Positions 1 to 64,000 of a stretch of DNA of 64,000 bases are shown here, in pieces. Location of the stretch: positions 21,381,146 through 21,445,145 of the forward strand of contig OY720348.1 in assembly GCA_963082975.1 (NCBI GenBank), written 5' to 3'. Position 1 is the stretch's first letter. Each line of letters starts with the position of its first letter. The notes under the pieces were generated by a model. It was given only the letters and a program-made list of their open reading frames with translations. It did not search any database and was not told where the DNA came from. The position numbers and the translations under genes were made by a program. Source of the stretch: Labia minor (taxonomy: Eukaryota; Arthropoda; Insecta; Dermaptera; Spongiphoridae).

Positions 1-524
1 TCCAACCACACGCAAAACATATTAATTAATTTAATTAAAAAGAATTTGTTAATAGATGCCCGGAAGAAAAAGTTTCCCAAGTCGATCTCTCCTTTACCGG
101 GAAGTCTTGGGTTATCGAAACTCTGGAAATTAAACAATTGTGTTATGTTTAAAAAATCATGAGATTTCGATGATTTGTGCTCTGTCCCGCGTTTCAATCT
201 CCCTTATTGTTTGTCTTTGGAATTCATTTAGTGCCCCCTCGAGGTTCTATCTATATATAATCCAAATACAAAAGGGAATTGGCTCAATCTGTAAATACTA
301 TTAAATTCTATTAGTAGAGCCGGATCGTGAGCAAAGGTAATGTCAATAAATCAATTATTTGTTTTACTAAAAAATTATTAAATGAAATAGTTCATTTGTT
401 CTGGATTGATAAAGATGAATTCCCTTATCGAACACATACAAAAAGATTTAAAGCATTATTTTTTTAGAAAACAACAAATAATAATTCTCAATTAGTTAAA
501 TTAATAATAATAATTAAGTATTAA
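1..524. other. Upstream non-coding DNA
   Basis: No convincing coding frame. Bases 60-260 are more balanced in composition than the AT-rich sequence that follows and match no other part of the window that I noticed. The rest is AT-rich. Confidence 0.5.
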
Positions 525-569
525 TATTATAAAAGGTATAGTATATCATATCTTATCATACCAGCAAAA

Positions 570-619
<50 letters not shown>

Positions 620-1185
620 TGTAAATGGGTTTTCAAAAACCACTTTAACGATATTTTTGAAATTCACACCAGAGATAGTATTTATAAAGAAAGATTGAAT
701 TTTATTGATCACATCTCTGGGAAATATCATCTTCATTAGTTTTTTCTTAATTTAAATGTATATATGTAACGTCACAGCCACCGCCTGTGAGATATATATC
801 TATTCTTAAAATAAAATTAAAAATATTTATATTATATTCATATTTGAATTTTATTGCATTAATAGATACATTTAAATTATTTGAAATTGTTTCACAACGT
901 TTAGAAGATTTATCTTTATTCGATATAGAATTAAATGACGTCATCAATTTATTATACAGCAACTCCGTAAATACAAAATATTATAAACTAGCTGTTCAAT
1001 CAGTATATTAAATAAAACATTTATTTGTTTTTGTATTCTTACTTTTAATATATTTTAATTTAATCAGTAAATTAATTATATATTATTATTGTAAATGTTA
1101 TATCTATCTATCTCTGTATTCTATGGTAGTCGAAAGTTCTTGGCCGCAACATCCACATTTCTCGAAGTGTCTCTTCATACATTAT
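525..1185. repeat. Dispersed repeat family H/I, left part
   Basis: The first 260 bases belong to family H: TTATCATACCAGCAAAAATT, a TA tract, then blocks also seen at 17.1, 19.2, 33.3, 42.0, 54.7 and 56.4 kb. From about 1,010 the sequence matches 7,440-7,600 closely (family I), including the words GGCCGCAACAT and TTCATACATTAT. The homology stops at 1,185, where an insertion begins, and resumes after 1,781. Confidence 0.7.
574..613. repeat. TA dinucleotide tract
   Basis: An almost uninterrupted AT/TA run inside family H. Similar runs mark the same position in other H copies. Confidence 0.85.
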
Positions 1186-1773
1186 TATAGGATCTGAAAA
1201 AATGAAATTTATTTTATTTTATTATTTTCCCATGAAGATGTTCTCGGAGCGACTAAGCAAATTCATGTTGCGCCGGGACATATATTTAAAACCTCGCTAC
1301 CCCCTCTTAGAAGCTTACGATTGGCTATAATAAGCTGGCCATCTATTGGGTCTTCGTTCAGCGCCTAGCACGCTATTGGTTGTCGAGAGTCCCCACCACT
1401 CCACTTAGATGTCACCAGCCGGGTATAAAAAGCCGTGAAGCAGGCTAGCCTGGCAGTTGAGCAGTAGTAGTAGTAGTATCGGCAGCAGCAGTTGAGTATC
1501 AGTTGAGCAGTTGAGCAGTAGCAGCGGGGCAGTAGCAGTTGTGATTCAAGACGTTAAGAAGAACATATGCGAAGAACGACGAAAATATCCGAAGAACGGA
1601 GAACGAAGAACCGAAGATTTACAAGACGTTTATTTTATCTGTGTATATATTTTTCAACAAAACGATATATTTTTTGCTACACTTTTCAATAAAAACGATA
1701 TATTTTTTGCTAATACTTTTCAACAAAACGATATTTTTTAATACATCTGCTTCACTATCGAAGCCACCAACCC
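1186..1773 (+). mobile_element. LTR-like insertion (possible solo LTR), flanked by an 8-bp repeat
   Basis: This block interrupts repeat family I. The uninterrupted copy at 7,582-7,600 reads TTCATACATTATCCACCC, and here TACATTAT is present on both sides of the insert. The insert is unlike its surroundings: it is less AT-rich, has CCAAT-like boxes near 1,323 and 1,373, a TATAAAAA box at about 1,425, purine-rich CAG repeats just downstream, and near its end three similar units of CAAAACGATAT type with AATAAA. Promoter followed by polyadenylation signal is the layout of a long terminal repeat. The ends are not clean TG...CA, and no internal retrotransposon sequence lies beside it. If it is an LTR, it is solitary. 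The 8-bp flank would be long for an LTR element, so part of it may be coincidence. Confidence 0.45.
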
Positions 1774-2130
1774 TACATTATGAATCCACCCATAATAATA
1801 TCTTACTTACTTGAAAATGAAAATCCAATTATGAGATCAATTATTTAAAATTATTTATTCACACACATATAATCTTGAATGTTCTCAGTGTTTTATAAAT
1901 AATTTAAAAAGGCCAACATTAGAAAATAAAATTAAAAATATAATAAAATATAAATATAAATATAACATAAAAATAAAAACATAAACATTCTTTGAATGAC
2001 AACAAGTAGATATCAAATTTTAAATAAGTTGACATGAACCGACCGACGGTTTGAAATAAATTAATTTCCAGCTACAGAAACAATTTCAAATAATTTAAAT
2101 GTATCTGTTAACGTTTAAGGGGTGTATGTT
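1774..2130. repeat. Dispersed repeat family I, right part
   Basis: Continuation of the copy broken by the insertion. It aligns with 7,595-7,870 (ACTTGAAAATCCAATTATGA and an AAACATTCTTTG block). From about 2,036 it changes into the GAACCGACCGACGGTTTGAA end motif of family A. Confidence 0.7.
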
Positions 2131-2925
2131 TTATGACTATTTTTTTTTTAATTTATGTTCTTTTAAATTGCATAAATAATTCCAATTTATATGATCTTAA
2201 TATATTGTGAGAATTAGATAAATAATGTAGAGAGCAAAAAATATTTAAAAATAGATATTTATTTAAATGAAATAAAATTTTTTAATTTACTGAATGAAAG
2301 TGTCTACAATAATGTCTAAACATTTTTTCTTTATAATTTTACATTATAATAACACTAATTACAGTAGTTATAATATATGGGGAATTTTCAACTTTGATCT
2401 CCGATTTGACCATGTTCCCAAACGAATTTTAAAAAACCAAGACCACTTTACATTTACACTTTTTTAAGCTCTACTCGAATCCAAAATCAAAATTTAAAAA
2501 ATCCCAAAATTAATTTAATGGATGGAAAGGAGTCAACGGGTAAAGAATATGATTCCCCTCCTATGCAAGAAAGAAATCATGAGCTCACACGTGAGGGCAG
2601 GGACGCTACTCCCTGAAGTAGTAATCTTTTCTATTGGGATCATAGAGAAGAGACTACTCGTTACCCGTCAAAATCTTTCTAATAATATTATATATTTTTT
2701 CTATTTGTTCTATTATTTATTGATATTTATAAGAAATAATAATTATTTTCTACTTAAACACTTAGGAAACAAATTTTTGATGGGTCATTTTTAGAAAACC
2801 CATTTAACAATTGTAATAAATAATTAAAAAATTGTAAAATTTTTAAAATTAATAATAATAAATTTTATAAATTTGTTAAAAGCTCGAGCGATAGCTCGGT
2901 GTTCAAGGTACTATTTATATATATA
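2131..2925. other. AT-rich non-coding DNA with family H scraps
   Basis: Short pieces of family H occur at about 2,118-2,175 (a TATGTTTTATGACTATT-like word) and 2,870-2,925, where GAGCGATAGCTC can form a small hairpin. The stretch 2,510-2,680 is not AT-rich and was not recognised. No gene. Confidence 0.5.
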
Positions 2926-3400
2926 CAGGGTGGCGCAGATGGATCGGGTGGTTTTAAACTACTTGTCAAACTGTCAATTTTAAAGATATTGGATTGAAAT
3001 AAAGTGAAAAACATGTAGTTACAATGGAAGTTTATTAACAAAAAATTAGTAGGTAAAGTTAACGCCCCGTCTTGTTGGAACCACATATTGTCTATGTCGT
3101 AATTGTTCTCTTCAAGTTGTGGGAGGAGAAATTCTTCAATCATGTTCACATAACGCTGCGAATTAACAGTGATTTCCATTGGCCCCCTCGCTCACCGGAC
3201 CTCAGGAGTTGAAGGCAGTAATTCACAACGAAATCACATCAATTCCTGGTGATGTGGTTGAGCGGGCAATGCGGAAGGACCGACTCCAAGAATGCGTCGC
3301 TCGAGAAGCAGGACATTTGATGGATGCAATTTTTAAAAACTAACTTTATCTACTAATTTTTTGTTAATAAACTTCCATTGTAACTACACGTTTTGCACTT
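2926..3400. pseudogene. Rearranged Tc1/mariner-type transposon in foldback form
   Basis: Two pieces of a transposase of the Tc1/mariner group lie head to head. On the minus strand at about 3,060-3,180 the translation is MEITVNSQRYVNMIEEFLLP, followed by a WFQQDGA catalytic-core motif. On the plus strand at about 3,200-3,345 the translation is like the C-terminal end of the same group: a QELKAVI stretch, then a tail ending DAIFKN and a stop. The outer 57 bases of the two halves (3,006-3,062 and 3,342-3,398) are near-perfect inverted copies. It cannot encode an active enzyme. The left end has the AGGGTGGCGCAGA terminus typical of the group. Confidence 0.65.
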
Positions 3401-3484
3401 ACGGGCTGATTAAGGGCTGTATCTTTTATGAATATATTTTTTTTAATTTATGTTCTTTTAAATTAAACGGCTCGGTAGTTAAAA

Positions 3485-3520
<36 letters not shown>

Positions 3521-3645
3521 CTAAAATTTATCTTATTAGTCTTGCAAACATTGTAAGTACATATCATTTTTCTGTCTTCCTATCTTGAAAATTATTAACA
3601 TGTTATTTATATTTTAAAATTAATTTCTTTCTTTCATTAATATTC
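3401..3645. other. AT-rich spacer with a TA tract
   Basis: A family H scrap at 3,415-3,475 and a TA run at about 3,489-3,515. Nothing else seen. Confidence 0.6.
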
Positions 3646-3899
3646 ATTTAGAACAGGGGTGGGCAAAAGCCGGCCCGCGGGCCGGATCCGGCCCTTTTGC
3701 TTATTTTATTCGGCCCGCCGGCCCGTTGAAAAACTTTGGCTCTTATTTCGATCTTTCATTTCATTAAAAAAAAGGTAAATTTTTTTTTACAAATGTCCCG
3801 GTTTGGTGTTTCCGAAATATGGTCCTCCGGCCCGGGAGACATTTTGAAAATTTCATTTTGGCCCGCGCTTAAAAGTATTTGCCCACCCCTGATTTAGAA
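3646..3899. mobile_element. Non-autonomous hAT element (MITE) with perfect 8-bp target duplication
   Basis: The element is 3,654-3,891 (238 bp). Its ends are inverted copies, CAGGGGTGGGCAAA and TTTGCCCACCCCTG. It is flanked on both sides by ATTTAGAA (3,646-3,653 and 3,892-3,899). An 8-bp duplication and CAGGGG/CCCCTG ends are diagnostic of hAT transposons. It is very GC-rich at the left (GGCCCGCGGGCC) in an AT-rich background and has no coding capacity, so an autonomous hAT must have moved it. Confidence 0.9.
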
Positions 3900-4153
3900 C
3901 ATAGGTTCCCAAACTTTTTTGTGTCGTAGACCCCTTGCCATGTTTTTCAGTTTTGTGTAGACCCCCTATCAAAAATGTTTCAAAAGGTATGTCTGAAAAA
4001 TGATTTCCTTTTTTTTAGAGACATATTCAAAAGACCCCCGTAGACCCCCGTTTTCATTTCATGGACCCCCAAATTTGTTATTCGTTGCCGTGGACCCCAT
4101 GGATGTTAAAATAGACCCCCAGAGGTCTATATAGACCACTTTGGGAACCTATG
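3900..4153. mobile_element. Second hAT-like MITE, abutting the first
   Basis: The ends CATAGGTTCCCAAA and its reverse complement (4,140-4,153) form inverted repeats about 250 bp apart. The inside contains repeats of TAGACCCC. Flanking ATTTAGAA and ATTATAAT agree only partly, so the 8-bp duplication is decayed or absent. No coding capacity. Confidence 0.65.
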
Positions 4154-5589
4154 ATTATAATTATAATTAAAGAATATCTTATTCCAAATAAATTGTTCAA
4201 TAAATCTGATCTAATAATATTAAATTATTTTAATTCAAGTGACAACTTTTACAATAAATTATATTAAATAATTTAAATGATATATGATTATTATAAATAA
4301 AAAGAAAAATAATTATTATTATATATGAATAATTTTGTTTGTCAATGACTAGAATTAATATTAATAATTTTGTATTCATTGTGTTGAACATGTATGAATA
4401 AATGGAGAGAAAATAGAGTCAAATGAAGAATGTACGCACAGCATTTAATAAATTCTTATAAAATGTTTTATACCTAAAAAAGTGAGATTATAAGTTAAGA
4501 ATAGTAGAAAAGAGGATTGTCATTATAAACGCCCCGACTAATTTATTAATATTGCCAGCCAAAACCGATAATAACGAATAATTTTTTTTAATGACTGAAC
4601 GGCGGGTCAGTGAACCATGTACTTGATTTTAAAATAGACTATATTTTATAAAAAGTATTATTTTTATTTAATTATTTATTTTAATAACCATCATACATTC
4701 TATATTCTAGTTATTTATTATTTAGTTTTAATCATATTTAAATAAATATATATTTGTTGTTGCTTTTTTAATAAAATTATTTAAATTATTATTTATATTA
4801 GATATTAAGGAGTTCAACATTTGAGGCGCATGATCGTACCTTTTAACATCGAACAAAACTATAGATATTCTTAAAAAATAATATTCATTTTCGTGTTCAT
4901 TTTATTACCAAAAAAGACGGTGTAAGAATAATCTAAGGATTTTGGTAAATGTATTGGTGAAGATGCTTTAGATATATACCAGTGACTTGGAAAGGAGTGA
5001 ATGAAGCTATTGGATGTGGGTGGCCAAAAAAATAGAAGATCAATCTACGTTGGATATCGAATGTTCACTTTTAATAATAAAAAAATCCCGGGCAATTGAC
5101 AAATAGTGCTCAATGGGTGTTCACAGTTAACTGACAGTCAATAGGGCGCGTTTTCCACTGACCTACCTCATTTTGTCAACTAATCCTTCAGCAATGACGA
5201 ACAAAGCGGGCCAGTATCGGGCTATTGATGTTTCACACACACGCCGTCTTAACTGAAACCGATCAGGTAAGTTTTGAAAAATATTGTTAACATTTTCTAA
5301 AGATCGATAGAGATATGAAATAGATGAGAAATTTTCAGCATCAGCTGAGCTTTAGTGAGAAACATGGTAAAGAATAAAAAAATAAAATTTGGAAGGGGGA
5401 GGGGGATATCTTTAGCAATGCTTACCAGGGGATTTGATCATACATTTTACTTGCGAAAACAGAGATTTATTGCAATACAATAACATCGAAATCCACCTGA
5501 ATAACATTGGAAATGCAATGTTGTGGAAAATTTAGGGCACTTTTGACTTGCTTCACGGTCACTCGCATTTATCATAAATAAAAAAAATA
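4154..5589. other. Mostly AT-rich non-coding DNA
   Basis: No gene seen. A family H end motif (TGACTGAACGGCGGGTCAGT) lies at 4,592-4,611. The stretch 5,085-5,270 is more balanced in composition and contains no recognised repeat. Confidence 0.5.
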
Positions 5590-6050
5590 TGAGCTGTGGC
5601 TAGGGACAGAACCGACCGATGATTTGAAATAAATTAATTTACAAACAACATTATATATATAAAGTATATATACCATAAAGTATCAAAAAAAAAATGTTAA
5701 ACTTGAATTAAAATGACTAAATTATATTATCTTGTTTTTATTTTTAGTTTAATTAATCAATTATTAATTACTACTATATTTTAAGTGAAATATTTTCCGA
5801 CAATGAATATAAGATTAATACTTTGTAAACTACTACTTTTGGTTAATTAAATATACCAAATTTTATCAAAATTCGTTGAGCCGTTCAAGCTATACTCGTC
5901 TATACGGACACACAACGGACGAATGGACGGACAAACGGACAGACATTATGCTAAAAATACTTTTTTCTGTTAACAAAATGCATGATTCGAGAGATATGTA
6001 AAAATCTCCACATGTGAAATTTGGTGTGAAAACAATACCTTAGTTAGGTA
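5590..6050. repeat. Decayed copy of repeat family A
   Basis: Begins with GGACAGAACCGACCGATG and ends with the family A core: GGACGGACAAACGGACAG, then ATGCTAAAAATACTTTTTTC and CACATGTGAAATTTGGTGTG. The middle is lost or replaced by AT-rich sequence. Confidence 0.7.
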
Positions 6051-6367
6051 AAAAAATAAAAATAAAAAAAAACGTGCATGACACTATTTACATTGCTTTT
6101 AATATAATAATTTAATTAAAATAGTAGTAATAATACAAAAGACGATAGGAAAAAAATTTTGAAAATTTGCTACTTAACGTTATTTTTATTCGAATTATTC
6201 TTTTTAGAGAAAAATAAAAGAATTGAGATACTCCACCTTTAAAAATTTATTTTTAATTGCCATTACTTTATACAAATCAATAATATGAGAGAATTAGAAG
6301 AGGATAAAAATAGAATGGACTTGGAATATGATTAGTTCAGCAAACAAACAAATAAATAAATGCGAGG
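6051..6367. other. AT-rich non-coding DNA
   Basis: Nothing recognisable apart from A/T runs. Confidence 0.5.
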
Positions 6368-6872
6368 AAATGTCAATAAGTCAGTGAGTTTTTGAATTTC
6401 CTGTCTCTTAAATTAAATGGCAACACTATTCCTGTCAGCAGGCAACTATCAACTGACTCCTGTCGAAATTTGAACCAGCAGGTTTTTTAGTTATTGTTTG
6501 ACTCATGGTTTGAGACGAAAATGGAAAAAAGTGAATTTCCATGAAAATCCATAAAATGGGATACGAATTGCTCTCTCATCCGCTCTATTCTCCAAGATTT
6601 ATCTTCGAGTGACTATTGTTCTTGTTTCCAAACCTGAAGAAATGGCTCGGCGTAAAGCGATTTGACTCCAACGATGAAATCATCTCACAAACAAATATTT
6701 ATTTTGATGTCATCGACAAATCTTAATTTTTGGAAGGAATAAAAAAATTGGAGAAACTTTGGACGAAGTGTATTGAGCTAAATGAAGACTAAGTTGAAAA
6801 ATAAAATAATTTTTTGTCCAAACACCGGGGTTTCATTCAAAAAGTCACGGACTTATTGACCCGCCCTCGTAT
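6368..6872 (+). pseudogene. Decayed, internally deleted mariner (family F)
   Basis: Ends are inverted: TGTCAATAAGTCAGTGAGTT at the left and AGTCACGGACTTATTGACC at the right. Between them lies a broken C-terminal transposase frame. It matches the better-preserved copies at 20.4 and 63.7 kb (YSPDLVPSDYFLF-type motif, then LKKWLGVKRFDSNDEI) but has a frameshift and stops near the motif. The 5' two thirds of the transposase are missing. Confidence 0.7.
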
Positions 6873-7360
6873 ATATATATATATAATAATCAATAAAGAT
6901 TTTTTAATGGTTTTGAGATGCAGTGTGTTGATGGTTGGGGGTTTTATTGAAATAATTTTTCTAAATTCCATTCAGTTATAGTTTCTATTTCTGCTTTCCA
7001 TTAAAACCATTAAATGGATTCGAGGTGGAAGGGTGAGAAGTAGGATGGCTTTGTGCTCATTTGGCAGTCTGACCCCAGGCGAAGAAAGCCCCAAAGCAAG
7101 AGGGTGCAGTGTTTTTTCACAGCTCCCTTTTGAATAGTCCGATCAGTTCATTCAATCGGTCAATTTCCCACTTAATATAGGTTTCATCTTCATTAACTTC
7201 TTTTGTACAATAATTCTCAATAGAAATTATATTTACTGATTTTATTTATTGTCTTAAAATAATTTTCTAATAAAATAATTTATAAATCAATAAAGATAAA
7301 GATAAAATATTTTCGATAAACTGAAAAAAATGAAACCTGATTTGTATTTAGAATATAGAT
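6873..7360. other. Non-repetitive upstream DNA
   Basis: The stretch 7,015-7,150 is GC-richer than its neighbours and was not recognised as a repeat. It lies about 3.7 kb upstream of the gsc start codon, so it may be regulatory. That is inference from composition only. Confidence 0.35.
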
Positions 7361-7870
7361 ATACTAGCTGCTCAGACCGCCTAGGGCGTTCTTCACACCT
7401 AGACTGGGGCTCTGCCTCTGTATCCCCGAAGTATAATCATTCATTTGTTTTTGTGTTCTTACTTAAAATATATTTTAATTTAATCAGTAAATTAATTATA
7501 TATTATTATTGTATATGTTATATCTATATCTATCTATCTATACTCAAAAGTTCTTGGCCGCAACATCTACATTTCTCCAAGTGTCCCTTCATACATTATC
7601 CACCCATATTAAAATCTTACTTGAAAATCCAATTATGAGATCAAAATTAAAATTATTTATTCATATAATCTTAAAAATTAAAAGAGGTAATAATATTCGC
7701 AATGTGAATATTTTCAGTGGGTTAAATAAGTTAAAAAGGCCAATATGATCAATTAAAATATAGTAAATATTAGAAAAATAAAATTAAAAATATAATATTA
7801 TAAACATTCTTTGTGTTTTATTCTTTGCGCTGCTGAATGACAACATGTACATAACAAATTTTAAAAAATT
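7361..7870. repeat. Dispersed repeat family I, uninterrupted copy
   Basis: Aligns with 1,010-1,185 and 1,774-2,000 and shows the empty site of the insertion found there (TTCATACATTATCCACCC at about 7,588). Its left end has ACTAGCTGCTCAGACCGCCT, which the other copy lacks. Confidence 0.75.
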
Positions 7871-8636
7871 AATTTCTGCAATTATTGATTAGATATTAAT
7901 AAAATTTATAACCTATGTTCAAAAAAAGATATGCGAGAATATTGTGATGGAATTTCATCGAAATCGATTCAACCAATTTTGAGTCTATAACGTCAGAATT
8001 TCAGACAGACATGAAAAATTCTAAAGTCACTTTTGGATTATAGAGATCATGAAACGCGAAGATATGAAAAAAATTTTAAATTCTGATTATAGGTATATAT
8101 AGATAAATCAAATATATGTATATTAATTTTTATGTTAGAAAATTTCTTCATTTTACTAGTAGTAGTAGTAATCAATAAACTAAGTACATAAATTAAACAC
8201 CCTGTTTTTTGAAACAATAACTACTACGTCAATGAAATACAATATTCACAACAATTTAAAGAAAAAAAAATGTTATTTTTATCAATTTCTTCCTTTTTGA
8301 TGTTAAAGTTAATCTTAAAGTTTAAGAGTTCTTAAAAGAGATATAATAATCTCTTTCTTCTTGAAATCACTCCTTTAATATAATATAGTATGTAATAAAA
8401 CTTACGACTTTTTATATCCAATGAAAGGACAAGCCTTTCAAGGGGGTAAATGTGTTGTATGATCAGTACAAGGGATTCTCTCAAACTTTATCTTAATTTT
8501 CTTGATCAGAGACCGCTTCTTTTATTTCCACTAGCTTCTCAATTTTGATTACGTACACAGAATGGATCTCATTTCCAGACCTGCAATTAGAAAACAGGTT
8601 CCCTTAAATTATTAAAACTTTGGTGGTTATGTACAT
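7871..8636. other. AT-rich upstream DNA
   Basis: A word at 7,950-7,985 resembles the ATGAAATTTGG-type blocks of families A and B, so this may be an old scrap of such an element. 8,400-8,620 is less AT-rich and unrecognised. No gene. Confidence 0.4.
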
Positions 8637-8796
8637 TCATAAGGGATTTTATAAATAATACCACATATTAATTTTTTATTCTAATTTTATTCAGAAAACA
8701 AAAAAATATTTATTTTTGTATTTTATGATTTTTGAATAAAATTATAATAAAATATTAATATAATATGTGGTATTATTTATAAAATTCCCTTATAAA
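8637..8796. mobile_element. Small foldback MITE
   Basis: The arms 8,640-8,673 and about 8,757-8,794 are inverted copies of a sequence that starts TAAGGGATTTTATAAATAAT, about 33 bases with few mismatches. The loop is AT-only. Total about 155 bp. No coding capacity. A target duplication could not be fixed. Confidence 0.65.
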
Positions 8797-10017
8797 CAGG
8801 TTCCCTTTTAAATAGATAATATAATCAATAAAAATACGAATTCCTTTCCATTGATGGTGATAACAATATAATGAAAACTATAAAATAAATTAAATTAATG
8901 ACATTTCAATCCAACCTTTTATTTTAACGTCATTTTAAGAAAAACAAAAAATGGATCGATGTATAATAACAATTATTTCTTATAATATTATAACTATTAA
9001 ATAATAAAAATAAAATTTATCAAATTATTTTTGTCCATTTTAAATCAAAAAATAAAATTGAATCATTAGAAATATTTTTATTAAATGAAATTTAATTAAA
9101 AAGATCAATATATTTTTCTTGTACCTTAATCTAACCGATTCAAAATTAATACCAAAGTCAAACATAATTAAAATATTAAAATTAATTTATTAAATAAACA
9201 AATCACGATTCTTATAAATATTCATTTACAATATATAAGAAAAATAATACGATTACAAAGAATATATAATATCATCTTTTAATTTTATAATAATTAATAT
9301 GTATATATTCTTTTTCACTAAACTTTTTTAAAAAAATTATACAAACCCATTTACCTCTGCAAGTTTTTCATGAATTATCTAAATTTTCCAGTAAAATCTT
9401 TTTAAGCTTAAGTTGGAATGCCAGATCTTCGAAATAAAATCCTTGCTTTAATTAGAAATAAAAAAATTAATTTTAATACAATTTAATACACACTGACGAA
9501 AAAAATAAGGATTAAAAAAATAAAAAAATAAGGATTAAAGTAAGAATTTAATATGGAAGAACGATTTCATTTATATTATAAAAAGAGGGATAAAAACAAA
9601 GAATAGAGAATTATGCACACTGTGATCTTAATTTTATAATTATTTAGATTTTAGATTCTTTATAAAATAATTTCTTAAAAACATTACTACTAACAACTTC
9701 TTATCACTTTTTTTTTATTATGTTAAAAATTCTTTTGATGAATAACAAATCTTTTAAAAGATTTTTTTTATATTTTTTTTTTTCAATTATATAATTGGTA
9801 TATATATATATTGAATACATATTTTACATTTTAATATATAATCTACTAACTCGAAATAATTAAATGAAAATATTGTAAAAAGTTAAGGAATGACGATTTC
9901 CATATTAGAAAATTAATAATTTTTAATGTAACGATATGTATTTGGAGTATATAAATTAATTAGTATATAAGATGTATACCTTTACTATTAAACATGTATG
10001 TTTTATACTCAATATCA
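8797..10017. other. Very AT-rich upstream DNA
   Basis: Long A/T tracts and a short TA run at about 9,800. No gene or recognised repeat. Confidence 0.5.
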
Positions 10018-10345
10018 TTAGATCAAATTATCAATCAACTGAGTACTTTGGAAAATAATTAATAAATAATGGCAATAAGCTGATGGTGGTAGAAATGCAA
10101 ACAACTGAATTGTCAATGAGAGTGAGTGAGAGGGAGAGAGAGTGAGAGATAGGGAGGGGAAGAGAAAGGGGAGGGTGTTAAAAGATGCCGATAAGAGATG
10201 AAGAGAAAAAATTGTGTCTGTCACTGTCCAGTGGTGCACTTGTCGTCTACAATCCGAGGAATTTGTTTGCAATCGATTCTAAGCGAGTGAAGATTTTCCA
10301 ATTGTTCCTACCATCTTTATCCCTTGATATCTCTCTCTGTCTCTG

Positions 10346-10376
<31 letters not shown>

Positions 10377-10785
10377 CTCTCTCTTTCTCTCTCAGTTTCT
10401 GTACAGGAAGCGAGAGAGCTGGAGAGAGAGAGAGAGAGCGATCTCCCTCGATTGAGGTGGCAGAGGGTTGTTAGGGGGGTTAGGTTGGAGGGAGGGGGTA
10501 AGGGTGGTGGTAGGTTTGGGTGAAACAAGTCTTTTGGGATCTTAGGCAGGTTTGCTCCCCCTGAGTACGGCCAGTCAGCCACCAACAGACAGACAGTGGC
10601 AGCCGATTGGAGGTGTTGTAGGCGTGTCTTGTGTATGCCCCGCCCATTTGGTTCGTCGGTCGCCGTGGCTGCTGTCGGCCGGTGCCATTCGTCGCTTGCC
10701 TTGTGACTCTCGACCTTGCGATGTGCGAGTTGCCGTGGCCACGTGTGCTGCCGCTCGCTTAGGTTGTTGTTTTCGTGGGTCCGAC
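10018..10785 (+). promoter_or_regulatory. gsc: Probable gsc promoter/5' untranslated region
   Basis: Composition changes sharply here from AT-rich to purine/pyrimidine-rich and then GC-rich, leading directly into exon 1. It holds GAGA-type runs at 10,110-10,175, CT runs at 10,330-10,400 and a GA run at 10,412-10,440. GAGA/CT repeats are common in arthropod developmental promoters. The frame of exon 1 is open upstream to about 10,552, but the first in-frame ATG is at 10,786. Short upstream ATGs in other frames (for example within TGTATGCCCC) would be upstream ORFs if transcribed. No clear TATA box could be assigned, and the transcription start is unknown. Confidence 0.45.
10330..10440. repeat. 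CT/TA/GA simple repeats
   Basis: (CT)n, then a short (TA)n, then (CT)n, and 30 bases on (GA)n. The CT and GA blocks are complementary and could pair. Confidence 0.9.
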
Positions 10786-11173
10786 ATGTTGCTGGGATCG
10801 TGTTTCGAGACGACGAAGAGTGGTGACCCGGCAGCAGCGACAACCGCCGATGACGGGGCAGCCACCGCGCCTGGGCCCAGCGTTAGCGCCGGCGGCAACA
10901 CCCTCTTCACCATCGATAGCATCCTTGCACCGACAAGACGAACCCTGGCCGCGGCGGCAGCGGCCGCTGCTGCCGCTGCCGTTGCAGCAGCCGCCTCTGT
11001 GACAGACGGACAACCACCCTCCGGTTCACCAACTCCAGCTTCGAGTCCAGTGCCATCGATTCAACCTCCTTCCCCGATGCCGCCGGCACCTGCAGCACCG
11101 CCGGCGCCACAGATGCATCCGTTTCAGCATCTGTCGTTCGCGTTCCCGACACCGACGCCTGCTGATTTCTTGG
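10786..11173 (+). CDS. gsc: goosecoid homeobox protein, exon 1 (N-terminal part)
   Basis: Exon 1 encodes the first 129 residues plus one base of codon 130. Residues 40-48 read LFTIDSILA. This is the GEH/eh1-like motif of Goosecoid proteins, which recruits Groucho-type co-repressors and makes Gsc a nuclear transcriptional repressor. An alanine tract follows (about 55-70), then a Ser/Pro-rich region and a HPFQHLSFAF segment (111-120). The start is the first in-frame ATG, with G at -3. The donor is G/GTAACG at 11,174. Intron phase is 1 and matches exon 2, whose first two bases complete an alanine codon. The alanine tract uses mixed GCN codons, so it is not a simple triplet run. The exon is far more GC-rich than the flanking DNA. 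The call rests on the motif plus the homeodomain in exon 2. Confidence 0.85.
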
Positions 11174-11335
11174 GTAACGTATCCTATATGATTACCTATT
11201 CGAATGTTTAATTGATCGTAGACGATGCAGAGGTCGGAGCTGACAGAGCGAAAGTTATCTGAGTTGTTCTGCAGTCCAACCTCCACGATGTCAAACAAAT
11301 TACTTCCTTCTTTTCTTCTTGAGTCGATGCTCCAA

Positions 11336-11394
11336 CTTCTAACCTTCCTTCCTTCCTTCCTTCCTTCCTTCTTTCCTTCCTGTCGTTCTTTCTA
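11336..11394. repeat. TTCC tetranucleotide repeat
   Basis: About nine CCTT units with minor interruptions, just inside intron 1. Confidence 0.9.
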
Positions 11395-12914
11395 TCCATT
11401 TGCTAGCAACATCGAACTTATCTTAAAAACATGCAAATCTATACTTAAGAATATTTTTTTTACTTTTTTCATTCAAATATATTCATTAAAATGACATAAA
11501 ACTAATTTTCAATAGGTTTATCAATTAAATTCTTCATAATAATCATCATATGCTATAAAATAAATATCATTTATGTTTAAACCATTTATTTTTTTTTCTT
11601 GGCATATATTTTATTAATTTATTATACATATCTTGTAAAATGTTTTTATTACTATGTATATAAATTTCTATTCTTTCTTTAGAAGTTTTATTTAATAATT
11701 ATCTAAATAAACCAAAAATCAAATAATCAAAAAAATCTATTGTATAACCAATTTACGATTAATCAGTAGATCAAAAAGAATTGCTTACAGTTTTAGTTTT
11801 GGATTTAAATATTTATAATATAACTATATATATAAAATGACATAATCCTGTCAAAGTGCAGAGAAAATTAAAGCTTATTTCTTTTTTCACCTTTTGAGAT
11901 TAGAAGAATTTAGTATTTTTTATTAAAATAATATGTGTATTTATTTATATTATATTTTTTTCTAATATTATAAATAAATATATCTACTTACTTTTACTTT
12001 GAAAATGTCAATTTTAATTCTATTATTCATTTAATTTTATTATGATTATTTCATATTTCACTACAAAAGACATAAGAATATATCAAATATAAATTGCCGA
12101 TTGACTTTGTTGATATTCTTATTGGTTTATTTATTATTATCTATTCCGAAATGTGAACTCTGAAATGAAAAACACTCCAACGGCCATTCACTCTTGATTA
12201 TTTCAAATTTATATATTCTTTGTCCCTTTTCGAATATAAATATAAAATATCAAATAAATAATGAAAAATAATAAAATCATTTTATTACTTTAATATTTGA
12301 ATACTTTATACTTATTTATATTTAAATATTTTTATTCGTTATTATATGTATATTACCTTATTGCAAAGAATACTTATAAATATTATTATATTTGAATTCA
12401 TTCTCAACAGAGAACAATTAAAGTGGATGTTGAATAGACATGAAAAATTTGTATTCTTTTTTGCATTCAAGGATTTCAAAATTGTTTATAAAAAACATTC
12501 ATTAGTGAAATATGATATTGCCATTATTTTTATAATCCAATGTGACTGTTCAATTTAATATAGTAAGTAATTTTAGATACATAAAAAACATGAAATAACA
12601 TTCATTTTTCTTTAGAAATTATTTTTGCAACAAATATTTATTTATAATAGGACAGAGATTTATTCCAATATTATTATATTATTTCATATTTCTTTGTTTT
12701 ACATTTTCATTTAGTTTCAATTGAAATTTTTATTTTTATTTAAAATAATTAATAGATTGAATTTAAATCTAATAAATGTAAGAAAGGGATTAGGGGGTTT
12801 GAATTTCTCCTACTTTTTATTAGAAGTAATATTTTTATTAATGAGAAAATTTAATTTTCTATTTCTTTCTATACTTTTATTGAAACAGTTAATAATTTAA
12901 TTTATTTATAAGTA

Positions 12915-12958
<44 letters not shown>

Positions 12959-14976
12959 TTATATATTATATAATCATATATTAATTATTTTATTAAATTT
13001 GGGAAAAATAAAGAAACATTTATTATAATTCTAATTAAAATAAAAATTACTACATCCATTTTTTGATTATATTTTTTTGTCATGGACTAATCAAATTTTT
13101 TTTTTAAATTTTAAATTTCTACCTTCAAATTTTTCTCTTCTAATACACTAATATTTTTCTTGAATTAAATAAAATTGTCTTAATTTGCATTACAACAAAT
13201 AGCCAAATTATGACTGAATCCTATTATTTTTAAAACAATATTTCTTCCTCGAAATTTAAAATCAAAGTTTTATTTATTTTTTAACAAGAATTTTTTTTTA
13301 TCTATTTTTATATAATACATTTTCACATATATATATATAATTTTTATACTAAACATAAAAATAAAATTATATGGAAACATATAATAATCATTGAATTTAA
13401 ATTAATTTAATAATATATTAATAAATTATATATCATATAATAAATACTTATAAGTAAATTATTAGTTCTTTTTCACTATCTAGTCTCCTTCCTTATAATA
13501 TGATCTATACGATTTATAAATTTCAATTAATTATTTATAAATATAATAAATAATATTTTTCAATAAATTTATATAAATTCTTTCATGTCAATCGAAATAG
13601 GTATCATCAATTTATTAATGGTATTAATTTTAATGTTTTAAGAAATGTTACACCTAAGTTTTTCACAAAAATCAATGAAATCCCTTTCCAATTTAAATTT
13701 AACGAACTTTTTCTGAAAGAAAATTCTTTAATACATGTTTTTTTTTAGTATTCCAATTCTATTTACTCGCCACCATTGATAAATGATAAAAATCGTTTAT
13801 AGTTTAGTTATAACATCTAAAAATGTAAATTAATTGAATCCATCGAATCAAATCCCCTCCGCCCATATCCCATTCTTTCATGGGAAAATTAATAGATTGG
13901 AAATATGAGAAATTTTTTTTTATTTTTTCATTTCTAAAAAAAAATATAATTTACTCTTCATTTGAAAATGTTAACAAACTACAAATAATTAATAAAAAAA
14001 ATATTAATTTTATTTATTTATTTATAAAAATAAAAATTTTAATAAATAAACGTTTAATATAATAATTAAATACAATATTTTAAAAGTTCAAAGGTTCTCT
14101 AAAATATTTTATAATTATTTATCTGCTATGTTTAGATTTAAGGATGAAAAGAAAGAGTGGAGTTAATTTGATACCCCTCCTCACCTTTTCACTATTTCTT
14201 TAGAAAAACAAAAATTTATTTATTTTTAAATGCTTTTTTATTTTTATAATATTTAGGTACTATTATTTTAAAAACAAATATTTATAGAATATATATATAC
14301 AATATATATATAATGCGGTCAAAAACCGACCTAATCCACACATGTTCAAAACAAATGAAAATATTTCCCATAAGAACAATTATTTCGACATTTGAAATTA
14401 ATAAAAACATCATAATTATAATATTTGATATGTTAAATTAACTTGACCACAGGAATTTATAGAAAATAAGCTTTGATCCACACAATATTTTGATTATATT
14501 GTAAATGGCACGTCTTGACAAATTTTTACAGTGTCTTTCTTGAAAGAAACACAAGTATAATTATATTATTTCTTTCCGTCTTCGAAATCCCCCAATCTAT
14601 CTTTGCTATTAGGAAATTTGGCAAATAATATGTACTAAAAGATTGGGAATCATTCACATTCAAATTAATAAATTTAAAATAAATATAATGTATTTTTATA
14701 TTAATAAATAAAATAAATAATATTATATTAAAATCTATTATCTGTTTGCAAACATTTTGTGGTTTGAAATTTATATTTTTTATTTTGCACGGAAAATACG
14801 GTCTCAAACTTAAGGATTAAAGATATTTTTTGACACATATATGTATATATATATATATATGTATATTGAATATAAAATAATAGTTTATAAAACTAGGTAT
14901 ATGTATATTATTAATTCTTATATATAAAAAGTTTAATTATAATTATAAAATTGGTATTTCAAAAAAAAAAGAGATT
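11395..14976. other. Very AT-rich intron sequence
   Basis: Over 3.5 kb of A/T-dominated sequence without a recognised element apart from short TA runs (12,918-12,955 and near 14,290 and 14,835). Short open frames here are low-complexity Ile/Asn/Lys/Phe strings and are not genes. Confidence 0.6.
12918..12955. repeat. TA dinucleotide tract
   Basis: A run of about 18 TA units. Confidence 0.9.
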
Positions 14977-15478
14977 AGTTGTCATGTAATGGATTTGGAT
15001 AAAACTTTACCAGTGGGTTCCATTTAATTCCAAAGTAACTTTTCTTATGCAATAATTCTCAGTCTCTTCTAGTTTACGAGATAAATAAAGATTTTAAGAT
15101 TGACAGATTAGTTGGTTATAAAAGTCGAAATGTGTGCAGCTATTAAGTAATGTTTTATTGACTAATTCACTAATTTTCGTTTTTTTCGGTACGGTTTAGA
15201 TATAGGGAAATTATTTAATTAATTAATTTTTAATTCTTCTATATCCAATCCGAACTGAAAAAAAACACAAGAAAATTAGTGGAGCCCACTGCTGGTCAAA
15301 TTAATAAAACGGAATTAAATAGAATATCAATGGATTTATATGCAAATTTTAATAATTTTTATCTCGTAAACTAGAAGCGACACGGAAAACTTGAATAAGG
15401 AAAGTTTCTTTGGAATTAACAAAGAATCCACTGGTAAAGTTTCATACAAATACATGACAAGACAACTAATCTAAATAA
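14970..15478. mobile_element. Foldback MITE, family E copy 1
   Basis: Near-identical inverted ends: AGATTAGTTGTCATGTAATG at the left and CATGACAAGACAACTAATCT at the right. The similarity continues inward through AAACTTTACCAGTGG and CCACTGGTAAAGTTT and on to TCTAGTTTACGAGATAAA. A second internal palindrome is centred near 15,220 (GGTTTAGATATAGG against CTATATCCAATCC). No coding capacity. Related copies are at 16.5, 28.8 and 52.5 kb. Confidence 0.75.
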
Positions 15479-16477
15479 TTCCAAAAAAAAAAAACGTTTA
15501 TTAATATTTCATTATCTTATATAGAAATAGAAATTTATTATATAAATTTCAATAATTATTTAATTAAATTTATTGCTATTATTATTATTACATATATATA
15601 ATAGTTTAAAAAATAATGAAATTAAATTATTTTAAATATATACTTTATTATAAAAAAAAAATAAAATACTTTTAAATTTTACTTACAATATTATGAATAA
15701 TGATTCCTACTTGATTATAAAAAATTAATTAAAAATGTCAAAATAATTTAATTAAATTAATTCAAATAATGAATGATCTTGTTTTTCTCTTACTTTCATT
15801 GATATTTTTTGTTGTATGATTGATGCGAATTATTTTTAAATAGACAGTGGGCTATTCTATTTAAAAATCTGTGTTGGTGTAGAAAGAGATGAAAGAAAAA
15901 GGGAAGGGGTTGTACAAGAGAGGATAATGAAAAGGTAGAAATTCAATAAATATCCCTTAATATTAGTGGGAGAGGGAAGCCAAACAAGTACAACAAAGAA
16001 GAAGGACTTGATTTATTGACTTAATGTCAAAAAATATATACTTTGTCACATTGAAATGTAAAAATAAAATAGATGGGAATATAGAAGAGAAAAAAGAAGG
16101 AGGAGGAGGAGATGTTGAAAGAGAGTGTGGAGGGTGGGAGTGATTTTTGATTTGCATCAGTACAATTATATCATTGAATTGTGAAGCTTTATTATAATGA
16201 AATATTCTATTAAATATAAATATTTTTTTCTGGCGGAGGGGAAATCCTTATGGGACTATTGGTCAGTTGTTGCACGAGATAATGTCGAACTAAAAAACCC
16301 TAAATCAGATGTTCTCAAACTTTCTGAAGTTGAAACCACAGAAACTTCCATCAAAAATGATTTCGTTACAACTTCGTACTACCGGCAGATTGAAAGGTAC
16401 TACCAATGGTACATATACAACAGTTTGAGAATATCTACCCTAAACAACCCACTCAACCAAACAAATTAAGCTTCAGG
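15479..16477. other. AT-rich intron sequence with a purine-rich patch
   Basis: 15,885-15,960 and 16,060-16,145 are GA-rich. An open frame at 16,197-16,469 shows no family resemblance that I know and begins in repeat-like AT sequence, so I do not call it a gene. Confidence 0.45.
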
Positions 16478-16832
16478 GATTTGGATGAAACTTTGCCAGT
16501 GGATTCCTTTTTTAATTCCAAAGAAACTTTCCTTATACTATATTTTTCGGTCTTCTAGTTTCCGAAAAAATAATTATTAAAATTTGCTGTTTAATAAATT
16601 TGGCCAGCAGAGGACTCCACTAATTTTCAGGTTTTTTTCAGTTTTGTTTGAATATATGAAAATTAAAAAATTAATTAATTAAATAATTTTCCTATATACA
16701 AACCGAACTTGAAATTTTTTTTATCTCTTAAACTAGTAGAGACCGAGAAATATTGCATAAGGGAAGTTTCTTTAGAATTAAAAAAGGAAATCAATGGCAA
16801 AGTTTCATCCAAATCCCTGAAGCTTCTCGATT
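16478..16832. mobile_element. Foldback MITE, family E copy 2
   Basis: The ends CAGGGATTTGGATGAAACTT and AAGTTTCATCCAAATCCCTG are perfect inverted copies. The same internal blocks as copy 1 are present (CCAGTGGATTCC, TTCTAGTTTCCG and the central TTTTCAGTTTTG palindrome). No coding capacity. Confidence 0.8.
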
Positions 16833-17084
16833 TTGTATACAATTACCAAAATTAAAAGTAGAATTCCCATCATCAGCATCGTTTCATGTGGTAAACTCTT
16901 AACTCGAATTTCTTGTCAAAATATTATTGAAGAGTTCATTAACTAGTTTCCCATTGTGTTGTAATGTTAAGCATCATATCACTGAGATTTTTATCCGTTA
17001 GTCAAGTCCCTTCTTTTAAATGAAGGTGTGATCTGTTGTATTTCAGATTGGTAGTTCATAGCTCGTCCATTGTAACCCCCATAT
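16833..17084. other. Intron sequence
   Basis: Unrecognised, moderately AT-rich. No gene. Confidence 0.4.
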
Positions 17085-17630
17085 CATATCTTATTATACT
17101 AGCAAAAATTGTATATATACTTGTATTTTTGAAATATTAAACCGTCGAAGGATTTTTTTGAAATTCACACCATAGATCATTTTTATAAAGAATAATCGAT
17201 CTGTATTGGTTTCAGCCTCGGGAAAAATCATCTTTATTAATTTTTCTAAATATAAAATAGGAATTTTTAAAATAAAAAAAAATGGTGCCGGGAAACGCCG
17301 GACAAATACAAAATATTATAAATATAATAAAATTAAAAATATTTATTTTAATAATATTTTGTAATTTGATTACAAAATATATATTATGTTATATCCACAG
17401 GGCATACTTTTCTGTCTTTCAATGCATTAATACGTACGTTTAAGGACTTTATGTTTTTATGACTAATTTTTTTAATTTATGTTCTTTTAAATAATTTGAA
17501 ATTTTTTCATATATTTTGTCGTTTATTTATTTTAGATTAAATAATAATCTTAATCTTAAATATTCATAGTTCATAGGGAATAATTCTTTTTTGAATGACC
17601 GAGCGGCGGCTCCGTGAACCAGGTACTTTT
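17085..17630 (+). repeat. Dispersed repeat family H copy
   Basis: Starts TATCTTATTATACTAGCAAA, continues with the GAAATTCACACCATAGAT block and a GGTTTCAGCCTCGGGAAAAA block, and ends with the hairpin-prone GACCGAGCGGCGGCTCCGTG. The same order is seen at 41.98 and 56.39 kb. Confidence 0.75.
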
Positions 17631-18336
17631 TTATAATCCTCAATCCATTAATTCGCTTGTATATTTTCATTCATTCCATGATATTTTCTTCTTTTGAAAA
17701 GTCAAATGTTTAACAATCATGTGACAAACAGAACCTAAATGCTCCATCATATAAAACAGTGCACATTCTATCCTTTGGTTATTTATATACTAATATTTAT
17801 TGATAACATATCATAACTTATGAAAATGATATTGGCAATCATCGATCATTTTGTATTCATTCTCTGTATTTGAACCATTAGTTGTTTCATAATTTAGTTA
17901 AATATTTCAAAAATAATTATAAATTACATTTATATAGATTCGTTTATATATCATTATCAATCTTTATGAGATTTTATAAATTAATTTCAATGTGGGAGAT
18001 ATATATCTTTCTATGATGTATTATTTTTATCCAATTGAATTCTGGCTGGACAAATGTTTTGTTAATATTAATAACACACACACACACACACACACAATTT
18101 CTGCTATTACAAATCCCATTTAAAACTCATCTAATAAAATCGCTTGTTTACTTTTAAAGATTATTATTAATTCATATTATATAAACTGAAATTAAAATTA
18201 AAAATATAAACTGTAATAAGATTAATTTTTAATTCAAAACACTCGGCGAAGTTTCAAGTTCCCATGATGATATGATACACAATATTTCGGTTATTATATC
18301 ATTAACTGATACCGAGCGTTTTTAATTAAAAGTTTA

Positions 18337-18368
<32 letters not shown>

Positions 18369-18708
18369 AGTTTATATAATTATATTAAAATTATCAAATT
18401 CACATTATTACTTCGCTCTATAAATAAATGAAAAATAATAACAACGAAACTAAATTAATATTGTATTAATATTATAATATCAAATTTTAATAATAACAAA
18501 TGAAAATATAAGCACTACAGTGTATCGAGATGAGATCTACTACAGGGTGTAGTGCTCTTGCCCTAAGATGGCCTTTTAATTTCTCTATCGACCCTGATTA
18601 TATTTTATGAATCATTTTTTTTTTCTAATATACTATTTTTCAATTCCTATTATTTTCTCTTGGACAAATTTTTAATCGTTAAAAAAAATCCTTTTTTTTC
18701 ATCCACTC
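17631..18708. other. AT-rich intron sequence
   Basis: Contains a CA run (about 18,074-18,098) and a TA run (about 18,338-18,358). No gene. Confidence 0.6.
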
Positions 18709-19250
18709 CGATAGGAAGGGAAGGTATTGTTTTCACACCAAATTTCACATGTGGAGATTTTTACAAACCTTCACGAATCATGCATTTTGTTAACAGAAAA
18801 AAGTATTTTTAGCATGATGTCTGTCCATCTGTCCGTCCATCTATGTGTCCGTATAGACGTGTATAGCTTGAACGGCTCAACGGATTTGGATAAAATTTGG
18901 TATATTTATTTAATGCATCAGTATGATGAATTGTTCAACTTTTGGTGTATATCCGGAAACCGGAAGTGGTAGCATTACCGATAGAAGATAATTTTATTTT
19001 ATTTATAATATTTTGTATTTAAGGAAGCGCTGTCCGGCGTTGTCCGGTGCCATTTTTTTTTTGATTAAAATTCCTATTTTAAATTAAGGAAAAACTAACA
19101 AAGATGAGGCTGAAACCAATACAGATCGATTTTTCTTTATAAATATTATCTATGGTGTGAATTTCAAAATTTAATATTTCAAAAATACCAATATATATAT
19201 ATATATATATATATACAATTTTAGCTATTATAATAAGATAAGATATATAT
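18709..19250. repeat. Chimeric repeat: family A half joined to inverted family H half
   Basis: 18,712-18,985 is the family A core: CCAAATTTCACATGTGGAG, CATGATGTCTGTCCATCTGT and ATCCGGAAACCGGAAGTGGT. From 19,020 it becomes family H in reverse, ending ATAATAAGATAAGATATA after a TA tract. A and H share their CATCTTTATTAGTTTTT block, so this may be one complete variant rather than two insertions. Confidence 0.65.
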
Positions 19251-20092
19251 AATTATAAAAGACCAGATATGCCTTGAAATTATGGTATTTGATTACCCGT
19301 GAGATAAAATCGTATCAATAGATTTGTTTAAAGCCTCTGGGCACTTAGGTTTCATTTTTTTTATTTTATTGTGTTATTGTTTTTATTATATTTATTTATT
19401 TATTTATTTAATAAATATTATCGTATTTCAATGAACCTCTAATCCTAATTGTGAAAGTGTGAATAGAAAATAAACCACAATAATGTTTTCATATTTGTTG
19501 ATTGTATACCCAAAAGTAGGACAAACATTTAAGTTAACTTGACGTTATCTTAGCAATTAAATATGAACTATTAAACCAAGTGAAACTACAATGAGCGAGT
19601 GATGTACATTCAAAGTTAATTTGGATTAAATTTATATGAAAAGATCAAATCAAAGACCAAATTATTATATTACGAGTATGTTGATTGGAATTAAGTTATA
19701 TTGAGTTATTTAAGTTTAAATATTAAAAGGTGTAGAAATGCAAATGTGTTGTTTTTTTTTTGTTGGAGAAGAAAGTGATAAAGGCTAATATTTAAAAACT
19801 TTTTATATTCATATTTTCGTTAAAATAAAATAATTAATGATTGGGGTTCAAGATTTTTGTCATTTCTTCCTTCCCACACACTTCCTAACCTTTATATAAG
19901 TTTATTAATATAACAACGATATAATTATATATTCAACCAAAAGAATTCTTATTTTTAATCCTGTTTTATTTACAACACAAAATATATTCATTCATTTTGA
20001 TTTATAAAAGAAAATATAATTAGATAGATATTTTAAAATTTGTTCTTGCATTTTGGCCATTTTAATAAATATGATGATATATAACTGATAAT
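19251..20092. other. AT-rich intron sequence
   Basis: A TTTA run near 19,390-19,410. Nothing else recognised. Confidence 0.5.
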
Positions 20093-20752
20093 ACCTACTT
20101 GTCAATAAGTCTGTGACTTTTTGAATGAAACACAAGTTTTTGGATAAATAAATAAAAATAATAAATAAATAATAATAAATGATAAATAAAAATAAATTAA
20201 TAATAATAAATAATAAATAAAAATAAATTAATAATAATAAATAATAAATAAAAATAAATTAATAATAATAAATAATAAATAAAAATTTATGTTATTTTTC
20301 AACACAATCTCCTTTGAACTCTATATACTTCACTTTGTCCAACACGTTTCTACAATTTTTTTATCCCTTCCAAAAAATAAGATTTGTCGAGAAGATCAAA
20401 ATAGGTATTTGTTTGTGAGATCAATTCATCGTTGAAGTCCAATCTTATTCCACCGAACCATTTCTTCAGGTTTGGAAACAAGAAATAGTCACTCGGGGCT
20501 AAATTAGGGGAATAGGGAGGACTAGGGAGCAATTCGTATTTCCAATTCATGGATTTTCATGAAAATTTACTTTTTTCATTTTCTTCTCAAATCACGATGC
20601 AGTTCGCTTTTAATGGATGTCAACTAAAAAACCTAGCTGGTTCATATTTCGTCAGGAATCATTTGATAGTTGTCTGATGACAGGACCAGTATTGCCATTT
20701 CATTTAAGAGACAGCATTTTAAAAATGTCACGGACTTATTGACCTACTCTCT
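20093..20752 (-). pseudogene. Decayed mariner, family F copy 2 (minus strand)
   Basis: The inverted ends TGTCAATAAGTCTGTGACTT (left) and TCACGGACTTATTGACCTAC (right) match family F. A minus-strand frame (20,350-20,550) encodes PPYSPNLAPSDYFLF, LKKWFGGIRLDF and the C-terminal tail. Here N replaces the D of the usual SPDL, while the catalytic third D (PSD) remains. The N-terminal DNA-binding half and the first two catalytic aspartates are absent. An AT-rich minisatellite sits near the left end. Confidence 0.75.
20150..20287. repeat. AT-rich minisatellite inside a decayed mariner
   Basis: A unit of 31 bases of A and T only (AAAAATAAATTAATAATAAT and so on) is repeated about three and a third times with almost no divergence, so the expansion is recent relative to the decayed host element. 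Confidence 0.85.
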
Positions 20753-21929
20753 TATTAAATAGATAATAATTTTATATTGGTATTTTCTTTTTCATATAAT
20801 AATAAATATTATTAAGAATTTATTTTATATTTGATTTTAATTAATCAACATATCAATTGCTGAAACTGCTAAATAAATAAATAAAATGTATAAAGCTTTA
20901 AAGCAAAAATTGTAAAACTTGTCATTAGACAAGAAAATAATTAAAATGTGTAAAAATACTTTGTAAGAGTTCAAAGGATTAGTTTGATCCGTTCAGCTCG
21001 ATAGCCAAGTTAATACTATGTTGTAAATTATATAAATAAATAATAATTAATGATTATTATAATTCATACTTTTATAGTTATATTGTAAATAAAATAAAAT
21101 AAAATAAATCAACATTACTATTTATTTATTTATTATTATTTGATTTTGATTAAATTTTTAAAAAATTAACGATTTCTTTATAATACTAATGAGTAATTTA
21201 ATTTTATATTTAAATTAAACAAAAATTTATTTTTAGAAATAGAATGATAAACAAAAAAATTTTTAAAAAATTAACTTTGTGCGGGACGTGGAGGGCGGAT
21301 GAATCGGTTAGGATTAAAAATTTCATCGTCTAGGGAAGTAAGTACCTTGGGGCGCATTTCTACTTGGAAATATTCCTGCCATTTGAGAAGTGAATGAATA
21401 CAATTGTTCCGCGATTTGATCAATAACAGGTCACATAAATTCATTACGGCCACGAAATGTTAACAAAGTTGCTGATCGAGCAGTTGAAATTAAGGACGGT
21501 ATGTTTTATAACGAGATGATAGGTTGCTATACTTTATGAAAAAAAAATAGAAATGGCAAAAAAAAAAAAATTTACCAAAATTCAGAATTTTTAAATTTTT
21601 AGAAAACAATTGGTGGCATTGTAAATCAAATTGAAAATGAAATCAGAATAGAATTCTTATCTCTATTCAAAATAAAGGGTTTTATACTGTCTATTAAACA
21701 CTGTAAGTCTTCCCTTTAGGATATAATAGTTCAACACCCTTTCAAAATGAAAAGGGTGTTGGAATTTGTTGGCTGCTTCTCCCGATTTTAGCACACTCCT
21801 CAATGGATCTTTACTAAATACCACGTGACATTCAACTTATTATAATTGGTTCTAATGCAAAATTTAATAATTATTCAGAATTTATATATATATCATGTAA
21901 AATAAATAAATAAAGAAAAAATAGTCATC
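20753..21929. other. AT-rich intron sequence with one unrecognised balanced patch
   Basis: 21,275-21,460 is GC-richer and keeps a 60-codon minus-strand frame (NLCDLLLIKSRNNCIHSLLK and so on). I do not recognise it. It could be a transposase scrap. The rest is AT-rich. Confidence 0.35.
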
Positions 21930-22050
21930 CAAATGTTTGTAACTTGTTTAAAACAATTTCGGGAAAATTAATTAAAATCTAAATATCAATAAAATGAAAA
22001 TAAATAATAAGTACTCGTATAGCTATAATCTTACGTAAATGAAAAGTATG

Positions 22051-22051
<1 letters not shown>

Positions 22052-22090
<39 letters not shown>
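22052..22090. repeat. TA dinucleotide tract
   Basis: About 19 TA units, next to the left terminus of element D1. A TA-rich target fits a pogo/Tc1-type insertion. Confidence 0.9.
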
Positions 22091-22092
<2 letters not shown>

Positions 22093-22107
22093 ATTGAACG
22101 CTCTATA

Positions 22108-23028
22108 TAAGCAACCAGTGATATATTGGTAAAATAAGAAGTAAGGGAACGCATAGTGGGAGCAAAAAAAAGTCCTATTTTCAGTAAACTATTTTTTTCC
22201 ATATAAGTTTTTATTTTTTCTTATTCTTACTATACAAAATATTAACGAACACAAAAAAAGAAATTCTAACAGTAGATTGGGAGTTGTCGGGACATGAAAA
22301 AGTACTGGACGCGTTCCAGTTCTGAAATAAGTTGACCTGTGGCCAGGTCCGAACCGACCGACGGTTTGAAGTAAATTAATTTCCAGCTACAGAAACAATT
22401 TCAAATAATTTTAATATATCTATTAATGTAATAAAAAACAGATAGGCATAGAACATAAATATTTTTAATTTTATTTTATTTATAATATATATGTAAGACC
22501 AGGCTGTGACGTCATGAATGGCTGGATGACGTCATATAATTTTAAATCAAGAAAAAACTAATAAATATGATTTTCCCGAGGATAAAACCAATACAAAGTG
22601 CATGATTCGTGGTGATATGTAAAAAATCTCCTTATGTGAAATTTAATTGTGAAAATAACCCTTCCCTTCCTATCGTCGATCGCTAATACTACCACTTCCG
22701 GTTCACGGATTTGTACCAAAATTTGATCAATTCATCCCACTGATGCATTAAGTAAATATACCAAATTTCATCAAAATCGGTTGAGCCGTTCAGGCTGTAC
22801 ACATCTATACGGACGGACAGACGGACAGACGGACAGACGGACGGACAGACATCATGCTAAAAATACTTTTTTCTGTTTAGAAAATGCATGATTCGTGGAG
22901 ATATGTAAAAATCTCCACATGTGAAATTTGGTGTGAAAACAATACCTCCCTTACTATCGTCGGTCGGTAAAAAGGTAAGGGAACGTCGTTCCCCCGCGTT
23001 CCCCTCCCAATACACCACTGTAAGCAAC
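22108..23028. mobile_element. hAT MITE, family C copy 1, with perfect TSD and nested family A
   Basis: The element is 22,116-23,020. The ends are CAGTGATATATTGG and CCAATACACCACTG. TAAGCAAC is present on both sides (22,108-22,115 and 23,021-23,028), a perfect 8-bp duplication within element D1. Family A copy A1 interrupts it near the right end. Confidence 0.9.
22327..22970 (-). mobile_element. Helentron-like element, family A copy A1
   Basis: Reads AAGTTGACCTGTGGCCAGGT at the left and ends TCGTCGGTCGGTAA at the right. The hairpin GACCTG-TGGC-CAGGTC is next to ACCGACCGACG, which is repeated inverted (CGTCGGTCGGT) at the other end. Inside are GGACAGACGGACAGAC tandem units. No target duplication is visible, as expected for Helitron-type insertion. 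No coding capacity. Confidence 0.75.
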
Positions 23029-23388
23029 TCCAACCAATTTCAATAAAAAAGTTTCTTATTGGGAGAATTTGCTTATAGGAAAAAAAGGAGTATAAAATTA
23101 CTTACCGTCTGGTAAATATTTTTAATTAATTAATAGAAACTAACAGAAATTCTAATAATATTTCTAATTAACAGAAATTAACTTCAATACTGGCAGCACA
23201 AAACACAAACATATTCCAATAACAGAATTTTTTTACAATTTGAGGTTATGTTGTGATCAGCTGTCAACTTTAGCTTTTAAAAAATAAGTTGCTTATACTT
23301 ATACACATACAGAACAGCTAAACTAAAAAAAGTTGCTTGTATAGAGGCTGCTTATATAGAGCATCCACTATATATATTTTATAGATCT

Positions 23389-23930
23389 ATATACTTTTGA
23401 ATTGGGGTTTGATATAAAATTTATTAAAACTGAATTAGTTGGCAGTTTGATTTCTTGGGGAAACATAGAATATATATAATATATATCAGGTGTATAAAAA
23501 TTCAACAACTTTTATAATTAAAAACTATATTTATATTGTTTTTTTTTTATTTTTTTAAATTTTATTTTCGACTTGGTGAAATTCATAAAAATTCTAAAAA
23601 GAAAAGATTTAATTTTCTCCCCTATTTAACTGACCAAATTTGATGTTCTTTATTAAAAAATTTTACTGATTTTTTTTTTATTTTTACTTTCTCTATAATA
23701 AAAAAAATACTGTCATTTATCTTAAATGTATTTTAATTCTAACATCAAATAAAAAAAAAAAAATTAAAAAAAAACAATGGATAAAATTATTAAATTTTTA
23801 ATGTTTTTTTTTTAATAAAAACTTCAATTACATGTTCATTCTAAGTTACCCCATGAAATCAAACTGCCAAATAATTCAGTTTTAATAAATTTTATATATA
23901 ACCCCAATTAATTTGATTCCAAAGTATATA
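23389..23930. mobile_element. Foldback MITE with 75-bp arms
   Basis: The arms 23,389-23,462 and 23,851-23,930 are inverted copies (TTGGCAGTTTGATTTCTTGG against CCATGAAATCAAACTGCCAA; AAATTTATTAAAACTGAATT against AATTCAGTTTTAATAAATTT). The inside is A/T-only. No coding capacity. Confidence 0.8.
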
Positions 23931-24066
23931 GGACAATATAACTATATATATATCATACTTTTCATCCCCATAAGATTATAGATATACGAGTGCTTATTGT
24001 TTATTTTCATTTTATTGATATTTAGATTTTAATTAAATTTTCCGAAATTGTTTTCCACAAGTTAGA

Positions 24067-24240
24067 AACCTTTGGTGTATCCATTGTGAGGGTAGTGGTG
24101 CAACCAATCCAACTCTCAATGACAATATTTTCTTTTTTATTATTTTATTTATTTATTTATTTATTTATTTTATTTATTTATTTAATTAATTATTTTATTT
24201 ATTTATTTATTGTTTTCTTTCTCCATTGATGAGATCCAAT
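24067..24240. repeat. TTTA simple repeat
   Basis: A run of TTTA units at about 24,145-24,215 with short interruptions. Confidence 0.8.
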
Positions 24241-24460
24241 GACTATGAAGTGGTAATTCCTATGCTTAACTCGTTAATTCGTTTGTTAACTCGATCCAAT
24301 CGTAGCTGTGGGATCCGAGGGGGTTGCAAGCGGATCAATTGCTAACGAATAGCAAAGGGACGAGGAGGAGCGAATGCTATTCGATTTGCTAATGCCGATT
24401 GGCTTTGGTTTGGAACCCTCCGGTCTCATTTTGGCATCCACCATTTATTTTCTAAACCTA
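24241..24460. promoter_or_regulatory. Balanced-composition island, candidate intronic regulatory DNA
   Basis: Non-repetitive and clearly GC-richer than its surroundings, with no coding frame. It has several homeodomain-like TAAT/ATTA cores (GTTAATTCG, GCTAATGCC, GGTAATTCC) close together. It lies 2.4 kb upstream of exon 2. The regulatory role is inferred from composition only. Confidence 0.3.
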
Positions 24461-24763
24461 TATATCGAAATAACATACATCCTACGGACATAAATTATTT
24501 TAATTACTGTTTATTTAAAATAGATTCACAATCTATTTTCTAATTAAACTTAATTATATTTAAATTAAAAAAATAATAATAATAATAATAATAAATAAAA
24601 TATTTGAAAATTTAATTGAATCAACAACCAAAGGCAAAAGATACAAATAAATATAAATAAATATAAAAAATTGTTAGAATATCTTATTAAAAATTTAAAA
24701 CAATACATCTTCTAAAGGGTGAGTTGAAGACTACACATCTTTTAGTTAAATATGGTTTTTTTT
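24461..24763. other. AT-rich intron sequence
   Basis: Includes an AAT run at about 24,570-24,595. No gene. Confidence 0.5.
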
Positions 24764-25980
24764 ACTATTGCGATCACGAAAATTTTCGATGTCGGGATTT
24801 TGATGTTTTTATACGTTTTGAAGGTCCCTGAGTCATTTTCTTTAAGGTTGAAGAAAATGTCTGTATGTGTGTGTATGAGTGTATCTAGACAAGATTACGC
24901 AAAAACGATTTGAGCTAGAATAATGAAATTTGGTACACGGGCATTATTCAAGATTCCTTGTTTTCTATCGACTTTTGCTCATTCGAAAGAGGACCATTAT
25001 CTACCAAGTTTTCATTATTTTTCCTCTAAACTGACCGTAAAAACAAAGATAAGTTGACCTGTGGCCAGGGACAGAACCGACCGACGGTTTGAAATAAATT
25101 AATTTATAGCTACAGAAACAATTTCAAATAATTTTAATATATCTATTAAAGCAATAAAAAACAGATATGGATATAGCATAAATATTTTTAATTATTTTAT
25201 TTATAATATATAAGGAGGAGTTGGCTGTGACGTCATGAAGGACTGGATGAGGTCATATAATTTTAAATTAAGAAAAAACTAATAAATATGATTTTTCCCG
25301 AGGAGAAAACCAATACAAAGTGCATGATTCGTGGAGATTTGTAAAAAATCTCCTCATGTGAAATTTTGTGTGAAAATAACACTTCCCTTCCTATCTTCTT
25401 TCGGTAATACTACCACTTCCGGTTTCCGGATATACACTAAAAGTTGATTATTTCATCATACTGATGCATTAAGTAAATATACCAAATTTTATCAAAATCC
25501 GTTAAGGGGTTCAAGCTGTACTCATTTATACGGACGGACGGACAGACATCATGCTAAAAATACTTTTTTCTGTTAACAAAATGCATGATTCGTGGGGATA
25601 TGTAAAAATCTCCACATGTGAAATTTGGTGTAAAAAAATTACCTCCCCTACTATCGTCGGTCGGTAATAATTATATGTTTTATAGTTTTTCACATGATTT
25701 AAAATTGTATAAAACTACTATATATAGAATTGCAGCTTGGTTAAATCGCTGAAAGTACTGGAATTAATTTTTTAAATTTTTTAACACGTTGGCTGCAAAT
25801 CACCCGCCAGCACGTGACGTGGTGTCATCAACAAAGAACCAAACACGTGATGGTTTAATAAATATTATTTAATAATTTTTTATTTATAATTTATATAATT
25901 TTAATTAAATTTAATTTAAATATAATATTTGTTAATAATCCAATTTAAATTTGCGAGATAGTCGAGTGGAGACACTCCAG
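24764..25980 (+). mobile_element. Helentron-like element, family B copy B1, interrupted by A2
   Basis: Left end ACTATTGCGATCACGAAAAT. Right end TAGTCGAGTGGAGACACTCC. The terminal hairpin has been lost by a short deletion between ACTAT words. Family A inserts between AAAGAT and the ATGTTTTATAG that follows in intact copies. The remaining B sequence includes ACGCAAAAACGATTTGAGCT and AACACGTTGGCTGCAAAT. Confidence 0.75.
25051..25668 (-). mobile_element. Helentron-like element, family A copy A2
   Basis: Starts AAGTTGACCTGTGGCCAGGG and ends TATCGTCGGTCGGTAA. Contains TGACGTCATGAAGGACTGGA and GGACGGACGGACAGAC. The hairpin's second arm is mutated (CAGGGAC), so it is older than A1 or A4, or from another sublineage. 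Confidence 0.75.
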
Positions 25981-26827
25981 ATTTTTTTCTATTTATTTCA
26001 AATATATAAATTTCCTCGCCGATCTTGGCTCTTCATATGACCTTTCAAAGTTCATCAATAAAATTTAATTAATAAAGGAACAGTTGGGAATAGGCGAATC
26101 GGATGAAAACCCATGTTGACATCCCCCCCCCCCGGACACACCACTCCCACCCCACTACCTCATTTCACAACAAGTTCAACTTTGACAGAAAAATCATCTT
26201 AATATTATCTAAAAATCTTCCCTTCAGAAATCTCTCATATGGAAGCAATCAATTATCTATTCAATTTGTCTATTCAATATTGTAAATAAATGGTGAAGCA
26301 AATTTATTCAAGTTTTTATAATCTTTCACGTATCAATTTAAATTTCGTTTTTTTAGATATTTATCTTTGAAAATGTTTCAATATTTATTAGGTTTAATAT
26401 ACATATATATAAATGATTAATTAAATCCTTAAGCCTTTGTAAAAAAAGGTGACCTCATTTGATTCAAAGTAATATTCATTTTATTCTTTAAATTTCTCCC
26501 AATATACCCATAAACTGTTGGAAAAACAGACGACTTTTTAAAAATATTTTTATTTACATTTATCTTTAATCAATTCATTATTTTTTTATTTATTATTCCC
26601 TTTAATTTCATTGTCCCCGAATGAAGATATTAAAATTATCTGTAGTTGATTCGAATGATTAAACGGCTAGGAAGTATGGAGGGGGTGGTAGTAGAGAAGA
26701 TGTAATTTTGTATTTTGCAAACTTTTAATCTTTTAAGAAATCGATAAATGAATAATAATTAAAAATAAAAAAAGCAGTAATGTTTTGAGGAGAAATATTA
26801 ATAATTTATGTTATTTGAATGTTTCAG
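25981..26827. other. Intron sequence before exon 2
   Basis: A run of ten or more C at about 26,125 and otherwise AT-rich. The last bases form the pyrimidine-containing acceptor ATTTGAATGTTTCAG. Confidence 0.5.
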
Positions 26828-27189
26828 CTGTAGCGTATCCCAGCTTATACAACCCAGCAGCCGCAGCGGCAGCGGCAGCCGCGGCCGCCGCCGCAGCTCA
26901 CAATGCTGCCTTCCATTTAGGCGGTGGTCATTCTTTAGCAAATATCCATGGAGGAGGAAATGGAAGTGGAGGTTCAGGAAGTGGCAGTGTTACCGGTGTA
27001 GGAGGTTCCCTTACTAGTCATCACCATCAAGGGTTACCTCCTCCCAAACGAAAACGCCGTCATCGTACCATTTTTACAGAAGAACAACTTGAACAGCTGG
27101 AGGCGACCTTCGATAAGACCCATTACCCCGACGTGGTACTTAGGGAACAGCTTGCCCTGAAAGTCGATCTCAAAGAAGAACGTGTTGAG
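26828..27189 (+). CDS. gsc: goosecoid homeobox protein, exon 2 (alanine tract and homeodomain residues 1-46)
   Basis: Exon 2 completes alanine 130 and encodes residues 131-250. In order: VAYPSLYNP, an alanine tract of about 14, a His/Gly/Ser-rich linker with HHHQG, the basic PPKRKRR, and homeodomain residues 1-46 ([17 protein letters not shown] and so on, ending LKEERVE). This matches the insect Gsc homeodomain as I know it. Goosecoid binds TAATCC-type DNA through lysine 50, which lies in the next exon. The donor is GAG/GTAAGT at 27,190, phase 0, exactly between homeodomain residues 46 and 47, the intron site shared by many paired-class genes. The acceptor TTTCAG at 26,827 is phase 1 like exon 1. 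Helix 3 (VWFKNRRAKWR) is not encoded here; the frame continues only into intron sequence. Confidence 0.95.
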
Positions 27190-27380
27190 GTAAGTGATTG
27201 GCCTTTACGCCATTCTTTTTCTCTCACTTGACTCTTGATTTTCTTCTCAACTAAGAATGATGAATGACCTGAAGTTGCTTTTGTTCCTATACTCTTAAGA
27301 CCATTGGTAGTTTCTATTCTTCTTGGTGGCAGATTTCAATTATTATTCTAAGAAGTAATTAAGTAGAGAACTATATACTA

Positions 27381-27692
27381 GGTTGTTCAATAAGTTCGTC
27401 CAAAAACTGAATCGACACCGGAAATCATCGGAAAAATAAATGAAATGGTATTGGAAGCCCATCGATTGACTGAAAGAGATTTCTAGTGGTTTCCAACCTT
27501 TCTGTACCGGCGCCCCCCTTTTTTTAAAAAAAACGTTCAATAAGTTCGTCCAAAAACTGAATCAACACCGGAAATCATCGGAAAAATAAAAGAAATGGTA
27601 TTGGAAGACCATCGATTGACTGAAAGAGATTTCTAGTGGTTTCCAACCTTTCTGTACCGGCGCCCCCCTTTTTTTAAAAAAATTCTTATGCC
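27381..27692. repeat. Tandem duplication of about 155 bp containing a mariner scrap
   Basis: Two head-to-tail copies, starting at GTTCAATAAGTTCGTCC (27,383 and 27,537), differ at only a few bases. Each holds a mariner end (TTCAATAAGTTCGTCCAAAA), a piece of transposase frame (STPEIIGKINEMVLEAHRLT) and a hAT-like TAGTGGTTTCCAACC. Copy 1 is preceded by TAGG, the usual mariner terminus. Confidence 0.85.
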
Positions 27693-27955
27693 TCCCTTAA
27701 TTCTTATAATAATCTAATTTCATAAATATTCACATAATATAGTAATTTATTTAATGGGCTACAAAATAATACATACACATTACACACCCACACACACACT
27801 CAATTAAGCAAAAACATAATATTTTATAGATTATTATAGATTTTAGAAAAAAACAAATTGGTTCTAATACATTCGCGCCCCCGTTACAACAATCTCGCGC
27901 CCCCCAAATGGGGCGCGCCCCACACGTTGGGTAACATTGCTTTAGGCATTTCATT
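27646..27955. mobile_element. Decayed hAT-like element
   Basis: The left terminus TAGTGGTTTCCAACC and a degenerate right terminus (GTTGGGTAACATTGC) about 300 bp on resemble CAGTGGTTCCCAAC-type hAT ends. The inside has CGCCCCC and GGGGCGCGCCCC blocks. The duplication above starts within its left end. Confidence 0.5.
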
Positions 27956-28824
27956 CGCCACTCTTTAAGCTAGCTTACGATAGGAAGTTTTAATTAATTT
28001 TTTTACTTTCAAAAACAAATTCTATTCAGTTTAGGTTAGTTTAGTGTTGTCAACGCGATAATTTAAAGTGGACCAAATTGTGTTCATCTTGAATTAATCT
28101 AAATTTAGAGACTTTAAAGGACACATAAATCAATTTATGTGTAAATATAATATAAAAACTTTTTGAAAACCTTAATTCGTGTATTTATATTAAATTGTTT
28201 TATTCAATATGTTGATGTAATTTCTAATTTCGATTCATCATTAGAATATCCATAAATTAGTTCATTGAAAGTAAATTAGCATAAATTAGTTTATAATTCT
28301 TGTTAGATATGGCTAATTATTTCTCAAGATGATTTTTAGACGCTTAAAAAACATATAACATATTTAAATAAACATAATAAAGAATACATCAATTTATTTA
28401 TTTATGTTTCTATTACATTTTCAACAACATCAAATTTCATAAAGTCGAAAATTCAAAGTTAAGTAGAAAGGCACGTTACAAAGAAAGAATGGAATCGCTT
28501 GCATTTAATATCTCGAATATATTGATATTTTGAGAAATGGCTTCTTTCTCCTCAGTATATAAGTTTTCATTGATGAATTCTGAAAATGAGAAGGTCAAAT
28601 TCTCTGAAAAACTGATATCGTCCAATTTTGATTATTCCGTCGACATCCCGAACAACCTCATCATATTACGAATAACAATTTTAAAAAATCAATAAAACTA
28701 TGTTATTCTTATGAAGAACTCCTTGCTAGAGATTGGATTAAAAATAACATTACATGTTTTTTTTTCTATTTATAATAAAATCGTTTAATATGAAAATCAG
28801 CATTAAATAAGATTTGTATTATTA
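27956..28824. other. AT-rich intron sequence
   Basis: Nothing recognised. The last 30 bases lead into family E. Confidence 0.5.
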
Positions 28825-29190
28825 TTAAAGTTTGCATATAAATCCATTGATATTCTATTTAGCTACCATGTTTTATTATTTGATCACCAGAGGGGGCTTC
28901 ACTAATTTTCGGGTTTTTTTTTATTTCGGTTTGAATATATGAAAATTAAAAAAAATAATTAATTAAATAATTTTCCTATATCAAAATCCAACTGAAAAAA
29001 AACCCCGAAAATTAATGAATAATTGAATAATTATTGAATTAGTCAATTCATAATTAGTTTATCTGTCAAACATAAAATTTTTTTTATCTCATAAACTAGA
29101 AGCAACCGCCACATACTTATTGAAGACAGTTTTGTTTTGAATCAAACAAGGAATCTACTGGTAAAGTTTTATCCAAATCCACCATACATC
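28825..29190. mobile_element. Family E MITE, copy 3 (left end decayed)
   Basis: Has the internal TATAAATCCATTGATATTCT, the central palindrome and the right end CTACTGGTAAAGTTTTATCC, but no clear left terminus. No coding capacity. Confidence 0.65.
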
Positions 29191-29334
29191 GGTTAAACTA
29201 AACCATTATCACTTCAATTACTACAAAAGTTCAGGTGTATGAGAGATAAAATCAGTGATGTATTGGTAAAATAAGAAGTAAGGGAACGCATAGTGGGAGC
29301 AAAAAAAAGTCCTATTGTCAGCAAACTATTTTTT

Positions 29335-29953
29335 ACTATCTCGCCAGAGATAGTATTGCGATCACGAAAATTTTCGATGTTGAGATTTTGATGTTTTTAT
29401 ACGTTTTGAAGGTTCCTGAATCATTTTCACTAAGGTTGAGAAAAATGTCTGTGTGTGTGTGTGTGTGTGTGTATGTGTGTATGTGTGTGTGTATGTATGT
29501 AGGCAAGATTACGCAAAAACGGTTTGAGCTAGAATGATGAAATTTGGTACATGGACATTATTCAAAATTCATAGTTTTCTATCAACTTTTGAGAAATGTA
29601 GCTCAACCGGAAGAGGGTCATTACCTACAACGTTTTGATTTTTTTTCCTCTAAAGTGACCGTAAAAATAAAGATATATGTTTGATAATTTTTCACATGAT
29701 TAATAATTGTATAAAACTGCTATATATAGAATTTCAGCTTGATTGATTCGCTGAAATTACCAGAATTAATTTTTTAACACTGCAAATCTCACGCGCCAAC
29801 ACGTGACGTGGTGCCATCAACAAAAAGCCAAACATGCGCTGGTTTAATATTTATTATTTATAATTTATAATTAATTAAATTTAATTTAAATATAATATAT
29901 TATGTTATTTAATCCAATTCAAATTGCGAGATAGTCGAGTGGAGACACTCCAG
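29335..29953 (+). mobile_element. Helentron-like element, family B copy B2
   Basis: Starts with the hairpin ACTATCTC-GCCA-GAGATAGT and ends GAGATAGTCGAGTGGAGACACTCCAG. The 10-mer ACTATCTCGC at the left recurs inverted (GCGAGATAGT) about 20 bases from the right end, and GAGTG-GAGA-CACTC forms a second hairpin at that end. A (GT)n tract of variable length lies inside. No coding capacity and no target duplication. Confidence 0.8.
29450..29500. repeat. GT/ATGT tract inside B2
   Basis: (GT)n with TATG interruptions, at the same place as the CA, TC or CT tracts of other B copies. Confidence 0.85.
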
Positions 29954-30153
29954 CTAATTTCCATATAAGTTTTTATTTTTTCTTATTCTTACTATACAAA
30001 ATATTAACGATCACAAAAAAATAAATTCTAACAGTAGATTTAAGTGGGAGTTGTCGGGATATGAAAAAGTACTGGAACGCGTTCTAGTTCTGAAAAAAGG
30101 TAAGGGAACGTCGTTACCCCGAGTTCCCCTCCCAATACACCACTGGATAAAAT

Positions 30154-30604
30154 GTTTAATTCCACTCAAATATTTTCATCACAACCCTCCTCTTGATAGC
30201 TTAATCCTAAGACCGCCTGATTATAGTTAATTTTTTAAATTAATCAGTAATAAATTAACTATCCATCTATTTCTGTCCTCTATTGAACTTGAACTTATGG
30301 ACCGGATTATATAATTCTCCATCATCCTCTATTCCAAATGCATTTCAAAAATCTATTTTCTTCTTGTCAGTCCACCAGGCTATCTATAGGACTTTTCCAG
30401 TTTGGTTTCTCTAAAAACAAATTCTTACTAGACTTTGTTCATCCATTCAAATCACATGTCCCGTTAATCTTCTCAATTTCATGGTTCTAACTATGTATGG
30501 GGGGATACATAAAGATTATGTAATTCTTTATTATGTATTATTTGTCATCTTCATAAATTTTACAAAGAATCTAATTTTCGAAACTATTAATATATAGAAA
30601 TAAG
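30154..30604. other. Intron sequence
   Basis: Moderately AT-rich, unrecognised. It separates two inverted family B copies. Confidence 0.4.
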
Positions 30605-31056
30605 CTGGAGTGTCTCCACTCGACTATCTCGCAATTTGAATTGGATTAAATAACATAATATATTATATTTAAATTAAATTTAATTAATTATAAATTATAA
30701 ATAATAAATATTAAACCATCGCATGTTTGGTTTTTTATTGATGGCACCATGGCACGTGTTGGCGCGTGAGATTTGCAGTGTTAAAAAATTAATTCTGGTA
30801 CTTTCAGCGATTCAATCAAGCTGAAATCCTATATATAGCAGTTTTATACAATTCTTAATCATGTGAAAAATTATCAAACATATATCTTTATTTTTACGGT
30901 CACTTTAGAGGAAAAAAAATCAAAACGTTGTAGGTAATGACCCTCTTCCGGTTGAGCTACATTTCTCAAAAGTTGATAAAAAACTATGAATTTTGAATAA
31001 TGCCCATGTACCAAATTGCATCATTCTAGCTCAAACCGTTTTTGCGTAATCTTGTC

Positions 31057-31100
<44 letters not shown>

Positions 31101-31212
31101 TTTTTCTCAACCTTAGTGAAAATGATTCAGGAACCTTCAAAACGTATAAAAACATCAAAATCTCAACATCGAAAATTTTCGTGATCGCAATACTATCTCT
31201 GGCGAGATAGTA
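30605..31212 (-). mobile_element. Helentron-like element, family B copy B3 (inverted relative to B2)
   Basis: Starts CTGGAGTGTCTCCACTCGAC and ends ACTATCTCTGGCGAGATAGT, the reverse of B2 over the whole length, with a (CA)n tract at 31,066-31,096. B2 and B3 are close in sequence, so they could pair as a roughly 600-bp stem across 650 bp. Confidence 0.8.
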
Positions 31213-31870
31213 AAAATAATAAATAAACTAAAATTAAAATTTATATATTATTATTTCTCATTCTATTTTTATTTTCTGTTATTGTAATAATCGAGGAAGA
31301 AGTCTTGATGATGATGGGAGTATTTTAACTGATAACTGGCATTTTTCTTTACTGACTTATCCACTTTGAAATCTGGTGCAACCCTTACGATTTCGCCTTG
31401 CGTCTTTCTTTTCTCGCCCCGCTAATGGCCTCAAGTCCCACCGCAGGGCCAAAGATGATTAACCTGGAAAAATGTAAATAAAAAAATTATGATCAACTGC
31501 TTAGCTATCCCAGGAGGAATTTTTCTTGATTTAAGTGCTTCATCTCGTTGGGAGTTTGAGTAATGCAAACGCACCAGGGAACATTGTGTCAAAATGAGCT
31601 CAACACGCCCCAATGGCTCCATCTTGAGAGCCTCGGGCCCTGGGGCCCAAGCCCAGAGACCCACCAACAAACCGTTGCCCGCTTTTTAAAACTCACAGAT
31701 CGATTTTTTTTTTTTACCTTACACTTTTTCCCCAGCACACATTTCCATCGTCACATTGATTTTCAACCAAGATGTAGAAAATCCATTTACAAAAGAAAAT
31801 CCATGAATTTATTTTATTTCATTTTTATCGAAATAAAGCATTAAAATAATATTTGGACTTTTGATTATAG
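31213..31870. promoter_or_regulatory. Balanced-composition island, candidate intronic regulatory DNA
   Basis: 31,310-31,690 is non-repetitive and GC-richer than its surroundings, with GGGCCCTGGGGCCC at about 31,636. Open frames on both strands overlap but show no family features. Function unknown. Confidence 0.3.
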
Positions 31871-32253
31871 AACTTGTTAAAATTTAATAAAATTAAGCCA
31901 ATTTATTTTTGAATTAAAATATTATACATAAAAATCAAAACAAATCATTTTCATATATAAAAATAGTTCCTACGTATAAATATAAATAACGTCATAATAT
32001 TTTTTTTAAGAATAAAAAATAAAACAATTCTAACTTTTTTAATATATTTTATTTAAATTGTTTCTATTCCTGGATCGATGGTAGTAATAATTTCCTACTT
32101 GTCCTAAGAGAAGAATAAAAGGGGTTTAGACCCGTGTTTTCCAATGTAGGGCCCACGCCCCACAGGGGGGTGGAGGCAATTTGTTTGTAATCTGAAAATA
32201 GACTCGACACGAGTTTACATTGGTTTAAACTTTCTAACCTAATAAAAAATAAT
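31871..32253. other. AT-rich intron sequence with a hAT-like scrap
   Basis: 32,130-32,190 (GTTTTCCAATGTAGGGCCCA) resembles the terminus of a CAGTGGTTCCCAA-type hAT element. Nothing else. Confidence 0.4.
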
Positions 32254-32760
32254 CTGGAGTTTCTCCACTCGACTATCTCTCAAATTTGAATTGGATTAAA
32301 TAACATATATTATATTTAAAAATTAAATTTAATTAGTTAAATTATAAATTAAAATTAAGAAATAATATTTATTAAACCAGCGCGTGTTTGGAACTTTGTT
32401 GATGGCACCACGTTACGTGTTGGCGCGTGATTTGCAGTGTTAAATAATTAGTCAAGCAAAATTCTATATAAAGCAGTTTCATACAATTTTTAATCATGTG
32501 AAAAAGTATCAAACATATATCTTTATTTTTACGGTCAGTTTAGAGGGAAAAAAATGAACACGGGATAGGTAATGGTCCTCTTCCGAATGGGCTACATTTC
32601 TCAAAACAACGAATTTTAAATAATGCCTGTGTGCCAAATTTCAGACATTTTTCTCAACCTTAGTGAAAATGAGTCAGGGACCTTCAAAACCTATAAAAAC
32701 ATTAAAAATCTCGACATCTAAGTTTTCGTGATTGCAATACTATCTCTGGCGAGATAGTAA
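32254..32760 (-). mobile_element. Helentron-like element, family B copy B4 (internally deleted)
   Basis: Same orientation as B3, with the TCTAGCTCAAACCG and CA-tract section missing. It ends with the intact hairpin ACTATCTCTGGCGAGATAGT. Confidence 0.8.
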
Positions 32761-33205
32761 AAATGAAAATAAAAATAAAAAAATAAGAAATAATAAAAAG
32801 ATGAAAGAATAAGTTGAAAAATAATAATATTAATTAGATACGGATATAGAAAACAAAGCAATAATATTCCATTTTTCAATTAAAGGTGGTATATTGTTAC
32901 TTCCGACTCTTGATTAGCTCAAATCTCATGCATTCAAAGAATTGTCATTAAATGTATATAATAATTGTATTGATTTTAGTTCAAACCGATCATTAAATTC
33001 CTTTAGAAAATTATAATCCATTCATTAGATTAATTAGATTCTATAAAAATAGTCTCAGTGAATAAATCAAAATGATTCTAGAAATCTAATAGCATTATTA
33101 TAGAATTATTTGAAAATTAAAAAAAAAGCAAAAAAGTTACATATAACCTTTCAAATTCATGGTGTTGTTAAAATTTTTCTATCCTAATAAAAAGACACAA
33201 CTGTT
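32254..33205 (+). repeat. Inverted duplication, left copy (B4 plus 445 bp of flank)
   Basis: From the hairpin at 32,758 onward, 32,760-33,205 is the reverse complement of 43,915-44,370 (for example TAGATACGGATATAGAAAAC against GTTTTCTATATCCGTATCTA, and AATTCATGGTGTTGTTAAAA against TTTTAACAACACCATGAATT). The family B sequence next to it is also shared in the same arrangement. Confidence 0.85.
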
Positions 33206-33500
33206 TTATATTTTTATTTTATTATTTTTTATTTATTTATTTATTCATTTACTAGGCCAACCCGTTGCAATAAAAAACAAATATGGATATAATATAAATA
33301 TTTTTAATTTTATTTTAAGAATAGATATATACATTTAAATTAAGAAAAAACTAATGAAGATGATTTTTTCCAGAGATGTGATCAATAAAACTCAATTTTT
33401 CTTTATAAATACTATCTCTGGTGTGAATTTTAAAAAAATTCGTTAGAGCGGTTTCTGAGACCCATTTACATATATATATATATATATACAAACTTTAATA
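33206..33500 (-). repeat. Dispersed repeat family H copy (inverted)
   Basis: Runs from ATAAAAAACAAATATGGATA through ATTTTTTCCAGAGATGTGAT to TAGAGCGGTTTCTGAG and a TA tract. It is the reverse of 570-780. Confidence 0.7.
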
Positions 33501-33548
33501 AACTTTAAAGTAAACAGATGAAAGATCGAAGGTTTATTTGATATTAAT

Positions 33549-33565
33549 ATTATTATTATTATTAT
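33549..33565. repeat. ATT/TAA repeat at the 3' end of the retrotransposon
   Basis: Five ATT units directly abut the retrotransposon's 3' end (element on the minus strand). Confidence 0.9.
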
Positions 33566-36500
33566 CCGAGTTAATTCACTTTCTCAGCATTGCTGCTGGA
33601 AAACTTTCACCTATCCCTTTCAGATCTTATTAGGGATTAGGCTCGGTCGATGTGGGAAGGGAGTTCACCCTGACCCATACGATCCTCCGGATAATTTTCA
33701 ATTGAGAAACTTTCTGACTATGTGGCACGTTTGCAGAAGTATCGCCCTCTGTGCCTGCCCTGCGATGGTCTTCGGCAATCCTAGTTTTTCAATATTTTTA
33801 TCAAAGTTGGATGATACCACTCCCTCCGCTGACATCACCAGGGGACAGGTCGCGACTGTGTCCAGCTTCCAGATATTCTTCAGCTGGATAGCGAGTTCCT
33901 CATATTTATTTCTCTTTTCGGTTTCAGTTTTTTTGACATTATGAGTAAGAGGAACTCCTATCTCAATTATAATGGCTGTTCTGTTGGTGTTATTGATGAG
34001 AAGGATATCTGGCCTATTGTAGTCAATAGTTCTGTCGGTGAGGATGGGTCTGTCCCAATATAAAATCATGTTATTCTTTTCAACCACTGGAGCCGGGACG
34101 TATTTGTAATATGGTGGCGTCGACTTATCAAGCAGTCCATATTTTATTCCCAATTGCTGATGGATTAGCTTTGCCAGTTGGTTATGCCTGTTTAAGTAAG
34201 CGTTGTCTGCTAATGTGGGACATCCACCCATGACGTGTTCTATACTTTCGCCGACATTTCCACATTTCCTACACTTGTCCTCAAGGTTTTGCTTAAGTAT
34301 AAACTTCTCATAGTTTCTTGTTCTTATTACCCGGTCCTGTATAGCCATTAGAAACCCCTCAGTTTCCGGGTAAAGAAATCCGTTGGACAGCCATTTCAAG
34401 GAAGCGTTCTTATTCACAAACTCGTCGTTCAGTAGGGTCGGGAACTTTCCATGTAGAACTTTATTCTCCCAAGAGCCTAGGTCTTTCTTGGCGCTCACAA
34501 AGTTAGAGCTGCTTAGGTTTAGAGGCGTATATCCCTGGTCTAATTGGGTTAACATCTTCATGAGATTGTCCTCTGACTCCAGAAGTCTCTCTCTTATTTT
34601 GAGTTCTTGGGTTTTGCATAAGTTGTGTATATTGACCAAGCCTCTCCCTCCTTCTTTCCTTGGTAGGTAAAGCCTGACTGTGGAAGAGCTTTTGTGTAAA
34701 CATCGGAACTTTGTGAGCATTCTTCTTGTTGTCGTATCCAGTTTATCTAGGTCTGTATTAGACCACTTTACCACTCCGAATGAATAAGTCAACGATGGTA
34801 TTGCCCAGGTGTTGATGGCGGTTATTAAATTTTTCCCAGTCAGCTTAGTGTTGAGTATTTTTGTTACCCGTCTCCTATATTCATCGTGGAACTTGATTTT
34901 AAGTTGTGTGTGGTCGATCTTTAGGTTTTGTTGTAGGCCAAGATATTTGTATATTCCATCAGATGTCAGCTCCTCAATTCCCTCTAATCTCTCTCCTGTC
35001 AGGTATGGTTCGCCACCCCTGACGTGCAACACAGCACATTTGTCCAACCCGAAAGACATTTGGATATCTTCACTAAAGCGCTTAACCGTGGAAATCAATG
35101 AATGTAGTTTCCGATTGTTCCCAGCGTAAAGCTTCAGATCGTCCATATACAGGAGATGATTAATTGTGTTGTTGTTTCCGGCCTTAATTCTATATCCAAT
35201 ACTCTCGTTCCTAAGTAGTGTCGACAGCGGATTTATTGCAAGACAGAACCACAGAGGTGAAAGAGCATCCCCTTGGAAGATTCCTCTTCTGATGTTGATA
35301 GGTCCGATATTTGTGTTGCCCAGATGAAGGTTTGCTCTCCAAGACCCCATAATTCCCCCGAGGCAACTCACGATGTTTGGGGCGACTCCATAGATGTTGA
35401 GAGTCTTCATCATCCAGTCATGTGGTGTGGAGTCAAATGCCTTTGTGTAGTCGATGTAACCCATTGATATGTTGCGCTTTTTTTCCCGTGCGTGCTTAAG
35501 AACAATTGAGTCTATTATAAGTTGTTGTTTGCATCCCAGCGCATTACGGGTGCATCCTTTTTGCTCTTCTTCTATAAGGTTGTTAGTTGCGCAGTGTTCA
35601 TAGATTTTATCGCTTATTAAGGCTGTGAATAGCTTATAAACAACTGATAGGCAGGTGATAGGCCGGTAGTTTTTAGGGTCTGAGGCATCTCCTTTTTTAT
35701 ATAGAAGATATGTGTTACCCTCCATAAGGTGTTTAGGTATGTTTCCAGGGTCAACCAGGGCCTCAGAAAAACACTTTGCGAGGGGTGCATGGGCAGCAGA
35801 TAGGTGTTTAATCCAGAAATTGTGCAATCTGTCAGGCCCTGGAGCTTTCCAATTGCCCAGTTTCCGGGTAACATGGGCCACATCCTCGGTGGTGAATCCA
35901 TCGCAGGTCATGGGTCTTATGCCTGAACATTGTTCTTGAATTATATTTACCCAGCTTGCCCCCTTGTGATAATATGCGGGTTCGGACCAGATAGATTGCC
36001 AGTATTCCCGGTGTTTTGAAATATCATCATCATTTGGGGCGTTATGGTTTTGATTACTGAGATGTCTAAAGAATTTTTTCCTGTTGGTGAGAAATTCTGT
36101 GTTTTGGGATTTTCTTTTAGATAACTCATTATATCGTCTAAGGCGGGCTCCTTTAATTTTTGACTTCTGTCTGAACAGATCTTTTAGTTCTAAGAGTTTT
36201 TCATTGTCTTGGATGTTTATACCTGCGTCTTCAGCTAGCTTAGAGACCCTTGTAGTTATTTTTTTGGGTCGAGTATTTTGCAGATATGCATGAATTACAT
36301 CTGCATTGGATCTAAACCTTTTTATATCCGATTCAAGTCTTTTCCTCCAAGCAGGGACAAAGTCTTTCTTGGGTTCATTCCTATCACACGGCTGGTAGGT
36401 TCTCTGGCCATTAACCTCGATTACTGTAACTGCAGCGCAGTAAATGGCCACGTGGATTTCTTGCATATTTCTAGGTGTTTTAAAGTATTCAGCCAAGGTG

Positions 36501-36749
36501 GAGTTTACTAACGAGATTAGAGGTTTCGAGTTTGTGACATTCTTCAGTACAGGGATGCGAGGTCTGCTATTGGGATTCGAGCCAATATAATGTTCGAGCA
36601 GGCTACAGAATTTTTCTCCTATTTTCTTCTGTCTTTCGGGCATACCAGGTGTTAGCGGTAATGCTGTATTGTCCTGTTCAGGTGTTGTACAGACAGGATT
36701 TTGCTCGACATATTGCTCCTCTTCTGTGTTGGTCATTTGGTTCTGTTGG
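33566..36749 (-). mobile_element. R4/Dong-like non-LTR retrotransposon in a TAA microsatellite
   Basis: The element spans a 1,012-codon frame, a 3' untranslated region of about 130 bases (33,566-33,697) and only about 13 bases before the first ATG. It is bounded by ATT units on both sides (five at 33,549-33,565 and 14 at 36,750-36,791). Dong, of the R4 clade, is known to insert into TAA repeats, and R4 elements encode RT plus a C-terminal restriction-like endonuclease, as here. No poly(A) tail is seen; the TAA repeats take its place. Confidence 0.85.
33698..36736 (-). CDS. Non-LTR retrotransposon polyprotein: reverse transcriptase, CCHC finger, restriction-like endonuclease
   Basis: An uninterrupted 1,012-residue frame. 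Residues 1-250: no recognised domain; no N-terminal C2H2 finger seen. The reverse transcriptase spans about 295-620: GNWKAPGPD (294-302), NYRPI (356-360), MGYIDYTKAFDS (425-436), GIFQGDALSPLWF (485-497) and the catalytic YMDD (530-533). A thumb-like region follows. The zinc knuckle is C822-X2-C825-X8-H834-X4-C839. The endonuclease lies at about 908-965: RPD (908-910), EIGVP (925-929) and KRNKYEEL (941-948), fitting the PD-(D/E)XK nuclease of R2/R4-type elements, which nicks the target and primes reverse transcription on it. All catalytic residues I can check are present, so it may be active or recently so. The frame stays open upstream of the ATG into the ATT repeats, so a longer start or 5' truncation cannot be excluded. 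Confidence 0.92.
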   Translation of the reverse strand: MTNTEEEQYVEQNPVCTTPEQDNTALPLTPGMPERQKKIGEKFCSLLEHYIGSNPNSRPRIPVLKNVTNSKPLISLVNSTLAEYFKTPRNMQEIHVAIYCAAVTVIEVNGQRTYQPCDRNEPKKDFVPAWRKRLESDIKRFRSNADVIHAYLQNTRPKKITTRVSKLAEDAGINIQDNEKLLELKDLFRQKSKIKGARLRRYNELSKRKSQNTEFLTNRKKFFRHLSNQNHNAPNDDDISKHREYWQSIWSEPAYYHKGASWVNIIQEQCSGIRPMTCDGFTTEDVAHVTRKLGNWKAPGPDRLHNFWIKHLSAAHAPLAKCFSEALVDPGNIPKHLMEGNTYLLYKKGDASDPKNYRPITCLSVVYKLFTALISDKIYEHCATNNLIEEEQKGCTRNALGCKQQLIIDSIVLKHAREKKRNISMGYIDYTKAFDSTPHDWMMKTLNIYGVAPNIVSCLGGIMGSWRANLHLGNTNIGPINIRRGIFQGDALSPLWFCLAINPLSTLLRNESIGYRIKAGNNNTINHLLYMDDLKLYAGNNRKLHSLISTVKRFSEDIQMSFGLDKCAVLHVRGGEPYLTGERLEGIEELTSDGIYKYLGLQQNLKIDHTQLKIKFHDEYRRRVTKILNTKLTGKNLITAINTWAIPSLTYSFGVVKWSNTDLDKLDTTTRRMLTKFRCLHKSSSTVRLYLPRKEGGRGLVNIHNLCKTQELKIRERLLESEDNLMKMLTQLDQGYTPLNLSSSNFVSAKKDLGSWENKVLHGKFPTLLNDEFVNKNASLKWLSNGFLYPETEGFLMAIQDRVIRTRNYEKFILKQNLEDKCRKCGNVGESIEHVMGGCPTLADNAYLNRHNQLAKLIHQQLGIKYGLLDKSTPPYYKYVPAPVVEKNNMILYWDRPILTDRTIDYNRPDILLINNTNRTAIIIEIGVPLTHNVKKTETEKRNKYEELAIQLKNIWKLDTVATCPLVMSAEGVVSSNFDKNIEKLGLPKTIAGQAQRAILLQTCHIVRKFLN

Positions 36750-36791
<42 letters not shown>
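36750..36791. repeat. ATT/TAA microsatellite at the 5' end of the retrotransposon
   Basis: Fourteen perfect ATT units. With the five at the other side they form the split target site. Confidence 0.95.
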
Positions 36792-37346
36792 GCATGATAT
36801 TATTGTTATTTGAAAATCGCATACTTTTCATTCATGGTCACTGCACTCTCCCTTTAGATTTAATATGACAATATTTAAATGGTTATGAAGTGATGGAACA
36901 AAACAATATTAGCTTGTAATCATTAATAGGGAATTAATTTTATTATATATCATTTACGAAAAATTTTCATTTCTTTTTAATCATGACTTACACCATCCAT
37001 AATTTGAATTTTAGTTTATTATTTTAGTTTCTTTCTCTCTCTCTCCCTTAAAGTTTTATGCTAAAAAAAATTTCATACTTCGACGAGATATGAAGACATG
37101 AAGTTTATAAACCGACGCACAAGCCAACATAAAGATTTATATCTTATTAAATATCTTATATATAAGAGAATAGTTTTTCTCATATATAAAACTAAAATTA
37201 ATTAATTAAATTTAGTTAATGAATTATTATTTAAAAAAATTGTATTAACATAACCTGTCATCCATTACAAGTTGGATAAAACGTATTTGAACTTGAGGGG
37301 ATGAATAAAAAATATTTTTTAACGATTAAAAATGTATAAAAAAATG

Positions 37347-37389
<43 letters not shown>
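36792..37389. other. AT-rich intron sequence with a TA tract
   Basis: A CT run at 37,030-37,046 and a TA tract at 37,352-37,383. No gene. Confidence 0.6.
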
Positions 37390-37390
<1 letters not shown>

Positions 37391-38127
37391 TATATAGAAG
37401 TGATTCTCAACCTGTGTATCTCGAGATTTTCAAAAATGTGCCGCCAAATTATTACAAATGTACAGAGGCTCTTAAACATTTCCGACTTTTTTTCTAAATT
37501 TTTTCAATTTGGTTCTAAAAAAAAAGGTAAAACGTTTTTGGCACCACTTTTTACCGACCGACGATAGTAAGGGAGGTATTGTTTTCACACCAAATTTCAC
37601 ATTTGGAAATTTTTACATATCTCCACGAATCATCATGCATTTTCTTAACAGAAAAAAGTATTTTTAGCATGATGTCTGTCCGTCCGTCCGTCCGTCCGTC
37701 TGTCTGTCCGTATAGATGTGTACAGCCTGAACGGCTCAACGGATTTTGATGAAATTTGGTATATTTACTTAATGCATCAGTGGGATGAATTGATCAACTT
37801 TTGGTGTTTATCCGGAAACCGGAAGTGGTAGTATTACCGATCGACAATAGGAAGGGAAGGGTTATTTTCACACCAAATTTCACATGAGGAGATTTTTTAC
37901 CCAAGAATCATGCACTTTGTATTAGTTTTATCCTCGGGAAAAATCATCTTCATTATGTTTTTCTTAATTTAAAATTATATGACGTCACCCAGCCCTTCAT
38001 GACGTCACAGCCTCCTTATTATGATCACGGGCAACGCCGGCTACTTCAGCTATATATTATAAATAAAATAAAATTACAAATATTTATGTTCTATCCATAT
38101 CTGTTTTTTATTACATTAATAGATATA

Positions 38128-39414
38128 ATAGGTTGGGGAAAAAGAAATCCATTATTTTTACGTGAACTTCAATACTTTATTTAACATGTTTTGCATTGTC
38201 CGATTTAGGTCAAATATACACCATTTTGTTCTATAATTTGTTGCCATTTTAATGGTAGCTTCATTATGCCTCTCTCATAAAAGTCTTGGTCCTTATTAGC
38301 GAAAAACTCCAGCAATTGATTTTCACACTCTTCCCTTGATGCCAATTTCTTATCACTAAAAAAGTTTTGCAATGCAAGAAAAAGATGGTAATCGCTTGGT
38401 GCGAGGTCCGGACTGTATGGTGGATGCATCAAAACTTCCCAACCAAGCTCCCGGAGTTTCTGACGAGTCACTATAGAAGTGTGTGGCCTGGCGTTGTCCT
38501 GATGGAACACGACACCTCTTCTGTTGGCCAATTCTGGCCGTTTCTGGTCAATTGCTCGCTTCAGACGGTCCAGTTGTTGACAATAGATGTCTGAATTTAA
38601 TGTTTGGCCATATGGAGGCAACTCGTAATAAATGATTCCTTTCCAATCCCACCAAACGCAAAGCAGAACCTTCCTGGCCGTTAGTCCCGGTTTGGCCACC
38701 GTCTGAGCTGCTTCACTGCGCTTTGACCACGATCGCTTTCGCATAATGTTGTCGTATGTGACCCATTTCTCATCCCCAGTCACCATCCGTTTAAGAAATG
38801 GGTTGATTTCATTACGTTTGGCCAAGGCTTCGCAGATGGAAATTCGATCCATCATGTTTTTTGGTGTTAATTGGTGTGGCACCCAAACATCAAGCTTTTT
38901 TTTAAACCCAGCTTTGTGCAAATGGTTTAAAACTGTTTTGTGGTCGATCTTTAACTCCTGGGCGATGCTACGACTACTAACATGCCGGTCCACTTCGATG
39001 ATTTCAGTGACTTTGTCGACATTTTCGACGACGGGCCTGCCTGTGCGAGGGGCATCCTTAACGTCAAAAATACCCGAACGGAATCGACGAAACCAAAATT
39101 GCGCGTAATTAGCTGTTAAGGTATCGGGACCATAAACACTATTCACATTTTCAGCCGCCTGACTTGCATTTTCGCCCTTATCAAAGAAAAACTGTAAAAT
39201 GTACCGAATTTTCTCTTTGTTGACTTCCATCTTTAACGCCGTGTAACTCAGAACTGAATGGACAAAACAAAAAACTGCAAACGAATTCTTTTAGTGCGAA
39301 CTGTTACCTTGACAACGAGCATAAATTTGAAATTGTTTGAGCGATAATTTACGAGATATCGATCACTACAGCCATCTACCGAAAAAATAATGGATTTCTT
39401 TTTCCCCAACCTAA
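38128..39414 (-). mobile_element. Mariner element, 1,287 bp, with matching TIRs and TA duplication
   Basis: Both ends read TAGGTTGGGGAAAAAGAAAT and continue CCATTATTTTT, so the TIR is about 31 bp with only the outermost base differing. TA flanks both ends (38,126-38,127 and 39,415-39,416). The empty site is seen in copy A4 at about 63,364 (TTAGATATATTAAAATTATT), which confirms the boundaries. The length is standard for mariner. Confidence 0.97.
38205..39230 (-). CDS. Mariner transposase (DD34D), near-complete
   Basis: A 341-residue frame cut only at its very end. Residues 1-110 form the paired HTH DNA-binding part, with GRP at 64-66 and the second HTH at about 85-110. WVPHQLT is at 116-122. 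The catalytic domain has D153 (VTGDEKW), D245 (FHQDNARPH) and D280 (YSPDLAPSDYHLF), with 34 residues between the last two, the DD34D mariner signature. The enzyme cuts and pastes the element at TA sites. The frame ends VYLT-TAA. Reading on past that stop in the same frame gives seven more codons (IGQCKTC) and a second stop at 38,181, so the TAA is probably a C-to-T nonsense change in a CAA codon that trims the tail by eight residues. Whether this matters for activity is unknown. No frameshift or other stop. Confidence 0.95.
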   Translation of the reverse strand: MEVNKEKIRYILQFFFDKGENASQAAENVNSVYGPDTLTANYAQFWFRRFRSGIFDVKDAPRTGRPVVENVDKVTEIIEVDRHVSSRSIAQELKIDHKTVLNHLHKAGFKKKLDVWVPHQLTPKNMMDRISICEALAKRNEINPFLKRMVTGDEKWVTYDNIMRKRSWSKRSEAAQTVAKPGLTARKVLLCVWWDWKGIIYYELPPYGQTLNSDIYCQQLDRLKRAIDQKRPELANRRGVVFHQDNARPHTSIVTRQKLRELGWEVLMHPPYSPDLAPSDYHLFLALQNFFSDKKLASREECENQLLEFFANKDQDFYERGIMKLPLKWQQIIEQNGVYLT

Positions 39415-39595
39415 TATTAAAATTATTTGAAATTGTTTCTGTAGCTGGAAATTAATTTATTTCAAACCGTCGGTCGGTTCGGACCTGGCCACAGGTCAAC
39501 TTATTTTCAATATGGTAAACTTTGTGCCGCCAAATTTTTAAACCTTTAAAAGTGTGCCGCGTTAAAAAAAAAGGTTGAGAATCACTGATATATAG

Positions 39596-40173
39596 TATAA
39601 TATCTATATATGGAGATTGTGAACTAATAGTAGGAATTGATAAAAAATACAAGTTATTTCTAAATATTTCAGAATAAAATAAATTATGTTTATATTCTAC
39701 TTGCTCCCTATATATCAGAATAATTAATAGATATAAAAATACATATTATATTGAACCATTTATTTAAAAATTCATAATTTTATATTTTGAAAATGGAATA
39801 AATTAATAATCCACCCGGTAGCATTACCTTAAAACAGGAAAATGGCAACAGTGGTTATATTTAATATTTGATTCGTTTTATTTCTCGTACAGAACCATAG
39901 GAAAATTTATTTAAATAATTTAAATTGAAGCGTATTGAGAAAAACTCAACTTTGTTTATTTGGTTTCAAGACAATAAATCACTATTTAATAACATCAGAT
40001 GTATCTGTATTATATTAAATCAAATTAGAGAGAAAATTTACTTATTTATTCTGTTAAGTGCATTTGTTACAACGTTTCATAACTATTTTAATAATGTATC
40101 TAACCTTTTTTAAATTTTAAATTAAAAAATTTGGTGAATTTCATTTGAAAATTTAAAAGTCGTTGTTTACTTA
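39596..40173. other. AT-rich intron sequence
   Basis: No gene or recognised element. Confidence 0.5.
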
Positions 40174-40583
40174 TAGGAGGGCAGGTCAATAAGTTCGTGA
40201 CTTTTTGAATGAAACACAGGTTTTTGGTTAAAAAATTATTATATTTTTCAACGTACAAACCCACTGTTTTGACTACTGTTTGGTCTTTGGTGTGTTCTGG
40301 GGAATCCATGTTTCATCTACGGTTACGAATCGGCGCAAAAACTAGTCCTTATTGGGGTTAAACAACGCCAAACATTAATAAGCACCCGAAATTCAATTTA
40401 TTTCCATTTTCTTCTTCACGAGGTAGTTTGCTATTAATGGATGTCAAACAAAAACTAAAAGACCCAGCTGGTTCCAATTTCGACAGGAGTTAGCTGATAG
40501 CTGCCTGCTGACAGGAGCAGTGTTGCCATTTCATTTAAGAGACAGGAAATTCAAAAAGTCCCCGACTTGACCTCCTCTCGTTT
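40174..40583 (-). pseudogene. Decayed mariner, family F copy 3 (most of the frame lost)
   Basis: The left end AGGTCAATAAGTTCGTGACT and the right end AAAAAGTCCCCGACTTGACC are inverted. The conserved subterminal block with GTTGCCATTTCATTTAAGAG is present. The C-terminal transposase region is deleted. 40,260-40,330 (minus) still reads like a mid-transposase scrap around a WIPQN word. Confidence 0.7.
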
Positions 40584-41974
40584 TTGAAGGAAATGTCATT
40601 TTTTCTGTGGGTATCCCTGCTGGCGATGGCTGATGGGAGTTTGTTGCAACATTAAATTAATTATAATAATAATAATCTTTATTTTAAGATGAATTTAAAT
40701 ATATTTCACTTTTATCATTTAAATATTTCGTATTAGTATTTTCAACCAAGTATAGAATTTTTTTTTACTAAAATTTTTCTACAAATTTTTTTTTATTTCA
40801 TTTATTGATCAGTTGTGTTTAATCCAATTTAATTTTTAATTCATATGCATATAATCGGAGAATATTATAAAGCGTGTTCTTCCATTTGAGAAAAAGGAGC
40901 ATTTCGGATGAAAAGAAACGGGAAGATTTTTACGAAATGCTCTGTCGGGTCCCGTCCCCTCAGGGTGGGAGGGGTGTGAGCCTGGTTATTTCACCCCTTG
41001 CCATTTAACAAAATATGAATATAATCAACGAGCAACATTATTTTTTTTTTTTATTTGGATTTTGATAACTTTCCAATAAATTCCCACCCTGGAACCTTTT
41101 CTATACTCCTCTCTTGTTTGCGCCAAGTTTCCAGGACCAGAATAATATTTTTTTAAGGTTTTATTATAATGAATAAACACATGGTGAATCAGTTATATTT
41201 GTCAAATAGAGCATATTAAATTTCCTGCAAACTTTTGTTATTTATTTAACAGGAATTTGTAATTCAGATTAAATGGAAATTGATTCAATAATGTATGCAC
41301 TAAAAAATGACTTGTTTTTAAATATTAAATATTCTTTAGAAGAGGGAGGAAAATATCAGTTTAAGAAACTTTCATAAAAGTTTTCTGAAAGTATTTTGAC
41401 TACCCATTAAGTTTGCATATTTAATTAGATTCTTTAGATTTTTTTTTTTTAAATTTATATACTTTATTTGATTATTTATTCGAAACAACCACAAAATGGG
41501 AGGGAGATGATTTTTATTTATTTTTTTTTTTTTTATTATTTATTTTTCTTTTTTTTATGAAATAATAAATTAGTCCAAGCCAATGCAAAACAAAATAACT
41601 CATCCGAAGAAAATATCACTGCTGTATGGGCAATACAAAAAAAAAACAAAAAAAAAAAAAAAATAATAATTGAGAATGGAACGAATTGGGATTGTATTGA
41701 ATATTTTTTAAAAGGGATGCAAGTTTACTCATGATGGTGTAGAGAGGGAGGGGGCTAAAAGGGAAATTAGATAATATTTTTTTAGGGAACTAACGGAATG
41801 CAATCAATTGGTGATTATATTAACTTGACCATCCATTGATTTATTTCTTTAAAATTTGAGAATAAATTTTCTTGAACTGTCTTTATAATAAAAGTTATTT
41901 TATTCTTATTTTCAAATTAGATATGAAAATCTTGAAATCTAAATGATAGTCCTTTTACTATTTAAGATGATTAT
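40584..41974. other. AT-rich intron sequence with a short balanced patch
   Basis: 40,895-41,000 is GC-richer (GGGTCCCGTCCCCTCAGGGT) and unrecognised. Long A and T homopolymers lie at 41,515-41,560 and 41,635-41,662. No gene. Confidence 0.45.
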
Positions 41975-42335
41975 ATATATATCTTATCTTATTATACTAG
42001 CAAAAATTGTATATATATATATATTTGTATTCTTTAGATAATAAACCACTCTAAGGATTTTTTTGAAATTCACACCATAGATAATATTTATAAAGAAAAA
42101 TCGATCTGTATTGGTTTCAGCTTCGGGAAAAGCATTTTTGTTAGTTTTTTCTTAATTTAAAATAGAAATTTAATAATATATATAAAAAATGTCACGGGGC
42201 AACGCCTTAAATTCAAAATATTTATTTTAATATTATAATATTTTGTAATCAAATTACGAAATTTATATTATGTTATATCCACAGGCCATACTTTTCTGAC
42301 TTTCAGTACATTTTTTAAAGTACCGAGTGGGGGCT
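41975..42335 (+). repeat. Dispersed repeat family H copy
   Basis: TATCTTATCTTATTATACTA, then TA, then GAAATTCACACCATAGATAA and GGTTTCAGCTTCGGGAAAAG, ending GTACCGAGTGGGGGCTCGTT. Confidence 0.75.
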
Positions 42336-42555
42336 CGTTATATATATATATATATATATATATACTATATAAATACCTCTATAGATGAATCAAAAGCAAT
42401 TTCATAATATGATTGATTTTTATTTAGAAATTTTATATATAATTTTATTGAGTTTGAATAAATGTTTGTTAAATGATAGTAATAGATAGCAGCTTTTTTA
42501 ATAATATGATATGTGAGTCACAGATATATATTTTTCATGTTGGTTAAAATTTTTG

Positions 42556-42841
42556 TATATAGACAGTGATGCATTGGTAAAATAAGAAGTAAGGGAACGC
42601 ATTGCGGGAGCAAAAAAAAAGTCCTATTTTCAGCAAACTATTTATTTCCATATTAGTTTTTATTTTTTCTTATTCTTACTATACAAATTATAAAATAAAC
42701 ACAAAAAAAGAAATTCTAACAGTAGATTTAAGTGAGAGTTGTCGGGACATGAAAAAGTACTGGAACGCGTTCCGGTTCTGAAAAAAAGTAAGGGAACGTC
42801 GTTCCCCCGCGTCCCCCTCCCAATACACCACTGTATATAGG
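42556..42841. mobile_element. hAT MITE, family C copy 3, uninterrupted (270 bp)
   Basis: The element is 42,564-42,833, ends CAGTGATGCATTGG and CCAATACACCACTG. The flanks TATATAGA and TATATAGG agree at seven of eight bases. It contains AAGTAAGGGAACGC near both ends and GGAACGCGTTCC inside. It serves as the empty site for the A and B insertions in copies 1 and 2. Confidence 0.88.
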
Positions 42842-43650
42842 CTCAGTATTAAAATTATTAATAATAATAGTAACTAATGAACATATTATTAAAGATTGTC
42901 AATTCTAATCACATAGATATAGATTAAACATTCAAATAAATCAAAAATAATAATAATAAAATAATTAATAAACAAATGACAAGTTTAATTTTCCTAAGGT
43001 AACATGCTTTGAATTTCCCTCTGAACGGGTTTTCTTCTACATTAGAAATGCAAGCGATTCCGAGTTGGTCCAACTGGAAAGATGGAAGGGAGTACACGGT
43101 GTTCCTCTTCTTGGCTGGCAGGTCGCATAATTGCATTGAATTGGCAGTGTGCCTTGAAACGTAATTGATACCCTCTGCTCCTCTCGATTATATTCCCGGT
43201 TTATACGCATTGTTCGTCAGTCATTAGGAATTCTTTCACATGGCTTGTTTGTTATATTGTACAATTATCTCGCATCTGTTGCTGGTCCATCGGCTCCCTT
43301 ACGCAATTCGACATTCGGCATTGCGAATGGATTTCACGCTCTGGTGACATGAAACAATTTCACCATGGTGATGGCAGCCTCCCGTTTTCATCCGCCAATT
43401 AAAATGGAATAAAGGTACACCTAGAGGTAAAGGGCACTCGCAAACCCTGAAATCGGCCTTTTAGAGAATACTCTTAAGGGGAGGGAACGAGAAATATCGT
43501 TCCAGTGCAAAAAACAACTATCGATTATTTAGAAAAAAAAAAAAAAATCAAAGAAAATGGCGAGTGTGTTTGGTCATTGCCCCTAAAACAACCCCACTCT
43601 CTAATTACAACCACTTCCAGTTCATATTAATATATTAATGAGTTAAAGTT
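42842..43650. promoter_or_regulatory. Balanced-composition island, candidate intronic regulatory DNA
   Basis: 42,990-43,480 is non-repetitive and distinctly GC-richer than the neighbouring elements, without a convincing coding frame. It has spaced homeodomain cores (GTAATTGATA, GATTATATTC, CCAATTAAAA). Regulatory function is inference. Confidence 0.35.
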
Positions 43651-43914
43651 ATATGATAGGGAAACAACCCTTCATGAGGTGCTTTTTAACTTCTCGATTT
43701 TACCTTTTGAGTCATGATATGATCAAGACTAATAATTTTAATATTATAATAATAATGTAACGAACATATAGAAATATATATATATATTTATATATACTAA
43801 TCGAATCCGTTGCAAACGGTGTTTGCAATTTAAGTTTAAAATGAATTTATCGGGTTTTGTAGCAATTAATTAAATAATTCTTTGAAAACAATATATTTTG
43901 TATAGAATAAAAAT
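43651..43914. other. AT-rich intron sequence
   Basis: A TA tract at about 43,776-43,795. Nothing else. Confidence 0.5.
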
Positions 43915-44583
43915 AAAACAGTTGTGTATACCTTTTTATAAGGATAGAAATATTTTAACAACACCATGAATTTGAAAGCTTATATGCAACTTTTTTGCTT
44001 TTTTTTAATTTTCAAATAATTCTATATTAATGCTATTAGATTTCTAGAATTATTTTGATTTATTCACTGAGACTATTTTTATGGAATCCAATTAATCGAA
44101 TGAATGGATTATAATTTTCTAAAGAAATTTAATGATCGGTTTGAACTAAAATCAATACAATTATTATATATATTTAGTGATATTTCTTTGAATGCATGAG
44201 ATTTGAGCTAATCAGGAGTCGACCTGAGTAACAATATACCACCTTTAATTGAAAAATGGAATATTATTGCTTTTGTTTTCTATATCCGTATCTAATTAAT
44301 ATTATTATTTTTCAACTTATTTTTTCATCTTTTTATTATTTCTTATTTTTTTATTTTTATTTTCATTTTTACTATCTCACCAGAGAAATTTTCGATGTCG
44401 AGATTTTGATGTTTTTATACGTTTTGAAGGTCCCTGAATCATTTTCACTAAAGTAAGGTTGAGGAAAATGTCTGTCTGTCTCTCTGTCTCTCTCTCTCTA
44501 TAAATATATATTAGACAAGATTACGCAAAAACGGTTTGAGCTAGAATCATGAAATTTGGTACACGGGCATTATTTAAAATTTT
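43915..44583 (-). repeat. Inverted duplication, right copy (445-bp flank plus truncated B5)
   Basis: 43,915-44,370 is the reverse complement of 32,760-33,205. It is followed by family B sequence starting ACTATCTCACCAGAGAAATT (B5), which is cut at 44,583 by another B copy. Confidence 0.85.
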
Positions 44584-44584
44584 T

Positions 44585-45160
44585 AATATCTCGCCAGAGA
44601 TAGTATTGCGATCACGAAAATTTTCGATTTCGAGATTTGATGTTTTTATACGTTTTGAAGGTTCCTGAATCATTTTCACTAAGGTTAAGAAAAATGTCTG
44701 TCTGTGTGTGTATGTATGTTGACAAGATTACAAAAAAACGGTTTGAGTTAGAATAATTATACTTGGTACACGGGCATTATTCAAAATTTGTAGTTTTCTA
44801 TCAACTTGTAGCCCACTCGGAAGAGGACCATTACCTATCCCGTTTTCATTTTTTTACCTCTAAACTGACCGTAAAAATAAAGATATATGTTTGATAGTTT
44901 TTCACATGATTCAAAATTGTATGAAACTGCTTTATATAGAATTTTGCTAGATTGATTTGCTGAAAGTACCGGAATTAATTATTTAACACTGCAAATCACG
45001 CGCCAACACGTGACGTGGTGTCATCAACAAAGTGCCAAACACGCGCTGGTTTAATAAATATTATTTATTAATTTTAAATTTTTTTATAAATTAATTATAT
45101 ATAATTGAATTTAAATATATTATATGTTATTTTATCCAATTCAAATTGCGAGACACTCCA
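44585..45160 (+). mobile_element. Helentron-like element, family B copy B6 (inserted in B5)
   Basis: Starts ATATCTCGCCAGAGATAGTA and ends TTGCGAGACACTCCA, with the stretch ATAGTCGAGTGG near the end deleted. It sits after ACACGGGCATTATTTAAAAT of B5, so a B element has inserted into a B element. Confidence 0.75.
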
Positions 45161-45790
45161 AATTTTTTTAAAACACATAAAAATCAAATTACCATTTATA
45201 GAATTTTTTTTTTTTTGAAATACCCACTTGTAAGAAGCCTCCTAGTGTCGTTAGGGGGAACTTATGTGGTTACACGATGAATGAAAGAATGATTATGGCT
45301 TTTATATATATAATATATATATATAGAGAGAGAGGTATTGCTTACTAACGGAAGATGTCTGAAGTATGTTTGGAATGGGTAGCCAGTCTTCCAGCTCCCT
45401 GTTGAACAAAAAAATTTCACACCGAGCCACTTAGCCGACCACTTCACTAAAACAAAGCTTGTTAATAGGGGGGAGGTACGATTGCCTCAGCTGTGCAAGC
45501 GAACGGAAGCGAGAAATAGAAGAAGCAAGGAGTAGTAGAAACCAATGCCTTCATGCCGTTCAATGCTCAGAAGAACAAGAGAATAGGAAATGGAAGAAAA
45601 TGATAAACAATCTAATGGAATGGACAGCTAAACATCACAAATCTCTCTCTCTCTCTCTCAATATATTTCCATTTTTATCAATGTGAAATTATATTATCCA
45701 CAACCATTATTTATCTATCTATGTATAGAAATAATCAATGTTTCATTGAAATAGAGCATTTAATAATTATTAAAAATGTACATATATATA
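45161..45790. other. Unrecognised intron sequence
   Basis: Includes a TA and GA tract at about 45,303-45,333 and a CT run at 45,643-45,658. Short frames at 45,262-45,447 (minus) and 45,459-45,686 (plus) show no family features. They could be transposon scraps. Confidence 0.35.
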
Positions 45791-46300
45791 CAATTTATGC
45801 TAGTATAATAAATTGCTGTGTGTGAGGGGACATGATGATGAAGCAAAATGACTTTATGTTTCTTTTTTGCATATTCCTGCCGTTTTTTTCACGTATTGCT
45901 CGATTCAAATCGATCATTTGTTGTTGGTAGCGATCAGTGTCAACGGTTTCGACAGGTTTTAGTAGCTCATAATATTAGACGGTATTTCGGTATTCGGTGG
46001 TTTCCCACTCTCCTCCTTTCTCACGTCAAAATCACCACTTGCGATTTAACTCTCGGGTTGTGGTACGAACCTGACATGTGTTGGTGCTAGTGCTAGTGCC
46101 GTTTAAGTTAAAGATTACCTACACATTCAACACAAATCCCAACATTGACTCTTGTCACACAAACTTCGGTCCTGAATTATTTGGGGCCGAAACCATTCTC
46201 AAAATAACAGAAATAATTTTTTAAAAAATCGTAGTTAAATAGATCAGATCGTAAAAATAGTGATAATTTTAATGTTTTCTTTAAAAATCATTAAATAATA
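45791..46300. promoter_or_regulatory. Balanced-composition island, candidate intronic regulatory DNA
   Basis: Non-repetitive, GC-richer than its surroundings, with a GTGCTAGTGCTAGTGCCG triple word at 46,083-46,100. No coding frame that I can support. Confidence 0.3.
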
Positions 46301-46356
46301 ACGATTTTGTATATTTTATTCTACCCTATATATACAATCGTTATTTATTTTATTAT

Positions 46357-46389
<33 letters not shown>

Positions 46390-46665
46390 GTATTCTATAT
46401 ATAGAGATAGATTAGTCAATTAATAATTAATACTCTTTATGATTCAGCTTAATCGAAATGTAGCAATGTATATTATTTATTAGAAAACGACTTCCATTTT
46501 AATTAATTTTATTGTAAAATTTTGTTGGTCAACTTTTTAATACCAGGTCGATAGGATTGTTTGTTTTTAAATAAAATAAAAGCAAGTGTAATTGCCGAGG
46601 GCGATAGAATTATTTATTTAAAATAAATAAATAAACGATAGCACCTTCTACTAAAATTGATTGAT

Positions 46666-46696
<31 letters not shown>

Positions 46697-48085
46697 CATA
46701 GGTATATTGATTAGTATATATAATCAAATGGTTTTGTATGACTTGTTAATGCAATGTGGGAAATTCATTATTATTATGATTAATTTATTTATTTATTCAT
46801 TTTTTTTTATTTTATTTAATGACATAAAAACGTGAATTTACTATTCTTTCTTTTTTCTTCTTCAAGAAGATTGGAAATATTGGAAATTTAGTTATTTTTA
46901 ATAATATTAAATAAATAATTTTTAATTTTTGTTGAGTATTTTCTATAATATATTTATACTAGTTCCTATCTCCCTAATTTAATTCTATTGAACTTCTGAA
47001 CTCGAAAGTTCATAGCCGCACTAATTATATTCATAACATTTATAACTGTATGTATCTTTATCCACCTCCATCCAATTCTTTTCATCTCCTAATTCCCTTG
47101 TATTTTTTTTTTTTATTGATTTATTCACCGTGCTTTTCCAAATTAATTTATAATGAAACTTTCTTCATTCATTCAAACTAAGTGCCTCCCCCCATCACAA
47201 CCTTCTCTTCTTTAAGATTCTTAAGTATGTTTAGCCGATGTTTAAAAGTCAGTTAATTTAATATCTAATTAAATAAAAGTCATATTTCCTTTTTTAAGTA
47301 GGAAAAAGTTTTGAAAAAGTTGTACAATGCAAAATCATTTGTTCTATGTAATATTTGGTTTCAATTCAACCATCAATAATAGGAATGAATCATTGCTCTG
47401 TTCATATCAACTGTCACTTTACATTAAATGTGATCTATTCGTGATCTCTTTGATGCTTCATCATTCTAAAATGAATAAAATTGGATCGGTGAATAATACC
47501 AGGGAGGTAAATTGCATTAAAATTAATTACAAACTTTTCCATTTCCAATTTTATTAGCAAGAGTATATTTTTTTTTATCTTTATTTAGATTGGAAATCAA
47601 ATCTCTTTTCATAATTTAGCTAAATTCAATTTTGTATTTTTTTTTTTTTTGGAAATAAATTATATATAATAAATATGTGGATCATAATTATTAGATTTAT
47701 ATACTGGAAAATAAGAGAATAAATTTTTAAAAAATTTTTTTTTCTAAAAAAAAAATTATTTTATATTGTTTATTAAATCATAGTGAGATTCCTAAATTTT
47801 AAAGATGTATTCAAATATTTTTAATAATAAAATATCTTAAATATACTATTGTATTAATAAAGAATACATACAAATAACCCACAAAATAATTGAATAAAAG
47901 AGATTTTTTAACCCCTGAAGGTTTCATTCATGGAAGATGATCTTTCTTTATTCCACTTTACACCCTCAGGCAATGGATCTTCTGGTTCTTAGTCTACCAA
48001 CCGGTCGCTTCCCAATCGATTTCCCTACAAACATATCGCTAGTCTTTTCTTTCTTATTCTAGCCACGTGCCCTGCTCAGGCCAAA
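46301..48085. other. AT-rich intron sequence with TA tracts
   Basis: TA tracts at 46,365-46,389 and 46,672-46,695. 46,955-47,060 has words in common with family I (TCGAAAGTTCATAGCCGCAC). No gene. Confidence 0.5.
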
Positions 48086-48086
48086 C

Positions 48087-48420
48087 TCAATTTATGACAC
48101 TAACTACGACTGGAGATGCATAGACGTCATGCAATTCCTCGTTATGCAGTCTCCACCATTCTTCGGTGACGTCCTTTTTCAATTCATATATCTTCCGAGA
48201 AACTTCAAATATTTTAAATCTATATTCGTCCCCCAAAATCATAAACCACGCCCCACACGCATATAATACAACCGATAAAATAATTGTTTTATATATTTTA
48301 ATTTTCATCCCCTTTGACGAGATAAGCCCTTTTGCTGCATAATAACAGGCTTTACCCGATTGCAACCTCGATTTAAATTCTTTTCGAATATTATTATCCT
48401 TAGTGATTATAAAACCTAAT
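48087..48420 (-). pseudogene. Non-LTR reverse transcriptase fragment (C-terminal part)
   Basis: A minus-strand frame reads KIKIYKTIILSVVLYACGAW, then RLHNEELHDVYASPVVVSVI. This is typical of the region just after the RT domain in widespread insect LINE polyproteins (the usual form has LYGCETW and WRKLHNEELHDLYSSP). Only about 90 codons survive; the catalytic RT motifs and endonuclease are absent. Confidence 0.75.
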
Positions 48421-48639
48421 TATTTAATTTTTTCTACATTTTCAAATTAGGAAAAATATATACAATTGGTACTATAACTCATTTTAACAATTGCTAATTA
48501 ATAAAATATCTTTTAAGATGATGCCATATATCCAATTCACATTCACTCTCGTAAATTCCATTATTCTTCCCACATTTCAAATCAATTACTTATAATTTTT
48601 ATTTTAAATTAAATAATATTTAATCAATGAATGTCCTAT

Positions 48640-48900
48640 GTACTTGTCATTTGGGTCATTTTCAATCTATATTCGTCCTCCAAAGTCATGAACCACGCAC
48701 GCCTCACCCCCATATAATACAACCGGAAAATTAATTTTTTAAATATTTTTATTTTGTTACCCTTGGATAATCATTTAGACGAAACACATCACTTAACTGC
48801 ATGATAACAGAGGTTACCCGATTACAGCTTTCATTTAAATTTTTCTGGAATATTATTCATTCGTTAGTAGAATATTATTATTATTTAGTGATTATAGAAC
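48640..48900 (-). pseudogene. Second, more decayed copy of the same RT fragment
   Basis: Aligns in the same orientation with 48,205-48,420 (AATCTATATTCGTCCTCCAA, CATATAATACAACCGGAAAA, AACAGAGGTTACCCGATTAC) but with frameshifts. It is a separate, more diverged insertion or an old tandem duplication about 440 bp away. Confidence 0.7.
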
Positions 48901-49463
48901 CTAAGTATTTAAATTTTTCATTTTCAAGTTCTACGATTTGTTTATTCAAATTTTATATATTAATTCTTTACCTCATTGTATATATACTATTATAACTTAT
49001 ATTATAGCAAATAATTATGCTCTTTTCTATTATAAATATAAAATTAACATTACAAAAGATACAACATGTGAATTGAGTGAATGGGTTACCAATGGAATTA
49101 AAATGGCAACCTTTTTCTCAATATAACAATATTAATAAAAAAAAAACTCTACATCTCCTATTTCAAAATACAAAAGGAAGTCGTAGAGGCAGAGTGAGAA
49201 TAAGACGAGGCTGTAGCCCTGCAGGTGCATAATTTTGTATTGGCTTGAAAGGGAAAGAAATGTTGGGGAGGTGCTCACTCGCTTTTATTCCAAGAGAAAT
49301 CTAGGAAACCCAAGAATATTTTCATTAGGATAGAAGGATAGGGAAGGGGATCAAAAAATTAATTAGATTTGAGAAGAAGGAGGGGGAGAAAACCAACAAA
49401 TGTAACCCGTCCAGGTGAGATTTCCACCCTTCTAATCCTGACTACGAAAACGAAATATATATA
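48901..49463. other. Intron sequence, AT-rich then balanced
   Basis: 49,175-49,440 is GC-richer and unrecognised. No gene. Confidence 0.4.
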
Positions 49464-49836
49464 CAGTAAACGCTCTATATAAGCAACTCATTTGATCCAA
49501 TTTCAATAAAAAAGTTTCTTACGTAAAAAAAAAGGAGTATAAAAATACTTACCTTCTTTTTCCTTATTTCTTTTACTAACTAAACTGTGTCAGAATAAAT
49601 TTAAATAACTATTCTAATTAACAGAAATTAACTTCAATACTGGCAGCACAAAACACAAACATATTCCAATAACAGAATTTTCTACAATTTGAGGTTATGT
49701 TATGTATGCCAAATATTTAGTTTAAAAAAAAAATAAGTTGCTTATACAGAACAGCTGAACTAAAAAAAGTTGCTTGTATAGAGGTTGCTTATAAAGAATG
49801 TTGTTTATAGATAGGTTGCTTATATAGAGCGTTCAA
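49464..49836. mobile_element. Pogo/Tc1-like MITE, family D copy 2
   Basis: The ends CAGTAAACGCTCTATATAAG and CTTATATAGAGCGTTCAATA are inverted repeats next to TA. It aligns with D1 outside the nested insertions. Four variants of TTGCTTATATAGAG lie in tandem at its right end (49,758-49,830). Confidence 0.8.
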
Positions 49837-49858
49837 TATATATATATATTGTTTTTTT

Positions 49859-50481
49859 ACTATCTCGCCAGAGATAATGCGATCACGAAAATTTTCAATG
49901 TCGAGATTTTGATGTTTTTATACGTTTTTCATTTTCACTAAAGTAAGGTTGAGAAAAATGTCTGTCTATCTCTCTCTCTCTCTGTTTATATATATACATA
50001 TTAGTCAAGATTACGCAAAAACGGGTAGAGCTAGAATAATGAAATTTACGGGTATTATTCAAAATTCATAGTTTTCTATTAACTTTTGAAAAATGTAGCT
50101 CATCCGGAAGAGGGTCATTACCTACGACGTTTTGATTTTTTTCCTCTAAACTAACCGTAAAAATAAAGATATATGTCTGATAGTTTTTAACATGATTAAA
50201 AATTTTATAAAACTGCTAGATATAGAATTGCAGCTTGATTGAATGGTTGAAAGAACCGAAATTCATTTTTTAATTTTTTTAACACGTTAACTTCCAATCA
50301 CGCGCCAGCACGTGACGTGGTGTCATTAACAAAGATCTAAACACGCGCTTGTTTAATAAATATTATTTATTAATTTTATATAATTTATAATTTAATTAAT
50401 TAAATTTAATTTAAAAATATAATATATGTTAATTAATCCAATTCAAAAATTTGCGAGATAGTCGAAGTGGAGACACTCCAG
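49859..50481 (+). mobile_element. Helentron-like element, family B copy B7
   Basis: Starts ACTATCTCGCCAGAGATAAT and ends TAGTCGAAGTGGAGACACTC. Has a CT tract at 49,968-49,984 in the variable position. It lies 22 bases from element D2. Confidence 0.8.
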
Positions 50482-51900
50482 ATTTTTTTTCAATAAAACA
50501 CAATCAAACCCAATTCTTTCGAATCAATTAATAATAATCTTGGGAGGTGGTAGCGAATGGAAATAAAATAATATCGGTTTATGCTAATTCCGATTCGATT
50601 TTCATCGGGAAAATGTAATTGGATTAGAATTAATTTGGAAATCTTTCCATTTTCGTTCTCTCCTCCATCGATTGGTAAACATTTAAACAGCCGAGTTCGA
50701 AAATACTCGAGGTGTTGTATTGGGCCGAGAGCAAATTTTGCTTTTCAAGTGGAGGTGGTAGTGGTAGGCAACCACGGTTGGGCTATTTATACGAGCATGT
50801 ATCCAAACAAACGGATTCATTAACAAAGAGCAATAATCGAGAGTTAAATATTATATTAGTGGACGGACGGTGTTTGTTGTTGTTCTTTGCCGACACCGGG
50901 GCATACCTCGAGAATCCATCCCCACTGCCCCACCCTTGACTTTACAAATGGCACACGTCCTGAGGGGGGGAGGAGGAGGAGGAGGACAAAAAAACCGCCC
51001 GCGAAGATTTTCTGGACAACGCCCTGGTAGAAGTGGAATTCACCCCTTTGATGCATCTTTTTTCCATTTTTCATTCTTTTTCCGAGAGGAATAAAAACAA
51101 AAGAAAAGAAAAGAAAGAAATCAGAAACGTCGTGTATTTGAAAATTCAATAAAATTTCCAAATGACACGCATGCGCGCTAAACGAGAAGGAAATCAACGA
51201 GGAAGTGGAAATAACGACTGTCACCTGCAAAAGGGAGTGAAGAAATGGAAAGCGAAAAGTGGGGATGGGATTGGAGAGAATGAAAAAATGGGTTTGGGGT
51301 GGGGGGAGCAGCAGAAGGTACTGGAAACAATATCGCGTAGGGTCGAATTGGGAAAGGAGCAACCGCCCTTTGCGCAAAGGGACAATTGAGGCGTATGCCA
51401 TGCAAGGAAGATGAAGCGAGGCCAAGGGGCAGGGAAAATCCATTGCTCTAATCAAATAAGAATTAAAGGGTAAGTGATCGTGAATAATTCTATTAAAATC
51501 TTCTCTAAGCGATAAACACGCTCTCTATTTGAAGGCAATCCAGGCTGCTAATTAGCACAGCAGGGTCGGATGCTCTCGGTTGAAGGGGTAGGGGCCGCGG
51601 CATGCCATTGGCCGAGGGCATACAAGCCACGCCTACTCGCCCCCCCACCCCACCCCACCCCCGGAGGCCGTCTACGAAGGGGCGTGGCTCTGGTCTTCAC
51701 TCTCACTTGCAAATCGGGATTAAGCCGAGTATTAGCAGGAATGGAGCGCCCAGATCAGAGGAAACGACCCCCCTGGACCACCTAATGCTCCCTGGTGGAC
51801 CAACGGCCATTCGCGCCCATACTTTCTCCCTTTTTTTCCCTCTCCCCTAACCACCCAATCGAGATATTAATTTTACAATACATTTTATAAAAGGGTAAAG
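50482..51900. promoter_or_regulatory. GC-rich island in intron 2, candidate regulatory DNA
   Basis: The most GC-rich stretch outside exon 1. It includes CCACCCCACCCCACCCC (51,644-51,660), a CCATTGGCC CCAAT-type box (about 51,605), ATGCGCGC and several CpG-containing words. GGATTA, the reverse of the K50-homeodomain core TAATCC, occurs at 50,621 and 51,717. Overlapping open frames on both strands are what GC-rich DNA gives by chance and have no family features. It could also be the promoter of an unseen transcript. Function not shown. Confidence 0.35.
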
Positions 51901-52497
51901 CGACTCATAACACAATCCGTTTAACGGTGCTCTTGAAATAATTCAGTAAAATCTGTTATTTTCTTATTAATACCATCGGAAGTGTTTTTCTGTACTGTTT
52001 ATCCAGTACAAGTAGTATCATTTGTATAGGGTGGTGTAGTTTCCTCAGTTAATCATTCAACTCTGATTGACACTTGATAAACAGTTCATGAATACGTCAA
52101 AATATATAAAATAAATAAATAAATAATTTTATAATTAAATAATATACATAGTGGTAATGAGAAGCATTAAATTAAATCTGTTTCATTTTTTTTTTTTTTT
52201 TTTTATCATTTTTATTTTTTATGAATTTATTTTCTATTTTTTTAAAAAAAAAATATTGAGTAAAAAGAAAAAAAAAATATTTTGGAAATGAAAAAAAAAA
52301 CAAAACAAAACAAATCTCTATTTTATATTTTAAATTTTGCAATTATAACAGATGTGTTCAATTCAAATATTTACTTATCTTAAAAAATGGTTCTAATATC
52401 AAATAAGAACCTTCCCAAGATCAAGTCATAGTTTATTTATAATATTTTTTTCTTCTCTTTAATAAATAAATTTAAATAAAATGGTAATTATATAAAC
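51901..52497. other. AT-rich intron sequence
   Basis: Long T and A homopolymers at 52,186-52,275. Nothing else. Confidence 0.5.
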
Positions 52498-52972
52498 TAG
52501 TCATCCAGTCATGGATATAGATAAAACTTTACCAATGGGTTCCTCTATGAAATTTTTACGGGTAGCTTCTAGTTTACGAGATTGAAAGGATTAATGTTTG
52601 CCAGATTAGCTTATTATGAATCTCGAAATATGAAATCATTAAGTAATGTTTTTATTGACTAATTCACTTATATCTTTTTTTCATTTTTTTCGGTTCGGTT
52701 TGGATATATGGAAATTATTTAATTAATAATTTTTGAATTTTTCTATATCTAATCCGAACTAAGAAAAAAAAAATAGTGGAGCCCTCTGATGGTCAAATAA
52801 TAAAACATGGAATCTAAATAGAATATCAATGGATTTATATGCAAACTTTAATCCTTTTTATCTCCTAAACTAGAAGCTACCCGTAAAAATTGCATAAGAA
52901 AAGTTTATTTCGAATTAAAAAAGGAACCCACTGTTAAAGTTTTATCCAAATCCATGATTGGATGACCATTCA
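52498..52972. mobile_element. Foldback MITE, family E copy 4
   Basis: The ends GTCATCCAGTCATGGATATA and ATCCATGATTGGATGACCAT are inverted, with the AAAACTTTACCAATGGGTTCC block, TTCTAGTTTACGAGAT and the central palindrome (CGGTTTGGATATATGG against CTATATCTAATCCG). Confidence 0.8.
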
Positions 52973-52984
52973 ATATAATTACAA

Positions 52985-53022
52985 AAAAAACAATACCTCC
53001 CTTACTATCGTCGGTCGGTAAT
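52985..53022. repeat. Family A end fragment
   Basis: AACAATACCTCCCTTACTAT followed by CGTCGGTCGGTAATAG: only the terminal 35 bases of family A. Confidence 0.8.
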
Positions 53023-54637
53023 AGCATAAATTATGAACTAAATGTTATTTAATTATTTTATTATAGATTTATTGATTAGTGGGATTTGAGGTAAATTTTA
53101 GTAAGTCTTTGCGATTATTTACATTATTATCAGATTTTTTTTATAATATAAATTATATTGAATATGATGAGAGGTTCGATCTTCTCTTCATATAATCTAA
53201 GATGGCTCAGTAGAATTTAAATATTATGTTTCTTATATTTAAAAATTAATTTTTTTCTCCTCAACTTATATTTATTTAAAATTCATACTTTCAAATTCAC
53301 ATTATCTCTGAAAGGGTATATAATAATAGCTGGGTATATTAGTTAGATGTCCCCCTCCCCAAAAAAAAAAGTTTACTCTCCCACTGGAAGATTTTCTGAT
53401 TTTGATTTACAAAAAAAAAAATGAATGTTACTTTGATATTGACTTTAACGATACTTTTAATTGAAGATGAAAATTACTTAGAAATAAATTTTCTATTTCT
53501 CTATTTACTTTTTTTCTATGATTTACAATTACAAGAACATGATAATTATTCAAGAGAAATATTAAATATTCCACTATTAAAAATTGTATTTAAAATTAAA
53601 TGAAAGAGTAATTATTCTAAAAATATTATACACTGGTGTAGATAATTTAACTGTCCACTTTACCGTAGAAAAAAATCTTTATTTTTTTAATATTTAATGG
53701 TTTTAATTAGAAATTTGTTTATTGAATTGTTTGAATATTTTTTTATTTTTTTTTTTCAATTCCTACTATTAAGTTACACTCTCCCTGTATATATATATAC
53801 TAATGTGTTCTCTTAAGTATCAATCGTTAATAAAATAATTTTTATTTATTCATTCAAATTCAAATGGATTTTTTTAAACTTGTAATTAATGATAATTGAT
53901 GTTAATTCAGTTTATTCAAATATTAAGTGATTAATTTATTTTAATTAATTATTTTAGTATGCGAAAAAAAATTCTCTTATATAAGATCTTTAGCAGGAAT
54001 TAAATTTGTCTTGCAATGGCTGCAGTCAGTTCAAAAAATTCATGACTTGGATCGAATCTCATCGATGCATAATTTTTTTTTTTTTTTTTTTTTTTATTTT
54101 CAAATAGTGTTTAATATAATAATTTAAATATGTAGAGTTTTAGCTATTTTATGTAAGAATTGATATTACATTTTGTTTTTTATATATTACCCGTTATTTA
54201 TATAAATAAATTTTCGTGAATAATGATTTATATTATAAAACTTATAAGCCATCAAGAAATAAATTTATTTAATCTTTATAATTTTATTCTATGTAAATAT
54301 AAATATATTTTTGGTGTTATATTTAAATATATAAGTTTGATAAATAAAAATATCATATTAAAAGATGGTTTAATATATACAATATTTAGAAACCTTACAT
54401 ATTTCCACACATTCAATTGAAGAAAATATTAGGTGTTTTCTTTGTAATAGAATTTATATAAATAATTAGAAATCTCCCCAAAAAATTTTAAATTATTACG
54501 CCTCTGAATTGTACTTTACAAATTCTATTATCGAAACACTTGACTTTTTGTTATTTTACAAAACATTCGTATTTTGAATTGATCTTTAATAGCAGAAATC
54601 AACAAGCGAGTATTTTTATTGTCATTGAGCTTTCACT
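53023..54637. other. AT-rich intron sequence
   Basis: A T homopolymer at 54,069-54,095. Short open frames here are low-complexity. No gene. Confidence 0.5.
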
Positions 54638-54870
54638 TATATCTTATCTTATTATGCTAGCTAAAATTGTATATATCTATCTATCTATATATATTGGTTC
54701 TCAAAAACCGCTCTAACGATTTTTTTCAAATTCACACTAGATATAGTATTTATAAAGAAAAATTAAGTTTTATTGATGATATCTCTTGAAACATTCAGCT
54801 TCATTATTAATTTCTTAATTGAAAATTATATATGGAAAACGTCAAAATTGGCTTCCATTTTTATTTGTAT
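54638..54870 (+). repeat. Dispersed repeat family H copy
   Basis: TATCTTATCTTATTATGCTA, a TA tract, then AAAAACCGCTCTAACGATTT and a decayed remainder. Confidence 0.7.
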
Positions 54871-55054
54871 TAATATTTTTTTTATTTAAAATATTTTAAA
54901 ATTTATTATTTAATTTCGAAATAAAATTAAAAATATTTATTTTTAATAAAATATATATAGATATTTATTAATCTCTCTCAAAAAAAAAAAATAAATAAAA
55001 AACATCAAATACTGCTAAGACAGTAAAAAAATGACAATTTTTTATCTAAATACA
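54871..55054. other. AT-rich intron sequence
   Basis: Nothing recognised. Confidence 0.5.
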
Positions 55055-55135
55055 TATAGTCCAGAGGTTGGACTGATGTTTTAACGAGTGGATTTCGTCG
55101 GTTCGAAACTCGCCGGGTGAATCGTTATTTAAAAA
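55055..55135 (+). repeat. Possible tRNA-derived SINE head
   Basis: TAGTCCAGAGGTTGG (A-box-like) at 55,057 and GGTTCGAAACTC (B-box-like) at 55,100 are spaced as in a tRNA promoter. The T-arm stem does not pair well and no acceptor stem is seen, so it is not a working tRNA gene. An AT-rich tail follows. Only one copy noticed. Confidence 0.4.
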
Positions 55136-55485
55136 TGAAAATAATGATTTTGTTATTTTTTTTTCTTTTTATCTATTGTTTACTTTTTAATAAATTACTA
55201 TTCTATATTTATTTATTCATTGTTCTTTTATTAATTAAGTTTTAGATAGTTTTATAATTTTTAATATTTTTTCAATAAAATATTATTTAATATATTTATT
55301 AATATTATTTTATTTATTATTATTGAGTACCCGAAGTTCCATTCATTTTAATCAGATTGATGCAATGATGCAACAGTTAATAATTGTAATATTGTAATAA
55401 ATTTCTATCTTGAAAATTGTTACATATTATTCAGGATATTTTAAAAACAATTTCTTTCTTTAATTAATATTCATTTTTTCTATAA
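55136..55485. other. AT-rich intron sequence
   Basis: No gene or clear repeat. Confidence 0.5.
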
Positions 55486-55509
55486 GTCAGATATATTTCC
55501 AAATATTAA

Positions 55510-56005
55510 ATAATTTTTGAAGTGAAAACTTCTTTAGCGGCGTTGAGCACTTTTGCGGGATGGGGAAAAAGTATAGAACTCGCGTGATCGTGACCAACAC
55601 CATGAAACCATCTGCTTTCAAATTTCTTATAACAGAGCGCGAAATTTGAATTGTCATTAGAACTGTTTTATAAATTATCTCTAACATATAAATATATATT
55701 TATTATGTAAAGTTCATTTCATATATACATATATAATCAAAATTATACGAAATGAACTTCACATAATAAATATATATTTTATGTTAGAGATAAGAATTAT
55801 AAAACAGTTCGTATTGCAATATTTTAAACAAAGTTGTGTATTTATATATATATAAATATAAGTTACATATTTGTTTAAAATATATGTTTAAAATAATATA
55901 TAAGTTATATATATATACATGCATATGAAATTCATCTTTCTCGTGAAATAGCGCGAATTTCGTCTGTTTTAAAATTTCTTACGCAGAAGTTTTCACTTCT
56001 GTCGG
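55510..56005. repeat. Large imperfect palindrome
   Basis: The inner arms 55,661-55,723 and 55,747-55,810 are nearly perfect inverted copies (GAACTGTTTTATAAATTATC against ATAAGAATTATAAAACAGTT). The outer similarity GAAGTGAAAACTTC (55,519) against GAAGTTTTCACTTC (55,987) suggests a foldback element of about 490 bp. No coding capacity. Confidence 0.75.
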
Positions 56006-56159
56006 CCAGTCCCACGACTGCCAATTTTGCTTTTTTAATTCCGAAAAGCTGCAAAGCACGTTTTTTTGTCTTTAGTTTGTTTTATAACCACTTGGGGCGC
56101 TAAACAGTTTTTCAAAAAAACACTATAGAAAAAAAATATATGTACCTATATATTATATA

Positions 56160-56800
56160 TTTATGTATTATTGAGGAGCACAAGTTCATTAATTTTAATC
56201 AGATTGATGCAAATGTGTAACATTTAATAATTGTAATAAATAATTAAAGAATTGTGTATCAATATTTTTTAAAGGGTAGAGCGAGAGCTCGGTGTCCCAG
56301 GTATTAATATTACCAGCCAAATCCAATAATAATGAATCATTTTTTTTAACTTAAGTACCGAGCCGAGGCTCGGGGTCCCGGTACTCTTATCTTATTATAC
56401 TAACAAAAATTGTATATATATTTGTATTTTTGAAATATTAAACCACTCGAAGAATTTTTTTGAAATTCACACCATAGATAATTTTTATAAAGAAAAATCG
56501 ATTTGTATTGGTTTCAGTCTCGAGAAAAATCATCTTTATTAGTTTTTCTTAATTTAAATGACGTCAGCAACTACGTCAGCCAGCGCTTCCTTATATACAA
56601 AATATTATAAATAAAATAAAATTAAAATATTTATGTTTTATCCATATTTGTTTTTCTGTGCATTAATACGTACGTTTAAGGGCTGTATGTTTAATGACTA
56701 TTCTTTTTTAATTTATGTTCGTTTAAATTTGAACGGCGGCTTGATTTACCAGGTATTAATATTACCAGCCAAATCCGATAATAAGGAATAACTTTTTTTA
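56160..56800 (+). repeat. Family H copies in tandem
   Basis: An H end at 56,270-56,330 (AGCGAGAGCTCGGTGTCCCA), another end at 56,355-56,385 with the strong hairpin CCGAGCC-GA-GGCTCGG, then a full H start (TCTTATTATACTAACAAAAA) running to AACGGCGGCTTGATTTACCA. Part of this copy has family A-like TGACGTCAGCAACTACGTCA. Confidence 0.7.
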
Positions 56801-57654
56801 TTGACCGAGGTACTTGTAACTTGTAACTAATAATTTTAAGTAAATATTCGAATTTTTCAAAGAAAACAATTTGAAAAGAAATACATTCTATTTCAAACCA
56901 TAAGAAAATTGTGTCATTCAATTTCGTGTATTCTAATTATGAGTTGTCACTCTTTTTGTATTCGAGTTGATTCGAAATCGTTTGTTTATTTGGGAGGATG
57001 CCATTTTTCGTGGCGCCCTGTAAATATCCCCAGGAGATGGTCGATTACAAAGAAAAGAGAAAGTACAATGGCTCTAAAAGGGTCTCCTGGGGCACTGCTC
57101 CCCCAACATCAAGTGGTTTTACCGTCTACGGTTACGGTGGCAATTTAACAGCTGAGACCAAAATGTACTTAAATGTTGTTTTAATTGTTCAACACACAAA
57201 CAGGCGTACTTCCTTTACTAACTTCGCCCCGTGGAATAATAATACCAACAAGTTAGAAAATGCCTCTAGCCTTCGGACAACTTAAATTACTTAGCTTTAT
57301 TACAAGAGGGAGGTCCAAGAAACTTCATATCTTTCTTAAGGCCCAAATATACTACTAAAAGTATATCAATAATACAAAATTTAAAGAGATTATCGCTAAA
57401 GTGTTATGTACTTCTCATTACTTTATCATATATTATATATAAATATACACTAATTAAATTTAATATCAGATATATATTACAATTTTATTTTTAAATTACA
57501 AAAACTTCAAAAGCAGTTAGATATATGTACATACATATCATTTATTATATTTATATGCAGATAACTCTCATTAAAAATTGCAATACTACTTATTATTAAT
57601 ATTTCAGTATTATTTCATTAAAAATTAATAAATTAACTATATAGTATAACTAAT
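56801..57654. other. Unrecognised intron sequence
   Basis: 56,990-57,290 is of balanced composition and has a 95-codon plus-strand frame (56,998-57,285) without any family feature that I know. It could be a regulatory island or a decayed element. Not called as a gene. Confidence 0.3.
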
Positions 57655-57690
57655 TTTTACCGACCGACGATAGTAAGGCAGGTATTGTTT
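57655..57690. repeat. Family A end fragment
   Basis: TTTTTACCGACCGACGATAG, then TAAGGCAGGTATTG: the terminal 35 bases only, as at 52,985. Confidence 0.8.
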
Positions 57691-58039
57691 AGTATATGGT
57701 ACAATTGTTATATTTTGGATTTATTTCTAGATATTTTTTTTTTGACTAAAAAAATATATACTTAATAATTTTTACTGTTAATTCTCACACAATGGCGTCT
57801 TCTTTTATATATATACATTTATAAAATCTCATATTAATAAAAATTATTTATTTATAAATATAATATAAAAATTATTATTCAATAATAGCATTTATGTTAA
57901 GTAAATGCATAAAATCAATTTTGGAAGATTAATATATTTTTTTGTTGTATTCAATTTGTGTAAATTTTCGTATAACTTCATCTTTTCTATTTCTCTTGTT
58001 ATATTAAATAAATTTATCATATTAAAATTGCTTTAAAAA
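57691..58039. other. AT-rich intron sequence
   Basis: Nothing recognised. Confidence 0.5.
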
Positions 58040-58650
58040 GAATAAAATAATATAAATATAAAAAAATTTTATAAAATAACGTTTTTCCAATGGACTAAAA
58101 AGAATAAAATAATTTTTCTATAAGCTTGACAAAGTAATTGATGAATTGCTTCATATTCAACGAAAAACGTTGGGAGCATTTAGTTCTATGCAATTAACTT
58201 CCTTTATAGAGCTATAATTCATATATATATATATATATATACTAAGATACATACCACACTAAACACTTAATTAACACGTAACACTATTTCTTCAAATATA
58301 ATCAACCATTTTGGATTTGATTGATAATATGTAAATTTAATAAAAATTCTTTTATATTTTGATACATACTTTGATATAAGTATATTACAGTGAAAAATAA
58401 TAAAAGATTAATTTCTTAGCTATTAACCTATCAATTTTATTGCATGATAAAAATTTTTTGTCAGTTTATGTGTTTAATAAAATTTTTATTATTACAAAAA
58501 TTTGAATTGATTGTGCGGCCAACGTTTTTCGTTGAATATGAAGCAATTCATCCATAAACTTTGTCAAGCTTATAGAAAAATCATCTTATTCTTTTTAGTC
58601 CATTGGAAAAACGTTATTTTATAAAAAATTTTTATATTTATATTATTTTA
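58040..58650. mobile_element. Foldback element with arms of about 130 bp
   Basis: 58,040-58,172 and 58,518-58,648 are inverted copies (AACGTTTTTCCAATGGACTA against TAGTCCATTGGAAAAACGTT; CTTCATATTCAACGAAAAAC against GTTTTTCGTTGAATATGAAG). The spacer of about 345 bp is AT-rich with a TA tract at 58,218-58,241. No coding capacity. Confidence 0.85.
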
Positions 58651-60000
58651 ATAGTTCCACTAATTTATAAATTATTTTAGATTTTCATTCTAAAATATCA
58701 TAATACTTTTTTTATCTATACATATCTACATTCTATATGATATTCTTATGATAATAATATATAATATATATATATAATATAAAATTATTAAATTGATAAA
58801 TTAATTTATCATAAATCCACTAATTTTAAAATTAAGCAAAATTCCAAAATTTCTCATTTATTACAATTATTTCCTATAAGCGAAATTAAAATAATAATAA
58901 AAATCCAATTATTTTAATAAACTGACTCCAATTAGAAAGATATTTAATGAAAATGAATATATATATATATAAAAATTATCTAAAATTTAATTAATATATT
59001 TTAATTTACTCATTCAATTTATTTTAATTACAAATTGCCCAAAGTAAAGAATTCACGGATAAAAATTAAATACTTTTAAATACCTATTATCATGTTACAT
59101 AATAAACGACAATAAACACAAACACAGATATCAACCTTCCAAAAATAATCAAAACATTTTTTTTGTAATTTTTTTTTTTTTACCTTTAGGGTAATATAAA
59201 AATCAAGGTATTATTATTATTATTATTTTAATCTGTATTAATTTAAACGCTTCTCTTTTTCTTTTGTTTTTTGACAAAAACAAAACAAACAAAAAAAAAA
59301 AATGGTGCGATTTCCCTCGAATGGCCTGTCTCCGCTTAACAGATCGATTTAGAAGATTCAGTGTGCTTTAATACAATTTCTGATTTCAATTCTCCATTAT
59401 TATTATTATTATTATTTTTTTTTTATTTTTCGAACGAACTCTTGACTTAGAAAAATAAATTCAGGGGACAAGTTCACATCACACCATACCACTTTTTTTC
59501 TATTTTGATTACCATCCTTTTTTATATATATATATACGAACATATATGTATATGTGTGTCCTATATTGAAATAATATCATAATTGAATTTTTACTAAAAA
59601 AAAAATTCCCATAATTCGAAATCATTTTAATGAACATTTGTAAATTTAATTAAATATCAAAATATTTTCACTGCTCAGCATATTATAGCTTATAGGTATA
59701 TTTAAATGGCATACAACCATAAATATATCTAAATAATAAACGTTGTTGTTTTCACCCCTACTCCCCACCACTTTTGGAATTTATAACATTGGCTTGAAAT
59801 CAAATTAGCAAACGCCTCAGGGCAGAGACCTAATTGTTTTTACAATTCACGTATAGTGAATTGGGAACGACGGAGAGAATAAACAACAAATGATTTAGGA
59901 TTTTTTATTTTTTATTTTTTTTTTTTTTAGTATTTATTTAATTTTATATTTTATTTATTTTTTTTTCTTTCTTCTTGGTCAATTGTAGTTTATGAAAATC
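58651..60000. other. AT-rich intron sequence
   Basis: Homopolymers and ATT runs (59,210-59,225 and 59,396-59,416). No gene. Confidence 0.5.
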
Positions 60001-60300
60001 ATCTTTGTTCTTTGTCGTTTCTATTTTCTCCATGGATTCAAATTTTGAAAATAGAAGCCAAATGCTTAGTGGTTTTCCAATCGTTAATCCTTAATTCCCC
60101 TTGTAACGTTGACCCCGTGTGGTCTAATTCTAATTAGAAGCCCCTTATTTCGGTAAGTTAAGAAAGTTTCCACCTACGCTGTTAATCCATTGATTAAATT
60201 GGTTCATGCGGCACTGCGAGGGTTGAAGCCCATTGCCTGGGGAGAGAGAGCCTATTTGCAAAACTCATATACCCAATCAGTGCGGAAAATAATTGAAAAT
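60001..60300. promoter_or_regulatory. Balanced-composition island with K50-type sites, candidate regulatory DNA
   Basis: Non-repetitive and GC-richer than its surroundings. TAATCC, the core bound by Goosecoid/Bicoid-type homeodomains, occurs at 60,085 and 60,183, with CTAATTCTAATTAG between them. Such sites also occur by chance, so this is suggestive only. Confidence 0.35.
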
Positions 60301-61164
60301 TAATTACAAATTTAATGAATCATTTAACAACAACGATAATTGCTTTGTGAAATATTTAAAGCTATTTTCAATATAGGAGAGGGAGAATTTTTGACAAGAG
60401 GGCGGGCGAGTGAGGAGGAGGAGGAGGGAGAATCAATTGCAACTCACAAGAGACAGCATGTCACTTTTTCCTAAAAAAAAAACAAAAAAAAAAAAACGAC
60501 AAATATCCGATACCGCTCAAAGTGTATAATCGAAAATTATCGATCACTTTGTAATTGTTTCCAAAGAAGAAGAAGAATAAAAAAAAAAGTTTTAAAAATT
60601 GAATAGCACTTAAAGCGAAACGGAAGTTGAGAAACTTTGGAGAGTATCCGTGAATAAATCCAAAGACATACAAAAGAAAACAAGTCTATTTTTTTTTTTT
60701 TTCTTCTTGATGAAAGTTTATGTAGGTTGGAAAAGTTTGAATTGAAGTTGTTTCTAGTTGCAGCTAAAAACTCCATTTTATAAGTCTTAAATTAATTAGT
60801 GAAAGTGATCGTTAATCGATGGATGATGAGTGGAAGGAGGGGGATAAAAGTAATATCTAATGATAAAACTTTATCCGTTGTTTTTTTTTTTTTTGTTCTT
60901 CTTTGATTTAATTTGCATTTCGATTTTCTTTCTCGTCTATTAAAATATAAATTAAAATATAAAATCTATTAATAATGAATTTCTGATCACTGCCTACACT
61001 TTTTTAAATTAACATAATCTATTTATTTACACTTGGATTCATAATAATACTATAGAAGTATAAATATATAAAGATATATAAAACTAAGATGAATCACACA
61101 ACTATTAAGAACAAAATCTTTAACTTGTTATTTACATTTATTTATTATATATTTAAATTAATTA
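60301..61164. other. Intron sequence
   Basis: A GA-rich patch at 60,375-60,432; A and T homopolymers. No gene. Confidence 0.5.
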
Positions 61165-61240
61165 TATAGCAGTGGTTTCCAAACATACCGCCCCCCTTTA
61201 CAAAAAAAAAATATTACTCATGCCCACTGGAAATTAATTT
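61165..61240. mobile_element. hAT-like terminus, fragment
   Basis: GCAGTGGTTTCCAAACATAC followed by CGCCCCCC resembles the left terminus at 27,646. No matching right end found nearby. Confidence 0.5.
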
Positions 61241-61586
61241 TTTTTTTTTTTATTTATTTTAATAGAAATTAAATAGTAAGATATAATTATCTATTCATGT
61301 TTCTAAATTTTTCATAAAATTTAGTAGAAAAAGGTGTTTGAACTCAATGAAAATAAAGATAATACAATTTTTTCCGTCCACCCATCGCTTCAACGGTAAT
61401 ATACTACGTTGTGTTGTAATTAATAATTATTTTTATATAATTAATTTTTCAGTGGCTTTTAAAAAATTCTAATTAATTCAACCTAAAAATAGATTACAAT
61501 TTTAATAAATGTATTATTTAAAAGAGTGTCTTTAAATCCAGAAAAAGAAATAAAGAAAAAGAAATAACCAATAGACACATTTTTAA

Positions 61587-61626
<40 letters not shown>

Positions 61627-62240
61627 AAATAAAAAATAAACAATCTGTCGTTTTCAAAACTAATCTTATAGAAGAAAACATCGTGACGTCACTGGTAGTC
61701 AAGCAACTAGCATGGTTACCAATTGTGAAAACTGATTTGTCCCTGAAACAAATTTGTTTTTATTCGAATAATAATATATTTTCACTAAACTTTTGTTTAA
61801 TTGTGTTTTCAAAATTTTAAAATCATTCCCAAAGTATTGAGCAAATGCATTGCATCCCCTTATGTCAATAACGTTCCATTGACAACATTTTGACTGCCAA
61901 AATATCGGATGTAAATATAAACAGTGTTTTCTCCTAAAGTACAATAAACAAATGTTTTTGAGATTGGAATTTAAAAACAAGTCTTTCTTTTCTTACTTAT
62001 TTAAAAAAGTAATTAATTCATTGATAAGATGTAATTTTAATAGTTGAGGAATCCATATTTAATTCAATCGACTCCCATGATGGTCTTAGATTAGTTTTAT
62101 TATTATTATTATTATTATGAAATGAGAATTGAGAATTAATCTTAAGATAATAAGGCAAACTTCATTAATCAATTTCAATCACCCACAATAGGGGCTAGCA
62201 TTATTAAACATGATAACTAATTTTGTTTACCTTTAATTTT
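61241..62240. other. AT-rich intron sequence with TA tract
   Basis: A TA tract at 61,590-61,622. A 93-codon minus-strand frame at 61,699-61,980 has Cys/His-containing sequence but no family I recognise; possibly a transposase scrap. ATT run at 62,097-62,118. Confidence 0.4.
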
Positions 62241-62814
62241 ATTTAATTAAAATGCATTTTGAAAAGTTGAATGATTTGATTATGATTGTTCAGCCTTCAG
62301 CCTCGGGCCATTTACTTCCGTTCCCCCTTGCTATGAAATATAGTAGTAGTATATACTCCCCAGTGAGGGGCAATTTCTGCTCTAGTACCTCGAAAGGATC
62401 GAAAGATTCGAACCCCTTCGTGTTGTTTAATTGAATCATTTCATGAAAATTTTGCTAATATCATATTAACAACAATTTAACGAGAAAATAAACTGCAACT
62501 AAGATATGTTCGATTCTTGATGCAAAAAATTCAATAATAATGAAAATTATAAAACTAATGTAAATTATTTATTAAAATGCTCCACAATTGCTCAAGGAGT
62601 ACCCTTCTTTAAACTATCCTGCCTAATTTATTATTTTATTATAGTATATTAAAAAAAAAAATTAAACTAAATATATTTATACCGAGAGGAAATTTATAAA
62701 ATTGAAAATAAATTGCTAGATGTGTTTACAAAAATTACTTAATTAAAATTGGCACAATTGTAGATATTTTATTTTTATATCAAATATTCTCTCCAAGAAA
62801 AAAATTCAACTTTT
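62241..62814. other. Intron sequence
   Basis: 62,290-62,430 is of balanced composition and follows a TTGTTCAG acceptor-like word, but has no recognisable protein and does not encode the missing gsc homeodomain end. The rest is AT-rich. Confidence 0.35.
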
Positions 62815-63456
62815 TACCGACCGACGATAGTAAGGGAGGTATTGTTTTCACACCAAATTTCACATGTGGAGATTTTTACATATCTCCACGAATCATGCAT
62901 TTTCTTAACAGAAAAAAGTATTTTTAGCATGATGTCTGTCCGTCCGTCTGTCCGTCTGTCCGTCTGTCCGTCCGTATAGATGTGTACAGCCTGAACGGCT
63001 GAACGTATTTTGATGAAATTTGGTATATTTACTTAATGCATCAGTGGGATGAATTGATCAACTTTTGGTGCAAATCCGGAAACCGGAAGTGGTAGTATTA
63101 GCGATCGACGATAGGAAGGGAAGGGTTATTTTCACACCAAATTTCACATGAGGAGATTTTTTTATATATCACCACGAATCATGCACTTTGTATTGGTTTT
63201 ATCCTCGAGAAAAATCATATTTATTAGTTTTTTCTTGATTTAAAATTATATGACGTCATCCAGCCATTCATGACATCACAGCCTGGTCTTGCATATATAT
63301 TATAAATAAAATAAAATTAAAAATGTTTATATTTATTATTTATGTATCCATATCTGATTTTTAGATATATTAAAATTATTTGAAATTGTTTCTGTAGCTG
63401 GAAATTAATTTACTTCAAACCGTCGGTCGGTTCGGACCTGGCCACAGGTCAACTTA
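62815..63456 (+). mobile_element. Helentron-like element, family A copy A4, uninterrupted
   Basis: About 640 bp from TTACCGACCGACGATAGTAA to GACCTGGCCACAGGTCAACT. It has the 11-bp inverted pair ACCGACCGACG/CGTCGGTCGGT, the 3' hairpin GACCTG-GCCA-CAGGTC, tandem GTCCGTCTGTCC units (62,938-62,975), ATCCGGAAACCGGAAGTG and TGACGTCATCCAGCCATTCA. It provides the empty site for the mariner. No coding capacity. Confidence 0.85.
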
Positions 63457-63518
63457 TTAATATTGAAATTGGACAAAACCTAATCACATTTACAATAATC
63501 TCACATTTGAAATTATAC

Positions 63519-64000
63519 GAGAGCAGGTCAATAAGTCCGTGACTTTTTGAATTTCCCGTCTCTTAAATGAAATGGCAACACTGTTCCTGTCAGCAGGCAA
63601 CTATTAACTGACTCCTGTCGAAATTTGAACCAGCACGTTTTTTCGTTTGACATTCATTAATAGTAGACTACCTCGTGATTTGAAAAGAAAATGGAAAAAA
63701 GTGAATTTCCATGAAAAGGGATACGAATTGCTCTCTTATCCGCCCTATTCTCCGGATTTAGTCCCAAGTGACTATTTCTTGTTTCTAAACCTAAAGAAAT
63801 GGCCCGGCGGAAAGAGATTTGACTACAACGATGAAATCATCTAACAAACAAATACCTATTTTGATGTTCTCGACAAATCTTATTTTTTGGAAGGGATAAA
63901 AAATTTGTGACAACGTTGGACAAAGTGAAGTGTATAGAGCTCAAAGGAGATTGTGTTGAAAAATAACATAAATTTTTATCCAAAAACTTGTGTTTCATTC
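63519..64000 (+). pseudogene. Decayed mariner, family F copy 4 (right end cut by the window)
   Basis: Left end AGGTCAATAAGTCCGTGACT. A plus-strand frame up to 63,844 encodes KKVNFHEKGYELLSYPPYSP, then DLVPSDYFLFLNLKKW and a stop at 63,842. The C-terminal mariner motif with the third catalytic D is intact. The DNA-binding part and first two aspartates are missing. The right terminus is just beginning (GTGTTTCATTC) at the window edge. Confidence 0.75.

Follow-up and report, generated by a model that had tools for sequence, protein, structure and literature searches.

The window, by which we mean the whole 64,000-nt stretch of DNA analysed in this study, very probably carries a non-LTR retrotransposon of the Dong-like (R4-type) kind that inserted recently in 5′-truncated form, by the following course. 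The protein would have come from a full-length relative and, directed by its endonuclease and by a Myb-like region at its N-terminus, would have nicked a TAA array; the nick would have primed reverse transcription of the RNA from its 3′ UTR with the hairpins, synthesis would have halted with about 680 nt at the 5′ end of the RNA left uncopied, and the cDNA would have been joined to the remaining TAA repeats. The priming mechanism, together with the roles given to the Myb-like region and the hairpins, is carried over from R2 and from published work on R4/Dong. The truncation, the TAA repeats on two sides, the copy number and identity, the unoccupied sites, and some covariation in the 3′ UTR were observed directly.

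Structure and Truncation of the Window Copy

The body of the element (Table 1) corresponds by blastn to nt 682–3868 of the 3,868-nt full-length copy L011, and its first two bases might be array bases instead. The first-pass annotation had claimed an open frame of 1,012 codons, a reverse transcriptase (RT) with YMDD, a CCHC cluster, an RPD...E endonuclease motif (we keep the motif names used there), and ATT units at both ends, all of which were located. Pfam reported RVT_1 alone on the window ORF. The closest solved proteins by sequence were those of R2 (9nl2, E 1.3e-37), to which the RT aligned strongly, while the alignment of the endonuclease stretch to R2 was not significant by itself (i-Evalue 730).

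Table 1. Features of the truncated element and its flanking arrays, with positions in the window.
Feature	Position	Strand	Basis or remark
Element body, 5′-truncated	33565..36751	-	blastn mapping, 99.78% identity to L011; ends read directly
ORF, 1,012 aa	33698..36736	-	residues 175-1186 of full-length ORF
Reverse transcriptase domain RVT_1	34934..35698	-	Pfam E 1.5e-26, residues 347-601
YMDD	35138-35149	-	motif inside RVT_1 domain
CCHC cluster (CRKC...H...C)	34220..34273	-	stretch aligned to solved R2 9nl2, i-Evalue 0.00096
Restriction-like endonuclease core motif RPD...E	33956..34015	-	motif read
3′ UTR, three hairpins at 33658-33671, 33610-33641, 33585-33598	33565..33697	-	covariation, 5 families
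(ATT)14 array, target array abutting truncated 5′ end	36750..36791	.	read from sequence
TAA run, 17 nt, beyond 3′ end (target and/or tail)	33548..33564	.	read from sequence

The description of this copy as intact did not hold. At five other places the genome carries near-identical copies whose frame stays open for 1,199 codons. The frame of the window copy has 1,033, a figure that includes 21 codons preceding the ATG, most of them from the in-frame ATT array. The ATG of the window copy falls at residue 175 of the 1,186-aa full-length ORF. Missing from this copy are nt 1–681 of the 3,868 nt, which hold the 5′ UTR and a possibly Myb-like domain at the N-terminus; the truncated end of the copy directly abuts the ATT array. 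Truncation at the 5′ end is frequent in the family, as 21 of the 31 copies begin at nt 1094 or later, at 20 distinct points, and the start of three more (L036, L037, and L042) lies beyond the fetched stretch. L035 and L038, which lie on different contigs, share their starting base (element nt 3155), through either a preferred stop or a shared origin.

A complete and active window copy, with an ORF starting at its own ATG, would fit the 1,012 open codons, the catalytic motifs, and the youth of a family whose copies are 99–100% identical to each other, but the near-identical copies are longer by 174 N-terminal codons and a 5′ UTR, and truncation is as common as described above; we therefore rejected the copy as a complete element and find this reading scarcely credible. 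Nor was the earlier suggestion of potential activity upheld for this copy, which, being 5′-truncated, is not plausible as an autonomous element. Because the 5′ UTR and N-terminus are missing, the truncated insertion was most likely dead on arrival. Judged from its sequences, the family has moved recently, since the copies are so alike, and the near-perfect ORF of the window copy needs no selection as an explanation because the copy is young, as its identity to the full-length copy indicates.

TAA Arrays as the Probable Target

The flanks were examined in 31 mapped copies, each with at least a 97% match to the reference copy; L017 is without a 3′ end. A flank was scored when an 8-nt or longer TAA-phase run occurred within 40 nt after the 3′ end or 45 nt before the 5′ end. 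Such a run was found on the 3′ side of 29 of 30 copies, on the 5′ side of 26 of 28, and on both sides in 25 of the 27 copies whose two flanks could be read. By the same measure, 120,762 window positions outside the element, on both strands, gave 3.2% on the right, 3.7% on the left, and 0.33% on both. The two exceptions among the 27 were L049, whose 5′ side is joined to an (ACTT)n array, and L044, which lies in AT-rich DNA with no 8-nt TAA run on either side.

Two related families gave similar results. In family B (eight copies, with proteins about 60% identical to that of the window element) and family E (five copies, 47%), a run of at least 22 nt preceded the 5′ end in 13/13 copies and a run of at least 7 nt followed the 3′ end in 12/13; in the thirteenth, L026, the end of the query had absorbed part of a short array. 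Of the 45 scored protein matches, 25 had their flanks read. Searching at the DNA level with the 3′ end as query gave 443 first-look candidates, which yielded 41 matches (40 were scored); 28 matches showed 99–100% identity over at least 190 of 194 bases.

These data strongly support TAA targeting, in agreement with the earlier proposal of a sequence-specific, Dong-type element with a TAA target; other copies, on whose TAA flanks that proposal depended, do exist, and only the two exceptions depart from it. The TAA runs might instead be made by the element itself, as a tail comparable to poly-A, rather than mark the target. The 3′ ends would suit this reading, because tail and target look alike there and TAA units occur at nearly all of them, but TAA also stands on the 5′ side across many truncation points, and the arrays are present in unoccupied copies of a host repeat, so we consider a self-made tail very unlikely. 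Runs of at least five Ile or Asn were also considered as protein-level traces of TAA flanks and were dropped, as just two Asn runs (P0097 and P0143) occurred among 184 homologous proteins.

A Host Repeat with Filled and Empty Arrays

A dispersed host repeat with two TAA arrays hosts six loci. The second array is occupied in L020, L034, and L024, the first in L029 and L037, and both in L038, by two families; thus, in five of the six loci the other array is empty, because only one was filled in each. Used as a query, the 185-nt joined empty form found a match at all 40 scored places, at 94–100% identity (1,054 first-look candidates). Three of these were at 100% over the whole length, two stopped 1 or 4 bases short, and the others ran end to end; of the 79 matches listed, the other 39 were short second pieces. 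As the search ranks the best matches, 40 of 40 establishes that empty sites exist, rather than what share of sites is empty. The right part of the repeat alone gave 40 scored matches of 40 at 99–100% (2,608 candidates). On these matches, a young, abundant repeat supplies landing pads.

For the window copy itself, no empty site turned up. A stretch of its 3′ flank recurs at window 602–765 with 92% identity, and its 5′ flank was not found beside this repeat.

Genomic Neighbourhood

The window copy lies downstream of, and antisense to, a homeodomain-coding stretch (window ORF 26785–27231, plus strand, PF00046, E 6.7e-13), which we take to be goosecoid-like. A GTAAGT splice donor follows base 27189 within this ORF, and the rest of the homeodomain, the third-helix exon, did not turn up when both strands of the window were scanned for motifs. 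The element may therefore lie inside a long intron, as the donor and the missing remainder suggest. The idea that dispersed microsatellites serve as a safe harbour stands for the dispersal of the sites, and the harbour is doubtful at this locus, given the homeodomain-coding stretch upstream. About 1.4 kb from the element, at window 38205–39230 on the minus strand, there is an open Mos1-type mariner transposase of 341 aa.

Predicted RNA Structures and a Shared 5′ Module

In the 3′ UTR, which the window copy keeps, a structure of three hairpins drawn by eye comprises 18 pairs in five families, with 91.4% of cells paired (a value reached by 23 of 500 shuffles) and five pairs with two-sided changes (reached by 4 of 500; slid controls 1–2). 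Further pair types showed no excess over shuffles (430/500 reached the value). Family B has lost the second hairpin, which is also partly broken in other families. By comparison with R2 and published R4/Dong work, the protein probably recognises this hairpin-bearing RNA when it primes synthesis.

A second fold, of 30 pairs, overlaps the first codons of the ORF in L011, L024, L033, L054, and L055, which represent five families; the window copy is without this region. It was predicted from the same five sequences that tested it, among which 95.3% of cells were paired and nine pairs had changed on both sides (0/500 shuffles reached either value; slid controls 0–2 pairs), with no excess of further pair types (421/500). 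At its ORF start, R2 carries a structured ‘5′ RNA’ involved in the regulation of integration, according to a review (PMC12203849), which adds that conservation of this RNA beyond some insect R2s still needs exploring. Because R2 has this RNA at the same place, the fold in the relatives of the window copy is a plausible counterpart by analogy, and any function would be extrapolated from R2. A strict N-terminal protein motif behind the ORF-start RNA was present in 4 of 184 homologous proteins, and a looser pattern, run without a control, in 56 of 184.

The 5′ ends of L024 (family B) and L029 (family E) have 746 nt in common at 94% identity, the sole other DNA match above 100 nt between them being 297 nt at 71%, and the proteins of the two families are 47% identical. 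Families stand side by side in the same arrays in L030 and L038. An exchange of a 5′ module between families B and E, landing next to each other, is possible on this evidence.

Placement among Known Elements

The window element is likely Dong-like, a member of R4/Dong, which is the best filing because of its target, its domain layout, and the publications. It has one ORF in which an RT domain is followed by CCHC and a restriction-like endonuclease, and it targets TAA repeats, on both sides in the proportion given above and with empty sites in the host repeat. Several related families reside together in the genome and use the same TAA landing site. Published work gives TAA repeats as the target of Dong and most insect members of the clade, and includes an N-terminal Myb-like domain in the description of R4/Dong (PMC7998251). 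Dong of Bombyx mori and the R4/Dong clade (PMC3774820, PMC7998251) share with our element the RT, the restriction-like endonuclease, and the TAA-repeat target, as well as the N-terminal domain of full-length relatives, if it is Myb-like; they differ in that the window copy lost its N-terminus and 5′ UTR. The self-cleaving ribozyme reported for Bombyx Dong was not found in the full-length relatives examined: at their 5′ ends, Rfam gave no HDV-like match in seven loci, and a crude descriptor of our own gave no hit in four regions.

The R4 name rests on features and publications, as the quick tree includes no named R4, Dong, NeSL, CRE, or Hero. Its 50 rows comprise 34 of 120 proteins, six G000 copies and that of the window, five public-assembly loci, three R2, and one L1. 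With several long branches flagged, the window copy fell in a 44-row group (SH-aLRT 99) that left R2 and L1 outside, and R2Bm, two vertebrate R2s, and L059 formed a separate group (SH-aLRT 95), likewise with long branches. Among the matches listed (the best 120 of 764 and the best 120 of 940 proteins), there was no named R4/Dong or Hero reference.

Likeness to R2 (28S rDNA-specific; PDB 9nl3, 9dou, 9nl2, 8gh6) extends to the overall predicted fold, the RT, CCHC, and the structured RNA at the ORF start of relatives. When an AlphaFold model of a full-length relative (mean pLDDT 79.6; residues 1–89 below 50) was run through Foldseek, the seven best matches were all structures of R2. The Myb-like fold match of the N-terminal domain was weak, and this domain alone gave no Foldseek match at E ≤ 0.001. 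Membership of the R2 clade is nevertheless not supported, as the target is dispersed TAA sites instead of 28S rDNA and the RT lies outside the R2 group in the quick tree.

Another restriction-like-endonuclease clade, for example Hero, could also house the element, because microsatellite-specific families are included in Hero (PMC4640811), and the tree rows hold no named R4 or Hero reference to set against this. The TAA target and the N-terminal domain that is maybe Myb-like nonetheless fit R4/Dong as published (PMC7998251), and Pfam reported no N-terminal zinc finger in four full-length relatives, so that Hero has a small probability in our view. The same source describes Togen as using (TG)n; Hero and Togen share microsatellite landing with our element and would belong to other clades.

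A search of viral contigs yielded no relative, and one of public genome contigs yielded five loci. One of these, L056 on Streptomyces narbonensis contig NZ_BMSF01000045.1, is a Dong-like element at tree distance zero from protein P0042, and its 3′ end likewise enters a short TAA run; it is probably eukaryotic contamination of a bacterial assembly.

Implications

The window locus alone is ordinary, and this kind of element is already known. The interest lies in the genome-wide picture of microsatellite targeting, filled and unfilled sites in one repeat, many truncation points, and several families. Tentatively, and with slightly more doubt than confidence, we propose that the ORF-start RNA of the relatives is the counterpart of the R2 ‘5′ RNA’, that the TAA arrays of the young repeat feed the niche, and that families sharing this niche have swapped a 5′ UTR. 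If full-length relatives do carry such a counterpart, this RNA device would predate R2 and extend beyond it. This genome offers a good natural data set on how R4/Dong enzymes read TAA arrays and on whether the 5′ RNA switch of R2 is shared.
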